This document shows, piece after piece, positions 1 through 64,000 of a DNA stretch of 64,000 nt. Every line of letters begins with the position of its first letter. Positions within the stretch are counted from its first letter, which is position 1. The stretch lies in contig OX485803.1 in assembly GCA_950295325.1 (NCBI GenBank), forward strand, positions 35,913,554 through 35,977,553, in the 5' to 3' direction. The position numbers and the translations under genes were made by a program. Below the pieces are notes generated by a model. It saw nothing but the letters and a program-made list of their open reading frames with translations, was not told the origin of the DNA and searched no databases. Source of the stretch: Polytrichum commune (lineage: Eukaryota; Streptophyta; Polytrichopsida; Polytrichales; Polytrichaceae).

Positions 1-995
1 TGCTCAAGGCTTGTATCATTGTATATCATAACTCGAGGTGCTTCACCACATGCTGTAAGATGTATAAATCCTGTTAGTAATATCTACTGAAAAAAAGATG
101 CTACTAGCCTGCTTGTGGCCTCTTTCAAATCAATTGCTGAGAGTTATTTCTGTTCACCACCAAATATATGTTCACAAAGTAGGTATAATATCAGTGTTGT
201 ATATTTGTGCAATAGATCAATTGCACAAATTTTCTTAATGACCGACCAAAAAGCAAACTGCATATCTTCTATCCACAACCTTTTTGGCACCATTGAGGTC
301 CATAACTTCCTGTCATTGTTGCAAAAACTATGGAGAATGAAGTGTTGGCGTTTCCCACTAAATTGTCCAGTGGCAACATTATAGATTCAGCTACTGCATC
401 TAGTCATCTTTATCACTCAAAGTAATTGTAGGGTTTGAATCAATTCTCTGTGAACATTATTCTGAAAAAGAGGTGCTGTGAAACAAAGAGGAAACGATTG
501 CAAGGCTACAAATTCTAACATATTGGTAATCAGAAGGATTCTCGACTTGGTTTCACATGAGCAAAGCAGGTATTGCAACCCACTCGTTGACAAATCACAA
601 TACATCTGCTCAACAAATATGAGAAGGCAGTAAAGTACTCTTGCTTTGCAGTTTATCCAATGACATTTCCCCATCAGGTATGCGAGTGTTATTAGGATCA
701 TTATTTCGACTTCTCTATCTTTTATTGGTCACATTTATGTCTTCAAAATTGTTTTGTGTTACCAAATCTAACATGAAACACCAACAAAAACCAGACCTCC
801 TCTCAGTTAGTTATGCTTATGAGAAGTGCATGTTTGTTAATTCTTGAATTGAATACATAGGTCCTCCCAACTGTGCTCACTATTGAGTATGGAGTAGTTA
901 ATTAAATTTGAAGATGCAATCCAATCTCTTTTATGCATGTGCTTGTATGGTGTTTGTTCTTCAATCCTCACCTAACCACACACCAATCAAATATT
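1..995. other. No supported gene
   Basis: Short open frames occur on both strands but none has recognisable motifs, codon structure or splice continuity. I see nothing else here. Confidence 0.5.
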
Positions 996-1141
996 GTAGA
1001 GGCTCCCTATTCTGACACATATTAATTATTTTGCCCTCAAAATTTGCCACATGTCATGCTCACATTCACCAAGACCACTTGCATTGCACATGGAAACTAC
1101 ATTCCGGCACATGTAAAGATGGAATAGGGAGCCCTCTACCA
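996..1141. repeat. Small inverted-repeat (MITE-like) element
   Basis: The left edge reads tagaggctccctattc and the reverse complement of the right edge reads tagagggctccctattc, so about 16 bp match with one inserted base, separated by roughly 115 bp of non-coding DNA. This fits a miniature inverted-repeat element. No clear target duplication is visible, so the family is not assigned. Confidence 0.4.
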
Positions 1142-1190
1142 TATAGGTGTCTGATGAAGTAACCAAATAATACCCATATACCTTAATGCA

Positions 1191-3091
1191 TACTCCCTCC
1201 GTTTCATATCAAAAGTTACGTTTCACTAAATATGTGGGATTAAGGTCATTTTTCGCATTTTTAGCACGAAATTGTGTGCGTTGTATAGCTCTCACTAAGC
1301 ACTTTCTGGTGAGCTAGGGGTGTCCAAAAAAAAATCAATTTTTTTTAACACCAATTTCATTGGAAGCCCGTCATTTTGGGCGGATGGCACCGAAGCTCAT
1401 TTGCTAATGAGTAGTGAGGTTCAGACTCGTGCTCCTTAAGGTTTGTGTTTAGGGTTAGGGTTTTTGAGAAGAAACGGCATGGCGATGTCCATTTCTGATG
1501 AAATTGATGTTGACGGTGATGCTCACGGAGTGGAGATGGAGCCCATTGTGAACAACAAGAAAAAGCCCAACCTGGGTAATGAGAACCGCCAGTTGATCTA
1601 CCAGAAGTTGTTCGCCAAGCAGAGAGACGATGGATCGCTCCCGAAAGGTGGTTTACTCAATGTTGGCAAGGAGTTCGGTGTCACACGTCAATCCATCTCG
1701 CGAATCTGGAATCGTGGAAAGCAATCACTTGCGGCTGACGATCGGTCGGCCAACATATTGAATCGCAAGCAGAAGACGGTCGCAAGAAGAAAATCATCGA
1801 CATGGATCGGATTAAGGCGGTTATGCTAAGACAACGCGAAACTCTGCGGCCGTTAGCAGCTACGCTTGGCGACGTGTCATCCACGACCATTCATCGTCGC
1901 ATTAAGGACAAGAGTCTCAGATTCAAGAGCCTTTCCTCACCGATGCGAACAAGTTGGAGCGGTTGAAGTTTTGCCTGTCCATGTTGACGTACGACACCTT
2001 GCAGCACCGGGATTACGAGTTCGACAGCATGATGTGGCGTATTTGGACGAAAAGTGGTTCTAGGTGACGAGAACCCAGACCGGATACATCCTTGCGCTAG
2101 ACGAGACGGACCCTCATCGTACGTGCAAGAGCAAGCGCTTTATTGACAAGATCATGTTCCTCTGTGTTGTCGCGCGACCTCGATGGGATACAGTTCGGAA
2201 TCAATATTTCGACGGCAAGATCGGAATGTACCCATTCACTAGGTTTGAGAAGGCCAAGAGGGCTAGCCGCAATCGCCCAAGAGGGGCAGACGTGATCAAG
2301 CCGGTGGATGTCGATCGGGAAGTGTCGCGTCGGATGCTGATCGACAAGGTGCTCCCAGACATTCGTGCGAATTTCCCGAAAGGATGGGACAGGATGGGCC
2401 CTGAACAGGAGATTGAGCTTCATCAAGACAACGCGGCACCCCATGTTAATGGCGATGATGAAGAGCTCGCTCCTGAGCTCGTCAAGGACGGCATCAAGAT
2501 CGTGCTCGTCAATCAACCGCCGAATTCGTCTGACATGAACGTTGTAGACTTGGGATTCTTCCGCGCAATTCAATCGTTGCAACACACTCTGCCTCAAGAG
2601 GGGTGCGTTGGGATCATCAGTGCGACAACAAAGGCCTTCGAATTGATGTCAACGGACGCGTTGAACAATGTTTTTCTCACTTGGCAATCGTGCATGACTG
2701 AGGGTCGAACCACTATAAGATTCTACACATGGGAAAGGCAGCGTTGCAACGCAGGGGCGAACTTCCTCACACTTTGTGTTGTTTGGCAGAAATCGTTAGG
2801 AATGCTCATGAATTCGTTGAAGGCAACACGCCCGTTCATCATCATTGACGAATGATACACATAAAACCGTGTTGATGTTTGGGTTTAGGTTGAGTTCAAA
2901 TATCAATTGTTAAATAAGTGTAAATTGTTAGTTGATTGACTTGGTAGTTCATCAACAACAACATTTACATTGTTTATAGCAACATTCCAATTCGTTTGAC
3001 GAAGTTTGAAAGAAATTTCACCAAACGTATCTTTTGTTTCGTAACGCAAATTATGTCCAAACGTAACTTTTGATATGAAACGGAGGGAGTA
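1191..3091 (+). mobile_element. Plant mariner-like (Tc1/mariner, Stowaway-related) transposon
   Basis: Perfect 31-bp terminal inverted repeats begin ctccctccgtttcatatc at 1193 and end at 3089, each flanked by a TA dinucleotide (1191-1192 and 3090-3091). Both the sequence start and the TA duplication are typical of plant mariner-like elements and their Stowaway MITEs. The 1.9-kb interior holds a broken transposase gene in the plus orientation. The ends are perfect while the gene is broken, so the copy could only move with a transposase supplied from elsewhere. Confidence 0.9.
1479..2855 (+). pseudogene. Mariner-like transposase, frameshifted
   Basis: DDE transposase of the plant mariner type, now spread over several frames. 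The first segment (to about 1785) carries the N-terminal helix-turn-helix region with VGKEFGVTRQSISRIW. A second frame continues with the HTH/AT-hook-like part (RQRETLRPLAATLG), a third carries LERLKFCLSML, and the catalytic core resumes with YLDEKWF, where a TAG follows directly at 2061-2063. The core continues to 2855 with HQDNAAPH and NQPPNSSDMNVVDLGF, which contain the second and third catalytic aspartates. At least three frameshifts or stops separate these parts, so this copy cannot make an intact enzyme. The start shown is the ATG of GMAMSISDE; it is approximate. Confidence 0.85.
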
Positions 3092-3948
3092 CCCAACAAG
3101 CAATTTTATTATAATAACGATTTCACCTTAGCTGGAGGTAAGCTGCACAGTGCAAAATCCCTCACTTGGGACTTCTGCTTTAGAAGCCCCTCTGCATGGT
3201 GTTCATTTTCACATTCCCTCCTTTTCCTATAATTAGAAGTATACTAGAATCACAAATTTGAGGCTTCCACAGCATTCAGACTCCAGTCAAATACAATGTG
3301 CAAAAGCAATTTCACAAAGTGGTAAAAATTGGGTACCCAGTGCATTGCATCGAAGTAAGAAGAGGGTTTAGCAAATTCCACCCATCAACATCTAGAGGCT
3401 TATTGTTAATAAAAGTGGAGAAAACAAAGCTTGTACTCACAGAAGTTCTGTTAATGGTGTTATGTATGATTATCTACAACTAGATCTCTATGTCATACAG
3501 GGATTGCATAACAGGCAAATAGACAATGGTTAACATTGCGAGAGGTCCCAAACCAAGTCTCTGAATAGCACACTGTTCAGATGCCACTTGAATCCAATTT
3601 CACATTTGACCATTTGATTCTGAGCAACCCAATTTGGGTCTCCCCATTCCTTTAGCATTGAGATTGAACCTCCTGAGGCAATCAGAATTTTCAATGGTGA
3701 CAGAAACCTCCTCAATTTAGTCCTCAGACATGTTCCTCCAAAGCAGAAGTCTACTCACGTTCCAATTGTAAATTGTAATCCTAGAAGACTGCCACAAAAA
3801 GTTTAACACAATATATAAATGGGACACAAATGTGCATAAGAACCTCTACCAGTATAAGATGTTAAATGAAGTGCAGGCTTACCTTCCATGAAAGCAAAAC
3901 CAAACACTCCTTGAAGAGCTCATGCCAAGAATGTAACTAAAAGTGATG
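3092..3948. other. Intergenic, 3' flank of the MESD gene
   Basis: No supported coding region. It lies between the mariner right end and the stop codon of the minus-strand MESD-like gene and probably contains that gene's 3' untranslated region. Confidence 0.5.
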
Positions 3949-6572
3949 TCAAAGCTCCTCTTTGACAGATACATTCTCATCCTTTTCCTCTGCAGCCTTC
4001 TTCTCTGCGGCTTTCTGTGCCTTTTTCAATGCCTTCTTTTCTTCTTCAAGCTTCTCTACCACCACTTCCAAAGGTGGGTCACCTGGTCGTCTGAACGCCG
4101 CATTGCCAAGCTTAAATTCATAAGCCTCATCTTGGCTCAGGACAAAATCTTTCACCTGCTCGAACCATGCCCGCTCAGTATTCCAATGATAACACATGGG
4201 GAAGCAACAACTCCGAAGACAAAACATCTAACATAGAACTTTATTCAAGGGTTCATCGGATACGGCTTAACCCTTCAAGGTCCCAGAGGCCCATTCTGGG
4301 CCTTAAGGCATGGCACGGAGGTGTTAAAGGTTACTTAATGCTATTTTAAGCTGATGAGACCAAAATTTTCTGAGCCTACTTAATGGTACTCTTTATAGGC
4401 TACCCTCATACCTATGTAGAGCCTACACCCATCAACTGTGACTGGAATTGGGAGTAGGGCTAATTTTATCTAGGGTTCCAGACATAACCACATTCCTAAC
4501 TGGGGCAGAAAATCTCTTGGAGACGTCAGATTTTGTGAGACACTGTATTAAACTGCAAAGTTATGAGTGTGAATCTCTTGAGTTCACCAATGATCAATTT
4601 ACCTCAGTAGTGTCTTGCCCGTAACTGAGGATGAACATGATGGTGGCTCGATCAACAGCATAAATTTTGGCATTGATGGAGCCTGTTTTCAGCAGGTCAG
4701 TCCACTTCTCTGCTAACCTAGTAGACTCATCCTGCACAAGGCAGCCACCAAGGGTACAAAACAGATTAGCAATAGGAGGGATTGCAAAATCTGTAGTCAA
4801 TGATACTCAAACCCTAATCTTGGGGTACCATCCCATGGAGGAAATGCTTCATATATCTTGTTGATTTTAGAATGACCTCAGAAAGAGTCAATATTTGATT
4901 TCGAAATGGAGGGATTTATTTTGCACTCATTGTTTGTGAGATGCACCACAAAGAGTACCCTGTCATGCTTGACTCAAATCCACGCTGTACAGATAGACAA
5001 CTCACAAGATTTAGCGAAAGGAAACAAAAACAACGCTGTGATAATTTTAGAAAGTGAAGTATTCCTCAGCCACATGCCTTGCACTTGAGATTGCACCAGT
5101 GCAAACCAGAAGCCATCTTGAAGAAGGCTGTTCTCTTATGTATGAGCACACCTGCCTTCCATTTGTCAAGCATCTGCTGACCTACTTGGCAGTCACCTTC
5201 TTCACTACAGGCAACTATCCACATGTCGGTCCATATTCACATGCTCTTCCTCCATGCGGTTCACATGGTTAACGAACCGCCAACCATTTGTAGATTGTTC
5301 TTACTCATGAAAATGACCTCCATCTCACATTGTAATTCTTGACCCATAACCTTACATAGAAAAACAGGTAGGATAAAAGAAAGTTGGTGGGTTATTGGCT
5401 TGCAGTGTAAACTTGGGATTGCACTACTACAAAGGATAAATCACTCTTGATCTCTTTTAGGAATGCACATAATTGCCTTCCAATTCTTAAGCATCTAGGT
5501 GTTGTGGCGACTAACCTACTTGGGAGTCATTTTCCCTACTAGCTACGGACAACTAACACATGCCAAGTCAAGTCACATGCTCTTCCTCACAATGATTCAC
5601 ATGGATAAATTTTCCCCCTATCTAAAAAAACCTCATCTCAATCATTCCAGCGAGTCAAGAGAAAAGGACAATACAAAGTACATTATTATTTGCAATCGAG
5701 AGTGATTGGGCTTATATTTTTCACCCTAATGTCACCTTTGCCCCATAACTTGGCTACGCATAGAAAGAAAATGAAGTGCACAACATGAGGAGCTAGAATA
5801 CAAAGAGCAGGAGCAAAAGCCCCGTCTCAATTTCGGTAGATCCAGGCAGAATCACCAGCCCCACTACTTTGACCTATTATTCTTCACCCTAAGGTCACCC
5901 TTACCGATAACTGAGGTACGCGTAGAAAGAAAAATGATGTGCCACAACATGAGGAGCTAGAATACAAAGAACTGCTCTTCCTCACCGTGCTTCACATGGA
6001 AAAAAATGAACCGACGACCGATAGGACATTGATTTTTTCTTTCCCCCCCCCAAAAAAAATTAAAACACCCCATCTCAATTTCATCGAATCAAGGCAGAAA
6101 CACAGTAGAGTGATTGGACAAATTTTCCTTCAGACCTAAATTCACCCTTACACCATAACTTGGCTACGCATGGAAAGAAAACGCTGTGTATTCACAACGC
6201 CGGTAGCTGCTAGAACACAACGACATAAGTGGATTTACTCACCGGTTTGCGCTGGACGCCGAGGCGAAGCTTGACGAAACCCATGGAGGGCCCCGTTTGG
6301 CGCTTCATCATGTCCAGTTGGTACTGCACCAGGGCTTCGGGGTCTTCGGGAGGATCCGGCGGAGGCCCGTCCATGATCGGCCCCGACTTGGGCTTCCCCC
6401 ACGCCTTCCACTCCTCGTCCTCCTCGTTGTCCTCCACATCGTCCAGTTCATCGGGAATGTGGATCTTCGGAGCCCCAGTCACCACATGAATCCTCGACAC
6501 CACCAACACCAGTCCCAAGCACACCCACAGCCACACCTGCACCGACAATTTCGCCGACTTCATTGTGCCCAT
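3949..6572 (-). CDS. MESD: MESD/Boca-like LDL-receptor-family chaperone, three exons
   Basis: Exons are 6572-6243, 4731-4603 and 4155-3949 on the minus strand, joined at GT-AG junctions in phase 0, giving 221 aa (animal MESD is about 230 aa). Residues about 10-33 are a hydrophobic signal peptide. An acidic stretch (DDVEDNEEDEEWKAWGK) and MMKRQTGPSMGFVKLRLG follow in exon 1, AVDRATIMFILSYGQDTTE lies in exon 2, and FVLSQDEAYEF plus FRRPGDPPLEVVVEKLEEEK in exon 3. This is the family's order: a disordered start, the beta-alpha core and a lysine-rich helical tail. The protein ends in KEEL, an ER-retrieval-like tetrapeptide, so an ER-lumen folding role is likely. In animals the family assists beta-propeller/EGF modules of LDL-receptor relatives; the client here is unknown. 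Confidence 0.92.
5120..6225. repeat. Degenerate direct repeats inside MESD intron 1
   Basis: Two related sets of repeats fill much of the intron. One set shares tcacatgctcttcctc followed by ttcacatgg (about 5240 and 5570, with a shorter version at 5972). The other shares ttggctacgc, a tagaaagaaaatga-like stretch and catgaggagctagaatacaaa (about 5710-5810 and 5877-5970, with a third diverged copy at 6130-6225 next to exon 1). The pattern suggests repeated segmental duplication of intron sequence. Confidence 0.6.
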
Positions 6573-7833
6573 CTACTTGCTACCAAAACCCCTGCATCTA
6601 AGCTCACCCGGACAAGAACGAAATCAAGCACAAGAGCCGCGAACCGAACCGACTTGGAAGGCTTCTAAGTTAAGTTACACGAGGAGTGGATCGCGCATTT
6701 CGGAGTTTGCGACCTCCGAAAGAGCAAGCGATGGCACTTGCGCGATGAAAAAAATGGGGAAATGCTTGACGGAAGATTGGAATTAGGATTTTATGTGAAG
6801 CTCCCCAATGATTGAGGAGATGCGTGTGATGGAATGTTCTAGTCAGCACAACGCAATGATGAAAGAGACTAAGCTTAATAAGTGAGAGTGAGGGGTGGGA
6901 AGAATGGCCTAGAACTACGCACCGAATTGAGGTGGAGTATCGCATGTACGCCTCATGTAGATCTCGGGACTTCATTCGAATCGAGATCTAGGGACGTGTG
7001 TAGATGTGAGGAACAAGGGTGCTTTCGAAGGTTTTGAGTATTTCCCTCGCTAACCTTAAGCGTTGACTTTGGGCTTTGAGTGTTTTCCGCGTTGACATTT
7101 GAAAGGAGTGTTCTCTCTTTAGTTTAAGTCACTTCTTCGATGCAATCTACAATAATAAGTCGGGTATTCGCCTCTGCCTCAGTACTAAGATAGAGGAGAA
7201 TACCTTTATTAATGTTTGAGCATGTTAGCAATTACGAATCAAGGCCAAAGAATTTGAAATCGGTGACATTGGAATTGAGGAAGGTGTTGATCTAGGTTTC
7301 AAAATCAAAGATTCTTTACTTCCTAATGTGGTGTTATAGGGGGGGGAACTCTTTTATCATTCAATATTGTATACGTGGACAACATCGTCAACAAAATCTA
7401 CATGGGTCATTTGCCAATGAAAACCAAGTTTAATGTCAATATTGGTTGTGTCGTGTCTCTAAAGTGGTCACATGTATGATAAAATGTTGTCGAATTGTTT
7501 TTTCAATATAGAACACCCATAATACAAGTTGGTTGGCACCTCACAACCACATGCCACCTCCTGATTTGCCCACCTTGGGCACAACAATCAAGCATGTAAT
7601 AACTCAGTGAATAAAAACGCCGATTAAGAAGCATAAATAAGTATCCAATTAAGAAAGCTAACCGAAATAGCCTCATCTCTACCTTAGTGAACGCCTTCTC
7701 AAAACCAATCTTCATTAAGGAAATCTTCAATTTGTCTAGTCAAGTTTCACACCTTATACCCCAAATGTAATAAAATAAGGTTATGTATATATATAAAATG
7801 TTAAGGCAATGCTTATAATGTAGAGCTTAGAGA
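6573..7833. other. Upstream flank of MESD and intergenic DNA
   Basis: It must contain the promoter of the minus-strand MESD gene just above 6572, but no TATA box or other element stands out. No gene is supported. Confidence 0.4.
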
Positions 7834-8065
7834 GAGAAAAACTTCGGTCTCCGGAGGAGACCGACGTGAATTAAGTGTCTGTTCGATCCACCCCCAATTC
7901 GATGCCCACAGGACAAAGGTATGGAAGTAAGGATCTACTCCCCCCTTTCGAGAGTAGACACTATAGTCACAAGTAACCCATGTCCTGTGGACATCGGGTT
8001 GTTGGCATTACGAACAGACACTCTATTCACGCCGGCCCTTCAAAGGGACCGGAGTTTCTATCTAT
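7834..8065. repeat. Foldback element with long imperfect arms
   Basis: The left arm contains gtgaattaagtgtctgttcg and, further in, gatgcccacaggaca. The right arm contains their near-complements (cgaacagacactctattcac and tgtcctgtggacatc). A small inner hairpin, tctactc with gagtaga, sits in the middle. The outer parts (cggtctccgg against the complement of ccggag) also pair loosely. Arms are about 90 bp each. It may be a non-autonomous foldback or MITE; no coding sequence or target duplication is evident. Confidence 0.6.
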
Positions 8066-8205
8066 CTATCACAAGTAACCAATAACAAGGACCAAAATGG
8101 TTAGTTTTTAGGTTTTATTAATATGAGTTTGGTCACCGAGTCCCTAGCTCATTATTGGTTGATTGAATGGAGTACCTTTAGTTATTAAAGCTTTTTTAGC
8201 TTTAA

Positions 8206-9011
8206 CTATGGGGGGTCTAGTGTTTGGGGTAGCGGTCGGTGGTTTTCTATTCTTCTTTTGTGGAGGAGGATAGACATGGCATATTTTATAGCGATAGTAT
8301 TGATGTTTTTAAAGGTATTTTTAATGGTAGGCATAGGTATTTTGAAATTATTTTTGAGTGATTTCATTGATGGAATGTGTGTAGTGGCTCTAGCGCCTAC
8401 AGTTATGATAATAAGGGGATCGACTTTCCATCCTCTAGCAACAATACTAGCGATTAATGGTCTATATTTGCTATTTTTTGCTTGGAGTGTTTCTGGTGAG
8501 AATCTGTCATTGCAGTATGTAAATTCAATAAATTGTATGGTGAGGTTGGGGTCTATGTCTATGGGGGGGTCATTTTGGTATGGTAAACCTTTAACACAAA
8601 GGATGTCAGGTCTAAATCTTGAGTTACAATGGCATCTTTGTGCACCACATGTGCAAGGAAGTAGCCAATTGGGAACGGTGTTTTCTTGGGGTTTATTATT
8701 GAAGGTGCCAGCATTCATGAGAATATAACATCGAGATTTTTCAGATGAGATTAGTAGTTTCCTAATTTCCCATAATGCTTTGTTGTGTCTTTTGACGTGA
8801 AGTGAGTGTATATGTTGTTGTTTACACGTAAGTAATACATGTAACCATGTATCCGGTTCGTATGAATTGCAAATGGGGCACGTAATAGAGGGATATCTTT
8901 GCCTACCGAAGAACATTTGTTTTCTAGCATTGCCCATATAAGTTCCCGTACGGAATTTGATGAGGCATGATTTTTGTTTATCTGTGATTGCCAGGTTTTC
9001 CCAAAAATCAT
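8206..9011 (-). pseudogene. LINE C-terminal CCHC zinc motif and restriction-like endonuclease domain
   Basis: In the main frame (8937-8206) CPICNSYEPDTWLHVLLTC gives a C-x2-C-x9-H-x4-C motif like that preceding the endonuclease of R2 elements. It is followed by FRPDILCV, an acidic residue in IEFTY, and KNSKYRPLI, matching the R/K-PD...E...K-x2-KY pattern of R2-type restriction-like endonucleases. A short upstream piece of the same protein is in another frame (9011-8751). In R2-like elements this nuclease nicks the target DNA to prime reverse transcription. The assignment rests on motif order and was not tested by profile search. Confidence 0.65.
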
Positions 9012-9045
9012 TAGAAAATTCTTTGTCTATATCTACATTTCTTGT

Positions 9046-9879
9046 TCATTTATAAGTGTTAGGAGTTTGTATGGCCATGTTTTCTAAGTTATTTTCTCTA
9101 TCGTATTTTATAATTTGTTTTTCTAAGAATCTAACTAGGCCTTTGTCATGAACGTCCATCATTGAGGCCCAGATGTCCTTTTGGTAATAGTATGAGGTGG
9201 CATGGGCATGTTCATATGAATGAGTGGCAATTTTGTGTTCTAATTCTAGACCTTCTTTTGCCAATTTATCTGCTTGTTCGTTGCCGTCAATATTGACGTG
9301 TGCTCTGACTTTGTATAATGTAATTGGTTGTGTCCGGTTTTGTAGTTGTTATACCATGGTGGCAAATGTGATTTGGTCGGGGTGGCTATTTTGAAGTGTG
9401 CGGTGTTTAATTTGTGTGTAAAGTAAGTATAATACGTTTAGACTATCGGTAAATATGTATGTGGGTTCGTTTGGGTATTGTGTATTGATAATTCTTAGTG
9501 TTTTGTGTATAGCTATCATTTCTGCTCGTAATATGTTTTAGTGCCCATGAAGTCTTTTGGGGATATTGAGGCCTTTGGGGCTATAGATACCATATCTAGC
9601 TCTTTCTCTTCTCCATTCTCCAGGGTTGATTTCTTTGGGATTCATAAAGGAGCCATCAGTATAGTAGTTGAATTGAGGGTGGAATTTTAGTGGTAAGTTT
9701 GTTTGGTAGTTTGGGAGTTGTGGGATAGGTATGTTATTGTTTGCGGGTGCGTTTGGATAGTTTAATTTAGACCATTTTTTGCTAGGATTAACGGCGGTAT
9801 TTAAAGGGGTGGGTGGTGCAATTTGTATATGGATTTGTAATATTTGGAGATTATTTACTATATCAGTGAGTTGATTCAT
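9046..9879 (-). pseudogene. LINE RNase H domain, interrupted by stops
   Basis: The RNase HI signature can be followed through one frame with two nonsense codons: YYTDGSFM (first catalytic Asp), AEMIAIHKTL (Glu), FTDSLNVLYL (second Asp) and then HVNIDGNEQADKLAKEG (the C-terminal region with the last acidic residue). It lies between RT and the C-terminal endonuclease, as in LINEs that encode their own RNase H. Stops at about 9540 and 9350 make it non-functional here. Confidence 0.8.
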
Positions 9880-11340
9880 TTGCTCGTAGGTACCAATGTT
9901 GTTGTTTTGGTGGTGAATGCAGAATATTCGTAATGTTGATAATTCTTTTATTATAATATTGAGTTCAGGGGGTATTGTGGGTTCTTTGTATGTGATGGTA
10001 TCTGCGGCAAAGTGGGCAATGATGTGTGTGTCCGGGAATGGGCCGGTGTATGGGTTAAAATTGTGGTACCATTCAATATCCTAGGAAATGAGTATAGTGA
10101 TTGTATTTGGGACATTTTGGCCGCCATGCGGGCCCAGTAAATAGCTTGTTGTAAATCTGTTGCATTATGGGGGTGAGCGTAACCAATTCCCTTTCATTTT
10201 TGGTCAAACGTTTTTCATAGGGATCCAAATATTATGTCCCGTGAGAATGGTGAGTAGAATTGGGTGAATTGTGTAGGGCATTTAACTGGGGATGAGAGTA
10301 CGAGTAATTGATATTGAATGATGTTATTAGGAAATCCAATATTGAAGTTGGTATTGTGTATTGGGCACGTTTAAGTGGGTCATTTTTTGGAATACAATAT
10401 TTATATCTTTAGTATAGCCAAACAATTTCAGTTTCAAATGATTGGGTAGGTGGTTCTAAGCCGTGTGGGGTATTTTTTGTTTGTTGGTATTGTTTCCATA
10501 GCCATAGTAGTTTAGTTTTTGGGATGGTGATGAGGTGCCGGCCATTGTCTTCGTATATATGAGCAACATTAAATTGTGTTTGGATAGTGTTAGTATTTGT
10601 TTCGATGTCACTTTTTGGATTACATTCATTAATAGAAATATGTGCCAGTGGGATTATTGTGGCAGGGGTAACGTATCTAGTATATTTTTGTTGTTTTGTG
10701 GAGAAGTAGGCATTGATAATGTTTGAGAAGTGTTTATGTTGCCTTTTCGTATAAAATTGGGTAAGTAGTTCAGTGTTGTGGTAACTAGTATTGGCATCAC
10801 AATAAAAGAATAAATCTCTTTGGGTGCGCCATTTGTTGTATGTGTTATTATTTGGTGTAGTCCATTGGCATAGGTATGATGTGTCTTTTCTTTTTATCTC
10901 ATTAGGATCGATGAATTGTCATTGTTTGCGATTGAGTATTATGTGTGTGGGAAATTGTTGGGGGTTTTTAAGTATATTATTGGGAGGGGGGGTAAGTGGG
11001 GGATGGGAGGGTTCGGGGGGTGTATAGGGGGGGGGGTTGGGTGTTGAGGGAGGATGATGTGGTTTATTATTGTGTAGTCATTTTTTAGGGTTCGTGAGGG
11101 GCAGTGGTGTTGGCATGGCAGGTGGCATTTTTGGTGACAGGGACAGTGACAAAATAATTGATTAGCGATGTTTAATGCATTTTTGATGAATTTTGTAGGC
11201 TTGGAGTGGTATATTTTAAAGTCGTCAGGATTCATTAGGCAGGGTTATTTGTTCTAATTTTATTATATTGTGTAATAAGAGTTTTTGTAGTAATTTAAGT
11301 GAAGTATTGGAATTTAGGCCATGTAGATTTTGTGTTTCTT
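9880..11340 (-). other. Degraded LINE sequence between RT and RNase H
   Basis: GT-rich on the plus strand like the rest of the LINE. No continuous frame remains. It includes a proline-rich minus-strand stretch near 10940-11235 caused by a G-rich tract, which is not convincing as a gene. Confidence 0.5.
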
Positions 11341-12473
11341 TCATCCATGCGGTTTCAAGTGGGATGAATTTAATAGGAAGTTATCTACTGTATTTTTTAG
11401 GTGGACTCCAGCTTCATGTTTGTGTAGGAATAACGTTCTAGTGATAGGTAATCTAACACAGTGGTGGTATTTAATGCGGGTTATTTCTTTAGAGCCCCCA
11501 AATTTTGCGAGTACAAATTGTGTCAAACCATAATAGATTTTTCCAAGTCTTCCTTTATCATTGAGGGCATTTTGTATTTGTTTCCCGATACAGTGCAAGT
11601 AGGCATTTTGTAGTGAAAATGCTTCAATTCCGAATAGATCATGTGGGAGTTGTGTAGTAATATTAGATGTGCATTTTGATAATCCGCATATTGTTTTATG
11701 AAGTGCTATAATTTTTTTATCAAGTTTTTTGATAGCCGGAATAGAGTTTGGTATTGCGTAGAAGCTGTATGCTATTACAGCACGTATGAGAATATATGTC
11801 ATGTTGATTTTTTGTTTTATAGTGGTTGGGTATGCTACGAGGGCTTGGCATTGTTTGATGACTTTAGCTCTAGTGGTATTTATTTGTGTTTTCCATTTAA
11901 GTGATGTTGCAAGATTTATTCCAAGATAAGTGTATGGTTCGTGTTGGTCTAAAACTGGTAATAGTTGGTTTCTATAGTTTATATTGGTAGATTGGACCAG
12001 GGCTTTAAATATTATGGGATTCATTTTGGATATATTAGGGCATCCGGTCACTGCGCATTTGGATATTCCTAAGTCCATTCGTACCCATTCGCAAAATTTG
12101 TCTAATTTGTTTCGTAATATTTGTAATGATTTTGATTTGTTAGCAATTATTGCTAAGTCATCAGCATATGATGTGGATGAAATTTGAACTTTGGATGTTC
12201 CAAAGGTATATCCATTATCGCCTTGTTGTAACCATCTAAGGAGGGATTCTAAAAATATTATAAATAGGTATGGGCTGAGAGTATTTCCTTGTATTGTACC
12301 TCTTTGAATTGGGATATGTAGGATTTTACCAAAGTATTCTCCAAAAAATATACTGGAGGATTGTAAGTATATGTTTCCGATGAGGTTTATAGCGCCGGTT
12401 GGGTATCCAATATCTTTCATTATGACTAAAAATCTTGCATGGTCGATGGAGCCGAAGGCATTTTTGAAGTCAA
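11341..12473 (-). pseudogene. LINE reverse transcriptase, palm and thumb part
   Basis: A 359-residue open stretch contains IQRGTIQGNTLSPYLF (RT motif with the conserved QG) and SYADDLAIIA, the catalytic YADD box, followed by a typical thumb. Upstream of its first Met the same frame continues with FKNAFGSIDHARFLV up to 12473, where the Ty3/gypsy element begins. The preceding residues (YIIYID) are found across the insertion at 22301 onwards, so the RT domain was cut between adjacent codons. This stretch is the best-preserved part of the LINE. Confidence 0.88.
12470..12473. repeat. Target-site duplication, left copy
   Basis: tcaa directly precedes the TGTCACG start of the LTR element and recurs at 22301-22304 after its ...ACGACA end. 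The identity extends to tcaatgt, so a duplication of 4 to 7 bp fits. Removing the insert and one copy restores the LINE RT reading frame. Confidence 0.85.
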
Positions 12474-12905
12474 TGTCACGTGAGGTGATATCGGGGGCTA
12501 AGTCACGTCAATTTAGGAGTAAATGGACTCCATTAGGAGTCCATGTGTGTTAGGATGAGTAACGGACTCCATTGGGAGTCCTAGTTAGTTGTTCATCCCC
12601 TCCATGGATGAACTCCACATAGGATTGGGGTTGTATGGAGAGGAAGGCCTCTTGACTTGCCATTGTTGTCAAGTCAAATCTTGTGAGTGTGTTTTCAGAG
12701 AGAGAGAGCTTGTTGTTGCTTTCTCATGGCTATGGTGTAGTAGATTATGAATAAAGCCTTTGCATTCTTTCTCCACCACTTGCACTCTTGGATTCTCCCT
12801 TCGTGGAGTGAGAGATAGCTTGACTCTTGTGTGTGAATTTTAGAGTTTCTTAAGCTTTGTAAGGAGACATTTTAGTTTCTTAAGCTTGGAGAGAGAAACC
12901 CTCAT
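12474..12905 (+). repeat. Terminal repeat block A1 (5' LTR part)
   Basis: 432 bp, matching 21762-22193 with one difference seen (AATAAA here, AGTAAA there). It starts TGTCACGTGA, which includes a G-box core CACGTG. Inside are palindromes ggactccattaggagtcc and ggactccattgggagtcc and a TTCATCC/GGATGAA pair, a TATA-like tgtatgga at about 12632, and AATAAA at 12750-12755. These suggest promoter, transcript start near 12662 and polyadenylation signal within the block. Confidence 0.9.
12632..12674 (+). promoter_or_regulatory. Putative core promoter and RNA 5' end of the retrotransposon
   Basis: A TATA-like tgtatgga lies about 28 bp before attgttgtcaagt (12662-12674). That 13-mer is exactly complementary to the sequence immediately after A1 (12906-12918). 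In the self-priming Tf1 group of Ty3/gypsy elements the first nucleotides of the mRNA anneal to just such a site, so 12662 is a reasonable transcript start. This is inferred, not shown. Confidence 0.45.
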
Positions 12906-12918
12906 ACTTGACAACAAT
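12906..12918 (+). promoter_or_regulatory. Putative self-complementary primer-binding site
   Basis: acttgacaacaat abuts the end of A1 and is the exact complement of 12662-12674. No TGG-starting tRNA-complementary site is seen here, so priming by the element's own RNA 5' end, as in Tf1, is the best reading. Confidence 0.5.
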
Positions 12919-14288
12919 TTGCTCAAAATTTTCATTTTTTGGTTGTATTTCTGAGCTAGAATGGCCCAGTATTGAGAGCAAATGAGTGATACAAGTGTTT
13001 GAAAGCTTAGTTTGTCATTTCTTGCAACCCTCAAGAAGATTTTGAGAGAAATCTTCCCATTTTTCTTTTGTTGTCTCTTTGTGTTTTCTTCAAGTGTTGA
13101 TGGTTGAATCTTGAGATTCTATTTGGTCTCAAGATTCTCAAGTCACATCATTCTTGCTTGCAATTTGTAAAAGCAAAGTTTAATTTTTTTTTTAAATTTA
13201 CAAACAAACACAAACCAAATTTAAAATCCGAATTTTTTTTAAATTTTTTTTAAGCTCCGGAGCTCCACGGACACTCTTGAAGCTCCTGGAGCTCCTGGAG
13301 CTCCAATTCTGCACCCCGGGGCGGGGGTGGACAATCACGGGCCGGGGGCGGGCGGGCGGCAGCCGGGCCCCGCAGCTAGGTGGCAGCGGGCCGGGGGCGG
13401 GCGGGCGACAGCCTGGCCGGATGGCGGGCGGCGCCAGCCTGGCCCCCCCTCCCCTTTTCAGGTAACCCCCCCCCCTTTTGCCTTTAAGTTAGACTTGATT
13501 AACTTAGTTAGTTAGATTAATTAGCTTAATTAAGTTAGTTAATTAGGTTAGTTAATTCACTTAGATTAACTTAATTAATTAGGTTCATTAGTTTAAGCTA
13601 ATTAAGTTAGGTTGAGTTAAATTAAATTAATTAACTTAATTCATTTAAGTTAATTAAGTTAATTAAGTTAATTAAGTTAAAGTTTATTTTATTTTATTTA
13701 TTTATTTTTGGTTTTGGTTTTGGTTTTTGTTTTTGTTTTTGTTTTGTTTCATTAAAACAATTATTTTATTTTATTTTATTTTATTTTCACATTTTTACTT
13801 TTACCTTTCAAACTTGGCATCCAATTCTCACAAACTTTGAGGTTCAAATTTGGGGGTATACTAGCTCCAAACGGAGTGAAATTTGAGCCTATCTTGTGTG
13901 AAATTTGCCAAGGAATCCAATGGTGTAATTGGATTGTTGATTGGAATTCAAAATCATTGCTGAAATTATTAATTTCAACGCTGATTTTTGTTTTTGGGAG
14001 CAAATTAACTCCGAACGGAGTGAAATTTGAGCCTAATTTGTGTGAAATCTTCCTAGGAGTCCATTGGTGCACTTAGTTTGTTGATTGGAGTCCATAATCA
14101 CCTTGGAAATGAGCCTTTTCAACGCTGATTTTTCATTTTAATTACCAATCTCAAACCTTTGCACAATTTTGGAATTCTGGGGGCATAAACACTTGGCATT
14201 TGGCAAGGGATTGCCATTTATATAGCCCGCAACAGGTGCAGGTTGCCATTACCTTCTAGATAGTTGCAGGTACTCAAGTGATTATTTT
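12919..14288 (+). other. Untranslated leader of the retrotransposon
   Basis: No gene is supported. It contains repeated ggagctcc units near 13258-13300, a GC-rich patch (13310-13450), a long ttaattaagtta-type tract (13490-13680), TTTTG/TTTTA runs, and a roughly 140-bp tandem duplication (about 13858-13990 and 13998-14130) marked by aacggagtgaaatttgagcc and caacgctgattttt. Such a long structured leader precedes gag. Confidence 0.6.
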
Positions 14289-16139
14289 ATGGTGCAAACT
14301 AGGAGCCGATATTATCGATCTCCATCACCAGATTACTTGGAGGATGTGCATACCACAAATCTTGAGCCAGAGGTAGATACCAACGAGGCTTTTGAGCCTA
14401 TTTCGGCGTTGGACACTACTAGTAGGCTTCGGATTTGGAGTGTCGGCACGTTCGACGAAATGGAGGACGATCGCCACAATTCAGTGCGTGATCGGTTTTC
14501 AGGTCGAGCTGGGGGCATTTCCTTGCCCGATTGGAAACTCCGGTTTCGTACCTGGATTAAGGAGAAACGCCAAAGGTCTTCCAATTTCAATGATTGGTAT
14601 GCCTTTGAACTTCTGCCTCAGCATTTGGAGTATGAGGCACTCCAAACTTACGAACGCTGGACAGAGGGTCATCAGCGACAACTTCGGGAAGTGGAGCAGT
14701 ATTGGGAGGCCCGGGTTGAGCTTATTTCAGCCCTTAAAGATGGGGCGATTGCTACCTTAGCTCCACCCACCTTAAAGGAGGAGGAATCGCCGGCGGAGTC
14801 TAAGGACACGGAACTGGCACTTGGGCCAATGGTGGCTAGCAGTAGCACGGCAACCCTTTCACGGGTGGCACGTGCTACACAGGCAGCATTGACGGCTGTT
14901 GGTCCACCACCTCCGTTTAATCCCCTTACTGAATTTGTCGCACATTTGGAAGTGGAGTATGGTGGGTTTCGGCGAGACCAGATGCAGCGCATCCAGGATT
15001 TCCGCCGAGAGAAGGATGATACTCCACGGACCATGTATACGCGACTCGCGCGATTTGCTGTGGAGTCGGGAGGTGTTTTTGCTGAGAGTCAGCTTGTTAA
15101 AATCTTTTTGTCTAAAATTGACAAGCGGCTACTTGAGTTGGCATCACCTCGGATTATCCTCGACTACGAGGGCCGAGCTACGCTTGCACAAGCGTTTGCC
15201 GTGGTTGAGAGATGTGATCGGGCTCTTTGCCAACATGATGCCACGGATATGGTATCTTGGATGACAGAGAGTCCGAAACCAAGAAGAATTGTCACAGCTA
15301 CTAGTAGTTTAGCTGAGACTCAACCCGTCAAGGAGCAAAAGATTTTGCATTGTGGGGGTTGTGGAGAAGCTGGTCATTCGAAGAATGATCCCAATTGTCC
15401 TAAGAAGAAGAAAACTCAGCCTTTGGGAAAATTAAAACAAAAGATGGAACCAGTAAGGGCAAGGGACAATTCTAAGAAGAGACAATTGAAATGTAACCAT
15501 TGTGGTGGCACTAATCACGATGTGGATCATTGTTTCCTACTTCATCCTGAGATGCGGCCTGCCAGTTATGTCACTGGAAAGTCTCCAAGGGAGCAGAGTC
15601 TTGAGGCTAAGGTGGCGGAGCTTGAGCAAAAGCTCAAATCTTCTGCATCTTTTGCTCAAATTTCTGAGCCGCATGTGGGTGGTGGCACCTCGGGTTCGGA
15701 CATGTATATGTTTGGAGCAGCTGGAGAGGTGGTGGCGGCGGCTTCTACTCGCTCACAAACATTGGCAGATGCGGTGGCTTCCACGAGTGGGGGTAGCCAC
15801 GAGGTGCTACATCCTCGCCATGCCGGACCAGCTGAACAAATTGGTCAAGCACGTTTACCTCTTTCATTTGGATTGGTAGACACCACTGTTGTTGGGGCTA
15901 AAAACCCTGTACCTTTGAGAGATGGGGATTCCATCTCGAAGGATGTTACGCAGGCATTGGCATACAAAATTCTCCATATGCCAATTTTCTCGGGTTCGGA
16001 GTTTATGGCGTCGGATTTCAAGCCTGCTGCAGTTTTTCATTTAGCTGGGAGAATGTTAGAAGGTAAGGCGGCTTTGCCATCCCTTCAAGTATCCCAAGCT
16101 GTGTTGACGTACCTGTGGCTGACGAGGTGGAGGACTTAG
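14289..16139 (+). CDS. gag: Gag polyprotein with two zinc knuckles
   Basis: A 616-aa open frame from the first ATG after the leader (MVQTRSRYYRS). The central part is capsid-like: WKLRFRTWIKEK, then FVAHLEVEYGGFRRDQMQ and TMYTRLARFAVESGG resemble the retrotransposon Gag domain. Two zinc knuckles follow: CGGCGEAGHSKNDPNC (C-x2-C-x4-H-x6-C) and the canonical CNHCGGTNHDVDHC (C-x2-C-x4-H-x4-C). It should package the RNA in a cytoplasmic particle. The frame overlaps the next one by 73 nt (16067-16139), with the downstream frame at -1, so a -1 shift or another bypass is needed to make Pol. No classic slippery heptamer was recognised in the overlap. Confidence 0.9.
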   Translation: MVQTRSRYYRSPSPDYLEDVHTTNLEPEVDTNEAFEPISALDTTSRLRIWSVGTFDEMEDDRHNSVRDRFSGRAGGISLPDWKLRFRTWIKEKRQRSSNFNDWYAFELLPQHLEYEALQTYERWTEGHQRQLREVEQYWEARVELISALKDGAIATLAPPTLKEEESPAESKDTELALGPMVASSSTATLSRVARATQAALTAVGPPPPFNPLTEFVAHLEVEYGGFRRDQMQRIQDFRREKDDTPRTMYTRLARFAVESGGVFAESQLVKIFLSKIDKRLLELASPRIILDYEGRATLAQAFAVVERCDRALCQHDATDMVSWMTESPKPRRIVTATSSLAETQPVKEQKILHCGGCGEAGHSKNDPNCPKKKKTQPLGKLKQKMEPVRARDNSKKRQLKCNHCGGTNHDVDHCFLLHPEMRPASYVTGKSPREQSLEAKVAELEQKLKSSASFAQISEPHVGGGTSGSDMYMFGAAGEVVAAASTRSQTLADAVASTSGGSHEVLHPRHAGPAEQIGQARLPLSFGLVDTTVVGAKNPVPLRDGDSISKDVTQALAYKILHMPIFSGSEFMASDFKPAAVFHLAGRMLEGKAALPSLQVSQAVLTYLWLTRWRT

Positions 16140-18094
16140 CCAATTTGCGAGCGAGTCTTGCGGATGCGGCGATCATTGCTTTTGGTAAGCAAACTGATAT
16201 TCCTCCAGCATCAATTTCAGCAGTGGATACGTCATTTTCGAATTATGCGTCGGGAGCGGCATATCTTGCAGACATTTCTGCAAGGCCTGCTCGCGAACGG
16301 CATAATTTGCAACCTGGAGTTGTACGGCTGATGAACGACAAATCTTTGTTTGTCGTTTCACGCACGGATATGTCCACTATCCGTGCTACACCACTGAGAG
16401 TTATGATGGATTCCGGTGCTCAACCGGTTATGATTGGCAAAGGACTTGCTGACAGTCTTGGATTGACGCCAGCAAGCTTGGATCCTTGTCCATTTACTAT
16501 TGTGACTTCAGTAGGGGGCACTGAACGTGCAACAGGTTACACCAAGGCACCTCTACGTTTGATTTTTCATGTGGGGGCAGGGCCTACTTACACTCATTTG
16601 TCAATGAAGTGTGTTGTTACTAATGCTACCAACTATGATATACTTGTTGGTCAACAAGCTCTTTACCCACTTGGCTTTGGTTTGGATAATTGGACGGAAG
16701 AGGCATGGATTAGACCGGGATGGTCCACTGGAGATGGCAGGAAGGTATTTATTCCTGTCACATTTGCAGCCACTGCTATGACTATGGTTGCGGAGGCAAT
16801 GTTTGGTTGCAGCGGTTTAGTTGCAGATTTGCCTTGTGCTCCAGTTTTATTGGAGGAAACAATGGACTACACTTGTAATGCGGCAGAACAACAATTTTTA
16901 CCATCTTTTCAAATTCCTGCTCGACATTTCAAGGATCCACCTCCACCATGGCGAACTCCTAAGGAGTTATCCGACCATTGTCGACACATTGTAGCGGATT
17001 TGGAGCTTGGAGAGGCATCCCCAACTTCATCCTCATTTTCTTTTGCTCAACTCATTCGTTGGCAACCATCACCTGAAGGTATTGTCCTTGTGGAGATCTT
17101 TGGAGGCATTGGCACAGGTTTGGCGGCAGTGTTGGAAGCTGGAATTACAGTTTGGCGATATATTCATGTGGACAATGGGTATGCAGCCAACAGAGCCGTC
17201 CGACACTACATCCAACAATTGTTGTTGAGATACCCCGCACAATTGTCAGCCTCTGCCATTCATGGATGTTGTGGTCAACTTCCTCAAGATGTCACTATGA
17301 TTAGTGATGAGGATTTGAGAAGGTTGGGCCACGTGGATTTGATTATTGCAGGATGGCCTTGTCAAGGCCATTCGCGGGCAGGCACTAGCCAGGGATTGGA
17401 TGATCCTAGGTCTAGTTTGTTTGCGGATTTGATGCGATTGACGCAATGGTGGTTTACCCACCAATCAACTCCGCCAGGGTACATTTTCGAAAATGTACCA
17501 TTATTGGGTGATACCCGACACAAAGTGGTGAAGGATGGTGAGTACATTAACCAAATTTTGGGTACTCCAACATTTCTGGATGCTGCATCTTTGGGATCCT
17601 TTGCTCATCGGCCTCGTTGGTTTTGGACCAACTTGGTATCACCTCGGGTGCTGTCAGCGGCGATTGCCCGCATTCCCCGCCTTATGGATCGCAAGGTGGA
17701 TGACATTTTAAATGATCATCGTGTTTCCTTGGCAGTTACCAAGGATGACACCTTGCCATTTGCATTAATTTACAAGGTGGGAATTCCGAGAGGTGCACTA
17801 CCTACTTTTGTGACATATCCACAGTCTTTTGCATTTCGATCTCGTGGACCTGGCATGGTTTGGGATTCAAAATCCCAAACTTATGAGGAGCCTACGGCAG
17901 ATGAGCGGGAACGCGCCATGGGTTTTCGTACAGGTACCATGGCTGCTCACGGGCTTCAGGAAGGTCAGAGACGTTTCCTATTGGGGCAAGCTATGGATCT
18001 TAATAGCATTGTGTGGATAATTGGAATTTGTCTTGCTGCTCAACAACGTATGGATGACCGATTGCTTATTCTGAGAGCAGAGAACAATGGTTAG
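16067..18094 (+). CDS. Retropepsin fused to a C5 DNA cytosine methyltransferase
   Basis: The frame is open from 16067; no ATG fits the start, and expression probably comes by frameshift from gag (numbering here is from the GTG at 16115). Retropepsin: VMMDSGAQPVMIGKGLA, with the catalytic D-S-G-A at residue about 99. Methyltransferase: motif I FGGIGTG (about 329-335), motif IV GWPCQGHS with the catalytic Cys in PCQ (415-417), motif VI ENV (459-461), motif VIII AHRPRWFWTN, then ERERAMGF and RRFLLGQAMDLNSIVWI (motifs IX-X). The HRPRWFWTN form recalls DNMT3/DRM enzymes, whereas PCQ is the more general version. All key catalytic motifs are intact, so an active CG-type or de novo enzyme acting on the element's own DNA is plausible. 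The frame ends in TAG at 18092-18094. Confidence 0.93.
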   Translation, partial: GGFAIPSSIPSCVDVPVADEVEDLANLRASLADAAIIAFGKQTDIPPASISAVDTSFSNYASGAAYLADISARPARERHNLQPGVVRLMNDKSLFVVSRTDMSTIRATPLRVMMDSGAQPVMIGKGLADSLGLTPASLDPCPFTIVTSVGGTERATGYTKAPLRLIFHVGAGPTYTHLSMKCVVTNATNYDILVGQQALYPLGFGLDNWTEEAWIRPGWSTGDGRKVFIPVTFAATAMTMVAEAMFGCSGLVADLPCAPVLLEETMDYTCNAAEQQFLPSFQIPARHFKDPPPPWRTPKELSDHCRHIVADLELGEASPTSSSFSFAQLIRWQPSPEGIVLVEIFGGIGTGLAAVLEAGITVWRYIHVDNGYAANRAVRHYIQQLLLRYPAQLSASAIHGCCGQLPQDVTMISDEDLRRLGHVDLIIAGWPCQGHSRAGTSQGLDDPRSSLFADLMRLTQWWFTHQSTPPGYIFENVPLLGDTRHKVVKDGEYINQILGTPTFLDAASLGSFAHRPRWFWTNLVSPRVLSAAIARIPRLMDRKVDDILNDHRVSLAVTKDDTLPFALIYKVGIPRGALPTFVTYPQSFAFRSRGPGMVWDSKSQTYEEPTADERERAMGFRTGTMAAHGLQEGQRRFLLGQAMDLNSIVWIIGICLAAQQRMDDRLLILRAENNG

Positions 18095-18385
18095 GGGGCA
18101 ATGGAGCCGCAATCCAAGGATCACATTGAGGTCAATGACACCGAGGGATTATTTCCTTTGAAACTTCATGTTGCGGAAGAGCTTCGAGTCCAACGTGGTT
18201 TTTCGGCTTTGGCCCAAGAGTTTGGGAAGTTGGAGGCCCATAAAATGTTTCCACTTCTACTTCTTGGTGATACTTCATATGTGGATAGCTATTTAGCTAC
18301 ACAAACTGATTGTAGTAGAGAGGATACGCATTTGGATTCAAGTGCAGATGATGGGGGCAAAGGTGTTGCCCTCTCCACGGACTAG
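18095..18385 (+). CDS. Linker segment in frame after a single TAG
   Basis: This stretch is in the same frame as the methyltransferase and is separated from it only by TAG followed by GGGGCAATGG. It could be reached by stop readthrough, or by initiation at the ATG at 18101. It is acidic, of unknown function and has no recognised domain. It ends at 18385, overlapping the RT frame, which lies at -1 and is open from about 18354; the overlap contains a GGGGG run. In related elements this region joins protease to RT. Confidence 0.55.
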   Translation, partial: GAMEPQSKDHIEVNDTEGLFPLKLHVAEELRVQRGFSALAQEFGKLEAHKMFPLLLLGDTSYVDSYLATQTDCSREDTHLDSSADDGGKGVALSTD

Positions 18386-21327
18386 CAATCATAGGCTGTG
18401 CTGGCACCAATTGGCAATCCTTCTATGAAGAAGGAAACTATGAAAGGTTGGGTGTTCAAACTCGATGTCAAGAGTTATTGGCAGCGGAATTGATTGAACT
18501 CTCCAATGGAGAGTATGCTTGTGCCACGGTTATGCCGTCAAAGAAGGATATCTTTGGCAACTGGACGGAAAAACGGATGTGTGGTGATTATCGTCCAGTC
18601 AACCGCAAGACCAAGTCGGATCGATATCCAATGCCGATGCCGGAGGAGTTGTTTGATGCACTAGGATTTTCTAGAATCTTCAGCACTTTGGATTTGAGGT
18701 CTGGTTATCACCAATTACCTTTGTTGTTGGGTGATCGGGTGAAAACCGTATTTTGGGGAATTGATAAAGATGGCAAGGATCAACTTTATCATTGGAAATT
18801 TCTGCCATTTGGTCTCAAGAATGCACCAGCTGAATTTCAGCGGGTGATGGACCAATTATTGGCTGGTTTGCCGTTTGCTAGATGTTACATTGATGATGTT
18901 ATCATGTTTAGTAATAATCCACAGGAACATGTGAGACATTTGCAAGCGGTATTTGAACGACTTCAACGGTGGGGACTCCGTTTACATCATAGAAAATGTA
19001 AGTTTTTCCATGATCAATTGCCCTATTTAGGCCACATGATTGTTCATGGCGGTCTTGGTGTGCAACAAGCGAAGGTGGATGCTTTGCACAAAATTCCCGC
19101 ACCTAGTGATGTACCACGGCTTCGTGCATTTCTAGGATTGGCAAATTATTATAGGAGGTTTGTCAAAAACTTTAGTTTGATTGCCAAACCCCTTACCATT
19201 CTCACGGGGAAAGACCAACCATGGATTTGGAGTCGGGAACAACAACAGGCATTTGATACATTGAAGCAGAGGCTCGGTTCAGCGCCAGTGCTTCGACGCC
19301 CGGATGTGTCTAGAGCTTTTCAATTGCACACGGATTGGAGTGCAGTGGGATTGGGAGCGGTATTGACACAGAAAGATGAAGAGGGAAAGGAATATGTGGT
19401 GGCTTATGCATCTAGAAGCAATAATAGTGCTGAATCTAATTATTCTTCTTATGAAGGCGAGGCCTTGGCGGCCGTTTGGGCCATTACACATTTTCGACCT
19501 TATTTGTATGGGCAAAAGTTTACTTTGGTGACTGATCATCAGCCTTTAAAATGGCTTATGGAATCAGATAAGCTCACCTGGAAACTTGCTAGGTGGGCAT
19601 TGTTACTTCAGGAATATGATTTTGAAGTTGTTCACCGAGCAGGAATTGCCAACTTGGATGCAGACGGATTGTCTCGCAATCTAAGTCCTTCAGATGAGGA
19701 TTTAACTGGAGCCAGGTGGCATGGAGATTGTGATCGTGAGGCAGTGCCGGGTTGGCATGCTGCCACATATCTCACAATGATGTCGGGATTGGCTGCTGAG
19801 ATCCTTGTAGAAGAACAGGATGAGGAGGTTGATAAATCTCTTGTTGTTAGTGATGTGTGGGAAGACCAAGCGGTCTTGTACAAACTTCAACAAGGGATAT
19901 TTCCTCTTGGACTATCTGCTATGGAGCGAGATAGAGTTAGTCACCGGATAACAAGGTTTCGTTGGGCAAACAACTTGTTATTTCGTGTGTGGCCGAACGG
20001 AACGAGGCGCATCGTTCCAAGGCCAGATCAAAGAGCTTCTTTGGTACGGCAAGTGCACGAGGAGCTTGGACATTTTGGAGTGCGAAGGACGCACTCTATG
20101 TTGCGCAACCAATATTGGTGGACTGGTATGTATCAACAGGTTGCCACTTATGTTTCTCGGTGTGAAGTATGTGACCGGGTCAGGTCAAGTTTTAATACTT
20201 TGTCACCTCAACTTCAGTCTTTACCTATTATGGGCTTGGGATATCGTTGGTCTTTGGATTTTGCCGGACCGCTTACTATCACTCCACGTGGTTCCAAGTA
20301 TGTGCTTGTGATGGTGGAGCATTTTAGTAAGTGGATTGAACTCGTGGCTCTTCCCCAAAATTCCTCAGAATTGGCGGCTATGGCATTTCTTGATCGAGTT
20401 TTGGCACGGTTTGGAGCACCTACAGAGGTGTTGACGGATCAAGGGAGAGAATTCCTTGGATCTTTCGAGGCTTTGTGTACCAAGGCTTTGATTGATCATC
20501 GGACAACTTCTAGAGATCACCCTGAGGCAGATGGCTTAGCTGAACGAGTTGTTCAGACAGTTAAGCGCGGTTTGCGGAAGTATGGATTGCTTCATGGCAA
20601 CCATCGCGATTGGGACTTGATGTTACCATGGATAGCAATGGGTTATCGTTTCAGCAGGCAAGCATCTTTGGCATCATATAGTCCTTACCAACTCTTGTAT
20701 GGACGGGAACCAATTTTACCTAGCTCGGTGCGAGAGAAATTGGCTCCCGTGGTAAACTTGGATGATCCAGATGTTTGGGCTCAATGTCTTCATGACCGAG
20801 CAGCGTTCTTCCAAAAGGCCATGCCTATGGCTATGGAGAACTTAAATATTGCTCAACATCGTGATACATTACGGTATGCTCGGATCCGCAGTGGAGCTTA
20901 TCGACCTCAGGTTCGTAGATTTTCCAAGGGGGATTATGTTTACTTGCAACGGGAGGCGCCTACGACATTGGAAGTCAAGGCTGGGCGCACGATTTTGCGG
21001 GTAAAAGATGTCTTGCCAAGTGGTATATTATTGCTTGAAGGCAAGGATGGACGGGAATGTCGTGAGCATTCAAAGAATTGTGCTCCATGTCACCTTCCCA
21101 TCGACGGCTCTGTGCATCCCGAGTTGGCGGTTGTACCACAGGGTCTGCCTTGTTATGTTTGTGGAGAGAAGACAGGAGCTGCAACAATGTTATTGTGCGA
21201 CCAATGTCAACGTGGATGGCACATGGCATGTTTGACACCTCCCCTTTTGACTCTTCCTTCTGGCAATTGGGTTTGTCCTCGTTGTCGGAAAGCCTCTCAT
21301 TCCGTGGCCGTTAATGGTCATGATTGA
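18354..21327 (+). CDS. pol: Reverse transcriptase, RNase H, integrase and PHD finger
   Basis: Numbering starts at the TTG at 18448 (959 aa to the stop); the frame is open from about 18354. RT: MCGDYRPVNRKT, TLDLRSGYHQLPL, FGLKNAPAEFQRVMD and CYIDDVIMF (YIDD at about 147). RNase H: FQLHTDWSAVGLGAVL, YEGEALAAVW, LVTDHQPLKWL. Integrase: H-H-C-C zinc region (HEELGHFGVRRTH to SRCEVC), WSLDFAGPL, VLTDQGREFLG and HPEADGLAERVVQTVK, giving the D-D-E triad. The tail (about 901-948) is a C4HC3 PHD finger: CYVCGEKTG, LLCDQCQRGWHMAC and WVCPRCRK. All motifs look intact. The PHD finger could tether integrase to histone tails, as the chromodomain does in chromoviruses. Confidence 0.95.
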
Positions 21328-21652
21328 GGATTTTGTGGATGTTTACCACATGTTTTAGTGGTAAAGTTGTTATTTAGTTGGTTGGAAATTTTATGGGATT
21401 GAAAATCACATTGAAAGAGTTATCCAAGAATTCAACATAAATTGTTGAAGGCGATTAAGGATGGGGCTCAAATTGCACCCAGCCTATAGTTCTTGGATTA
21501 CTTTCTCAATCATGAGTTTAATTCCCTAGATTACCACTACCCAATTGAATATGTATAGATGTAGCAACAACTTCATCATGTTCAACAACTCTACCGATGA
21601 GTGTGTTTGTTCCTAGCCGATTGGAGGGGCTCCTTATCTGCTAGTGGGGGCA
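21328..21652 (+). other. 3' untranslated segment with a candidate polypurine tract
   Basis: No gene. A short purine-rich tract, agtgggggca (about 21643-21652), lies directly before block B1 and is the best candidate for the plus-strand primer. It is weak, being broken by T and C. Confidence 0.4.
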
Positions 21653-21759
21653 CTTGAAGAGGTGGTTGTTTAGCATTTTAGTTTGCTATTTTATTTTGCT
21701 AATTGATGTTGACGCCGACACTCGATCTGTTGTGTTTAACGATCTTAGTTTACACGACA
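21653..21759 (+). repeat. Terminal repeat block B1
   Basis: 107 bp from cttgaagaggtggttg to acacgaca, identical to 22194-22300 except for one base (gacgccgac against gacgacgac). It is followed by gc and then block A2, so the junction gacagctgtc is a perfect 10-bp palindrome. Confidence 0.9.
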
Positions 21760-21761
21760 GC

Positions 21762-22193
21762 TGTCACGTGAGGTGATATCGGGGGCTAAGTCACGTCAAT
21801 TTAGGAGTAAATGGACTCCATTAGGAGTCCATGTGTGTTAGGATGAGTAACGGACTCCATTGGGAGTCCTAGTTAGTTGTTCATCCCCTCCATGGATGAA
21901 CTCCACATAGGATTGGGGTTGTATGGAGAGGAAGGCCTCTTGACTTGCCATTGTTGTCAAGTCAAATCTTGTGAGTGTGTTTTCAGAGAGAGAGAGCTTG
22001 TTGTTGCTTTCTCATGGCTATGGTGTAGTAGATTATGAGTAAAGCCTTTGCATTCTTTCTCCACCACTTGCACTCTTGGATTCTCCCTTCGTGGAGTGAG
22101 AGATAGCTTGACTCTTGTGTGTGAATTTTAGAGTTTCTTAAGCTTTGTAAGGAGACATTTTAGTTTCTTAAGCTTGGAGAGAGAAACCCTCAT
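21762..22193 (+). repeat. Terminal repeat block A2
   Basis: 432 bp, one difference from A1. At the position of AATAAA in A1, A2 reads AGTAAA (22038-22043), which may weaken 3' end formation. A2 is followed directly by B2. Confidence 0.9.
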
Positions 22194-22300
22194 CTTGAAG
22201 AGGTGGTTGTTTAGCATTTTAGTTTGCTATTTTATTTTGCTAATTGATGTTGACGACGACACTCGATCTGTTGTGTTTAACGATCTTAGTTTACACGACA
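22194..22300 (+). repeat. Terminal repeat block B2, right end of the element
   Basis: Second copy of block B. It ends in ACGACA and is followed by the target duplication tcaatgt (22301-22307). No B copy exists at the left end of the element. Confidence 0.9.
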
Positions 22301-23518
22301 TCAATGTAGATGATATATATATCTTGATTCATAAATATTGCATCTTATAACGCTGCGATGAGTAGTCCAAGTTGTCTGGATGTTCCTCTTTCTGCTCTGA
22401 ATCCTTCTTGGCTATCATGCAGTATTTGGTGTTTTTTACCATAAGCAGAGAGGATTGAAGTTATTGTGCTTGTATATAATTTATATATGGTGTTAGCTAG
22501 TGCAATAGGTATGTGGTTAGTAAGTTGTGATGAATCACCTTTCTTATATAATAGAATTGTTATACTAGTTTTCCATGATGCGGGAATTTGTTTTTGTTTG
22601 TAACAGTATTTAAAAAATAGAAAGAATAATTTGTAGAATTGGGGGCATATTTTTTAGAATTGAATTAGGAATTTTTTCTGGGCATGGGACTTTGTTATCT
22701 CCTAGATTTTTAAGATAGAAGTCGTATGTTTCTTGGTCAAAGTATGTGTGTAGAGGAGTTTGGGGTTCTCCACGTTGGTCAATCGTGAATCCTTCTGAGT
22801 CATGCGATGGATATTGCCTAACGCCACATGTGCAGTGCGGAGGGTGAGTATTTTGATAGTGGCATGAGAGTATTGTTGGACGGTTACAGATGAATTATTG
22901 AGTGTATATTTATTTTGCAATATCTTTAAGGCTAGTTAGGATATTATTTTGTCTATCAGTGATGAAGTCGAGAGGTGATGTTTCGGAATGTTTGAAGATT
23001 TTCCTATTTATTTATTTTTGGGTTTTTTCATACATCTGGCGGTATTTTGATACAACTTTTAGAATACAATCATTGGTGTATTTTGTGGTGATTGCCCTAG
23101 CTTCTTTATTGGTGGTTTTTGCGATAACAGCTATGACGTCAATCCATTCATTTGGGGGGGTGGATGTGGGATTTGCATATTTTGGTGGTTTCGGATTTCG
23201 TTTAAGATGGGGTGAAATTACTAGTGTGGGTTATTTTTTGCAATGTATATAGTTTTTCTAATAAGATGGTATGTGTCAAGGTGTTTTTTTCCATTCTATA
23301 GCTAGTTTTCGTGGTAGAAAACCACCTTGTTGTATTGTTATGTTCGTGAGGTATGGTATTGGGGCTGTTTTACAAGTTTTTTTAATGGTTTTTGAAATTT
23401 TGTCTACAATATTGCCTAATGATGTACATGCTTCTTGCCATTGACCAGGGGTGAGGTGGTTGTAGTTCTCTAGTAGTCTGGTTACTTCGTTTAGTTGCGT
23501 GAAATTTTCTTCGAATAA
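22301..23518 (-). pseudogene. LINE sequence between endonuclease and RT, including RT N-terminus
   Basis: Minus-strand coding remnants lead into the RT domain: the frame near 22301-22345 ends in YIIYID and continues across the insertion as FKNAFGSID. Upstream parts are fragmented. The composition (G/T-rich plus strand) matches the rest of the LINE. The longest minus-strand piece is at 22920-22702. Confidence 0.6.
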
Positions 23519-24395
23519 TTATATGTTAAATTTTTCTAAGTTTTCCGGTGGAATCAGAGTTAGTATTCTAGCTAGTGTGATATTTGCGGGGAGTGGGGGT
23601 CTAGCTATAAGTATGTTTTGGGGTATGTGTAAGGTGACTGGGTAGTGGTCTGAGTTTAGATTCATGTTTGTGTTTGTTTTAGAGGTAAATCTGCTGTTGT
23701 TTGGTAAGTTGATATTGAAACCGTCTATAAGGTTGATTGATATATAATTATAGCCTCCTTGTCTGGAGAGGTTAGTGTTTGTTGAAATATATTCAAGATT
23801 GAGAGTTGTGGTGAAGTTTTTCATTAGATGTCTTCTTCTTGTGGTGGTGTATTGATTTTGTTATTTTATCTTCCAGTAAGTGCAATGTCTCAGTTAAAAT
23901 CGCCACATAGGATGCGTATGTGGTTTGGGTGTTCAGTGATTTGGTCGGTGATTGCGGTTTTGAGGTAAGGGATGAGGTGGGTGTCTTCTAAGTGTGTGGG
24001 CATATACATGTGTATGATTAGCCATGGTAGTAATGGGTGGTTGTTTATTTTTATTATTTGTAGATACGGGGAGATGCTTGCTGGCGTAGGAATCTTGGTG
24101 ATGTTTCCAGGAAATGCATATTTGTTATGAATAAATGTGAGTAGGCCACCTCTTCCGGGGTGTAAGACATTCTTTGTTGTATACATCTCGTGATAGCATA
24201 TGTATTATTAAAAATGAATTTGTATTCATGAAATAAATTCTACATATATTTAGTGGATTTGGTTGCTGTGAGTTTGGTTTCCTGGATATTTATAATTGTT
24301 GTATTTCTAATGGAGTTATTTATTAAGCTTCGTAAATTTGGTAAGGGTATGTTAAGTGATGAGGCATTCCAAGTTATTATGTTTGTTTCATGGTT
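23519..24395 (-). pseudogene. LINE APE-type endonuclease domain, interrupted by stops
   Basis: Five APE-family signatures occur in order on the minus strand: ITWNASSL near 24380, INIQETKL near 24290, HMYMPTH near 24010, CGDFN at about 23890 and NSDHYPVTLHI near 23640. These are the metal- and DNA-binding residues of the exonuclease-endonuclease-phosphatase fold used by most LINEs to nick the target. At least three nonsense codons or frame changes separate them, so the copy is dead. Confidence 0.82.
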
Positions 24396-25842
24396 GGTGT
24401 TGGTTCTTGGGGCTGGTGTGGGGATATTTGGGAGTGGAGGTGGGTATAAGTATTCGTTTATGTTTTCTAAGCAACGGAATGATTCGGTTATTAATTTATT
24501 TGGGAGAAAAGATAATTTTGTTTGGAGTGTGATTGGTGTAGGTGGAGTCTCTTGGTTATGAATAGATTTAAATTAATTCAATATGTATTGAGTTTTTGGG
24601 GTGTATTATACCCGAGTTATTTTTAAAAAATATTGTGTATGGGTGTTGTGTTAGAATGTGCCGTTCGGGGGGTTGTTAAGGTTGGCTAGTCTAATAATTA
24701 GTGAGTTAGTCCATATATTGTTAAAGTGGTAAAGGTGGGGTTGGGCTAGTATGTTATTGCATGTGTTTATTGAGGGGTTTATAGTAATGACTAAAGTATA
24801 TAGTATGTGAGTTGATGGGGAATAATTTTGTGTTTGGATGTATTGATGTATGTGTGGGTATGTAGTGATTGTTTGGTGATGTAGTAGGTGATTATGTTTT
24901 AGTATGGGGGCGAACGTGCTTGCTATGTATTGATATTTGGGTTGTAGTTTTATTGTTGTGGAATAAAATATGCTTGAGCTGTCTTTTTATGTGTAGCGGG
25001 GTGTGTGCGTAAAATATTAGGCATTGGTCCGGAGTTGAGTTCTATATCTCCACATTGTAATAAGAATGGTTAACTTATTAATGAAGTTTTATCCATGAAG
25101 TTGGAGTGTTTTTGCTTTTTGCTTATTTATTTTTTGATATTTTGTAAGTACGAATTTAGTTGTAGTAAAGAGGTTGGGTAAGGCGGATATTTTGTTTACA
25201 AGTTGTTTAGATGAAAAATGTGTATTTGCGTTGTCTTTAGGTATGTCCTTTGTTATTGTGTTAGGTATCCAATTGTTTGTAAATTGGCGAGGCCGGTAGG
25301 CCGAGGCCGTTTTGTGTTTATGTTAAAGACCTTGTTTCGGCTGGGGTTTGTATTTTGGATAAAATTTATCTTTTGTGTTTATGTAGAAGGTGTGATAGAT
25401 GTTGTGGTAGTGTGGGTGTCTTATTTATTTTATTTTGTGGCGAGGCCGGTAGGCCGAGGCCTTTTGGTGCTTTGTTTGATGCTTTGTAGGGTGTTTGGTA
25501 TATTTTATTTTGGTTTTTGTTATGAATTGTCTTTTTGTTTTTGTGTATGTTTTTGTTTGTGTGTGCGTCTTTTTGTTATGCGTTAGAAGTTGTTTGTTTA
25601 TTTGTGTGTTTTTTTTAATGTATTCAATAATTGCATTTGTTTTTATTTTTATTTTATATGTTTTTATTTTTAGAATAATATTGATAAATACTATGTTTAT
25701 TTTGTTTACATTAAGTATTAATATTTTGTGTATTTTTCGTATAGTATTTCATAATACTATGCAATATTTGTATTGGGATTTGTTGTTTTTGTATATAAAT
25801 ATACTTTTATTTTGTATTTTCTTGTCGCTACGTATGTCAAAA
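24396..25842. other. G/T-rich non-coding stretch within the LINE
   Basis: No gene is supported on either strand. The plus strand is strongly G/T-rich. A 23-bp GC-rich motif, ggcgaggccggtaggccgag plus gcc, occurs twice in direct orientation (about 25287 and 25439), standing out from its AT-rich surroundings. It may be an internal spacer of the LINE or part of another insertion. Confidence 0.5.
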
Positions 25843-27732
25843 CTAGTTTGACGTATCCATGTTACCTTCTATTTCGGATGTGTCGGGGTGATCGACTTGG
25901 AGAGTTTCCAAGGGGATGCGCATTTGTTTTTGAAGGAGTGCAATATGTATTTTTGAGTTGCGGTTTGATTTTGCTTGGACTTTGTCGGCATACATTCTTG
26001 CTTCTTCTATAACCTCTTCTTTGAGAAGGCTCATTTCTTTGCGTATTATCACTGCCCCTTTATTCACCACCTCTTCTACCATTTTGCTCAGGTTTTGTGC
26101 AGCCTTTTGAAGTCCGCTTTTGTGTAGGCTTTTGAAGGAGCATTCTCCATTGCTTGAATTGTGTTGGCGAGTGCGGTGTTAACATCAGAAAACCCTAGCC
26201 TAGTAAGTTCTATTGTGAAAGGGGCGTCAATTCCATCTAGACTTTTGGGATGGGGTGAAAATTCCACATATTTACCAAGAATCGGGTGATTTTGTTTTAT
26301 ATATTTCTTATAGACTACTTCATTTAGACATTACACATTGCATGACCCCACATGTTTCCCTTTCTCCAATCGGAAGAAGATACCCGCCACATTTTTTTCT
26401 CCAAAAAACTTCTTTATACCCTCTTCTAAGGCTGCGGTTGTTTTGGTTTTGTTTAGATTTTTTGCAATTAAAACCACCGAATTTTTTCTAGCCTTGTCAT
26501 CCTCAGAGAGTTTTTCTGTGCTAGTAAAGTTAATTTCCGTGATTTTATTGAAGAATGAAATCTTGTAAGTTTTGATTTTCTTTGCTTGGTCCGGGGATGG
26601 GGTTTTTATCCATGCAAATTCGGCACTATCATTTTCTTGTACATTGGTAATTTCAAACTCATATCCTCGTTTGAAACTATCTTTTACAATCTCTTCATGA
26701 AGTTGAAACCATTTTTTGTCTTTAAGTGTTGGGCTAGAAATTTTGACTGAGAGTAGGCTTGCAATGGCTATTGAATCGAACGATTTAAATACCTTTCCCT
26801 TACAATAGGTTGTATTATCTAATTTAAGGATAAATGACCTTGTACCTTGTAGAAGGTCATTAGCATCTTTCATTGGATTTTTAAGGTGGATTTTGAATGT
26901 GCCATTCCACCTCTTGGAGCCATGGAAACAAAAGATAGCTATCGGTTTTCCTAGCATTTCTCCTAATTCAATGTTCATGATTTTTAATCTAGCCTCTGTT
27001 TTTGCATGTATTTCATCTCTTGACAAATTCCGGTCACATAACTCAAATGTTATAGCTACTTGATAGTCTAGAGCAAATCCTCCCTCATCCACCTCCACAT
27101 CAAAGGGGACTTGGGGTAAGATTGAAATGCCCACCTTCTTTTCCATCTATTATCTTAGAAGGCCAAGCTTCTTGGGGAATGTATGGAAAGGAGGGGACTG
27201 CCTCTAGATGTTCCAATGCCTCATCATGTGTCATCCCGAATTTGGCAAGTTCACTAACGGAAAGTGTTGGTTCTAGTGGTTCACCATTTTCACATGCAAT
27301 TGTATTTAGTGCGTGATATCCAAGCCAAAAGGGGGGGCGTTGGGGTATAATTTCTTTGCCCTTTGCCTTCTTTTGACTGGACACAACCATAACACCAACT
27401 TGCCGTTTTTGACCATTCAACATTATGTCCATATTATCATTTTTTTGCTCAAACAATTTCCTAGTAGTGGCAACAACATTTGTTGATGTAGACATTCTGT
27501 TACAAGTATAATGTTTTAGTAAGTGACATAGTTGTTGTGGAGAAAGAGCAAAGTTTATCACCCCTATTTCAAATCCATTCCACAAATTAAGTTGTGGGCC
27601 GTCTTGGATATTGATTTTTGGAAAAAAGCAAGCATGTGATGTGTGTGAGTTTACACCATGGGAGATTATCCAATATGAGGTGGCTATGAGCCAAAGGACA
27701 AGAGTAATGTTGGTTGCATAAGCAACCTTCAT
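25843..27732 (-). pseudogene. LINE ORF1-like protein, broken frames
   Basis: Three minus-strand open stretches follow one another: 27732-27100, 27146-26331 and 26082-25843. The middle one contains NSVVLIAKNLNKTKTTA and KFFGEKNVAGIFFRL, resembling an RNA-recognition motif, which is common in ORF1 proteins of plant and algal LINEs. After a TAA at about 26331 the same frame continues for some 60 codons, then shifts into a charged helical stretch (KEMSLLKEEVIEEARMYAD) that could be a coiled coil. A likelier start for the first stretch is the internal MSTSTNVVATT. The link to the LINE is by position and strand only. Confidence 0.55.
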
Positions 27733-27759
27733 TATTAACTAACTTGCCTACTTCTACTT

Positions 27760-29590
27760 CTAGGAATTAAAAAAATGCTATGTGCCTAATGGGCTATTGT
27801 GTGTGTGCAATCTAAGTGAAGGGCTACTATAATGAAATGAAATTTTTGTTTGTGAATTTATGTGCATGTGTGTGCACTATGTGAGAAATACTCCAATGTG
27901 GGTGACTATCTTACTAAGTAAGTGCTTTCTAAGCACACCTATATAATTGATGGGTGGTTAGAAACTTTACCTTGACAGCAGCCGTAGCAGTGAAAATGTC
28001 TGCAGCAATAGCAATAGTCGTTTGCAACAGTAGAACAGCAGGAAAATGTGTTTGACAACAACAACAACAACGAAAAAAAGTTTGTAGCAGTAGGGCAATA
28101 ACAAATATTTTGCAGCAGCAGCAGCTCCCCTGGTCGTCAAAGTAGAAGATCTTCAATTGTCAATGTTCCTTCGGTTTCGGCAGCTCCCGTCTGTATGTTT
28201 GAGTTCTGCTAGGCGACAGTAGGAGCCCCAATCAGTTGCTCAAAGAATCCTTCAGCAGTTGTTGACGACGCCGCAACAACAACCCGTGGTCAGCTCCTCG
28301 CTCAAACAACAGGATGGTCGTTCGGCACCGGCAACAGTTTTGGTGAGGTGTGCAGACAGACAACATGTTCGATGCAGTATACGACAACAATTTTGGTGAG
28401 GTGTGCAGACAAACAGCAGGTTTGGTGCAGTATACCGGCAACAGTTTCGGTGAGGTATGCTGGCAGCGACTTCTGTGAAGTGTGCAGGCAACAACTACAT
28501 GCTTTTGTAGCCTCTCTTGTCAAGCATGTGTTATGGGTTTCGGGGCCTTAGTTGATTTCGGCAGCTACGAAGGTTCTGTTTGGAGGTTTTTGATTTTTTC
28601 TTTTGTCTAAGTAATCTGGTGCATGAGGTTTTGTACTTCTAGCTCGCCGGTTTTACAGGGGAACTAGGATTTATGTGCGGTCTGTAAGAGAAAGGCTTAC
28701 TGAGCCGGACTAATGTGACTGTAAGGGGAGCTTTGATTGTGTATGGGTGAGTTGTGGGAAGCGGCGAGCGGACTAGGGAGAGGCGATTTGGATATGGGCG
28801 AGTGAGAGAGTACTAAACAAATATGTCTTAGACTATGAAGAACTATTATGAGTGCATTTGGGTAAGAGTACTGTGCAGTTTACGAAGAAGCAATTTTCTA
28901 TGAATCTTGATCAAACAATGGGAAAGCGATTTAGATCTTTGAGAGTGAGAGATTGGTGAACCAACAAGAGTGAGGTTATGTAGAGCAGCTATGGGTATGT
29001 GTGGGTAAGACTGCTGTGTTTAGTCTGCAAAGGAACAATTTCTACGAATCTTGATCAATCAGTGAGGATACGACTTAGATCTATGAGAGTGAGGGAGTAG
29101 CGAACCAATGAGATAAGGTTGCGAGGAGCAGCTATGAATGTGTGTGCGTAAGACCACTATGATTGGTTTGTGAGAGAACAAACTAGAGATCGAATCGTAA
29201 CTTGCAGTGCTTGGATCTGGTGTTGATCTTCGCTGCAATAGCGACTCCGGCGACTTGGTCTTTTTCTTTGGTGGCTGCCTCAGAACGTTGGATGGGGGCG
29301 ACTTGGGTGTATGTCTCAGGGCGCTAGTGGGTGGTGACTCCGGCGACTTCGGCTCTAGTACTTCATTGGATGTCTGGCATGGGCGTCGGGGGGAGATGTC
29401 CGCAACAACTTCGGCGTCTGTACTTCGCAGGTTTGCTTCGCCAAGAAGCTAACTTCGGCGGCTCGGCTTCAAATATGTTGTGGCTTCTCTTCAGGGATGT
29501 TGACTTCGGTGATTCGGCTTCTGTACTCAGTGGCTGTTTGGCGTGGCGTCGGGGGAAGATATATGAGAGTGAGTGGGAAGGGGGGAAAGT
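27760..29590. repeat. Non-coding region with several short tandem repeats
   Basis: About 27970-28120 is rich in CAG/CAA triplets. About 28330-28490 holds three or four copies of a roughly 54-bp unit marked by ggtgaggtgtgcagac and gcagtata. About 28790-29180 holds two to three copies of a roughly 150-bp unit marked by gaatcttgatcaa and tagatct. About 29220-29560 repeats short ttcggcg-type motifs. Open frames here are by-products of the repeats. Confidence 0.6.
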
Positions 29591-29592
29591 TA

Positions 29593-29745
29593 GTATGCGA
29601 GCGGAGAGCGGCGATTTGGAGAGCGGAGAACTCCATTTGAGACATGAATTGAGAGGGGAAATGCACCTATAACCGTGAGATTATGGGTTTAGGGTAGAGC
29701 TATTTTTAGAAATTTTTATGAGTTAGGGTCTCTATTACCGTGGAA
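29593..29745 (+). repeat. Left inverted repeat of the Mutator-like candidate
   Basis: It pairs with the reverse complement of 47325-47461. The first roughly 30 bp are well conserved apart from a moved agagcgg unit; the rest is patchy. Confidence 0.5.
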
Positions 29746-30812
29746 ATAGAACAACATTTCCCCATTTGAAACGTTTACATATTTTTGAAACATATATATA
29801 TTATAATAAAATACAAAATTAGGGCTTACATCACTATTACGTCATAAATACAATTACCAAACTTGTGTACTATAGTACATATCACTGTAAATCAAATAAA
29901 AATTACTATATGAAGGAAACACAAAGGAGGTATGTGAAAAGAATTCCCCACATATAGTCCACTCTATTAATAATACACCTATAAATGTTAACCCTTTCTA
30001 ATTGTTAACTTTATTCTACTCCCCACATATTGCACACTTTTAAATTTGACTCTATATATGTTAACGAATGAAATGCAACCATAACTACTCTTTGGAAAGA
30101 CTACGTTTGGCTACGTTTAGTTCTAGTGACGGAAGTGTAAGAATGGAGGCACATGAGAACTTCCATTAGAAGGTACATGGAAACACGTTCATGTGGGTGT
30201 CCAAGTATGTGGGTTTGTTGGTGCAAATTGAGAAATATTTGCAAGTTGTACATGCCCATGATTCATACTTCACCCATGATTTCTAAACTTCATATTGAAT
30301 AAAGTTTTGATTGGGTTTGCAATTTTATGAATGGTATTCTCTCACAAGGACTCTTCAAAAATGCTTATATTTATAAATGTTAAGATTTGTATATTGGTCG
30401 ATAAAACAATTTTATAATTGGTAACTGTTAACACCTTAATAAATGTTAACTATGATCGTTTCCCGAGGGTTAACATTTGAGGGTGAACATTATAGAAAGT
30501 GTTGTGTGGTGTGCAACTTAAGTATTATTGAGTATTTATGATTTAGTGAAACAAGGAGGAGGTGTGTGAGGCACCAACTTTATATTTGAATGGGTGGATG
30601 CTACATTAGCGGTTAAGATTGTGAGAGGCATACCGTTTAGGGATACTTGAACTATACTTAAGGGCTAATCCACAAACTAAAAATATTTACAATAATAATT
30701 GAAAAATGCAATGCGGGTTGACATTATGGGAATGAAATAAAGAAGAGCAAGTATGAGACTTGCGCCGGAAATCTAAAAGCCAAAAATAATACAATCCAAT
30801 ACAAAATGGAGT
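29746..30812. other. AT-rich stretch without supported genes
   Basis: I see no coding region, RNA gene or clear repeat here. Confidence 0.5.
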
Positions 30813-31378
30813 TCAAGGAATAAACTCATCCTCACTCTCCGAAGCACTTTGATCTATGTATCTAAGTACTCTTGGATCGTATCTCTCACATGGACTAGAA
30901 GAGGCACTAGAGGTTTGGGAGGAGTATTTGGCATAAGCTACTGCCATATCCTCGGCATAAGAAGGAAGTCGCATGGTAGGACTAGTCGGCGAGCCGAAGT
31001 ATTGATCCATCAGACTGCACCAACAGAGGAGAAATTACGATTGTTAGAATACTTCCAATCAAATGCAACATACTCAACATTAAGTTTAAGATGACAACAA
31101 ACTTACTCACATAGATTAACTGCACCCTGTTGAGGGAGGGCATCGTCATCGTCCTCGTCAAGGTCTACAACGTGAGTTGGATCGACCCCTAGAGTGTCGC
31201 GCACCTCTCCATGAGGAGTGGCCGAAACACCATGGGCACAAGGGGGACCCCGGAGTGACACCCGGGACTTGTGGCGCCGTTGGTGAGAGGGCCCAAGTGA
31301 TCCTAGTGTGGGTGAGGTCCCCGGGCGTTGGGAGCGCCTCCCATCCACGAAGACTAGGAGGCACAAGGGTAAGGCCAT
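30813..31378 (-). CDS. Possible C-terminal exons of the ParB/methylase-like gene
   Basis: Two minus-strand open pieces have an acidic, host-like character: THVVDLDEDDDDALPQQG, ending near a good donor (t/GTGAGTAAG at about 31111), and a downstream piece ending SASESEDEFIP-stop at 30813. An acceptor (ttggtgcag) lies at about 31020. The phases do not join cleanly with the donor I can see, so a third junction or a mutation would be needed. They may be the acidic tail of the methylase-like gene or unrelated. Confidence 0.25.
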
Positions 31379-32188
31379 GAGCTATGCGTAGCTCATGGCG
31401 TGGTGATTCTAGAATGCTCAAGAACACCTCAATCGGAGGTGTGAGCTAGGAGTTATGGCCATTTGAGTGGGGCGCTGTCCCGGGACAGCGCCCTGCTACA
31501 GCAGTGCCTGGGAGTGATTCCCGGGACTGCCAAGGTTCAAACAGGCATAACTTCCTCACCACTTGCCCGAATGGGGCAAGTGAGGAGTCCATCGGCATCT
31601 ACGTGAAGCGTAGATGAAGATGGAGTGGTTGGTTGCTGGAATCAGACATCATACAAGGAAGTTATGATGGTCTGAAGCTGCTGGGGGCTTCTAGGCCCAG
31701 CGGCTAAGGGAAAATGTCCACTTGGCCCCAACTCTTGGTAGAGAGACAAGAGGTTGGTTGACGGTGGGGTAGGGGCCCCGCGTAGAGTCCTAGAGGCTTA
31801 TATGGGTGAGGTGGTGTGGCCTCACCCACCCGAGGCCGAACGGCAAGGACTCCATGGGCCTTGGCCCAATGTGAGGCCATAGTTGCCTAGTATGGTTCGG
31901 GTTGTTGTAGTGTTGCTCCGGCAATGCGATGATCAACATGGGATTGGACTTCCATGGATGGAAGTCCACATGTAGGAATGGGTTACCGATGAAGGGGTGA
32001 GTCCCGAAAGCAAAGTAGGAGGGTTGGTTCCCTCCTATGAACTATAAGGTCCGGGGTAGGAGGAGCTAATCATTAGCATGGCGGAATGCGAATGGTTAGC
32101 GCTCGTAACCTTTGCTAGAATTGAAAATTGGCAAGATTGTCAAGGGGGGCTAGCAAGGGTTGCGACATAGAGACTCCGAGGCTGCGAC
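31379..32188. other. GC-rich segment with palindromes, possibly an inserted LTR-like sequence
   Basis: No gene is supported. It contains a perfect 24-bp palindrome at 31470-31493 and the shorter inverted repeat ggacttccatggatggaagtcc near 31947, which resembles the ggactcc palindromes of the gypsy LTR in style but not sequence. The composition differs from the flanking exons, suggesting an insertion in the 3' part of the methylase-like gene. Confidence 0.35.
31470..31493. repeat. Perfect 24-bp palindrome
   Basis: gggcgctgtccc is followed immediately by its exact reverse complement gggacagcgccc. It could be a hairpin in RNA or a cruciform site; no function is known. Confidence 0.8.
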
Positions 32189-35100
32189 CTGTATTGGGTG
32201 CAAAATTTCTTCGTACAATTCCTTGTCTCCCTCAAGTGCCACTATTGCCCTGTTAGTAGATTGTGCTGCAAGAACCGAGGCACCTACAAAGAGCAAAACA
32301 AATGAATTAGTAGAAGGTGATTGAATTGCCTAAGTCTAGAGGCATGGGAATGTTACACAAATTACTCATACCAGTTCCAGCAGCGAGGTCACATATAATC
32401 CCGCCTGGAGGGCTAAGGCCACTGATTAGAAGTTGGAGCAGGGACACTGCCTTCTCTTTAGGGCCCCTCCAGAATGTGTCACCGTCGTTGCGCTTGAGTG
32501 CAATATCAGAGGTGACAATGTTGAAAAGAACGTCATCATTTGCAAGGTCAACATCTTCAAATTTGTCACTAAAAGAAATAACAAACTCCTTGGGTGGCCT
32601 AAGCAAAGGTGTGGAGAAAGATCGAACCAACACGATTGCTTTGAATTTCAGAGTCTGGACATCAAACATAGGCCTCGAATTGTTAGCAATGTGATTGAAA
32701 GTATGAATGACTTCGAACTTGAAGAGTGGGAAATGGCTACAATTACTCACCCGCTTAGAGTTATGCATAGGGTGAGTGAGGTGTAGAGAATTAACGATGG
32801 TCCATTCCTCCTTGACCTCCAAGTTGTTGTTGTTGTAGAGAAAGCTCAAGACCTCCTTCTTGATTTGCACACTGTCAGGATAAAATAAGAGGAGTGCGCC
32901 ATCGTCGTGAAGATAGCCCTGACAAAAACCAATGGTGAACTTGATAAAGTTCTGAACCTGCTTATTCCAATTTGGAACTTGCCCCAGGAATTTAGAAACT
33001 CCTGGGGCAGGCAAACCATCAGGATACTCTGCAATGACGAGGTCCACCGCAGCCTTATGCAACACCTTGCCGGAGAAGAAGAATTCCCTGGATGCTCCAA
33101 CCTAAAAAGAAAAAACCCGTGAACGGCATATCTCGAGAGGGTGCCGTTAACAAAAAATTTGATTTTCATTACCATATCAAGCATCCTAATATGACCATTA
33201 ACCAAGAATTAAATGAACGTAGCGGGCCCACCTATATGACCAACCTGAAATTTCTAACCATATTCGGTCATCCTAAACCTATTAGTGCATATCCAGGCCA
33301 TATATGAGCACCAAAAAAATCAATTAAAAAGTCCCCCGAGGGGGGTGCCGTAAACGGCAACTCTCGGGGGCACCACATATTAACCTCAAGATCTTATATT
33401 TATGAGTGTATTATGCATCCTAATATGATCATTAACCAAGCTTTAAATGACCGTAACGGGTCCGAATATATGACCAACCTGAAATTTCTAGCCATATTGA
33501 CTTACCCTCAACCTTAGAGTGCATAAACAGGCCATATTCAAGTACCAAAAAAATAAAAATAAAAACCCCCGAGGGGGGTGCCGTTAACGGCACCTCTCGG
33601 GGGCACCACATTATAACCTCAAAATCTGATATTTATGAGCATATTATGCATCCTTATATGACCTTCAACCAAGACCAAAATCAACTTAAGGGAGTCCGAA
33701 TATATGACCCACCTGAAATTTATGGCCATATTGACTCATCCTCAACCTTACAGTGTGTAGACAGGCCATTTTCAAGCACCAAAAAATTCAAAAAAAAGAC
33801 CCCCAAGGGGGGTGCCGTTAACGGCACCTATCGGGGGCAACACATTATAACCTCAAAATCTGATATTTATGAGTATATTATGCATCCTTATATGACCTAC
33901 AACCAAGACCAACATCAACTTAGGGGGGGTCCGAATATATGACCAACGAGCAATTTCTAGCCATATTGATTTACTCTCAACCTTAGAGTGCATAAATAGG
34001 CCATTTTTAAGCACCAAAAAAACCAAAAAAAAAACCCCCGAGGGGGGTGCCGTTAACGGCACCTCTCGGGGGCACCACATTATATCCTCACAATCTGATA
34101 TTTATGAGTATATTATGCATCCTTATATGACCTTCAACCAAGACCAAAATCAACTTAAAGGGGTCCGAATATATGACCAACCAGCAATTTCTAGCCATAT
34201 TGACTTACCCTCAACCTTAGAGTGCATAAACAGGCCATTTTCAAGCACCAAAAACATAAAAAAAAAAGCCCCCGAGGGGGGTGCCGTTAACGACACCTCT
34301 CGGGGGCACCACATTATAACCTCAAAATCTGATATTTATGAGTATATTATGCATCCTTATATGACCTTCAACCAAGACCAACATCAACTTAAGGGGGTCC
34401 GAGTATATGACCCACCTAAAATTTCTGGCCATATTGACTTAGCCTCAACCTTAGAGTGCATAAATAGGCCATTTTGAAGCACCAAAAAAATTAAAAAAAA
34501 GACCCCCCAAGGGGGTGCCGTTAACGGCACCTCTCGGGGGCAAGACGTTATAACCTGAAATTTCTAACTATATTGAGTCATCCTTAACCATATAGTGCAT
34601 AACCAGGCCATTTACAAGCACCAGATAAATTAAAAAAAAGTCATCCGAGGGGGGTGCCTTTAACGGCACCTCTTGGGGGCACCACATTATAACCTTAAAA
34701 TGAGATTTTCATTTGCATATTAAACATCCTAAGCAGACCATGGCGTTAAGGGAAGATGCATTTGGTGAATAGAGGAAGGTGAGCCGAATTGAATGGGAAT
34801 TAAGCAGAATATTTATCTCATTGAGAAAAGCAACCATGTCATCGTAAGTTGAAGGGAATTTGTTGTGCTTTGTCTTATAATCTAACATCCTGTGGAAGGA
34901 GTCATTAAGTAAAAGAACCCGAGGAGAAGCAGAGGAGGAGTTGTATGCCTGGGATGAAGACATTGTCTTGACAGCAGGTGGAATGAATCTGATGGGATTG
35001 GATTCACCAGCAACTCCTAGGTGAATACGCTTTAGAGCAGGTTCCCGCGGAGTATGTGAGATAAGAGGGTCCGCAAGTGAATCAAGTTGATCACCGATAT

Positions 35101-38100
35101 CCTCTGTTACTTGAATATCTTCGTCCATTGGCTCCTCAACCACCTCAGCAGCCTTCCGCTTAGATACCCGAGGCCTACTCCCTGTAGTAGCTGTCATGCT
35201 TTTGGAGGAGCCACCCATAGGAGGTGTAGGAGACTGTGAGACAGGAATTGATGCGGCGGGAGAAGGTAAGAGAGGTTGGATGGAGTCCCTGAGTGCGATG
35301 TCAAATGGAGGAGGCTTCTTGAACGGACAGTATAAATACCATCCGCACTATTGAAAATGGATTGGATCCCATGTCCTTATAATTGCAGTAGTGAACATGG
35401 AATCAGGGCTTTCGATATCCAAGTAGTTAGGGAAGAAAACGGGTACCTTAGAGATGGCCTTCCTCGGCAGGAGAACGTACCAAAAGTACCTGTAAAGGAC
35501 CCTGCGGACAGCTTGAACGAAGAAATGTTGCTTGTCCGGGGGGTTGTTCTTGTGAGCGCCGTTATCTCCACCTAATTCAACAAAGAATGCAATCTCCCAA
35601 AGTTGACACCTCATAGCCTCCACGTAATCGAAAATAGTTAGGATCGGATCTTCACCATGGGGATTGTAGTCAACAACTTCTCTAAGATCTGTGAGAACAC
35701 CCGAGAAGAGCTCCTCAGCCTCCACCGCAATCTGATGCCATGCGCAATTAGATATAGTATGAAAGGTTAAGGTTGATTTCCATAGCTCATTACTGGACAT
35801 GCAAATGACAACATGAACTTTGAGATGAATGCTCATCTGCGCCCACCATGTTGCACGATTAAGCCATTCCGGGAACTTAGAGTCGGCGAAGGCAGTCTTG
35901 GGAAAGCGATGCGCATCCCGGATTGCCGCAGAGGAGTTCCACCTCTGGAGCCACTTAACCATCATTCTTGAAGACATCGCTGAAGTAGCTAGCATATACA
36001 ATTTCTCTTGAAGCATCTCAGGTTCATCAAACTTCTCATAATGAGCCTTCACTTTCTCTAGAAAACCAGGATTTAATTTGGGATCCGCGACAGGCAAATG
36101 CTTCTTGAGCTCCGCGACAAGCTTATCCTCCACCTTCTTCACAGCTTTCCTAACCCATTCCTCTGCATTACGCTCCGTCCAATTGCTAGAATCTGGGTTC
36201 TTCATCTTGTACTTGTCCTCAGCGGCATGGGCAACTTCTGCAATCTCTTGCTATAGGTCAAACAAACAATACAATCAGTTACATGAATTACATATGCATA
36301 ATTCAAATGACACGATAATATTAGAGGTTGAGATTATCTGGTAAAGGACCGCATTGAGACCTTCAACGGTGAGGGTGAACCATGTGCGATGTTTTCCAGC
36401 CTGCTTCTTCCTTGCAGCCTCCAACATAGTCGGAGATACTAAACCCTCAAAGTAGGACAGTGGCTGGGGTGCTAGATTCTGTATGCGAAATAGCTTGTGA
36501 ACTAGGTTTGTGGTGACGTGTGATTTTTTATTCTTCCTGGAAAACCAAAATATATATTAGAATGATGCATGACTAAAAGCAAAATTCAACAACAGGAATT
36601 AGGATCTTACCAATTAACTTCGTGCAGAGCGGCTATCACGGATGGAACGTCTCCTCTAGGTTCAAGGATTACACCCTCAACACATAAATGCCAATTAATA
36701 TCATGAGTATGAAATTGTTCAATGATAGGCATCCATGCTTGAAGCCGATGGTTCCCATCCCAAACAATGAACATCTTATTAGAAAATATCTTCAAATCGT
36801 CATCTGCAAGAAGCTTCTTCTCAAATTCGTCAATCACCTCCTTCCACTCCGCAGACCACTTGGCAACTACATTGGTTGTCACATCACTGGTGTGTCCATG
36901 GTGGTCCTCCAATATCACATAAAAGAAACCACACCCCTCCATGTAGCCATCAATCATAAAATGAGTAGCAAGTTGAGATACATCATTTTTAAGAATATGT
37001 CTCACAACAGGAAGAGACATCATGCGACAAAGAAGGATAAAGAGACGACCCTTTTGTTTTGGTTGCCATTTAAGTTTCTCAAGCCTAGATGCGGTTGGAA
37101 CGCTCTCCTTAATGGCAAGGTCGTGAAGCTTGAGTTTCAACTGTCTATCTGTAAGGCGGACTTCATCTGAACAAAGGTCTCAACATCAAAATACATTAGA
37201 AATGATATGAACTTGTCTTTAACTCCAAACAATTGAACTAAAGCGCACTCCTAAACCTTAAAATCAAATCAATATCCAAAACTTGAAGCTTCATAATCAA
37301 ACAAAGAAAAAAAAACCCATTGAGGGCCACCTGTAAGCGCAACGAGAAACCTCAAACCATATTCAGTCATATTAAGCCATACTCAGTTATCCTAATGTAT
37401 AGAATACATAAACAGACCATATACAAGCAACAAAACAATAAAAAAAAATACCCCGGAGGGGGTGCCGTTAACAGCACCTCTCAGGGGCACCACAGTTTAT
37501 CCTTACAATCTGATATTTATGAGTATATTATGCATCCTTATATGACCTTCAACCAAGACCAAAATCAACTTAAGGGGGTCCGAGCATATAACCCACCTGA
37601 AAATTCTAGCCATATTGACTCATCCTCAACCTTACAGTGTGTAGACATGCCATATTCAAGCACCCAAAAAATAAAATAAAAAGCCCCCGAGGGGGGTGCC
37701 GTTAACGGCACCCCTCGGCGGCACAACATTATAAAAAATATATATATTATTATATATTATATATTATTATTATTATTTTAAAAAAAAAACCCCCGGGGGG
37801 GCGCCGTTAACGGCACCTCTCGAGGGCACCGCATTTTATCCTCACAATCTGATATTTATGAATATATTATGCATCCTTATATGACCTTCAACCAAGACTA
37901 AAATCAACATAAGGGGGTCCGAGTATATGACCCACCTGCAATTTCTGGTCATATTGACTTAGCTTCAACCTTAGAGTGCATAAACAGGCCATTATCAAGC
38001 CCCAAAAAAATAAAAATAAAAGACACCCAAAGGGGGTGCGGTTAACGGCACCCCTCGGGGGCAGCACATTATAAAATTGAAAAAATTGAAAAAAAAATTG

Positions 38101-41100
38101 AAAAAAAATTAATTTTTTAAAAAAAAAAAAAACCCCCGAGGGGGGTGCCGTTAACAACACCTCTCGAGGGCACCACAGTTTATCCTTACAATCTGATATT
38201 TATTAGTATATTATGCATCCTTATATGACCTTCAACCAAGACCAAAATCAACTTAAGGGGGTCCGAATATATGACCCACCTAAAATTTCTAGCCATATTG
38301 ACTCATCCTCACCCTTACAGTGTGTAGACAGGCCATTTTCAAGCATCAAAAAAATTTAAAAAAAAGAACCCCGAGGGGGGTGCCGTTAACGGCACCTCTC
38401 GGGGGCACCACATTACAACCTCAAAATGTGATATTCATGAGTATATTATGCATCCTTATATGACCTTCAACCAAGACTAAAATCAACTTAAGGGGGTCCA
38501 AGTATATGACCCACCTAAAATTTCTCGACATATTGATTTACCCTCAACCTTAGAGTGCATAAACATGCCATTTTCAAGTACCAAAAAAATTAAAAAAAAG
38601 ACCCCCAAAGGGGGTGCCGTTAACAGCACCTCTCGGGGGCACCACGTTCAACCTAAAAATCTGATATTTATGAGTATATTATGCATCCTTATATGACCTT
38701 CAACCAAGACCAATATCAACTTAAGGGGGTCCGAGTATATTACCCACCTAAAATTTCTGGCCATATTGACTTACCCTCAACCTTAGAGTGCATAAACAGG
38801 CCATTATCAAGCACCAAAATAATCAAAAAATAAACCCCCAAGGGGGTGCCGTTAACGGCACCGCTCGTGGGCACCACATTACAAACTCCACATCTGATAT
38901 TTATGAGTATATTGTGCATTCTTATATGACCTTCAACCAAGACCAATATCAACTTAGGGGGGTCCGAGTATATGACCCACCTAAAATTTCTGGCCATATT
39001 GATTTACCCTCAACCTTCGAGTGCATAAACATGTCATTTTCAAGCACCAAAAAAATTTAAAAAAAGACCCCCAATGGGGGTGCCGTTAACGGCACCTCTC
39101 GGGGGCACCACATTACAACCTCAAAATCTGATATTTATGAGTATATTATGCATTCTTATATGACCTTCAACAAAGACCAATATCAACTTAAGGGGGTCGG
39201 AGTATATGACCCACCTATAATTTCTGGCCATATTGACTTACCTTCAACCTTAGAGTGCATAAACATGCCATTTTCAAGCACCAAAAAGATTAAAAAATGA
39301 CCACCGAAGGGGGTGCTGTTAATGGCACCGCTCGGGGGCACCACATTACAAACTCCACATCTGATATTTATGAGTATATTGTGCATTCTTATATGACCTT
39401 CAACCAAGACCAATATCAACTTAAGGGGGTCCGAGTATATGACCCATCTAAAATTTCTAGCCATATTGATTCATCCTCAACCTCACAGTGTGTAGACATG
39501 TCATTTTTAAGCACCAAAAAAATTAAAAAAAAGACCCCCGAGGGGGGTGCCGTTAACGGCACCTCTCGGGGGCACCACTTTATATCCTCACAATCTGAAC
39601 TTCACTCTCATATCAAGCACCCTGTTCTGTCCTTCAACCCAGACCAAAATGAACTTAGGGGGTCCGAATATATGACCCACCTGCAATTTCTAGACATATT
39701 AACTCATCCTCAACCTTGCAGTGTATAGGCAGGGCATTATCAAGCACCAAAATAATCAAAAAATAAACCCCCAAGGGGGGTGCCGTTAACGGCACCGCTT
39801 GGGGGCACCACATTACAAATTCCACATCTGATATTTATGAGTATATTGTGCATTCTTATATGACCTTCAAGCAACACCAATATCAACTTAAGGGGGTCTG
39901 AGTATATAACCCACCTAAAATTTCTAGCCATATTGATTCATCCTCAACCTTACAGTGTGTAGACAAGCCATTTTCAAGCACCAAAAAAATTAAAAAAAGA
40001 CCCCCGAGGGGGGTGCCGTTAACGGCACCTCTCAAGGGCACCACTTTATATCCTGACAATCTGAACTTCACTCTCATATCAAGCACCCTGTTTTGTCCTT
40101 CAACCAAAACCAAAATGAACATAGGGTGTCCGAGTATATGACCCACCTACAATTTCTAGCCATATTGACTCATCCTCAACCTTGCAGTGTATAGACAGGG
40201 CATTATCAAGCACCAAAATAATCAAAAAATAAACCCCCGAGGGGGGTGCCGTTAACGGCACCTCTCGGGGGCACCACATTACAAACTCCACATCTGATAT
40301 TTATGAGTATATTGTGCATTCTTATATGACCTTCAACCAATACCAATATCAACTTAAGGGGTCCTAGTATATGACCCACCTAAAATTTCTAGCCATATTG
40401 ACTCATCCTCAACCATACAGTGTGTAGACATGCCATTTTCAAGCACCAAAAAAATAAAAAAAAGACCCCCGAGGGGGGTGCCATTAACGGCACCTCTCGG
40501 GGGCACCACTTTATATCCTGACAATCTGAACTTCACTCTCATATCAAGCACCATGTTCTGTCCTTCAACCAAGACCAAAATGAACTTAGGGGATCCGAGT
40601 ATATGACCCACCTGCAATTTCTAGCCATATTGACTCATCCTCAACCTTGCAGTGTATAGACAGGGCATTATCAAGCACCAAAATAATCAAAAAATAAACC
40701 CCCGAGGGGGGTGCCGTTAACGGCACCTCTCGGGGGCACCACATTATAACCTCACAATCTGATATTTATGAGTATATTATGCATTCTTATATGACCTTCA
40801 ACCAAGACCAAAATCAACTTCAGGGGGTCCGGATATATGAGGCACCTGAAATTTCTGGCCATATTGACTCATCCTCAACCTTGCAGTGTGTAGACAAACC
40901 ATTTTCAAGCACCAAAAAAATAAAAATAAAGCCCCCGAGGGGGGTGCCGTTAGCGGCACCTCTCGGGGGCACCACATTCTATCCTCACAATCTGAACTTC
41001 ACTAGCATATCAAACATCATGTTCTGTCCTTCAACCAAGACCAAATTGAACTTAGGGGGTCCGAATATATGAACCTGAGTCTCCGCTGGACACTTCGGGT

Positions 41101-41814
41101 TCCATCCTCGGCCTTCAAATCCTACCTCACCTTACAATCAAACCCTCAACAACAAAACCCTTCCACACCCTCGGGGGCACCCTAGAGCTCCAAAAGATTC
41201 CCTCAATTTTCAAAGTTGACTTCACTCCTTGGATTTACCTTCAAACCCTAAACCCGTAAACCTTTGGACCCACTCGGGTGCACCCTAGGGCTCTAGAAAG
41301 ATTCCCTCAATATCGAAATTTGACTGCACCACTAAGCCATACAATCACTTCCGGAGGGGTGCCCTTGACGGGTCCTATTCTTTGGCTACTCTAAGCCCAC
41401 CACTTTTTGGGCTAACTTCTATTCCGCTTCTAAATTCTTTCAAAATTGTCAAGTTTAGGGTCCGAGGAACCAACCTTCTGGTTCCATCAAGCTCGTCTCT
41501 TCAACCTCTTCCTCGCCACTTTCCTCCTGCGATGCTGGATTGGATGCGGGATTGGACTTTGTCCCCACATCCTTTGATGCTTCTCGACGCTGTGATCCTG
41601 GGCTCTTGGATTTTGAGGGACCCAGAGATTCATCTATCGTCGATAATGTTCCGTTCTCCTCAGTGTCGTCAAAATCTAAAACTTTGTTAATTCCACTAGT
41701 GTCATATGTTTCGGGCGCCACCTTCTTCCTCCCCATCCTGCTCGACTTCAATTTCTTAGTGCTACTGAAATATAACTTCCCTCTCTTCTTTCTCCTCTTG
41801 ATAGGGGCATGCAT
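32189..41814 (-). CDS. ParB-like and N4/N6 DNA-methylase-like protein, multi-exon
   Basis: Exons on the minus strand: 41814-41475, 37166-36611, 36536-36350, 36250-35447, 35347-34739, 33101-32372 and 32283-32189. All junctions are GT-AG and the phases agree throughout, which supports one gene of over 1100 codons; the true end is uncertain. Exon 1 is basic (MHAPIKRRKKRGKLYF). Exon 2 has KMFIVWDGNHRLQAWMPII, like the nucleotide-binding DGxHR region of ParB/sulfiredoxin-fold proteins. The middle has a basic linker (SRPRVSKRKAAE). Exon 6 holds DLVIAEYPDGLP at the place of methylase motif IV, then, after more than 150 residues, SLLQLLISGLSPPGGIICDL and AAGTG, matching motif I of beta-class N4/N6 methylases, with ALEGDKELYEEIL in exon 7. 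Motif IV is AEYP instead of DPPY/W, so activity is doubtful. ParB-methylase fusions occur in bacteria and phages. Confidence 0.6.
33110..34738. repeat. 233-bp hairpin satellite, first array (intron of the methylase-like gene)
   Basis: Seven to eight units, the outer ones diverged. Each unit contains a hairpin with arms about 20 bp long, whose core gtgccgttaacggcac is a perfect 16-bp palindrome flanked by cccccgag and ctcggggg. Between hairpins lie gatatttatgagtatattat, gaccttcaaccaagacc and ttgactcatcctcaacc. The array fills the intron between 33102 and 34738. The unit is close to 234 nt, so open frames run through it by chance. Confidence 0.93.
37170..41075. repeat. 233-bp hairpin satellite, second array (first intron of the methylase-like gene)
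   Basis: About 17 units in the same orientation as the first array, spaced about 233 bp apart except where units are shortened (around 37700-38140). The palindrome varies at single bases in some units (gtgccattaacggcac, gtgccgttagcggcac). A subset near 39560-40560 shares a variant spacer with aacttcactctcatatcaag, hinting at higher-order duplication. The array starts near 37440, after a degenerate lead-in. Confidence 0.93.
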
Positions 41815-42472
41815 GTCACGTGTCACCCTTCCTGTGCATGTCTACTCCAACACTCGCAAACCCTCCCGTCAATCAAACACGTCTTACGCCTCTCATGAAA
41901 TTCATAACTTTTGACACTAAGTGAAAGGATATGAGTTTCACGAAATCTAAGACAAGACTTTCCAGGTGTGACATTCCTTTATTTAATGCCTAATTGGGAT
42001 TTCATTATACTTCCTATTCATGTCCTGAAACGTCATGCATAATTATGATTTCAGGCTTTATATCGGCGCCAACTAATAATATGTAATTGCCTGTCAAGTA
42101 GTATGTCTACCATGACTTGTACTCTCTTATTTTGTATATCGTGACAGCGTTATAAATTTTAAAAATATTAATGTTACTCTCGTTTAGAGTACCTCCGTCA
42201 TGTGGAGCTTGTGCATCGCAGTTCTCTTTTGGTAGCACATTCCTAATAAATAGGTAGCCCACAATGTTGAGATTCCTCTTTCATATTTCCATTGTAATAC
42301 ATTCTAATCCTTCATGCTACAGTTTGTCACAATTTACATAAATACATATTGACTTTATATTGATCTAACAGGTTATCAAATATTCTAAGTGCATTGGTGT
42401 CTACCCTAAGTGTATATAATACCCAATTACTTGTACCCATTCCTTCATGTAATCTACTCATATTCTTCTCAA
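41815..42472. promoter_or_regulatory. Shared region between divergent genes
   Basis: About 660 bp separate the start codons of the minus-strand methylase-like gene and the plus-strand small ORF. It should contain both promoters. Part of it (42091-42294) is repeated before the transposase gene at 43000-43233. Confidence 0.5.
42091..42294 (+). repeat. Duplicated leader, first copy
   Basis: It shares tgtcaagta, atgtctaccatgacttg, cgtgacag/cttgacag, aataaataggt and cccacaatgttgaga with 43000-43233, in the same order and spacing. Each copy precedes a plus-strand gene of the element. Confidence 0.75.
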
Positions 42473-42892
42473 ATGGGTACTGACGCAAGTCCCCCCAACC
42501 TTCCTCCGTCAGGTGCTCCTAGTTCCTCTGGAATTCACACCAAGTTGACCATCGATGGTTCTTCAGACGTCAACATCATTAAGATTGCCAACCCACATGA
42601 CTGCTCAGTTCCTCCGGCTGTCGTCGTTCACACTCCTCAACCACATACTCCATCTTTACAGGCAGATGTTGCAACGCTGAAAGATGACAAGTCTACTTTA
42701 CAAACTCATGCCTATTCTAGAGCAGGGGTTATTAAACCGGGCACTTACTCTAGATCCTTGTTTAGGAATGCCAAAGGTCAGAAACTGGATTGCGCAGCAT
42801 GCACTGCAGTTCATAGTTTGGGGATTGACCATTGTCATAAACATGACGGTGACAAATATGGCAAAGGGCCCCATAAGCGTATTCGTCATTAA
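42473..42892 (+). CDS. Small Cys/His-rich protein of the Mutator-like candidate
   Basis: A 139-aa frame from ATG at 42473 (MGTDASPPNLPP). The first 90 residues are Pro/Ser-rich and probably disordered. The end carries CAACTAVHSLGIDHCHKHD, a C-x2-C...DHCH arrangement recalling the first half of the beta-beta-alpha-metal fold of endonuclease VII-type HNH nucleases, but the second Cys pair is missing. It could be a zinc-binding accessory protein, or an upstream exon of the transposase gene. It sits between two copies of a duplicated leader. No clear homologue is recognised. Confidence 0.45.
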   Translation: MGTDASPPNLPPSGAPSSSGIHTKLTIDGSSDVNIIKIANPHDCSVPPAVVVHTPQPHTPSLQADVATLKDDKSTLQTHAYSRAGVIKPGTYSRSLFRNAKGQKLDCAACTAVHSLGIDHCHKHDGDKYGKGPHKRIRH

Positions 42893-42999
42893 TAACAATG
42901 TTGCATTCTAATGTTTGGAATTTCCTATTCATGAGGTACTATCATGTTTAGTATATATGCATGTTATTGGATTCTACTATTTGAAAATAAATACTATCT

Positions 43000-43233
43000 T
43001 GTCAAGTAGAATGTCTACCATGACTTGACTGATATAATTTGGTATATCTTGACAGCCTTTCTGCTCCCTTTCAGACTCCTTGGTTTAGGGTGGGTCATTT
43101 TTAGAAGTATTTATTCATGCTTTCCTTTATTGTTCATCCGTCATTTGGATCTGTCCATCATTGTTGTCTTTGGCCATTCATTTCCAATAAATAGGTTTCC
43201 CACAATGTTGAGAAACCTCTTCCATATTTCCAT
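43000..43233 (+). repeat. Duplicated leader, second copy
   Basis: See the copy at 42091-42294. It ends inside the first possible codons of the transposase gene (atgttgagaaacctc against atgttgagattcctc in the first copy). Confidence 0.75.
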
Positions 43234-46200
43234 CACCGCGCAAGGCCTCATTCCCCTCATCATGGCTCATGTGCCTGCTAACGGAGAAGTCGGTATGGCA
43301 ATCCTCATAGCCGATGGAGAGAGAGTCCCACTTACCTTTTGCATGGATGACAACGGACTAGCTTACGTGACGTCCCAACGTCTAAGTATTCGGTTCGGTT
43401 TCAGAGCGGACACTATTGTTGTTGACGAGGATATTTTTGATGTTGTCACGTCTGAGCTTACACATACCCTAGGTCGCATTTCGCATCGTGATGAGAACAA
43501 TAACATGTTTTGGACTCTTCATCCAGGTAGTTACCGAGTCTATGGCCTCACTGAATCTCAGATGGCTGCTTCTACTAAGATCCTCACTCCTCGCTCTTCC
43601 TCTACCTGCACCATTCAAACTCCTCTGCCACGTGATGTGAAGGTCAAGCTCGAACATGGTCTCAAGACGCCTATTGTAGACAACTCTAGAGTAGAATCTG
43701 TAATTACACTTTCTTCAGATGATGAGGTCAGTCCCACCAAGCCCCCGCCTCAGGTTATAGTTGGTGGGGACGCTCCTAAAGTATATCCTTTGTCGCAAGA
43801 TATTGTTAGCATAGTACCATTATTAAAACAACTTGCAGCAATGCCGGGAAAAAAAAACATTCTTAAAAAAATAGACTACTCGGTGATTAGACACGAGAGG
43901 GTAGAGTACCTTCCTGCTCTGTTCGATGGTGTTGTCATCTTCGAGTTGCCACCCGTTGGTCACACGGCCGCACGGTCACAGGCCAAGTCTATGCAAGGAA
44001 TGGACAAGCGTTACGACGGCCATGTGTGGACCAAGACCATCACCACCAACATCACAAACGACTTTGGTTTGTCCTTCCGTTCTTCCTCCTGCGTTGGACA
44101 CCTGCGTTGCAAGAACAAGGAGTGCAAATATCTAATCCGCCGACCTCGTATTTTCGAAGTCAACGAGACAGAGTTTGAAGGTTGTACCCTCCAAGCCTTT
44201 GTAGTGGATCAAGCACCCCCAACTGACTCTACGCTTGTTTGCAAGGTGTGTAAAGAACCCCCGACATGTATTGCTACATGTGGGGCTAAGATTTATTATG
44301 TTGCTGGCAAAATCAACCATACAAGAGCGTGTATCCACCTTGGAATTCACGATCACCCAATCAAGGTGGGCGACTACAGAGACACTAAGGCTGAGATCAG
44401 TGGCCTAATTGAAGAACAGATCGAGAAGACTCCCCAGGCTACCAGGAGTGCGGTTGTGTTGGAGGCTAGCAAAGTTCTAATTGGCAGTTATCTCCTTCAA
44501 CCCGATGACGCGCCAACAAAGAAGCTTTCTCTTGAGGAACTTGTTCCAGTATTCGACCGGTGCAAGGACATGGCTTCCCCAAACATTCGCAACAAGGTCA
44601 TGAGTTTCCGTTTCCTCAGAAGGTATGGTGTCATGGACTCTATCACCAAACTCCGTGGAATCAGTTTATGGGCATTTGTGCAGGAGAACAAATTCCCAGG
44701 TCAAGGGGCAGATCTTGACAAGGTTTTTGTCTTTAAGATGTCGGAAGTCGGGCTTGGTAGTGGGGTAGACTTGGTGAAGCGTATGCAGCCTAGCGAAGAT
44801 CTGGAGAATGCTTGGATTATGTTCGACCATGTGAAACGGGTGAGACAGTGGACCACAATGGCATGCCACGTGTATGACTCCACGTATTGTCGTGTCATGA
44901 CCATTGCAAGCTGTGACATGCAATCGGAGGACTGTGATGCCCAGATCGTTTTCTGGAAGAATCTCAATGCTGTGATAGAGAGGAATGGCGTTGTCGATAC
45001 CAACTTCAAGGGTTTCATGGCCGACAGTGCCCAGGCCAATTGGAATGCAGTTCGGGTCATATATGGCAACGGGAAGAAGGAGGACCGCATGGATGACCGG
45101 GAAAGAACCTGTCAGTTTCACTGGACCCAATCTATGGTTAAGTATACCGAGAAATACATCCCCGAAGAACTCTGGGAGCAACACAAGAAGATGTGCCACC
45201 AATATAGGACCGCCAGGACCATGGACGAAGCGGAGAACCTGTACCACGGGCTACGTGCATGGTGGGTATCCGCCGGGGCAGTGACAGAGAAGGCACTTGA
45301 CAAACTCGAGCTTTGGCTTGCATTCTGGCACTTCCGTTATCGCCAATGGGGAGGCTTCATGACCGGGGTATATTCACCCTAAATTTGTTGTTTTTCTTTT
45401 CTTTTCACTCTAATATGAAATAACTCTTCTCCAATTTCTAATTGCTTACACTATGTACACGCAGAAATTTACAGTAGAAGAACTAGCAGAAATGCCTTCA
45501 TGTAATCTTGCCGAATCAATACACAACAAGTGGCTTCAATCGTCTGGAAACAGCGGCGGCAACCTCTATGTTGCTACAGTGGACGACTTTGTTCGAGGCT
45601 TCCTTCAGGTTGTCAATTACTACCAGTTCCTGAAAGGTGATGTTGGCGGTACAGGCCCTACAAAGAAAGAGCTCAAGCTAAGGTTGGCAGAGCGTAGGGC
45701 GAAGCAAATGGGTAATCCTTTAGTCCTCGAAGACCCCATGATGGACATGCCTAGAGCAGAAGAGTTCTATACCCGGGTGCCTTATATGGCTGGGGAAGAG
45801 GTGTTCGGGTCCACGAAGCGCAAAGCAGATCTACCTCTTGGAGCAGAAGAGGAGTCGCACAGACCTGATAAGGTCAACTTCTCACATCCCTGTGCCTCTA
45901 GTAGGGTTGTCCGGACTTGTTCCACTGACATGCCCATAATTGTTGAAGAGGAAGATTCCAATGTCCCGGAAGTTGCACCCCCGGCGCCACATGCGGACGA
46001 TATCGTCCCGTCCCCCATCCCCGTGGGACGGATCAGCCACGTCACTGCCGTCGAGGAGACTAGGGTGAACGTGAAGGAGTGGCACATCGCTCGGTTGCCA
46101 AAGACTTCTGCCAAATGTTGTTGGGCACAGAGAGCCGTCACCAAAAAGAAGTGTACTGAGAGAATCGTAAGGGGTGCAAAATCAACCCCTACCCCTACGT

Positions 46201-46949
46201 ACACCGGTCTATGGCACAACACTAGGAGAAATGTGAAAGAGACCACAGAGTTTTTCTTTTGCTCAGATGATATCCATAGGTGCGTTAAGGGTAGCAGGCG
46301 CAAATGGGTTGTTCAATACTCTGCGGAACAGGAGAGGCCAAGCATTCCGGATGTTTGGCCAGTGAAACTTGGGACTAACCTCAAGCAATGTGAGATCCTG
46401 GCCCTCGAGGCGGCCGGATTCCAACTGCCGCAGAAAGTGCCAGTCTCACCCAGAAGGCTCTTTTCCACTGCACCGTCTCCGGCAAATTTAGACTCCGTGT
46501 CGGTGCCAGCAGATGCGGACAGGTATCCTGGGAAGAGAGAAGGGAAGCTCGTTAAGCGCACCGCAACCCGTCCAAACCCTCAGCAACGGTTATCCATGGG
46601 CTTTGCGGACTCCCTCAAAGCTCAACTCCGCTCGGTGACGATGATTCCTCACCCTGGCCATGGCTGCATCATTGCGCTAAACTCGATGACGCCACCTGAC
46701 GTGACACAATACCACATCACCATCAGTTCCCTCCCGGGTTGCACCTGCCCTGCATTCAAGAAGACAATGACCAACTTTCGAGGGCGGAGTCAATTCTCGT
46801 ATTGCAAGCATGTTTACTATATTTTTTTAAAGGTTTGCCATCGCAATCCTGATGTAGACCTTTTCATCCATGCGCCAACCTTCAGCTTCAACGAGGTCAA
46901 AGTTATTCTCGAGAGTGGAATTTTAACTCACCCTTTAGATCGGGCCTAG
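43205..46949 (+). CDS. MULE-like transposase with SWIM zinc finger, two exons
   Basis: Exons 43205-45367 and 45465-46949 join in phase 0 over a 97-bp GT-AG intron, giving about 1214 aa. The start is either the ATG at 43205, which lies in a duplicated leader, or the ATG at 43262 (MAHVPANGEVGM). The core has CHVYDSTYCRVMTIASCD, GFMADSAQANWNAVRVIYG and RTCQFHWTQSMVKYT, the D...D with C-x2-H-W arrangement of Mutator-type DDE transposases. The C-terminus has CTCPAFKK and YCKHVYYIFLKV, a C-x-C...C-x-H SWIM finger. There is also a Cys-rich stretch (CKVCKEPPTCIATC) in the middle. The reading frame is intact apart from the intron. It should cut and paste DNA between inverted repeats. Confidence 0.8.
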
Positions 46950-47324
46950 GATTTACTCTAAGTGTCTCTTTCTCCCATCAACATGATAGATGAAGTAGTG
47001 CCTATTCATCCATGTTTCTAATAGAGTACACCATATACTAAGTGATATAAGATTTTCATTGAATAATTAAATATTGTCAGCTCAAAAATATAATAAATAT
47101 AATCCCATGGATTATTTTTATTCAGCTCAAAAAGTTGGATTACAATACTCAACCGTATCATGTGTCTCTATACATATTGGGATTATCATTGGTTTTCATC
47201 ATCTACTTAATTATTATATCACAATTTTACGATCATTTTGGCACTTCACGGTTCTCAAACTAAATCAGACCATTTCAAATTCAGGGCATTTATTTTATTT
47301 AGTGCCCACACATTCCACGGAAAT
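46950..47324. other. 3' flank of the transposase gene
   Basis: AT-rich, with no supported gene. It lies between the transposase stop and the inner edge of the right inverted repeat. Confidence 0.5.
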
Positions 47325-47461
47325 AGGTCCCAACAATTTTCTATTTTTGGCAGACTCCGGAATATTCTTTTACTATTTTAGGGAATTCTAAATTTAATGC
47401 ATAATCTATCCTATTTTTACCACATTTCCGCTCTCCGCTCTCCAAATCGCCGCTCGCATAC
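47325..47461 (-). repeat. Right inverted repeat of the Mutator-like candidate
   Basis: The complement of the left repeat at 29593-29745, with the best-matching part at the outer edge (gtatgcgagcggcgatttgg reading inwards). Confidence 0.5.
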
Positions 47462-50400
47462 AAGCCTCGTCCAGTGGGAAGGTGGACACAGGGGTTTATA
47501 TGTTGGTGGGGGATTCTCTGGTTGCCCTTTCGGTGGCTGAAGAGGTGGGTGGCTGGGAGAAGAGTCACGAGGAGCAACGGTAGCCGCTTCGATTCGTGTC
47601 TCTATCCCTGCCTCCGGCAACCTCACAACAAAACCTGATGTAGAGCTTATCTTTTAGTTGTGCTAGAACTATAAGAACCTTTTCAAACATTGCATGTGCA
47701 ACTTACAACTTGTGCACGCTACAATTGAATGTAAGTTGCACATGTGCTTGTCACATTCACAATGTGCATCCGCTTGAGAGTTTTCAAATGAGCTAATCCA
47801 TCAAATTATATATCTTCAACCATTTGAACTTAGCGAGCCCATGAAGTTTAGATGTGCAACATCATGGATGTTGTTCGTAGCTCTATCATTCAAACCTTGC
47901 TCAAAAGAACTTCATCTCTTTTCACTCTTTGTTTACATTTTTTTTAATATGATTGTTTTAATTCATCCACAAATTCCATGCAAAAATGCCCTCCTTTTCT
48001 CAATTCCTTTTCATCAAATTTATTTTTATTTACTTAACATGTGAGGCGGATATCTCCCTTGAGTTATGAGCTCGGTAGGTGTCTTAAAAATGATGCCACA
48101 TAGGCGCCACCTCATTTCACATACTTTGGATTTGGTCCACTTGGCTTATAACATTAGTCAATTTTTGGAGATTCTTTGGACACGGACCCATTGTAAACCG
48201 TGCTTGTTAAGGATGAGTTTCCGTGTACTCCACTTGCCCACTAGATTCTAGATAATAATGTGTCGGAGGTGTTTGCATGTACTTAAGCACAACCCATCGA
48301 CCAACCATATTTTGGTGGTCCACTAGAATGTGAAGGGTTATGGACACATGTTGCTAGACTTTCATGTGCCCACTAAAGAATCTTCAACTTACAAGTGCCG
48401 GTGTCGGGTAGAGAGGGTTCCGCCTTGGAAAAGCACTGGGCTTCTGGCTGCAACTAGATTTTATCGGACCCGTCGAATCTTCTTGTCTTCAATCGAGTCT
48501 TCTGGTCTTCTAGTCTTCAATTTCTTCAATTTCTTCTAATCTTCAACCTCTTTCCCGTCGACCTATCCTGTTGCGGCTCTATATGGGTAAAGGGTAAGGG
48601 TAGTGTGATAAGAAACCATGGGCTTCGGACGGGAAAAACGGGACGTCAGAACACGAGCTGACGTCCGAAAGATTGGCTCCTAAACTTTCAAACCCACGGT
48701 GACCAGCAATCGCGCCTCACCAGTGGGAACAACAGAAAACAACCTTGTGGGTGATCAATCCCACTTCGTTGTCACAAACAACCTTGTGGGTCATTAATCC
48801 CACTTCGTTGTCACACAGGAAACAAATTACGATGCAGAAATGAAATGCAACTAGCCTCCAAAACCGGCTTGGAATCACACACACAAGAAAAAAACAACGT
48901 GCCACAAGCAACCACACATTCGAGTCTTGAAGCCTTCAATTCTTCAATATGTCCGTCTTCTATGGTCGGTCGAAGTCTCAGCTTTTTTTTTAAGAACCAA
49001 CAGACTTCCCTCCACTCAAACAAGCACAAATCTTGATTGCTAACTTCCAAAACAACAAGTGAGATCTCTCATGAATCACAAATCCCTCGTATTTTATTTC
49101 ATATTCTTCTCAAAACAACTCACCCCGTGAGCTTCGAATCCACTTCTCTCTCTCCACAACTTCTCTCCCACAATAATCACATAACATCTTTCCTTCACCA
49201 CCTCTCTCTATCCATGCGAGAGACAAAGTTCTATCTTATCCTCATCACATGGCTTCTAATCACCCATTGGTCCAAAGTAACTCAAGATAACTAAAAGATA
49301 AAAATAAACTATGAGTAAATAAAAAGATAATCTATTTCTATCATTTGGTAAAGGTAACTAAGAGTAACTATGAGTAAACATAAAGGTAAGCAACTTCTAT
49401 CATTTGGTAAATGTAACTAAGAGTAACTATGAGTAAACATAAATGTAAGCAACTTCTATCCACTTCTATCCTTAGGTAATGATAACTAAAATAAACTATG
49501 AGTAAATAAAAAAGTAATCTACTTCTATTCTTTATTATTTTTCTCCAAGACCAAGAATCACAATGCAATATTAAATACGTACACATCTATATAGTGTACG
49601 TATTTACATCACGACACCGGTCACCAAAGAATTAAGACCAGGTGAAGACTCAAGAGAATCAATGCTAGCTTAAAACTCCATCCTTGATAACTGAGAAGAA
49701 GAGGTTAGTAGGTAGACCCATATTTGAGTACCTTAGTAGTTTGGGCACCTTTTTGCCTAATAGTTAATTAAAGTGCAAAAGTAAGTTGGGAAATCCATAA
49801 AATAATATTCTAAAGTTGGGCAAATTAAAAAAGTAATTAGAAATAAGTAAAACATTCATCTAAGTCATTTCTATAATTCGTGGATGGTTTTTTCTAATTT
49901 CCTCTGAGGCGGCTACGATTAACTTGAACACTTCCCTTAACAAACATTCCTTACCCTAAAGTTGATTCTTTTACACGAGTCATTTTTATTACTTGTGTCT
50001 TTTTTAGATCATGAGTGAGATTGATATCATGTGAAGACACTGTTGAAGTTATTTGATGCTACTTTGTTGGATTCCAGTGAATGTCACTTGCATTATTGTG
50101 ATTTTAGACACTCTTTGAATGCTATTTCTTTTTTAGTGGACACTCAAGAAATTGAATTTAGACATTCTTAAAATTAATTTTTTTCTGCCCAAGCTGCTAA
50201 AATGCTACAAATAGATGGGAGTAACTAAGTTGGTACACACGAACCCTACCCCACCAGATTCCCTCTACATTTGGGCGGGTCTGTCCTTCCTCACACTAGA
50301 ATCTGGTGGGCGAGCGGCCTACATGGAAACTCACCCTAAGCACAGCCAAATGTTTGAAGGAATCAGTGCTTGTAGGCCATACTGAAAGGTTTCGGAGCAG

Positions 50401-51780
50401 CAGATGCTGATTTAGCAGGCACAAACTGTAGGTGAGAATCTCATTGTTCTACGCACAGTTTTTCCTATCCCAAATTCGTTGGAACAAGTCCCAAGATTGG
50501 TGCGCGTGGAAACCCTAATTGGAGCCGTAGATCCATACACCAACAAGCCTCTGATCGCTGTGTTGGTTTTGGGGAATCTGTTGTTACCAGTTTATCTCGT
50601 TTCATTGTGATTCTCAAGGATTAAAGATGTCACGAATCATTTCTTGTGAGTTTGGGTTTTGGGTTTTTGCAAAAATGTAGAGCACGAGTACCCCCAATTT
50701 TGCATAAGTGTTTACCACGAATTTGTGAGGGGATCAGATATATTCAAGAACTTAATGATATGCATTTTACCACTTCACCTCCAGCCCTTGGAGACAGAAT
50801 AACCCTTTCAGTAGTGACTTTATGATGAAAGGGTGCGAAGAATTTAATCAACAGCTTGATTATATCTAACTTGTAAATTCATATGTTATCAACATCGATT
50901 TCTTATGGATTCAATCACATCATACTACAACATATAATCTATGCCTACCAAAATGTAGGGTTGCGATTTTGATCATTTGTTTCTATACTTCATAGTTGCA
51001 AGACCTAAAAGGTTGAATTATGATTATTTGAATCAATCCTTAATGAATCATCATCTAAATGTTGAGTTACCACTGAATGTTGAAATTATATTAAATCCTG
51101 AAGGGTATGAATCAACACCCACTCAACATTGAGGGCAGGTCACTTGCATTATGAGATGATCGGTAACAATGTCGTCAACTTAGAATCAATTAGCTCAGAG
51201 TAGAGTAGTGATCGTTTCTCACTATTACATTTCACTTTTGGTGCCAGAGTCAAGTGCTCCGGCTACTGTTGTGTCTTCTTTTTTTACTGCAAATTAAATA
51301 CGTTTCCATCAACACACCTGTAAATGTAAGTATCCTGCCTTTTTCCATCTCTGCTCTGTCTACTTTTTGTGCGCAGGACGTCCCCCTTCCAAGAATTTGG
51401 ACGGGCGTTTGATCAGAGCTCTAGGCTTTGTGACCCTGTGCATATTTAGGGTTTTTTATATGCTTGTGAGTTTTCTATCAAGGATATGTGTTACAAAATA
51501 TTGTTAAATAGGGTTATATGATGATGCTGATCAAATAATATAGGTAGATGTATCATTGCGCACTCATACGATTCGAAGAGGTTGTCTGGTCCCTCAAATC
51601 TTGAAGGGGGCTACATGTCTCAAATAGAGCTTGTATGAAATCTGGCCATTGCAAGTATCTGTGTGTAGGTCATAGTTGGTATACCACCATCCTATTTGGT
51701 TCATCTGTTCTATGATGCATAATGTTAAAATCTTCAGGTCTTATGTTGAATTCTAAACTGCATGTGTATCATCTTGCAGG
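47462..51780. repeat. Intergenic region with two short tandem repeats
   Basis: Two copies of a roughly 44-bp unit (acaaccttgtgggt...aatcccacttcgttgtca) lie at about 48736-48815. About four copies of a roughly 61-bp unit (gtaactaagagtaactatga, cttctatc) lie at about 49275-49535. Otherwise I see no gene, RNA or element. The last few hundred bases probably include the promoter and 5' untranslated exon of the next gene. Confidence 0.55.
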
Positions 51781-51924
51781 ACTCTGCGACATCCACTTCT
51801 TTGGTCCCTCACTACCTCTTTCTCACGTTGTTGTTTGGAGCGTCTGCACTCTTTAGCAAATGCAAGGTTAGCCTCCAAATTGCAGCTCTTTAGGTTTGCA
51901 ATTGTTCAGCCTGAACATAAATTC

Positions 51925-54900
51925 ATGGCTGCAGCCAATGACGGCGGTCAGCATCCAGACGACAAATCTGGTTCCTCAACTGGAAATGCATCAAGGTCTC
52001 GAGGCAGAGGGTCAGTGTTTTTAATCCAAGGGTTTATTTCACATTTCTGCACCATTTATTCCATAGATCAATGAGGCCCCCTCTTGTCGGCATCTCGATA
52101 AGAAAGTTAGTGTTCGTTGTTGCAATTATTGAAATATTGAACTGTAACATTGCATTCAGTTATGGTTTTACAAGGGTGCTCCTGCTTGCATTGCCTATTA
52201 CACAAAGTCTACAATAGTTGTGATGTAGCAAAATGTAAGTGCAGGTTTGATGTCTTACAAGCTTATTTGTCACTTGGGAATATCTGCAGATGGACTTCAG
52301 AACACCAAAATGGGGAGAGATCAGTGAGACCTCGGCAGAACAATGATGAGTATCGATACTGGCTTCATGCTCGCAAAAAGCCACCAAATAGTCATGGTAC
52401 GTATGGGTGATCTGGTCTTGATGATTATTTGTTAAAGGGCCAATTAAATCAAAACCACTACACTTATTAATTTCTTAGCCAATTGTACGCTTCTAGCACC
52501 ACTTTCATTAGCTTTCAGTTGACAACCATTGCACTGGTTGCTCTAATCACTCAAGTTGTATGCACAAGATTAGAGTCCTATCACTGGATCAATGAAAAAT
52601 CAAAAAGTGATATGAAATTCCTCTTGTTAATTTCAGAAAAGTTTATCATAGTCTCCTACAATATCCTTTCTGTGGAAAATGCGCGAACACACTGGAGGGA
52701 GCTATACTACCATATACCAGCACACATTATGCACTGGCACACTCGCAAAAGGAAGCTCTTGCGGGAGCTTGGTCTTTGGTCTCCAGATGTCATATGTTTA
52801 CAGGCAAGCTTTATACGGAACTTGCAGTTCCCGAATATATTGAAGTTCTTGCTGCTGTAGAAAGGCCTGAGGTATTACTGCGTGCACAAGTAGTTGGAGC
52901 ATTTGGTGTACTATTCTTTGGTGGTAAGCAAATTGGAATCTCAGTAACCTTATCAAGATGGTTGTATGAACTTTTAAGTTTGTGTTGGTGCTGCCAGGAG
53001 GTAGACCGTTATGACGACTTAAATGAGGAGCTTGAGAAAGAGGGCTATACTGGTATTTTCAAGGTGTGTACCTCCTAAACACTGTCCAGTATTATGGATG
53101 ATCATGTTGGTCTAAATCATATTTATTGAATAGCATGGGACTCTTGCTCAACCTGATAAACTTGAATAATTGTTTGCATGTGGTTCACATTCTAGCTCTC
53201 CACCTTTGTGAAGCATAAACTTGAGAATAGTCAACCAGTGTCATGTTCACCTCTTGCTTTGAGAGGTCCATTGCCACCCATCAAAAATATATATATAGGA
53301 CATTTACTAACTACCAAATCTGCGAATTGTTTGTGTCTGCAGGGTCGCACTGGAATGGCAAATGATGGTTGTGCCATGTTCTGGAGGCAAAACAGGTAGG
53401 CTCAAGATTTCTTCCCTCTTAAAGAACCAGATTGCAAATTCTTAGTTTTTCTATGGGAACTTGTATAACAATTTGTTTTCAAGGTTAGTGTGTTGTCTGT
53501 AACACATCCTTTTGTGTAACCTGTAAAGAGCTTGATTTCTTATATAGGGTCATGCTAAATTGCAAAATCTTTTGTACAAGGACCTACAGTGCCAAGATTC
53601 TGCATGTGATTCTACTCAACTAGAGATATATATGGAAATGATGAGTAACACATCTCATAAGTCAAACCTCATAAATCAGTATCTGTCCTTATCTTTATAG
53701 GTGACTGGTATTCATATGTATAGAGGGTAATGGATCAGTCCATGTTTGTTGGACTGCAGTTATTTTTGCCAGGTGCTCTGTAATTCATCACTCTGTAGGA
53801 AAGATTCTCTCGCAGAACTACATAAGAACATCTCCCTGATGTTAATTTTCACAATGTAGTTCATTGTGGCTCACATGTGTTGTAATGACATCAAACATTC
53901 CTCCTTTTATGTGGGCTCAGATTTGAGTTACTGGAGGAGGAGAGCATCGAGTTCTGCAAGCATGGTCTTCGTGACAATGTGGCTCAACTTTGTGTTCTGC
54001 AGGTGACCCCTCCCCTGAGGTGTGTTACAATATGCTTTGTCTCATCTACTTAAATCACATATGACTTTTCCTGGATGTTCCAATGACGTGTCCTTCTGTC
54101 TGCTGATTGTAAAGACAAAGAGCAGGACATCCAGAGCGCACGGTGCCAAAGATACAGAACCAACAACTTCTGGGTATTACTGAGCTTCACTTGGTTCCAT
54201 TTCATTATGTTGAGTCTTTGCGGTTCAAGGTGATTTATCTTGCATGAAATAAATATCAAAATATTGAAAGGCATGTGTTCCGATGAGTTAGGATGATTTA
54301 TTGCTGTACCTTGGACTCACTTACCTCCCTTATTATGAAGATGCCCTAGTTCTAAATCCCATCGGTGAGTACTGTGTTCTTAAAGTAAATATTTGTGGTT
54401 GGTGAGATGTCATCATGTACGTCCTGCGGCTTAGACTTGTTACTTGTTACTTGTTACCTGTTGCTATCTGAATTGCAAGATAGGTGTTAGGTTGAAGTAT
54501 TCACTACATCAACCTTTAGCTTGCAGGTGTGACATGCATGAGAAGTCATGTAGTGAAAATATGTCTCTATCCAAGTGCTCAAGTATTCTTTAATTTAATA
54601 TGTCACATAGAACATTAAATAGGTGTTGTGCACCCGACTACGCAAGATGCACTTTTGAGAAATGTCAAGACAATCTGTGTAGTGATTCTAATGGCATTAT
54701 ATGGGTGGTATGGACAGCTCTGATGAGGCCAAAAACAACCTTGTGGTTGTGGGCAACATACATGTGCTCTTCAATCCAAAGCGCGGGGAAATGAAGCTAG
54801 GCCAGGTAGCATCTTTCTGAGAACCTAAAGGCCAATTCCGTAAGATGTTTTATGGTTTATCTTTTTTGGTACTGAAATATATTTTTCATGTGGGATTTGA

Positions 54901-57900
54901 GTGGGTTTCAAGCATCGTAAGAGTGCCATGTAGCAAATAAGAGTAGTAATTATTTAAAATCCAAAGCAGAAAGCACTGTTCGGTATGAAAGGCTTTTGTA
55001 GATAGCATCTGCACAATCGGTTATGGCTTGTGATGAGCTTACTTGAATGGTGAAGGCAAGCCTATGATCTTGCACCCTTGCAACCTTTTTGCAAACTAAT
55101 TTCATGTGTGCTAACAAGCTCAGTTTTTTTTTTCAGACACGTTTGCTTGCAGAAAGAGCACACATGATCTCTGAGAAGTGGGGTAACGCTCCTGTAGTCC
55201 TGGCTGGTGATTTCAACAGTACACCATTGGTAGGTTGATTTCCTGTTCTGTGCCCGAGTATCATCTCTAGTCTATATCAAAATTATTTCAGTAGAGCGAC
55301 TGTGGGAGGTCATGTGATATTTTTTCTCACAGGCGATCTTTCTGCAACCACATCAAATTATGTTCTTCTGAGTAGCAGTACATTGTTGTGCACATCTTTA
55401 TGGATGTGAATGTGCTATAGCCAAGTTTGTATTCCTAGATGTGTATAAAGTGCTTGCTTATCCTTGTTATTAATCTAGTGTGCACAGTTCATGTGCCTAT
55501 TAATTTTAACGTTATAAGTTGATATACACCATACTGTGACCTTCTATTTCAATTTTGTGACAAAGTCTTGCTTGCAATTATATGTGGTATCAATTGATCC
55601 TTGCAAGTTGGATCATACAGGCTTGACAAACATGTATTTATGCTTGATTGGGATGGACAGAGTGCTCTATATCAGTTCATGGCCTCTTCACAGGTGAGGA
55701 GTCATAGACTTGTATTTGAAATTAATATTTTATTGACCACATGTATATTCAGAGTTTTTATATTCTTGTTGCAAGGATTGTGTTGGATCTCAATAGATGA
55801 TATTGATTGATTGTTGTTGTAATGTGTAAGTCTGCCTGGAAATATGATCTGTGGGCTTTTGTACTCAGCTGATTTAACCTTAAAAGAGTCATCCTGACAG
55901 AATTTTTATTTCATGTAGCTAGATTTAGCTGGACTTGATCGCCGCTATATCTCAGGGCAGGTCATGGATGGTGAAGGCAAAAAACCGTGGGAAAATAATC
56001 TAGCTGAGTCATCTTCATGTTGGAGGTGTGTTTTCCACCATGTCTTGAATGTTAGAAGCAGGCAACATCAAGTGATGAGGAGAATTGGCATCCCTAGTAT
56101 GTTGCTGCAACTGACTTTTTGATTTTACATATGACTTTGATCAAAATCATACTTTTATGACAGGCCTTCCATGTCTTCTGGAGCAGAATCAGCTGGAAAC
56201 CTTAACAGGCACATTTTGTTCCATGAGACTCTGGACATCGAGGAAACAACAACCACTTCAGATGGGGAAGCAACTTTGACAACTGAAGTGTGTAGTAGAA
56301 GTACAGTCGAAGTATGTTCTAACAGCCACTCTGATGATGTTAAGTATCTTACAACAAGGTATGATGAAGTGCTATGTTCTATTTGAGGCAAACATGTGCA
56401 TGCACACCAATGTCTGAAATGAGTTGCATGTTGTTGGTGGAACAGAGTCACAAGGCAATTGGATCTTGAGGGTTGTCTATGTTAAATAACAGAAACAGTT
56501 TTAATCTCCTTTTTGAGGTTATTTTCTTGGAGTGGGGTGGGGTTGAGTCCTATCAGAGTATATGCATATCAGATGTATTAAATGTTTTGGGTCTCTTCAT
56601 GTCATGCTACAATATAGGATTTTCACTGCTTCATTCCCAAGTCTACCAAGCAAAGTCCCCTGAATGTATGATGTGATGCTTGAATCCCTATGGAGTAGAA
56701 TGTTATCTCCTGATTCATTCACTGCTATTTAGCTGCTACTCCACAGAGAACAGCGTTTGTCTTTGAGGTGGTTGACTTGCCACTTTAGCAACACTTATTA
56801 AATCCGACAATGTTTTTTGGATTACAAATTCTTATTTCTGGTTTGTTGGAAATGCCCTGAATTGATCAACATGGCACAATTTTTTTGAAATGATCTTGTG
56901 GATTACCTGAACTCCATTTCTCTCCTGCACCTAGGTGGCATCTTGGGCACCTTCCAAAGAATTTATTGGCCACTTGGTTGGGTGGACCCTATTCATCTGT
57001 CGTTTATCTGTCCTTTTTCTTTTTTTCTTTTTCTCACAAGCATATGGATCCTCGCTTTGTGCAGAGTAGAGGGATGGACACCATTTGAATTGCAACACGC
57101 TACAGGCAAGAAGAATCTTGCAGTAGTCCGGCATAATCTACAATTGCACAGCTCATATTCAGAAATTCAGGTTCATTTCTTTCTCACAGCGTTTACTCAT
57201 CTAGTCACACAAGTTCATAGTTGGAGCAAATTTTTCATTATTTCTTCTTAGTGTCAGGTTCATATGACTTGCTAAGTGCTTACCTTGTCTTTAGCGTCTT
57301 TAGCACCAGACTAATCTCTACACTCTTGTGTCTGAAAAAAATCTCCTTTTTGACATTAAATTCTGAGTATGCAAGTAATGTCACAATGCAAGACTAATTT
57401 CCCACTCAAAAATGTTTCTGGAGCATTATCAGGCAAAGAGTGGCAGCCGGGATGATAGAGGGGAACCATTGGTTACAACCTACCACCCAAAGTTTATGGG
57501 TACCGTTGATTACATCTGGTGAGTTATTATCACTTGCGCAATAAAGTAACTTAGTGAACTTAATCATCAACTCTGAGACTTGTGGTTTGTTGGTTTGTCG
57601 TAGGCGCTCGAATGGACTACAAACTGTCCGAGTTCTAGACACCATCCCAAAGAAAACACTGGAAGTCAAATATGAGGGTCTTCCATCCCAGGTCCTCTTT
57701 CTTGTTACTCTTACTTTTTTCGTTGACATTATTTTATTTGAGCTCTTCCATGATTGAAAAACACCTAGTGTCGATGGGTTTTTTTATGGTCTGCAACAAA
57801 GTGGTGTGTGAGGTTTTCCCTGTATCCCAGATAATGCCAAGCATTCCACTTAAAATTGTCGCCTAAAATTCTGATGTTGATCTTTGGTGTGACAATGGTG

Positions 57901-58024
57901 ACAGAAATGGGGAAGTGATCATTTGGCCTTGGCATGCGAATTGTCTTTTGAGCCTAGGAAGGCTCGAGGCTGTGAGCAAGAGAGGTCACATAAGACTCCA
58001 GTTCTTCATGTAGACACTCCATGA
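51925..58024 (+). CDS. CCR4/nocturnin-family exonuclease-endonuclease-phosphatase protein
   Basis: Sixteen exons: 51925-52010, 52290-52396, 52637-52803, 52998-53063, 53343-53395, 53921-54002, 54126-54142, 54718-54805, 55137-55229, 55661-55693, 55919-56025, 56164-56358, 57065-57170, 57433-57518, 57604-57691 and 57905-58024. They sum to 1494 nt with a continuous frame (497 aa). EEP motifs: IVSYNIL, WSPDVICLQE (catalytic Glu spans a junction), DGCAMFW, VVVGNIHVLFNP, VVLAGDFNSTP, GTVDYIW and KWGSDHLALACE. This matches plant carbon catabolite repressor 4 homologues 5/6 more than the LRR-bearing yeast CCR4. A role in mRNA deadenylation or related phosphate removal is expected. The 17-nt exon 7 is inferred from phase; the intron after exon 3 uses a GC donor. 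Confidence 0.92.
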
Positions 58025-61000
58025 GGTCTTTCTTCTGCACTTCTATGGATCGATGACATTTTGACCCGAGAAGGTCCTTGTACATCAACCAGTCCGGGTG
58101 CTGGGCCGTCCACTCAACATATAGCCGTTGAAGCCTGCCGTCTGCCCACTGTGTTATGCTTCCTGCCTCAATGCCCATGCACCCTAGCCGTTCCAAATTT
58201 TCAAACTGTATAGTAGATTTGTGTTGGACTACTGCCAGCCAGGTCAGCCTCCTCTACTCACGGCTAAATTTTTGCCAGTTTGTAAACACTAAGTGCAATA
58301 CTGCTGAATGGGACACTCTCATGAGAGAGTGTCCCATGGTATACTAGTAACATTTTTGTGGATCCAACTAGGTATCAATTATTCTTTCTTTTTTTGGCAG
58401 CATTGCTTCTATGATTTTAGGAGCATTGGTTGCCATCTACAGGCAAAGTTGACAACTCCATTCATCAAATTGACGGTTGTGGTATGCTTCAGTAATTCAA
58501 TGAAGTGAACTTAAATTCGCTGCAACTACAAAACTCTCTGTGAAAGTCAGATGTGTTGGCTTGCCATTACTTCCAAATTGAATTTGCAGATTGCAATGAG
58601 TATCAAAAGATATTCTTCAAGTGTGTTGGAATTAAAAACTAATTGAATTTGCACCTACTAGCAATATATACTGTCTAATGTCTCAAATTGCACCAAGTAT
58701 GGTGAAATATGCATCAAGTGTCAATGTACATCCAAAAATCGCACCTTGATTAGCAACAATTACATTGGATCTTAATTGATTACCACATTACCTGGAGAAC
58801 TCAAATTCATGGAGATGGTGATGAAGTTGGTATCATTAGACTATAAGGAAGTTCGTGTCAGTGGGCTATTGGGGTTTTGAGGTAGGCCACTGCACTGAAA
58901 CTCTTGTATCCAAGATGGTCAAGGTAAAACTGGAATTGGTTAGGTTTTGAAACTTTGTAACTGGGACACTACTCTGGAAATATCTTGCATCATAGAATCT
59001 TACTTCATTATCTCAACCTTAAAACCTCAGATCTTTGAGATAAAACAGTGTGGGGTGGGCATCACAAGTTCATAATCTTGATTTTAACACTAACATTTAA
59101 GATCTTTGTTAGGAATTCAGAGTCCTTTTGACATGTCTGAACCAGATACTAAACTTTGCACAAGAAAATGAACCAATATATGTGAGTTATTAGGTACCAA
59201 CAATAATGCACAAAGAATGTGGTAATATGGTTTAATGTCTTATATGTTGAAGTCAAAATGGACAACCTGCATAACATTTCAGAAGTATACTTCCACAATT
59301 GCAAGAGGTTGGGTTGACATGTTTTGCATATGATAATATCATGTGTGGTGGAAAGACAAAGTTCTGCCTTATGGACATATGGAGAAAAAAAAACAGAACA
59401 GAACAAACAAAACAAAAAAACACCATGTGCTCTGAAGACTAAAGAGTCAAGGGATTTTGAGAATCATCATTTTTAACAGCTAATAGTCTTTGTTTCAGGA
59501 AAATGTAATTTCAATAACTAATACTTGCCTTGTCTTGACATTAACTCCTAATCTTATATAAGACCACATTGTGATCTTGAACTTGGGGATTCTAAGATAG
59601 GCTGCTCTATTATAAAGGACTACACCTTGAGCAATTCTTTCTATTTATTGATATTCCCATTTGGTTAATAAAAAAAATCCCATGTAGAGGTACTGAACAA
59701 AAATTTGTCGTAATGTTTATTAATTTAAGTTATCATTTTGTGAATTAGTTATGAATTTGTAAAGTATTTTGAATTTGTATGCTATGATAGATTTCAAAAG
59801 GTCTCATTTTAAAATCCAAGAACTCTTATCATAAAATCAAATCTTGTTTATTTATTACCTTTGAAGTTTATCTTGGCAAACTCATCTTATGTCTAAGAAC
59901 TGACACCCACTGAGTTAATTACACACTAACTTGGTTTTAAATACCCTCACCAAGTGTCCTATATCCGACACCCTAGCCCACCAATCCTAGCAAAGGAATG
60001 GTAAGGAATTATCTTGGCCTTGAAACCATGCTTACCTTGTCATAATTAGATAAATTATGTTCTTATTTTTAGTACTTGCCGCTCTCATGTAAGGTCTTCT
60101 AAATTTCCTTCATGGAGATGGGCTCTACCTAAGTCCAACATCTCCCCTCCCTCATAAATAGGGTCCTGGAAAAGTTGGGAACCCCAGGACCCTATTTATT
60201 GAATTTGCTCCCTACAGCTTGACGAAAGGGCACCCCCATAAACCCTAAGCACACTGATGGAGGCCCTTTTGAAGAAGAGATTTTTTTTTGGGGGGGGGGG
60301 GGGTGTGCAAGGCTTGCGTTGTGATGATGGTTTGGAAAGTGGATTTGGGTTTATCCTACTATCTTTGGTTCTTTATTGTGCTCATGGCCAACCTCCCAAC
60401 TAGTGAACAATTTTTCCCAACGGAATCACTATATTCGTGAAAACTATTGACTTTCAATCCTTGATTGGTGTATATGTCGAAAGAAGAGTTGTTGAGAATT
60501 GTTTTCTCTATTCAAGAAAAAAATGAAATATAATAAGAAAAAATCATAATATCTAAATACTATTTTTTGAAGCATTAAAATCAAATACTACATCATTTTC
60601 ATATCAAATTTGAAATATGTATCACCAAGATGATTACATATGCATGGTAACTAATTTAGGAGCAAAACATCATCTTTGATGAACCAAATGACAAGTTTTC
60701 AATCTCATTACCAAATGTTGTTCACACTCTATACATACAATCATATTTTGTTATGCATTTCAAAATGTATCATAATTTTCATAAGATGAACACATCTACA
60801 AGACAAACTAATGTCATCTTCGATTTATGAAGTTTTTCTTAAGGATTTTCTCTGAAGATCCTTACACAAAGCTCATGCCCTTATAGAGAAGCTTCATGAA
60901 TATTTTGTAAAGGAAGCTCGCAAATCTCACTTTATACCTAATCTTGAAAGCACACAAAACCTTGGAGACATCAAGGGTTAAGGAGACTAGCCAATTATCA

Positions 61001-61931
61001 CCTTCCTCTCTCCCCTCTAAGTAACCTTCTGTAGTGTGCAAGCGTTTTTAGGTTTCTATCAATGAACGGGGAGAACTATGTAACCGGTTGGACAATAAGA
61101 GGTTGCTCCAACCATGCACTGCTAGTATTAAGAAATTCTGGAATTGTACACAACTAAACAAATGAAAATCAGGGACCAACTCTTGACAAGAGTGGGGTTT
61201 ACAATAGACAAATTGCATCCCCAATTAGCAGTATTGAGGCTAACACTACCCCTCATCGTAGCTTAAACACTCCAGATATTTTGAACATACAAACTATCAC
61301 GTTTTAAATTGGTCCAACCACAAAATAAAGTATGCAGGTCATGACACATATCCATACAACAGAATTCACAACCGAAAGCCTACAGCCTTGAAGTACAAGC
61401 AGCCAATAAATTGAATTTTAAAGGACCCAACACCCGTACATGAATTCAATACACTTGTTCTTACAATGACTGAAAAGAGCAGTCACCAAATTATTGAAAA
61501 TCTAGTTACAGTGAATTTGAAGAATCCTAATTACAAAAAGAGTCCCTAATGGTACACCAATGGAACAAACTGAGTATCAAGTTTGAATATCAAACTGGAG
61601 AAGGGGTGACATATTCACTTACATCGAAATTTCAATTAAGTAAGGGCAACAGCGTCCGTTTGTGCCATGCAAGTTACATTGGACAACCATGAGTGCTAGA
61701 ATGCCAGTGACAATCTGCACTGAAATTCAGATACACTGATATTTTTCTTATGCTCCCAAACTACACTAGAAATTAGAAAAACTCTTTATACAGTATATTC
61801 CACAAGTTCAGGTCACCCAGACATTGCTGTCAAATATCTGCCAGAGGTAGCCAAAAGGAAGCAAAATTATGAAGTGTCACAGATTCTTGAGTCTTTGGTT
61901 AGTTTGTCTCTATTGTACAGGAGATGTCGGT
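58025..61931. other. Intergenic region, no supported gene
   Basis: It starts with the 3' untranslated region of the CCR4-like gene. A perfect 16-bp inverted repeat (60154-60169 and 60184-60199) and a run of about 14 G (60289-60302) stand out. The sequence is otherwise AT-rich, with only short random frames. Confidence 0.5.
60154..60199. repeat. Perfect 16-bp hairpin
   Basis: ataaatagggtcctgg and its exact complement ccaggaccctatttat are separated by 14 nt. It might be a small foldback relic; no poly-T terminator or gene context explains it. Confidence 0.75.
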
Positions 61932-63895
61932 TCAAGAAAAGTCCAGTCGAGTGGTGTCAACACTGTAGTCGAACTTTGTAGTGCCCTTGCCAGGAAGCCC
62001 TCCCAATGATGCAATGACATCCTGGTTCCAGATACTGAACTTGTTCTTGCCGACAGGAACTTTTGCATACCAGACATCTCGGTCGCTCCACTTAGGCAGG
62101 CTTGTTAGAAACAGTGCATGCGGTGGTGGCTCTGTGTCCAACCAAAGTGGTCGATGTGCCATGAGGATTTGATACGTCTCCAAAACATCTGGATTATAAC
62201 ACCTGATTGAATGACGGGGCTTATCATCGATATTCAGTTTCCAGTTCACTCCCATATGTTGAGTGTACCTGTACATAAGAGTCCTAAGTCAATGGATGTA
62301 GGTTACAGCAAGTCAGCATCAAAAGAAACACATCACAGCAAGAAATATAGTAATTACGCATAAGCTCAAGGAAAAGAGCTTTCTTGGAGGCCTCTTTACT
62401 TACCTTAAGCAATCGCCATGTTCATCAGTGTAGAGCTCAAAATCAACATCAGAAAGTTCTCGCAGTTCACTGCGCCCTTTCACACAGAAATCACGCAGGC
62501 AGAAGTAGGCAAAACGCCTACTACAACCCTCTGGATGTGTTTTTGAGAACTTGCACTGCCTCAACATCTCAGCCTCATCCATTAATGGACGGGCCTCTAG
62601 AGCCATCACTTCCTGAGCAGACTCCATTGTTGCAGATTTTAATACAGCCTCCTCTACTGCCAGTTTCACCTTCAGATACCGAGGATCAAGGGAAATGTTG
62701 AAAGGAACTTTTGCAATGCCAGTTTCCGCTGTCCTTTTTGTTTCACGTGCTCGAATGATACGCCCAATAGCTCTCAACATTGCTTGGATACTGACAAACA
62801 AGTAAATGACTATGATTAACAACCAAGGCCACTGTCGTAGAAAAACAGTTTATGAGCAGCACATAAACCAAAAGTATCCACTGGACTATATGCACAACAA
62901 TGAGTTACAAGATTGGAACCAGTCGTAAAAAAGTCACCAAATATACATGGAGGCCATCTCCACCTTACAGGATTCAATGTGCCAAACGGTTCTGATTCTA
63001 CACATTTCATTGCAATGCCTAGGCATGAACTGCCATATGCATGCACAAAAGTAAAATATGACAAACACTGACTGATAAAAAGTGAGCACCTTGTTGGCGG
63101 ATACAACTGCCCATTCTGTTTTGTGAGTTGTGACATAAACTCGCATAACTGATCAACAAATGGTGTCACATCCTCTTGTTCGGACAAATCCTCAATTGAA
63201 AGCTCTGTGGGAACACCATTTTGAGCCCTCCATGCATCAAAAGATTTCCTGGCCCACATTTCAGAGTAGTTGCTTGCGCTCCTTTCTCTTGGTTCAGGAT
63301 GTAAACGGTATCTGGAAGGGGGCTTTGGCCGAGCTGCTCCAATAAGAGCAGCTCTTACAGCAGCAACACTCTTCATAGCATGAGGACCAGTAACTCTCAT
63401 ACGCTTGTACTGCTTAGCACCAGGTTCGTAAACAGTTGTAAATTTTCTCTTCTCAGATAATGGAGTAACTTCAAGTACAATATCTGTTTTCTCAGCATCA
63501 GGTTCATCTGTGACAGTAGACTGGTTTTCCTCTGGATTTGGTTTCTCTGTCACTACACTCTTCTCAACAGTACCATCAGCAGCATCAGTTTCAAGGACAT
63601 CTTGACCATTGTCATCAAGGACAATGACTTCTGGAACTGTTAGCACAGATGATTCAGTGCCTTCTTCCTTCTCTTCTTCACTTTGAGGTGCCTGTGTCCC
63701 ATTTTCAGGGCCTCGTACCTCCACACCACCTGATTGAGTTGGAGTATCAGGGCAGGGTGCTTGAGGAGGTTGGGGAGTTGTACCAGCCTGTGGAACCTGG
63801 GAACCCTGTGGAGTGGATGAGGAAGGTTGTCGGACAGAAATTGGTCCTGAAAGGACATCCTCAATAAGGTGAGCAGGGACAAACCACATAGTCAT
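61932..63895 (-). CDS. DUF3504 (Crypton-recombinase-derived) protein, three exons
   Basis: Exons 63895-63090, 62790-62404 and 62268-61932 join by GT-AG junctions in matching phase (509 aa). The first 150 residues are Pro/Gln/Glu-rich and probably disordered. Then come MWARKSFDAWRAQNGVPTEL and TKQNGQLYPPT, the SAM-like N-terminal half; IQAMLRAIGRIIRARETKRT begins the second half, followed by FAYFCLRDFCVKGRSEL, RPLWLDTEPPPHALFLTSLP and VWYAKVPVGKNKFSIW. This matches the DUF3504 pattern of ZMYM2/QRICH1-type proteins, derived from Crypton tyrosine recombinases. The protein stops shortly after this region, so the catalytic H-x-x-R and Tyr are missing and a recombinase is unlikely. The ATG at 63895 follows an in-frame stop; upstream exons may lie beyond the window. 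Confidence 0.75.
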
Positions 63896-64000
63896 GAGAC
63901 ATCAATGTGCACAAATTTCTACATAAGTCACCCCAGAAAATGTCATGAAAACAACAAGATTCCAGCCCTTCTTTATAGCAAACAACAGACAAAAAAATAT

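Follow-up and report, generated by a model that had tools for sequence, protein, structure and literature searches.

Retrotransposons that carry a DNA methyltransferase have been described previously in a charophyte and in dinoflagellates (de Mendoza et al. 2018, PMC5890265), as a sequence-only reading of the DNA studied here had stated. The closest of them is KnitGypsy-Dnmt3 from the charophyte Klebsormidium nitens, which is described as having LTR gypsy domains, a Dnmt3-class enzyme within its polyprotein, purifying selection, and DIRS-like repeats (PMC5890265); no explanation of its repeat layout was found in the examined sections of that paper. SymbioDIRS-Dnmt3 and SymbioLINE-Dnmt of dinoflagellates also place a DNMT on a retrotransposon, and SymbioDIRS shares both the Dnmt3 class and an A-coding-B-A-B layout with the element described below, but they employ tyrosine recombinase or LINE machinery (PMC5890265). 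The KnitGypsy-Dnmt3 and SymbioLINE enzymes produced no methylation in yeast, a result that the authors called inconclusive (PMC5890265). In this current study, an element was analysed in the moss Polytrichum commune (assembly GCA_950295325.1, contig OX485803.1), within a window of 64,000 nucleotides to which all positions refer. The moss element resembles KnitGypsy-Dnmt3 in the four features named above and, given that KnitGypsy-Dnmt3 has already been published, DNMT capture in the moss is no new kind of event. The two differ in host (a land plant rather than a charophyte) and in the position of the enzyme, which is described in the Pol ORF of KnitGypsy-Dnmt3, whereas it ends the gag-protease frame of the moss element, before a leaky stop; KnitGypsy-Dnmt3 enters this comparison by its description, not its sequence.

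The moss element is of the Ty3/gypsy type, and in it a retropepsin and a DNMT3-class C5-methyltransferase are fused in one open frame upstream of RT, RNase H, and integrase. Its coding features are as follows.

14289 to 16139, + strand: gag, 616 aa, with two zinc-knuckle-like motifs seen by eye; its frame differs from that of the protease in the window copy.
16067 to 18094, + strand: stop-to-stop frame of 675 codons for protease and methyltransferase, with the retropepsin at about 16379-16663.
17012 to 18091, + strand: DNMT3-class C5-methyltransferase domain (the stretch used for fold prediction), with motifs I, IV, VI, VIII, and X present.
18383 to 18391, + strand: in-frame leaky stop TAG CAA TCA that separates the methyltransferase frame from pol.
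18352 to 21327, + strand: pol frame, with RT at about 18565-19041 (YIDD), RNase H, an H2C2 zinc finger, and rve at about 20242-20523 (D,D-35-E).
21151 to 21285, + strand: C-terminal PHD finger of pol, found by Pfam and missed by the sequence-only reading.

ORF and Pfam analyses gave the Ty3/gypsy domain order of protease, RT, RNase H, and integrase, and the top PDB match of pol was Ty3 Gag-Pol (1e-99). The ORF at 16115-18094 (+) is open for 659 aa, within the 16067-18094 interval between stops, and matched the DNA_methylase profile PF00145 (E 2e-12, 47.6 bits, cut-off 22). A complete C5-methyltransferase lies between protease and RT, as had been proposed from the letters, and all of the C5-methylase motifs quoted in that proposal are present in one open frame behind the retropepsin. 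The retropepsin itself was matched weakly by Pfam (Asp_protease_2, 2e-4, below its own cut-off), and its DSGAQ site is present; Pfam profiles gave no match to the gag ORF. The window copy is one damaged member, with gag-pol broken, of a recently active, high-copy family of DNMT3-bearing Ty3/gypsy-type elements. Its damage sits outside the methyltransferase: the gag and protease frames differ, one stop is located directly behind the methyltransferase domain, and one more lies just past the leaky stop. It is also about 200 bases shorter than most other copies between the protease and the 3′ repeats, seemingly before RT.

Profile, predicted fold, and tree agreed in assigning the domain to the DNMT3 class, which was also the nearest PDB class. 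The domain aligns with C5 methylases, a point on which the earlier proposal had staked itself, and specifically to DNMT3. Its motifs run in the order I to X, with a DNMT3-type motif VIII (AHRxRxxWxN) and, by prediction, a DNMT3 fold. No DRM or DNMT1 chains were among the 50 rows of the VIA-align list for the predicted fold, which excludes neither class. A bacterial or phage origin was rejected: of 57 viral candidates, 28 held up as matches, all short and weak (best E 6e-13), and the nine of these 28 that were placed in the tree grouped with M.HhaI.

The stop between the methyltransferase frame and pol has the UAG-CAR-YYA context of the TMV type I leaky stop, with an open frame behind it; in the moss element it separates gag-protease-DNMT from pol, and readthrough is predicted. 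TAG-CAR-YYA was found at this position in 41 of 50 loci, and also in L123, a contig considered below. Because pol is placed behind this conserved in-frame motif, the methyltransferase is expected at Gag level. A Gag-Protease-DNMT protein would be produced and packaged in the particle, Pol would arise from the minor share of readthrough, and the methylase dose is predicted by the leaky stop. Within pol, the integrase has 35 residues between D and E (D,D-35-E), and Pfam detected rve but no tyrosine recombinase in the three ORFs. Pfam also found no chromodomain behind the integrase, where the PHD finger is located. Of the 20 3′ stretches retrieved, 17 contain the PHD pattern (in one it spans a stop), and both subfamilies have the finger; its best PDB matches included the fingers of PHF12, CHD4, KDM5, and UHRF1. 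Several of these fingers read unmodified H3.

The ends of the element are permuted, as the following features show.

12470 to 12473, no strand: left copy of the target-site duplication TCAA; the same 4 bases are at 22301-22304.
12474 to 12905, + strand: repeat A1, 432 bp, starting TGTCACG, with 1 difference to A2; its end abuts the primer-binding site (PBS) exactly.
12662 to 12674, + strand: predicted self-primer, equal to the predicted RNA 5′ end (A offset 189), 13 nt complementary to the PBS.
12906 to 12918, + strand: PBS, complementary to the self-primer.
21643 to 21652, + strand: polypurine-tract-like AGTGGGGGCA directly 5′ of B1; subfamily 2 has GGGGGGGCA in the same place.
21653 to 21759, + strand: repeat B1, 107 bp.
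21760 to 21761, + strand: GC between B1 and A2, the centre of the palindrome ACA-GC-TGT.
21762 to 22193, + strand: repeat A2.
22194 to 22300, + strand: repeat B2, ending in GACA, the true 3′ end of the element.
22301 to 22304, no strand: right copy of the target-site duplication TCAA.

The layout is A-coding-B-GC-A-B, with ends TG(A)...(B)CA. When LTR identity was checked, the two direct copies of repeat A were found to lie at the 5′ terminus and close to the 3′ terminus, and the 3′ terminus itself was B-A-B. Of the anatomy first proposed, the Ty3/gypsy-type pol stands, but LTR-coding-LTR does not: the 432-bp "LTR" is repeat A of A-coding-B-A-B, and the element ends not with it but 107 bases further, at 22300. 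The proposed recency of the insertion was supported by A1 and A2, which have one difference in 432 positions. The A-coding-B-A-B split direct repeats are of the DIRS type; the DIRS combination of a tyrosine recombinase with no DDE integrase was not found.

Twenty copies were fetched at both ends. Nine of these (sets L082-L090) did not yield both ends with subfamily-1 probes; five of the nine were read through their own repeats (L085 without 5′ flank), and L082, L084, L088, and L089 gave no complete layout. Target duplications of 4 bp were found in all 16 copies readable at both ends; among surveyed plant elements, 93.4% have a 5 bp duplication (PMC6317226). Of the 11 copies sampled, 3 carry a single B at the 3′ end; B-B recombination and a one-repeat circle account for this equally well. 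Repeat A was also seen by eye in 18 of 20 further copies, which were not counted for junctions.

None of 2000 shuffles and none of 1743 control windows reached the 13-nt complementarity of the self-primer and PBS, and the pairing is preserved by compensatory changes in subfamily 2. By sequence complementarity, this is a self-priming PBS of the Tf1/Sushi type. As in Tf1/Sushi and the plant element Tcn1, the PBS adjoins the 5′ repeat and is complementary to a site within it; those elements are chromoviruses (PMC6317226), whereas the moss element has a PHD finger, permuted repeats, and 4-bp duplications. The patterns used to collect junctions required exact matches at their anchors and allowed a gap no longer than 30. 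In both subfamilies, the A2/B2 junction is an exact join of the predicted ends of reverse transcription, namely the start of the PBS and the end of the purine tract. Length variants were found in 9 of 93 A2/B2 joins (lengths from all 93 rows, letters from 76), the other 84 being of one length, versus 1 of 100 A1/PBS sites (100 matches listed of 106, compared by length). The A2/B2 variants are few and two have the same deletion; some may be older variants passed on by descent.

The unusual layout of the ends suggests insertion via a DNA circle. We consider it rather probable that this is a DNMT3-bearing gypsy-type element with a Gag-level DNMT, self-priming, integration from a circle, and methylation of its cDNA before integration. 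The RNA 5′ end would prime directly behind A1; plus-strand synthesis would begin at the purine tract that precedes B1 and yield B-A-coding-B-A; the cDNA ends would be joined to a circle at A/B; and the integrase would open the B/A palindrome inside the repeat, not the cDNA ends, giving A-coding-B-A-B. Circular cDNA integration by a DDE integrase is an old retrovirology question, and the permuted ends make a testable case of it. Against a circle, two B/A sites would be available for opening, yet the order is fixed: in 59 elements A1/PBS lies upstream and A2/B2 downstream, and an A/B join was found within 3 kb upstream of 0 of 100 listed A1/PBS sites. This fixed order fits better with copying of A-coding-B-A-B from parent to progeny by DIRS/PAT-like templating, with the internal B1-A2 as splint or template, than with a randomly opened circle. 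The single length of most A2/B2 joins also speaks for templating. The repeat order is also that of split-direct-repeat elements, and the KnitGypsy legend describes that element likewise (PMC5890265). We nevertheless regard templating in place of end-joining as somewhat unlikely, given the D,D-35-E integrase with 4-bp duplications, the lack of a tyrosine recombinase among Pfam matches, and A2/B2 joins that sit exactly at the PBS start and purine-tract end and vary more in length than A1/PBS.

With integration from a circle as the preferred reading, double-stranded cDNA or the circle would be the likely DNMT3 substrate, and new copies may thus be methylated already on entering the genome. That the DNMT might mark the element's own copies or cDNA, as first suggested, is plausible. 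More tentatively, the element might carry both a chromatin writer, the DNMT3 at Gag level, and a reader, the PHD finger on the integrase, with the circle methylated first and then inserted by the DDE integrase. The PHD finger, in both subfamilies and with its chromatin-protein matches, would also suit an enzyme whose main target is the host genome, where it would silence or mark other loci, possibly PHD-led, and 747 first-look candidates in the genome are consistent with this. However, the stop separates the PHD finger, on pol, from the DNMT, on the gag side, and selection at the level of the element would be easier to explain through its own copies; we consider a chiefly host target unlikely.

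Still less likely, in our judgement, is a DNMT fold that serves the particle by binding nucleic acids or modifying RNA instead of methylating DNA. The gag-side position would suit such a role, and RNA methylation was raised for SymbioLINE by de Mendoza et al. (PMC5890265). Against it, all five motifs were kept in 25 of 29 uninterrupted domains, with PCQ, ENV, and AHRxR in most. These 29 were drawn from 51 loci for having locatable motifs I and X with no stop between, so that the sample is biased to intact copies. Moreover, a low dN/dS indicated purifying selection on the domain, and the nearest PDB class is DNMT3. Between very young copies dN/dS was 0.96 on 16 changes, not below 1, which is expected of recent copies and gives no support.

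Further copies with the domain, as the sequence-only reading had anticipated, were found throughout the genome. A whole-genome search with the protein of ORF 16115-18094 gave 747 candidates, of which 67 were scored; all 67, the window copy included, were near full length at 94-100% identity. A PF00145 search scored 123 of 353 candidates, all above the cut-off. Such methyltransferase-based searches detect solely domain-bearing copies, and prevalence was instead taken from elements picked by their ends: at least 49 of 59 enclose a methyltransferase match that had been scored, a minimum because the comparison covered all 67 protein-search places and 29 of the 123 PF00145 places. The broken window copy would suit a functionless relic captured by chance in a single copy, but this is highly improbable and was rejected in its simple form, given those end-selected elements, the low dN/dS, and bryophyte relatives with the same gag-protease-DNMT order. 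Most copies are decaying, since the uninterrupted 1386-codon gag-protease-methyltransferase frame was found in only 15 of the 67 scored copies and a stop-free protease-DNMT match in 31.

Named relatives of the moss DNMT protein are bryophyte proteins from Marchantia and Sphagnum (P0044, P0015, and P0061), named in the database as hypothetical proteins and known here as proteins, in which gag, protease, and DNMT are ordered, by eye, as in the moss element. Identity over the DNMT region was 50% for Marchantia P0044 and 34% for Sphagnum fallax P0061. No Klebsormidium-named protein was among the listed relatives of the methyltransferase. Bryophyte DNMT-bearing elements were not found in the open-licence PMC literature, where the passages retrieved from PMC9033089 concern host methyltransferases only. 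Gypsy DNMT capture, previously described from one charophyte, now extends to a high-copy moss family whose relatives occur in a liverwort and in Sphagnum, and thereby bears on the evolution of bryophyte transposons and methylation. Among 34 candidates in a genome collection, one relative was found, L123, a contig of a "cyanobacterial" MAG; its gag-protease-DNMT-pol order matches that of the moss element, so that contamination with moss DNA is the most likely source.

The sequence-only reading had placed a complete C5 DNA methyltransferase behind the protease of a Ty3/gypsy element, in a frame at 16115-18094. This open reading frame was confirmed in the window, where it gave a Pfam DNA_methylase match (E 2e-12) with weak retropepsin matches; the ORF after the methyltransferase (DNMT) frame matched Pfam RT, RNase H, H2C2, rve and a PHD finger. 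When the protein was used to search the complete assembly, which totals 408 Mb and has seven contigs of 42-78 Mb, further copies were recovered: 67 matches were scored (of 747 candidates), the window copy being one of them, and all were near full length and 94-100% identical to the window protein. No stop lay within the match in 31 of the 67, and an uninterrupted 1386-codon frame was listed for 15; where intact, gag, protease and DNMT form this single frame. A PF00145 search of the assembly scored 123 of 353 candidates, all above the cut-off, and both copy counts are lower bounds. These searches were queried with the DNMT domain itself; a sample of elements picked by end patterns is independent of the domain. 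A scored DNMT match lay between the ends in 49 of 59 such elements, and other copies thus bear the domain, as the earlier claim required. The remaining 10, with 7.7-10.5 kb between the two patterns, had no scored DNMT match; their length between end patterns is normal (for example, G000:C2:61153653-61162994 on one contig), and each of them is unscored, has diverged or lacks the domain.

The window copy (12474-22300) carries two kinds of terminal repeat, A (432 bp) and B (107 bp), arranged as follows.

12474-12905, plus strand: repeat A1
21653-21759, plus strand: repeat B1
21762-22193, plus strand: repeat A2
22194-22300, plus strand: repeat B2

Both termini were retrieved for twenty copies. Probes for subfamily 1, the window copy's type, read both ends in 11 of 20 copies, and all 11 had TG..CA ends with matching 4-bp duplications; their 3' end was B-A-B in 8 and a single B in 3. 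Five further copies belong to a second subfamily with the same layout and its own A (333-335 bp where complete; alignable with subfamily-1 A over ~190 bases, ~73%) and B (106-110 bp). Here the duplication was readable in four of five copies and matched in all four, so that duplications match in 16/16 readable copies (11 + 4 + window). The element lies inside a minus-strand LINE-type reverse transcriptase gene (11341-12473, 22305 onwards), whose frame crosses the site without the element: when the flanks were joined with one TCAA, a 390-codon minus-strand frame spanned the insertion site, with 13 codons on the far side. At the rejoined site it reads YIDFKNAFGSIDH, which we take to be a LINE-type motif.

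The 13 bases directly after A1, the primer site (PBS), are complementary to A at offset 189-201, a match reached by 0/2000 shuffles and 0/1743 control windows; self-priming of reverse transcription is predicted from this pairing. In subfamily 1 the 13-nt pairing was kept in 9 of 10 readable copies, with 10 nt in the other; in subfamily 2, 12-15 nt of pairing was kept in 5/5, with two positions altered on both sides. The leader between A1 and gag also contains a 144-nt tandem duplication (13849-14136, 78% alike) and, at ~13257-13480, GC-rich sequence in which GAGCTCC and CGGGCGG recur, and then a region rich in TTAATTAAG.

From the positions of the primer site and purine tract, the reverse-transcription ends are predicted to be the end of A and the start of B, and the product would therefore be B-A-coding-B-A, whereas the inserted form is A-coding-B-A-B. 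In both subfamilies the A2|B2 join consists of exactly the two predicted ends, and the ends of the inserted element correspond to the B|A palindrome ACA-GC-TGT minus GC. Searching the genome by pattern gave 93 A2|B2 joins, of the common length in 84 and of another length in 9; the A1|PBS length was the common one in 99 of the 100 listed (106 in all). Length thus varied more at A2|B2 (Fisher p 0.008, with one odd element entered on both sides). Three A2|B2 joins had an extra A, the first PBS base (one had also lost a nearby base, hence its common length), and two shared an identical deletion at a CTTG microhomology; these five look like products of end joining. Because A2|B2 unites the predicted ends, varies in length and includes such joins, we favour a circular intermediate: the B-A-coding-B-A product would be closed into a circle, which integrase would open at an internal site to yield A-coding-B-A-B. 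The circular intermediate leaves a fixed order unexplained, with A1|PBS upstream and A2|B2 downstream. A2|B2 was found 5-14 kb downstream for 59 of 100 A1|PBS sites, and an A|B join within 3 kb upstream for 0/100. For another 34 A|B joins no partner was located; they may represent solo A-B units or copies that have diverged.

The gag-protease-DNMT frame ends at a TAG, and pol runs on in the same frame. In 41 of 50 loci (5 being second fetches) the stop context was one of four CAR-YYA forms: TAG-CAA-TCA, TAG-CAA-TTA, TAG-CAA-CCA or TAG-CAG-TTA; in the other 9, TAG-CAR-YYA did not appear among the three earliest stops displayed for that frame. L123, a relative in a 'cyanobacterial' MAG contig (67% identical), shares the motif despite a different surrounding peptide. 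The stop before pol thus has the TMV readthrough motif in common, CAR YYA being called essential for TMV readthrough in passages of PMC2754532, and we infer some level of readthrough at the element's TAG.

Two protein database searches returned 27 and 35 proteins, with P0015 common to both and Marchantia polymorpha and Sphagnum represented. Marchantia P0044 and P0015 match the moss element in the order of gag knuckles, protease and DNMT, and in each of P0051 (2358 aa) and P0053 (2352 aa) a single frame spans gag to integrase. In P0055, a transcriptome protein, a second domain order was seen: the DNMT sits between RNase H and integrase, and a PHD finger is also present; the position of the DNMT domain therefore varies. 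Moss-type retroelement sequence is also filed under bacterial MAGs (L123 and protein P0007; Synechococcales, Obscuribacterales), probably through contamination.

Predicted expression of the DNMT on the Gag side, in an element that passes through double-stranded DNA before it integrates, points to the element's own cDNA as the likely substrate. Passages of de Mendoza et al. (PMC5890265) propose cDNA methylation for the dinoflagellate element SymbioDIRS, and report CG methylation in yeast as shown for two retrotransposon DNMTs and not shown for the KnitGypsy (Klebsormidium nitens) and SymbioLINE (dinoflagellate) enzymes. Of the 20 3' stretches retrieved, 17 contained the PHD pattern, with both subfamilies represented (one pattern runs across a stop), and we infer that this finger could aim the integrase.

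Methylase capture by retrotransposons, mentioned in the sequence-only reading, is indeed already reported: published DNMT-bearing elements include one gypsy element, from a charophyte, whose repeats are DIRS-like. Passages of a 2025 study cite DNMT-bearing retrotransposons, the families mentioned there being Copia and DIRS (PMC12344493); methyltransferase, PHD and Marchantia do not occur in the main text of a systematic survey of plant LTR elements (PMC6317226). No report of a bryophyte DNMT-bearing element was found in open-licence PMC, passages of one review included. The moss element thus adds a variant to a known phenomenon, and its replication layout merits tests.

Elsewhere in the window, two long open frames at 43010-46949 (790 and 511 aa) were without any Pfam match. 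The plastid contig of the assembly contains rbcL and matK. Dawsonia (89%) is the closest named match to this matK, followed by Oedipodium (75%), and one further record reaches 97%; the seven large contigs agree with x = 7 of Polytrichaceae, and a polytrichaceous moss is therefore the most likely host. Decayed matK-like stretches occur in nuclear chromosomes (L125, at G000:C1:44839401, and others) and are probably plastid DNA transfers.
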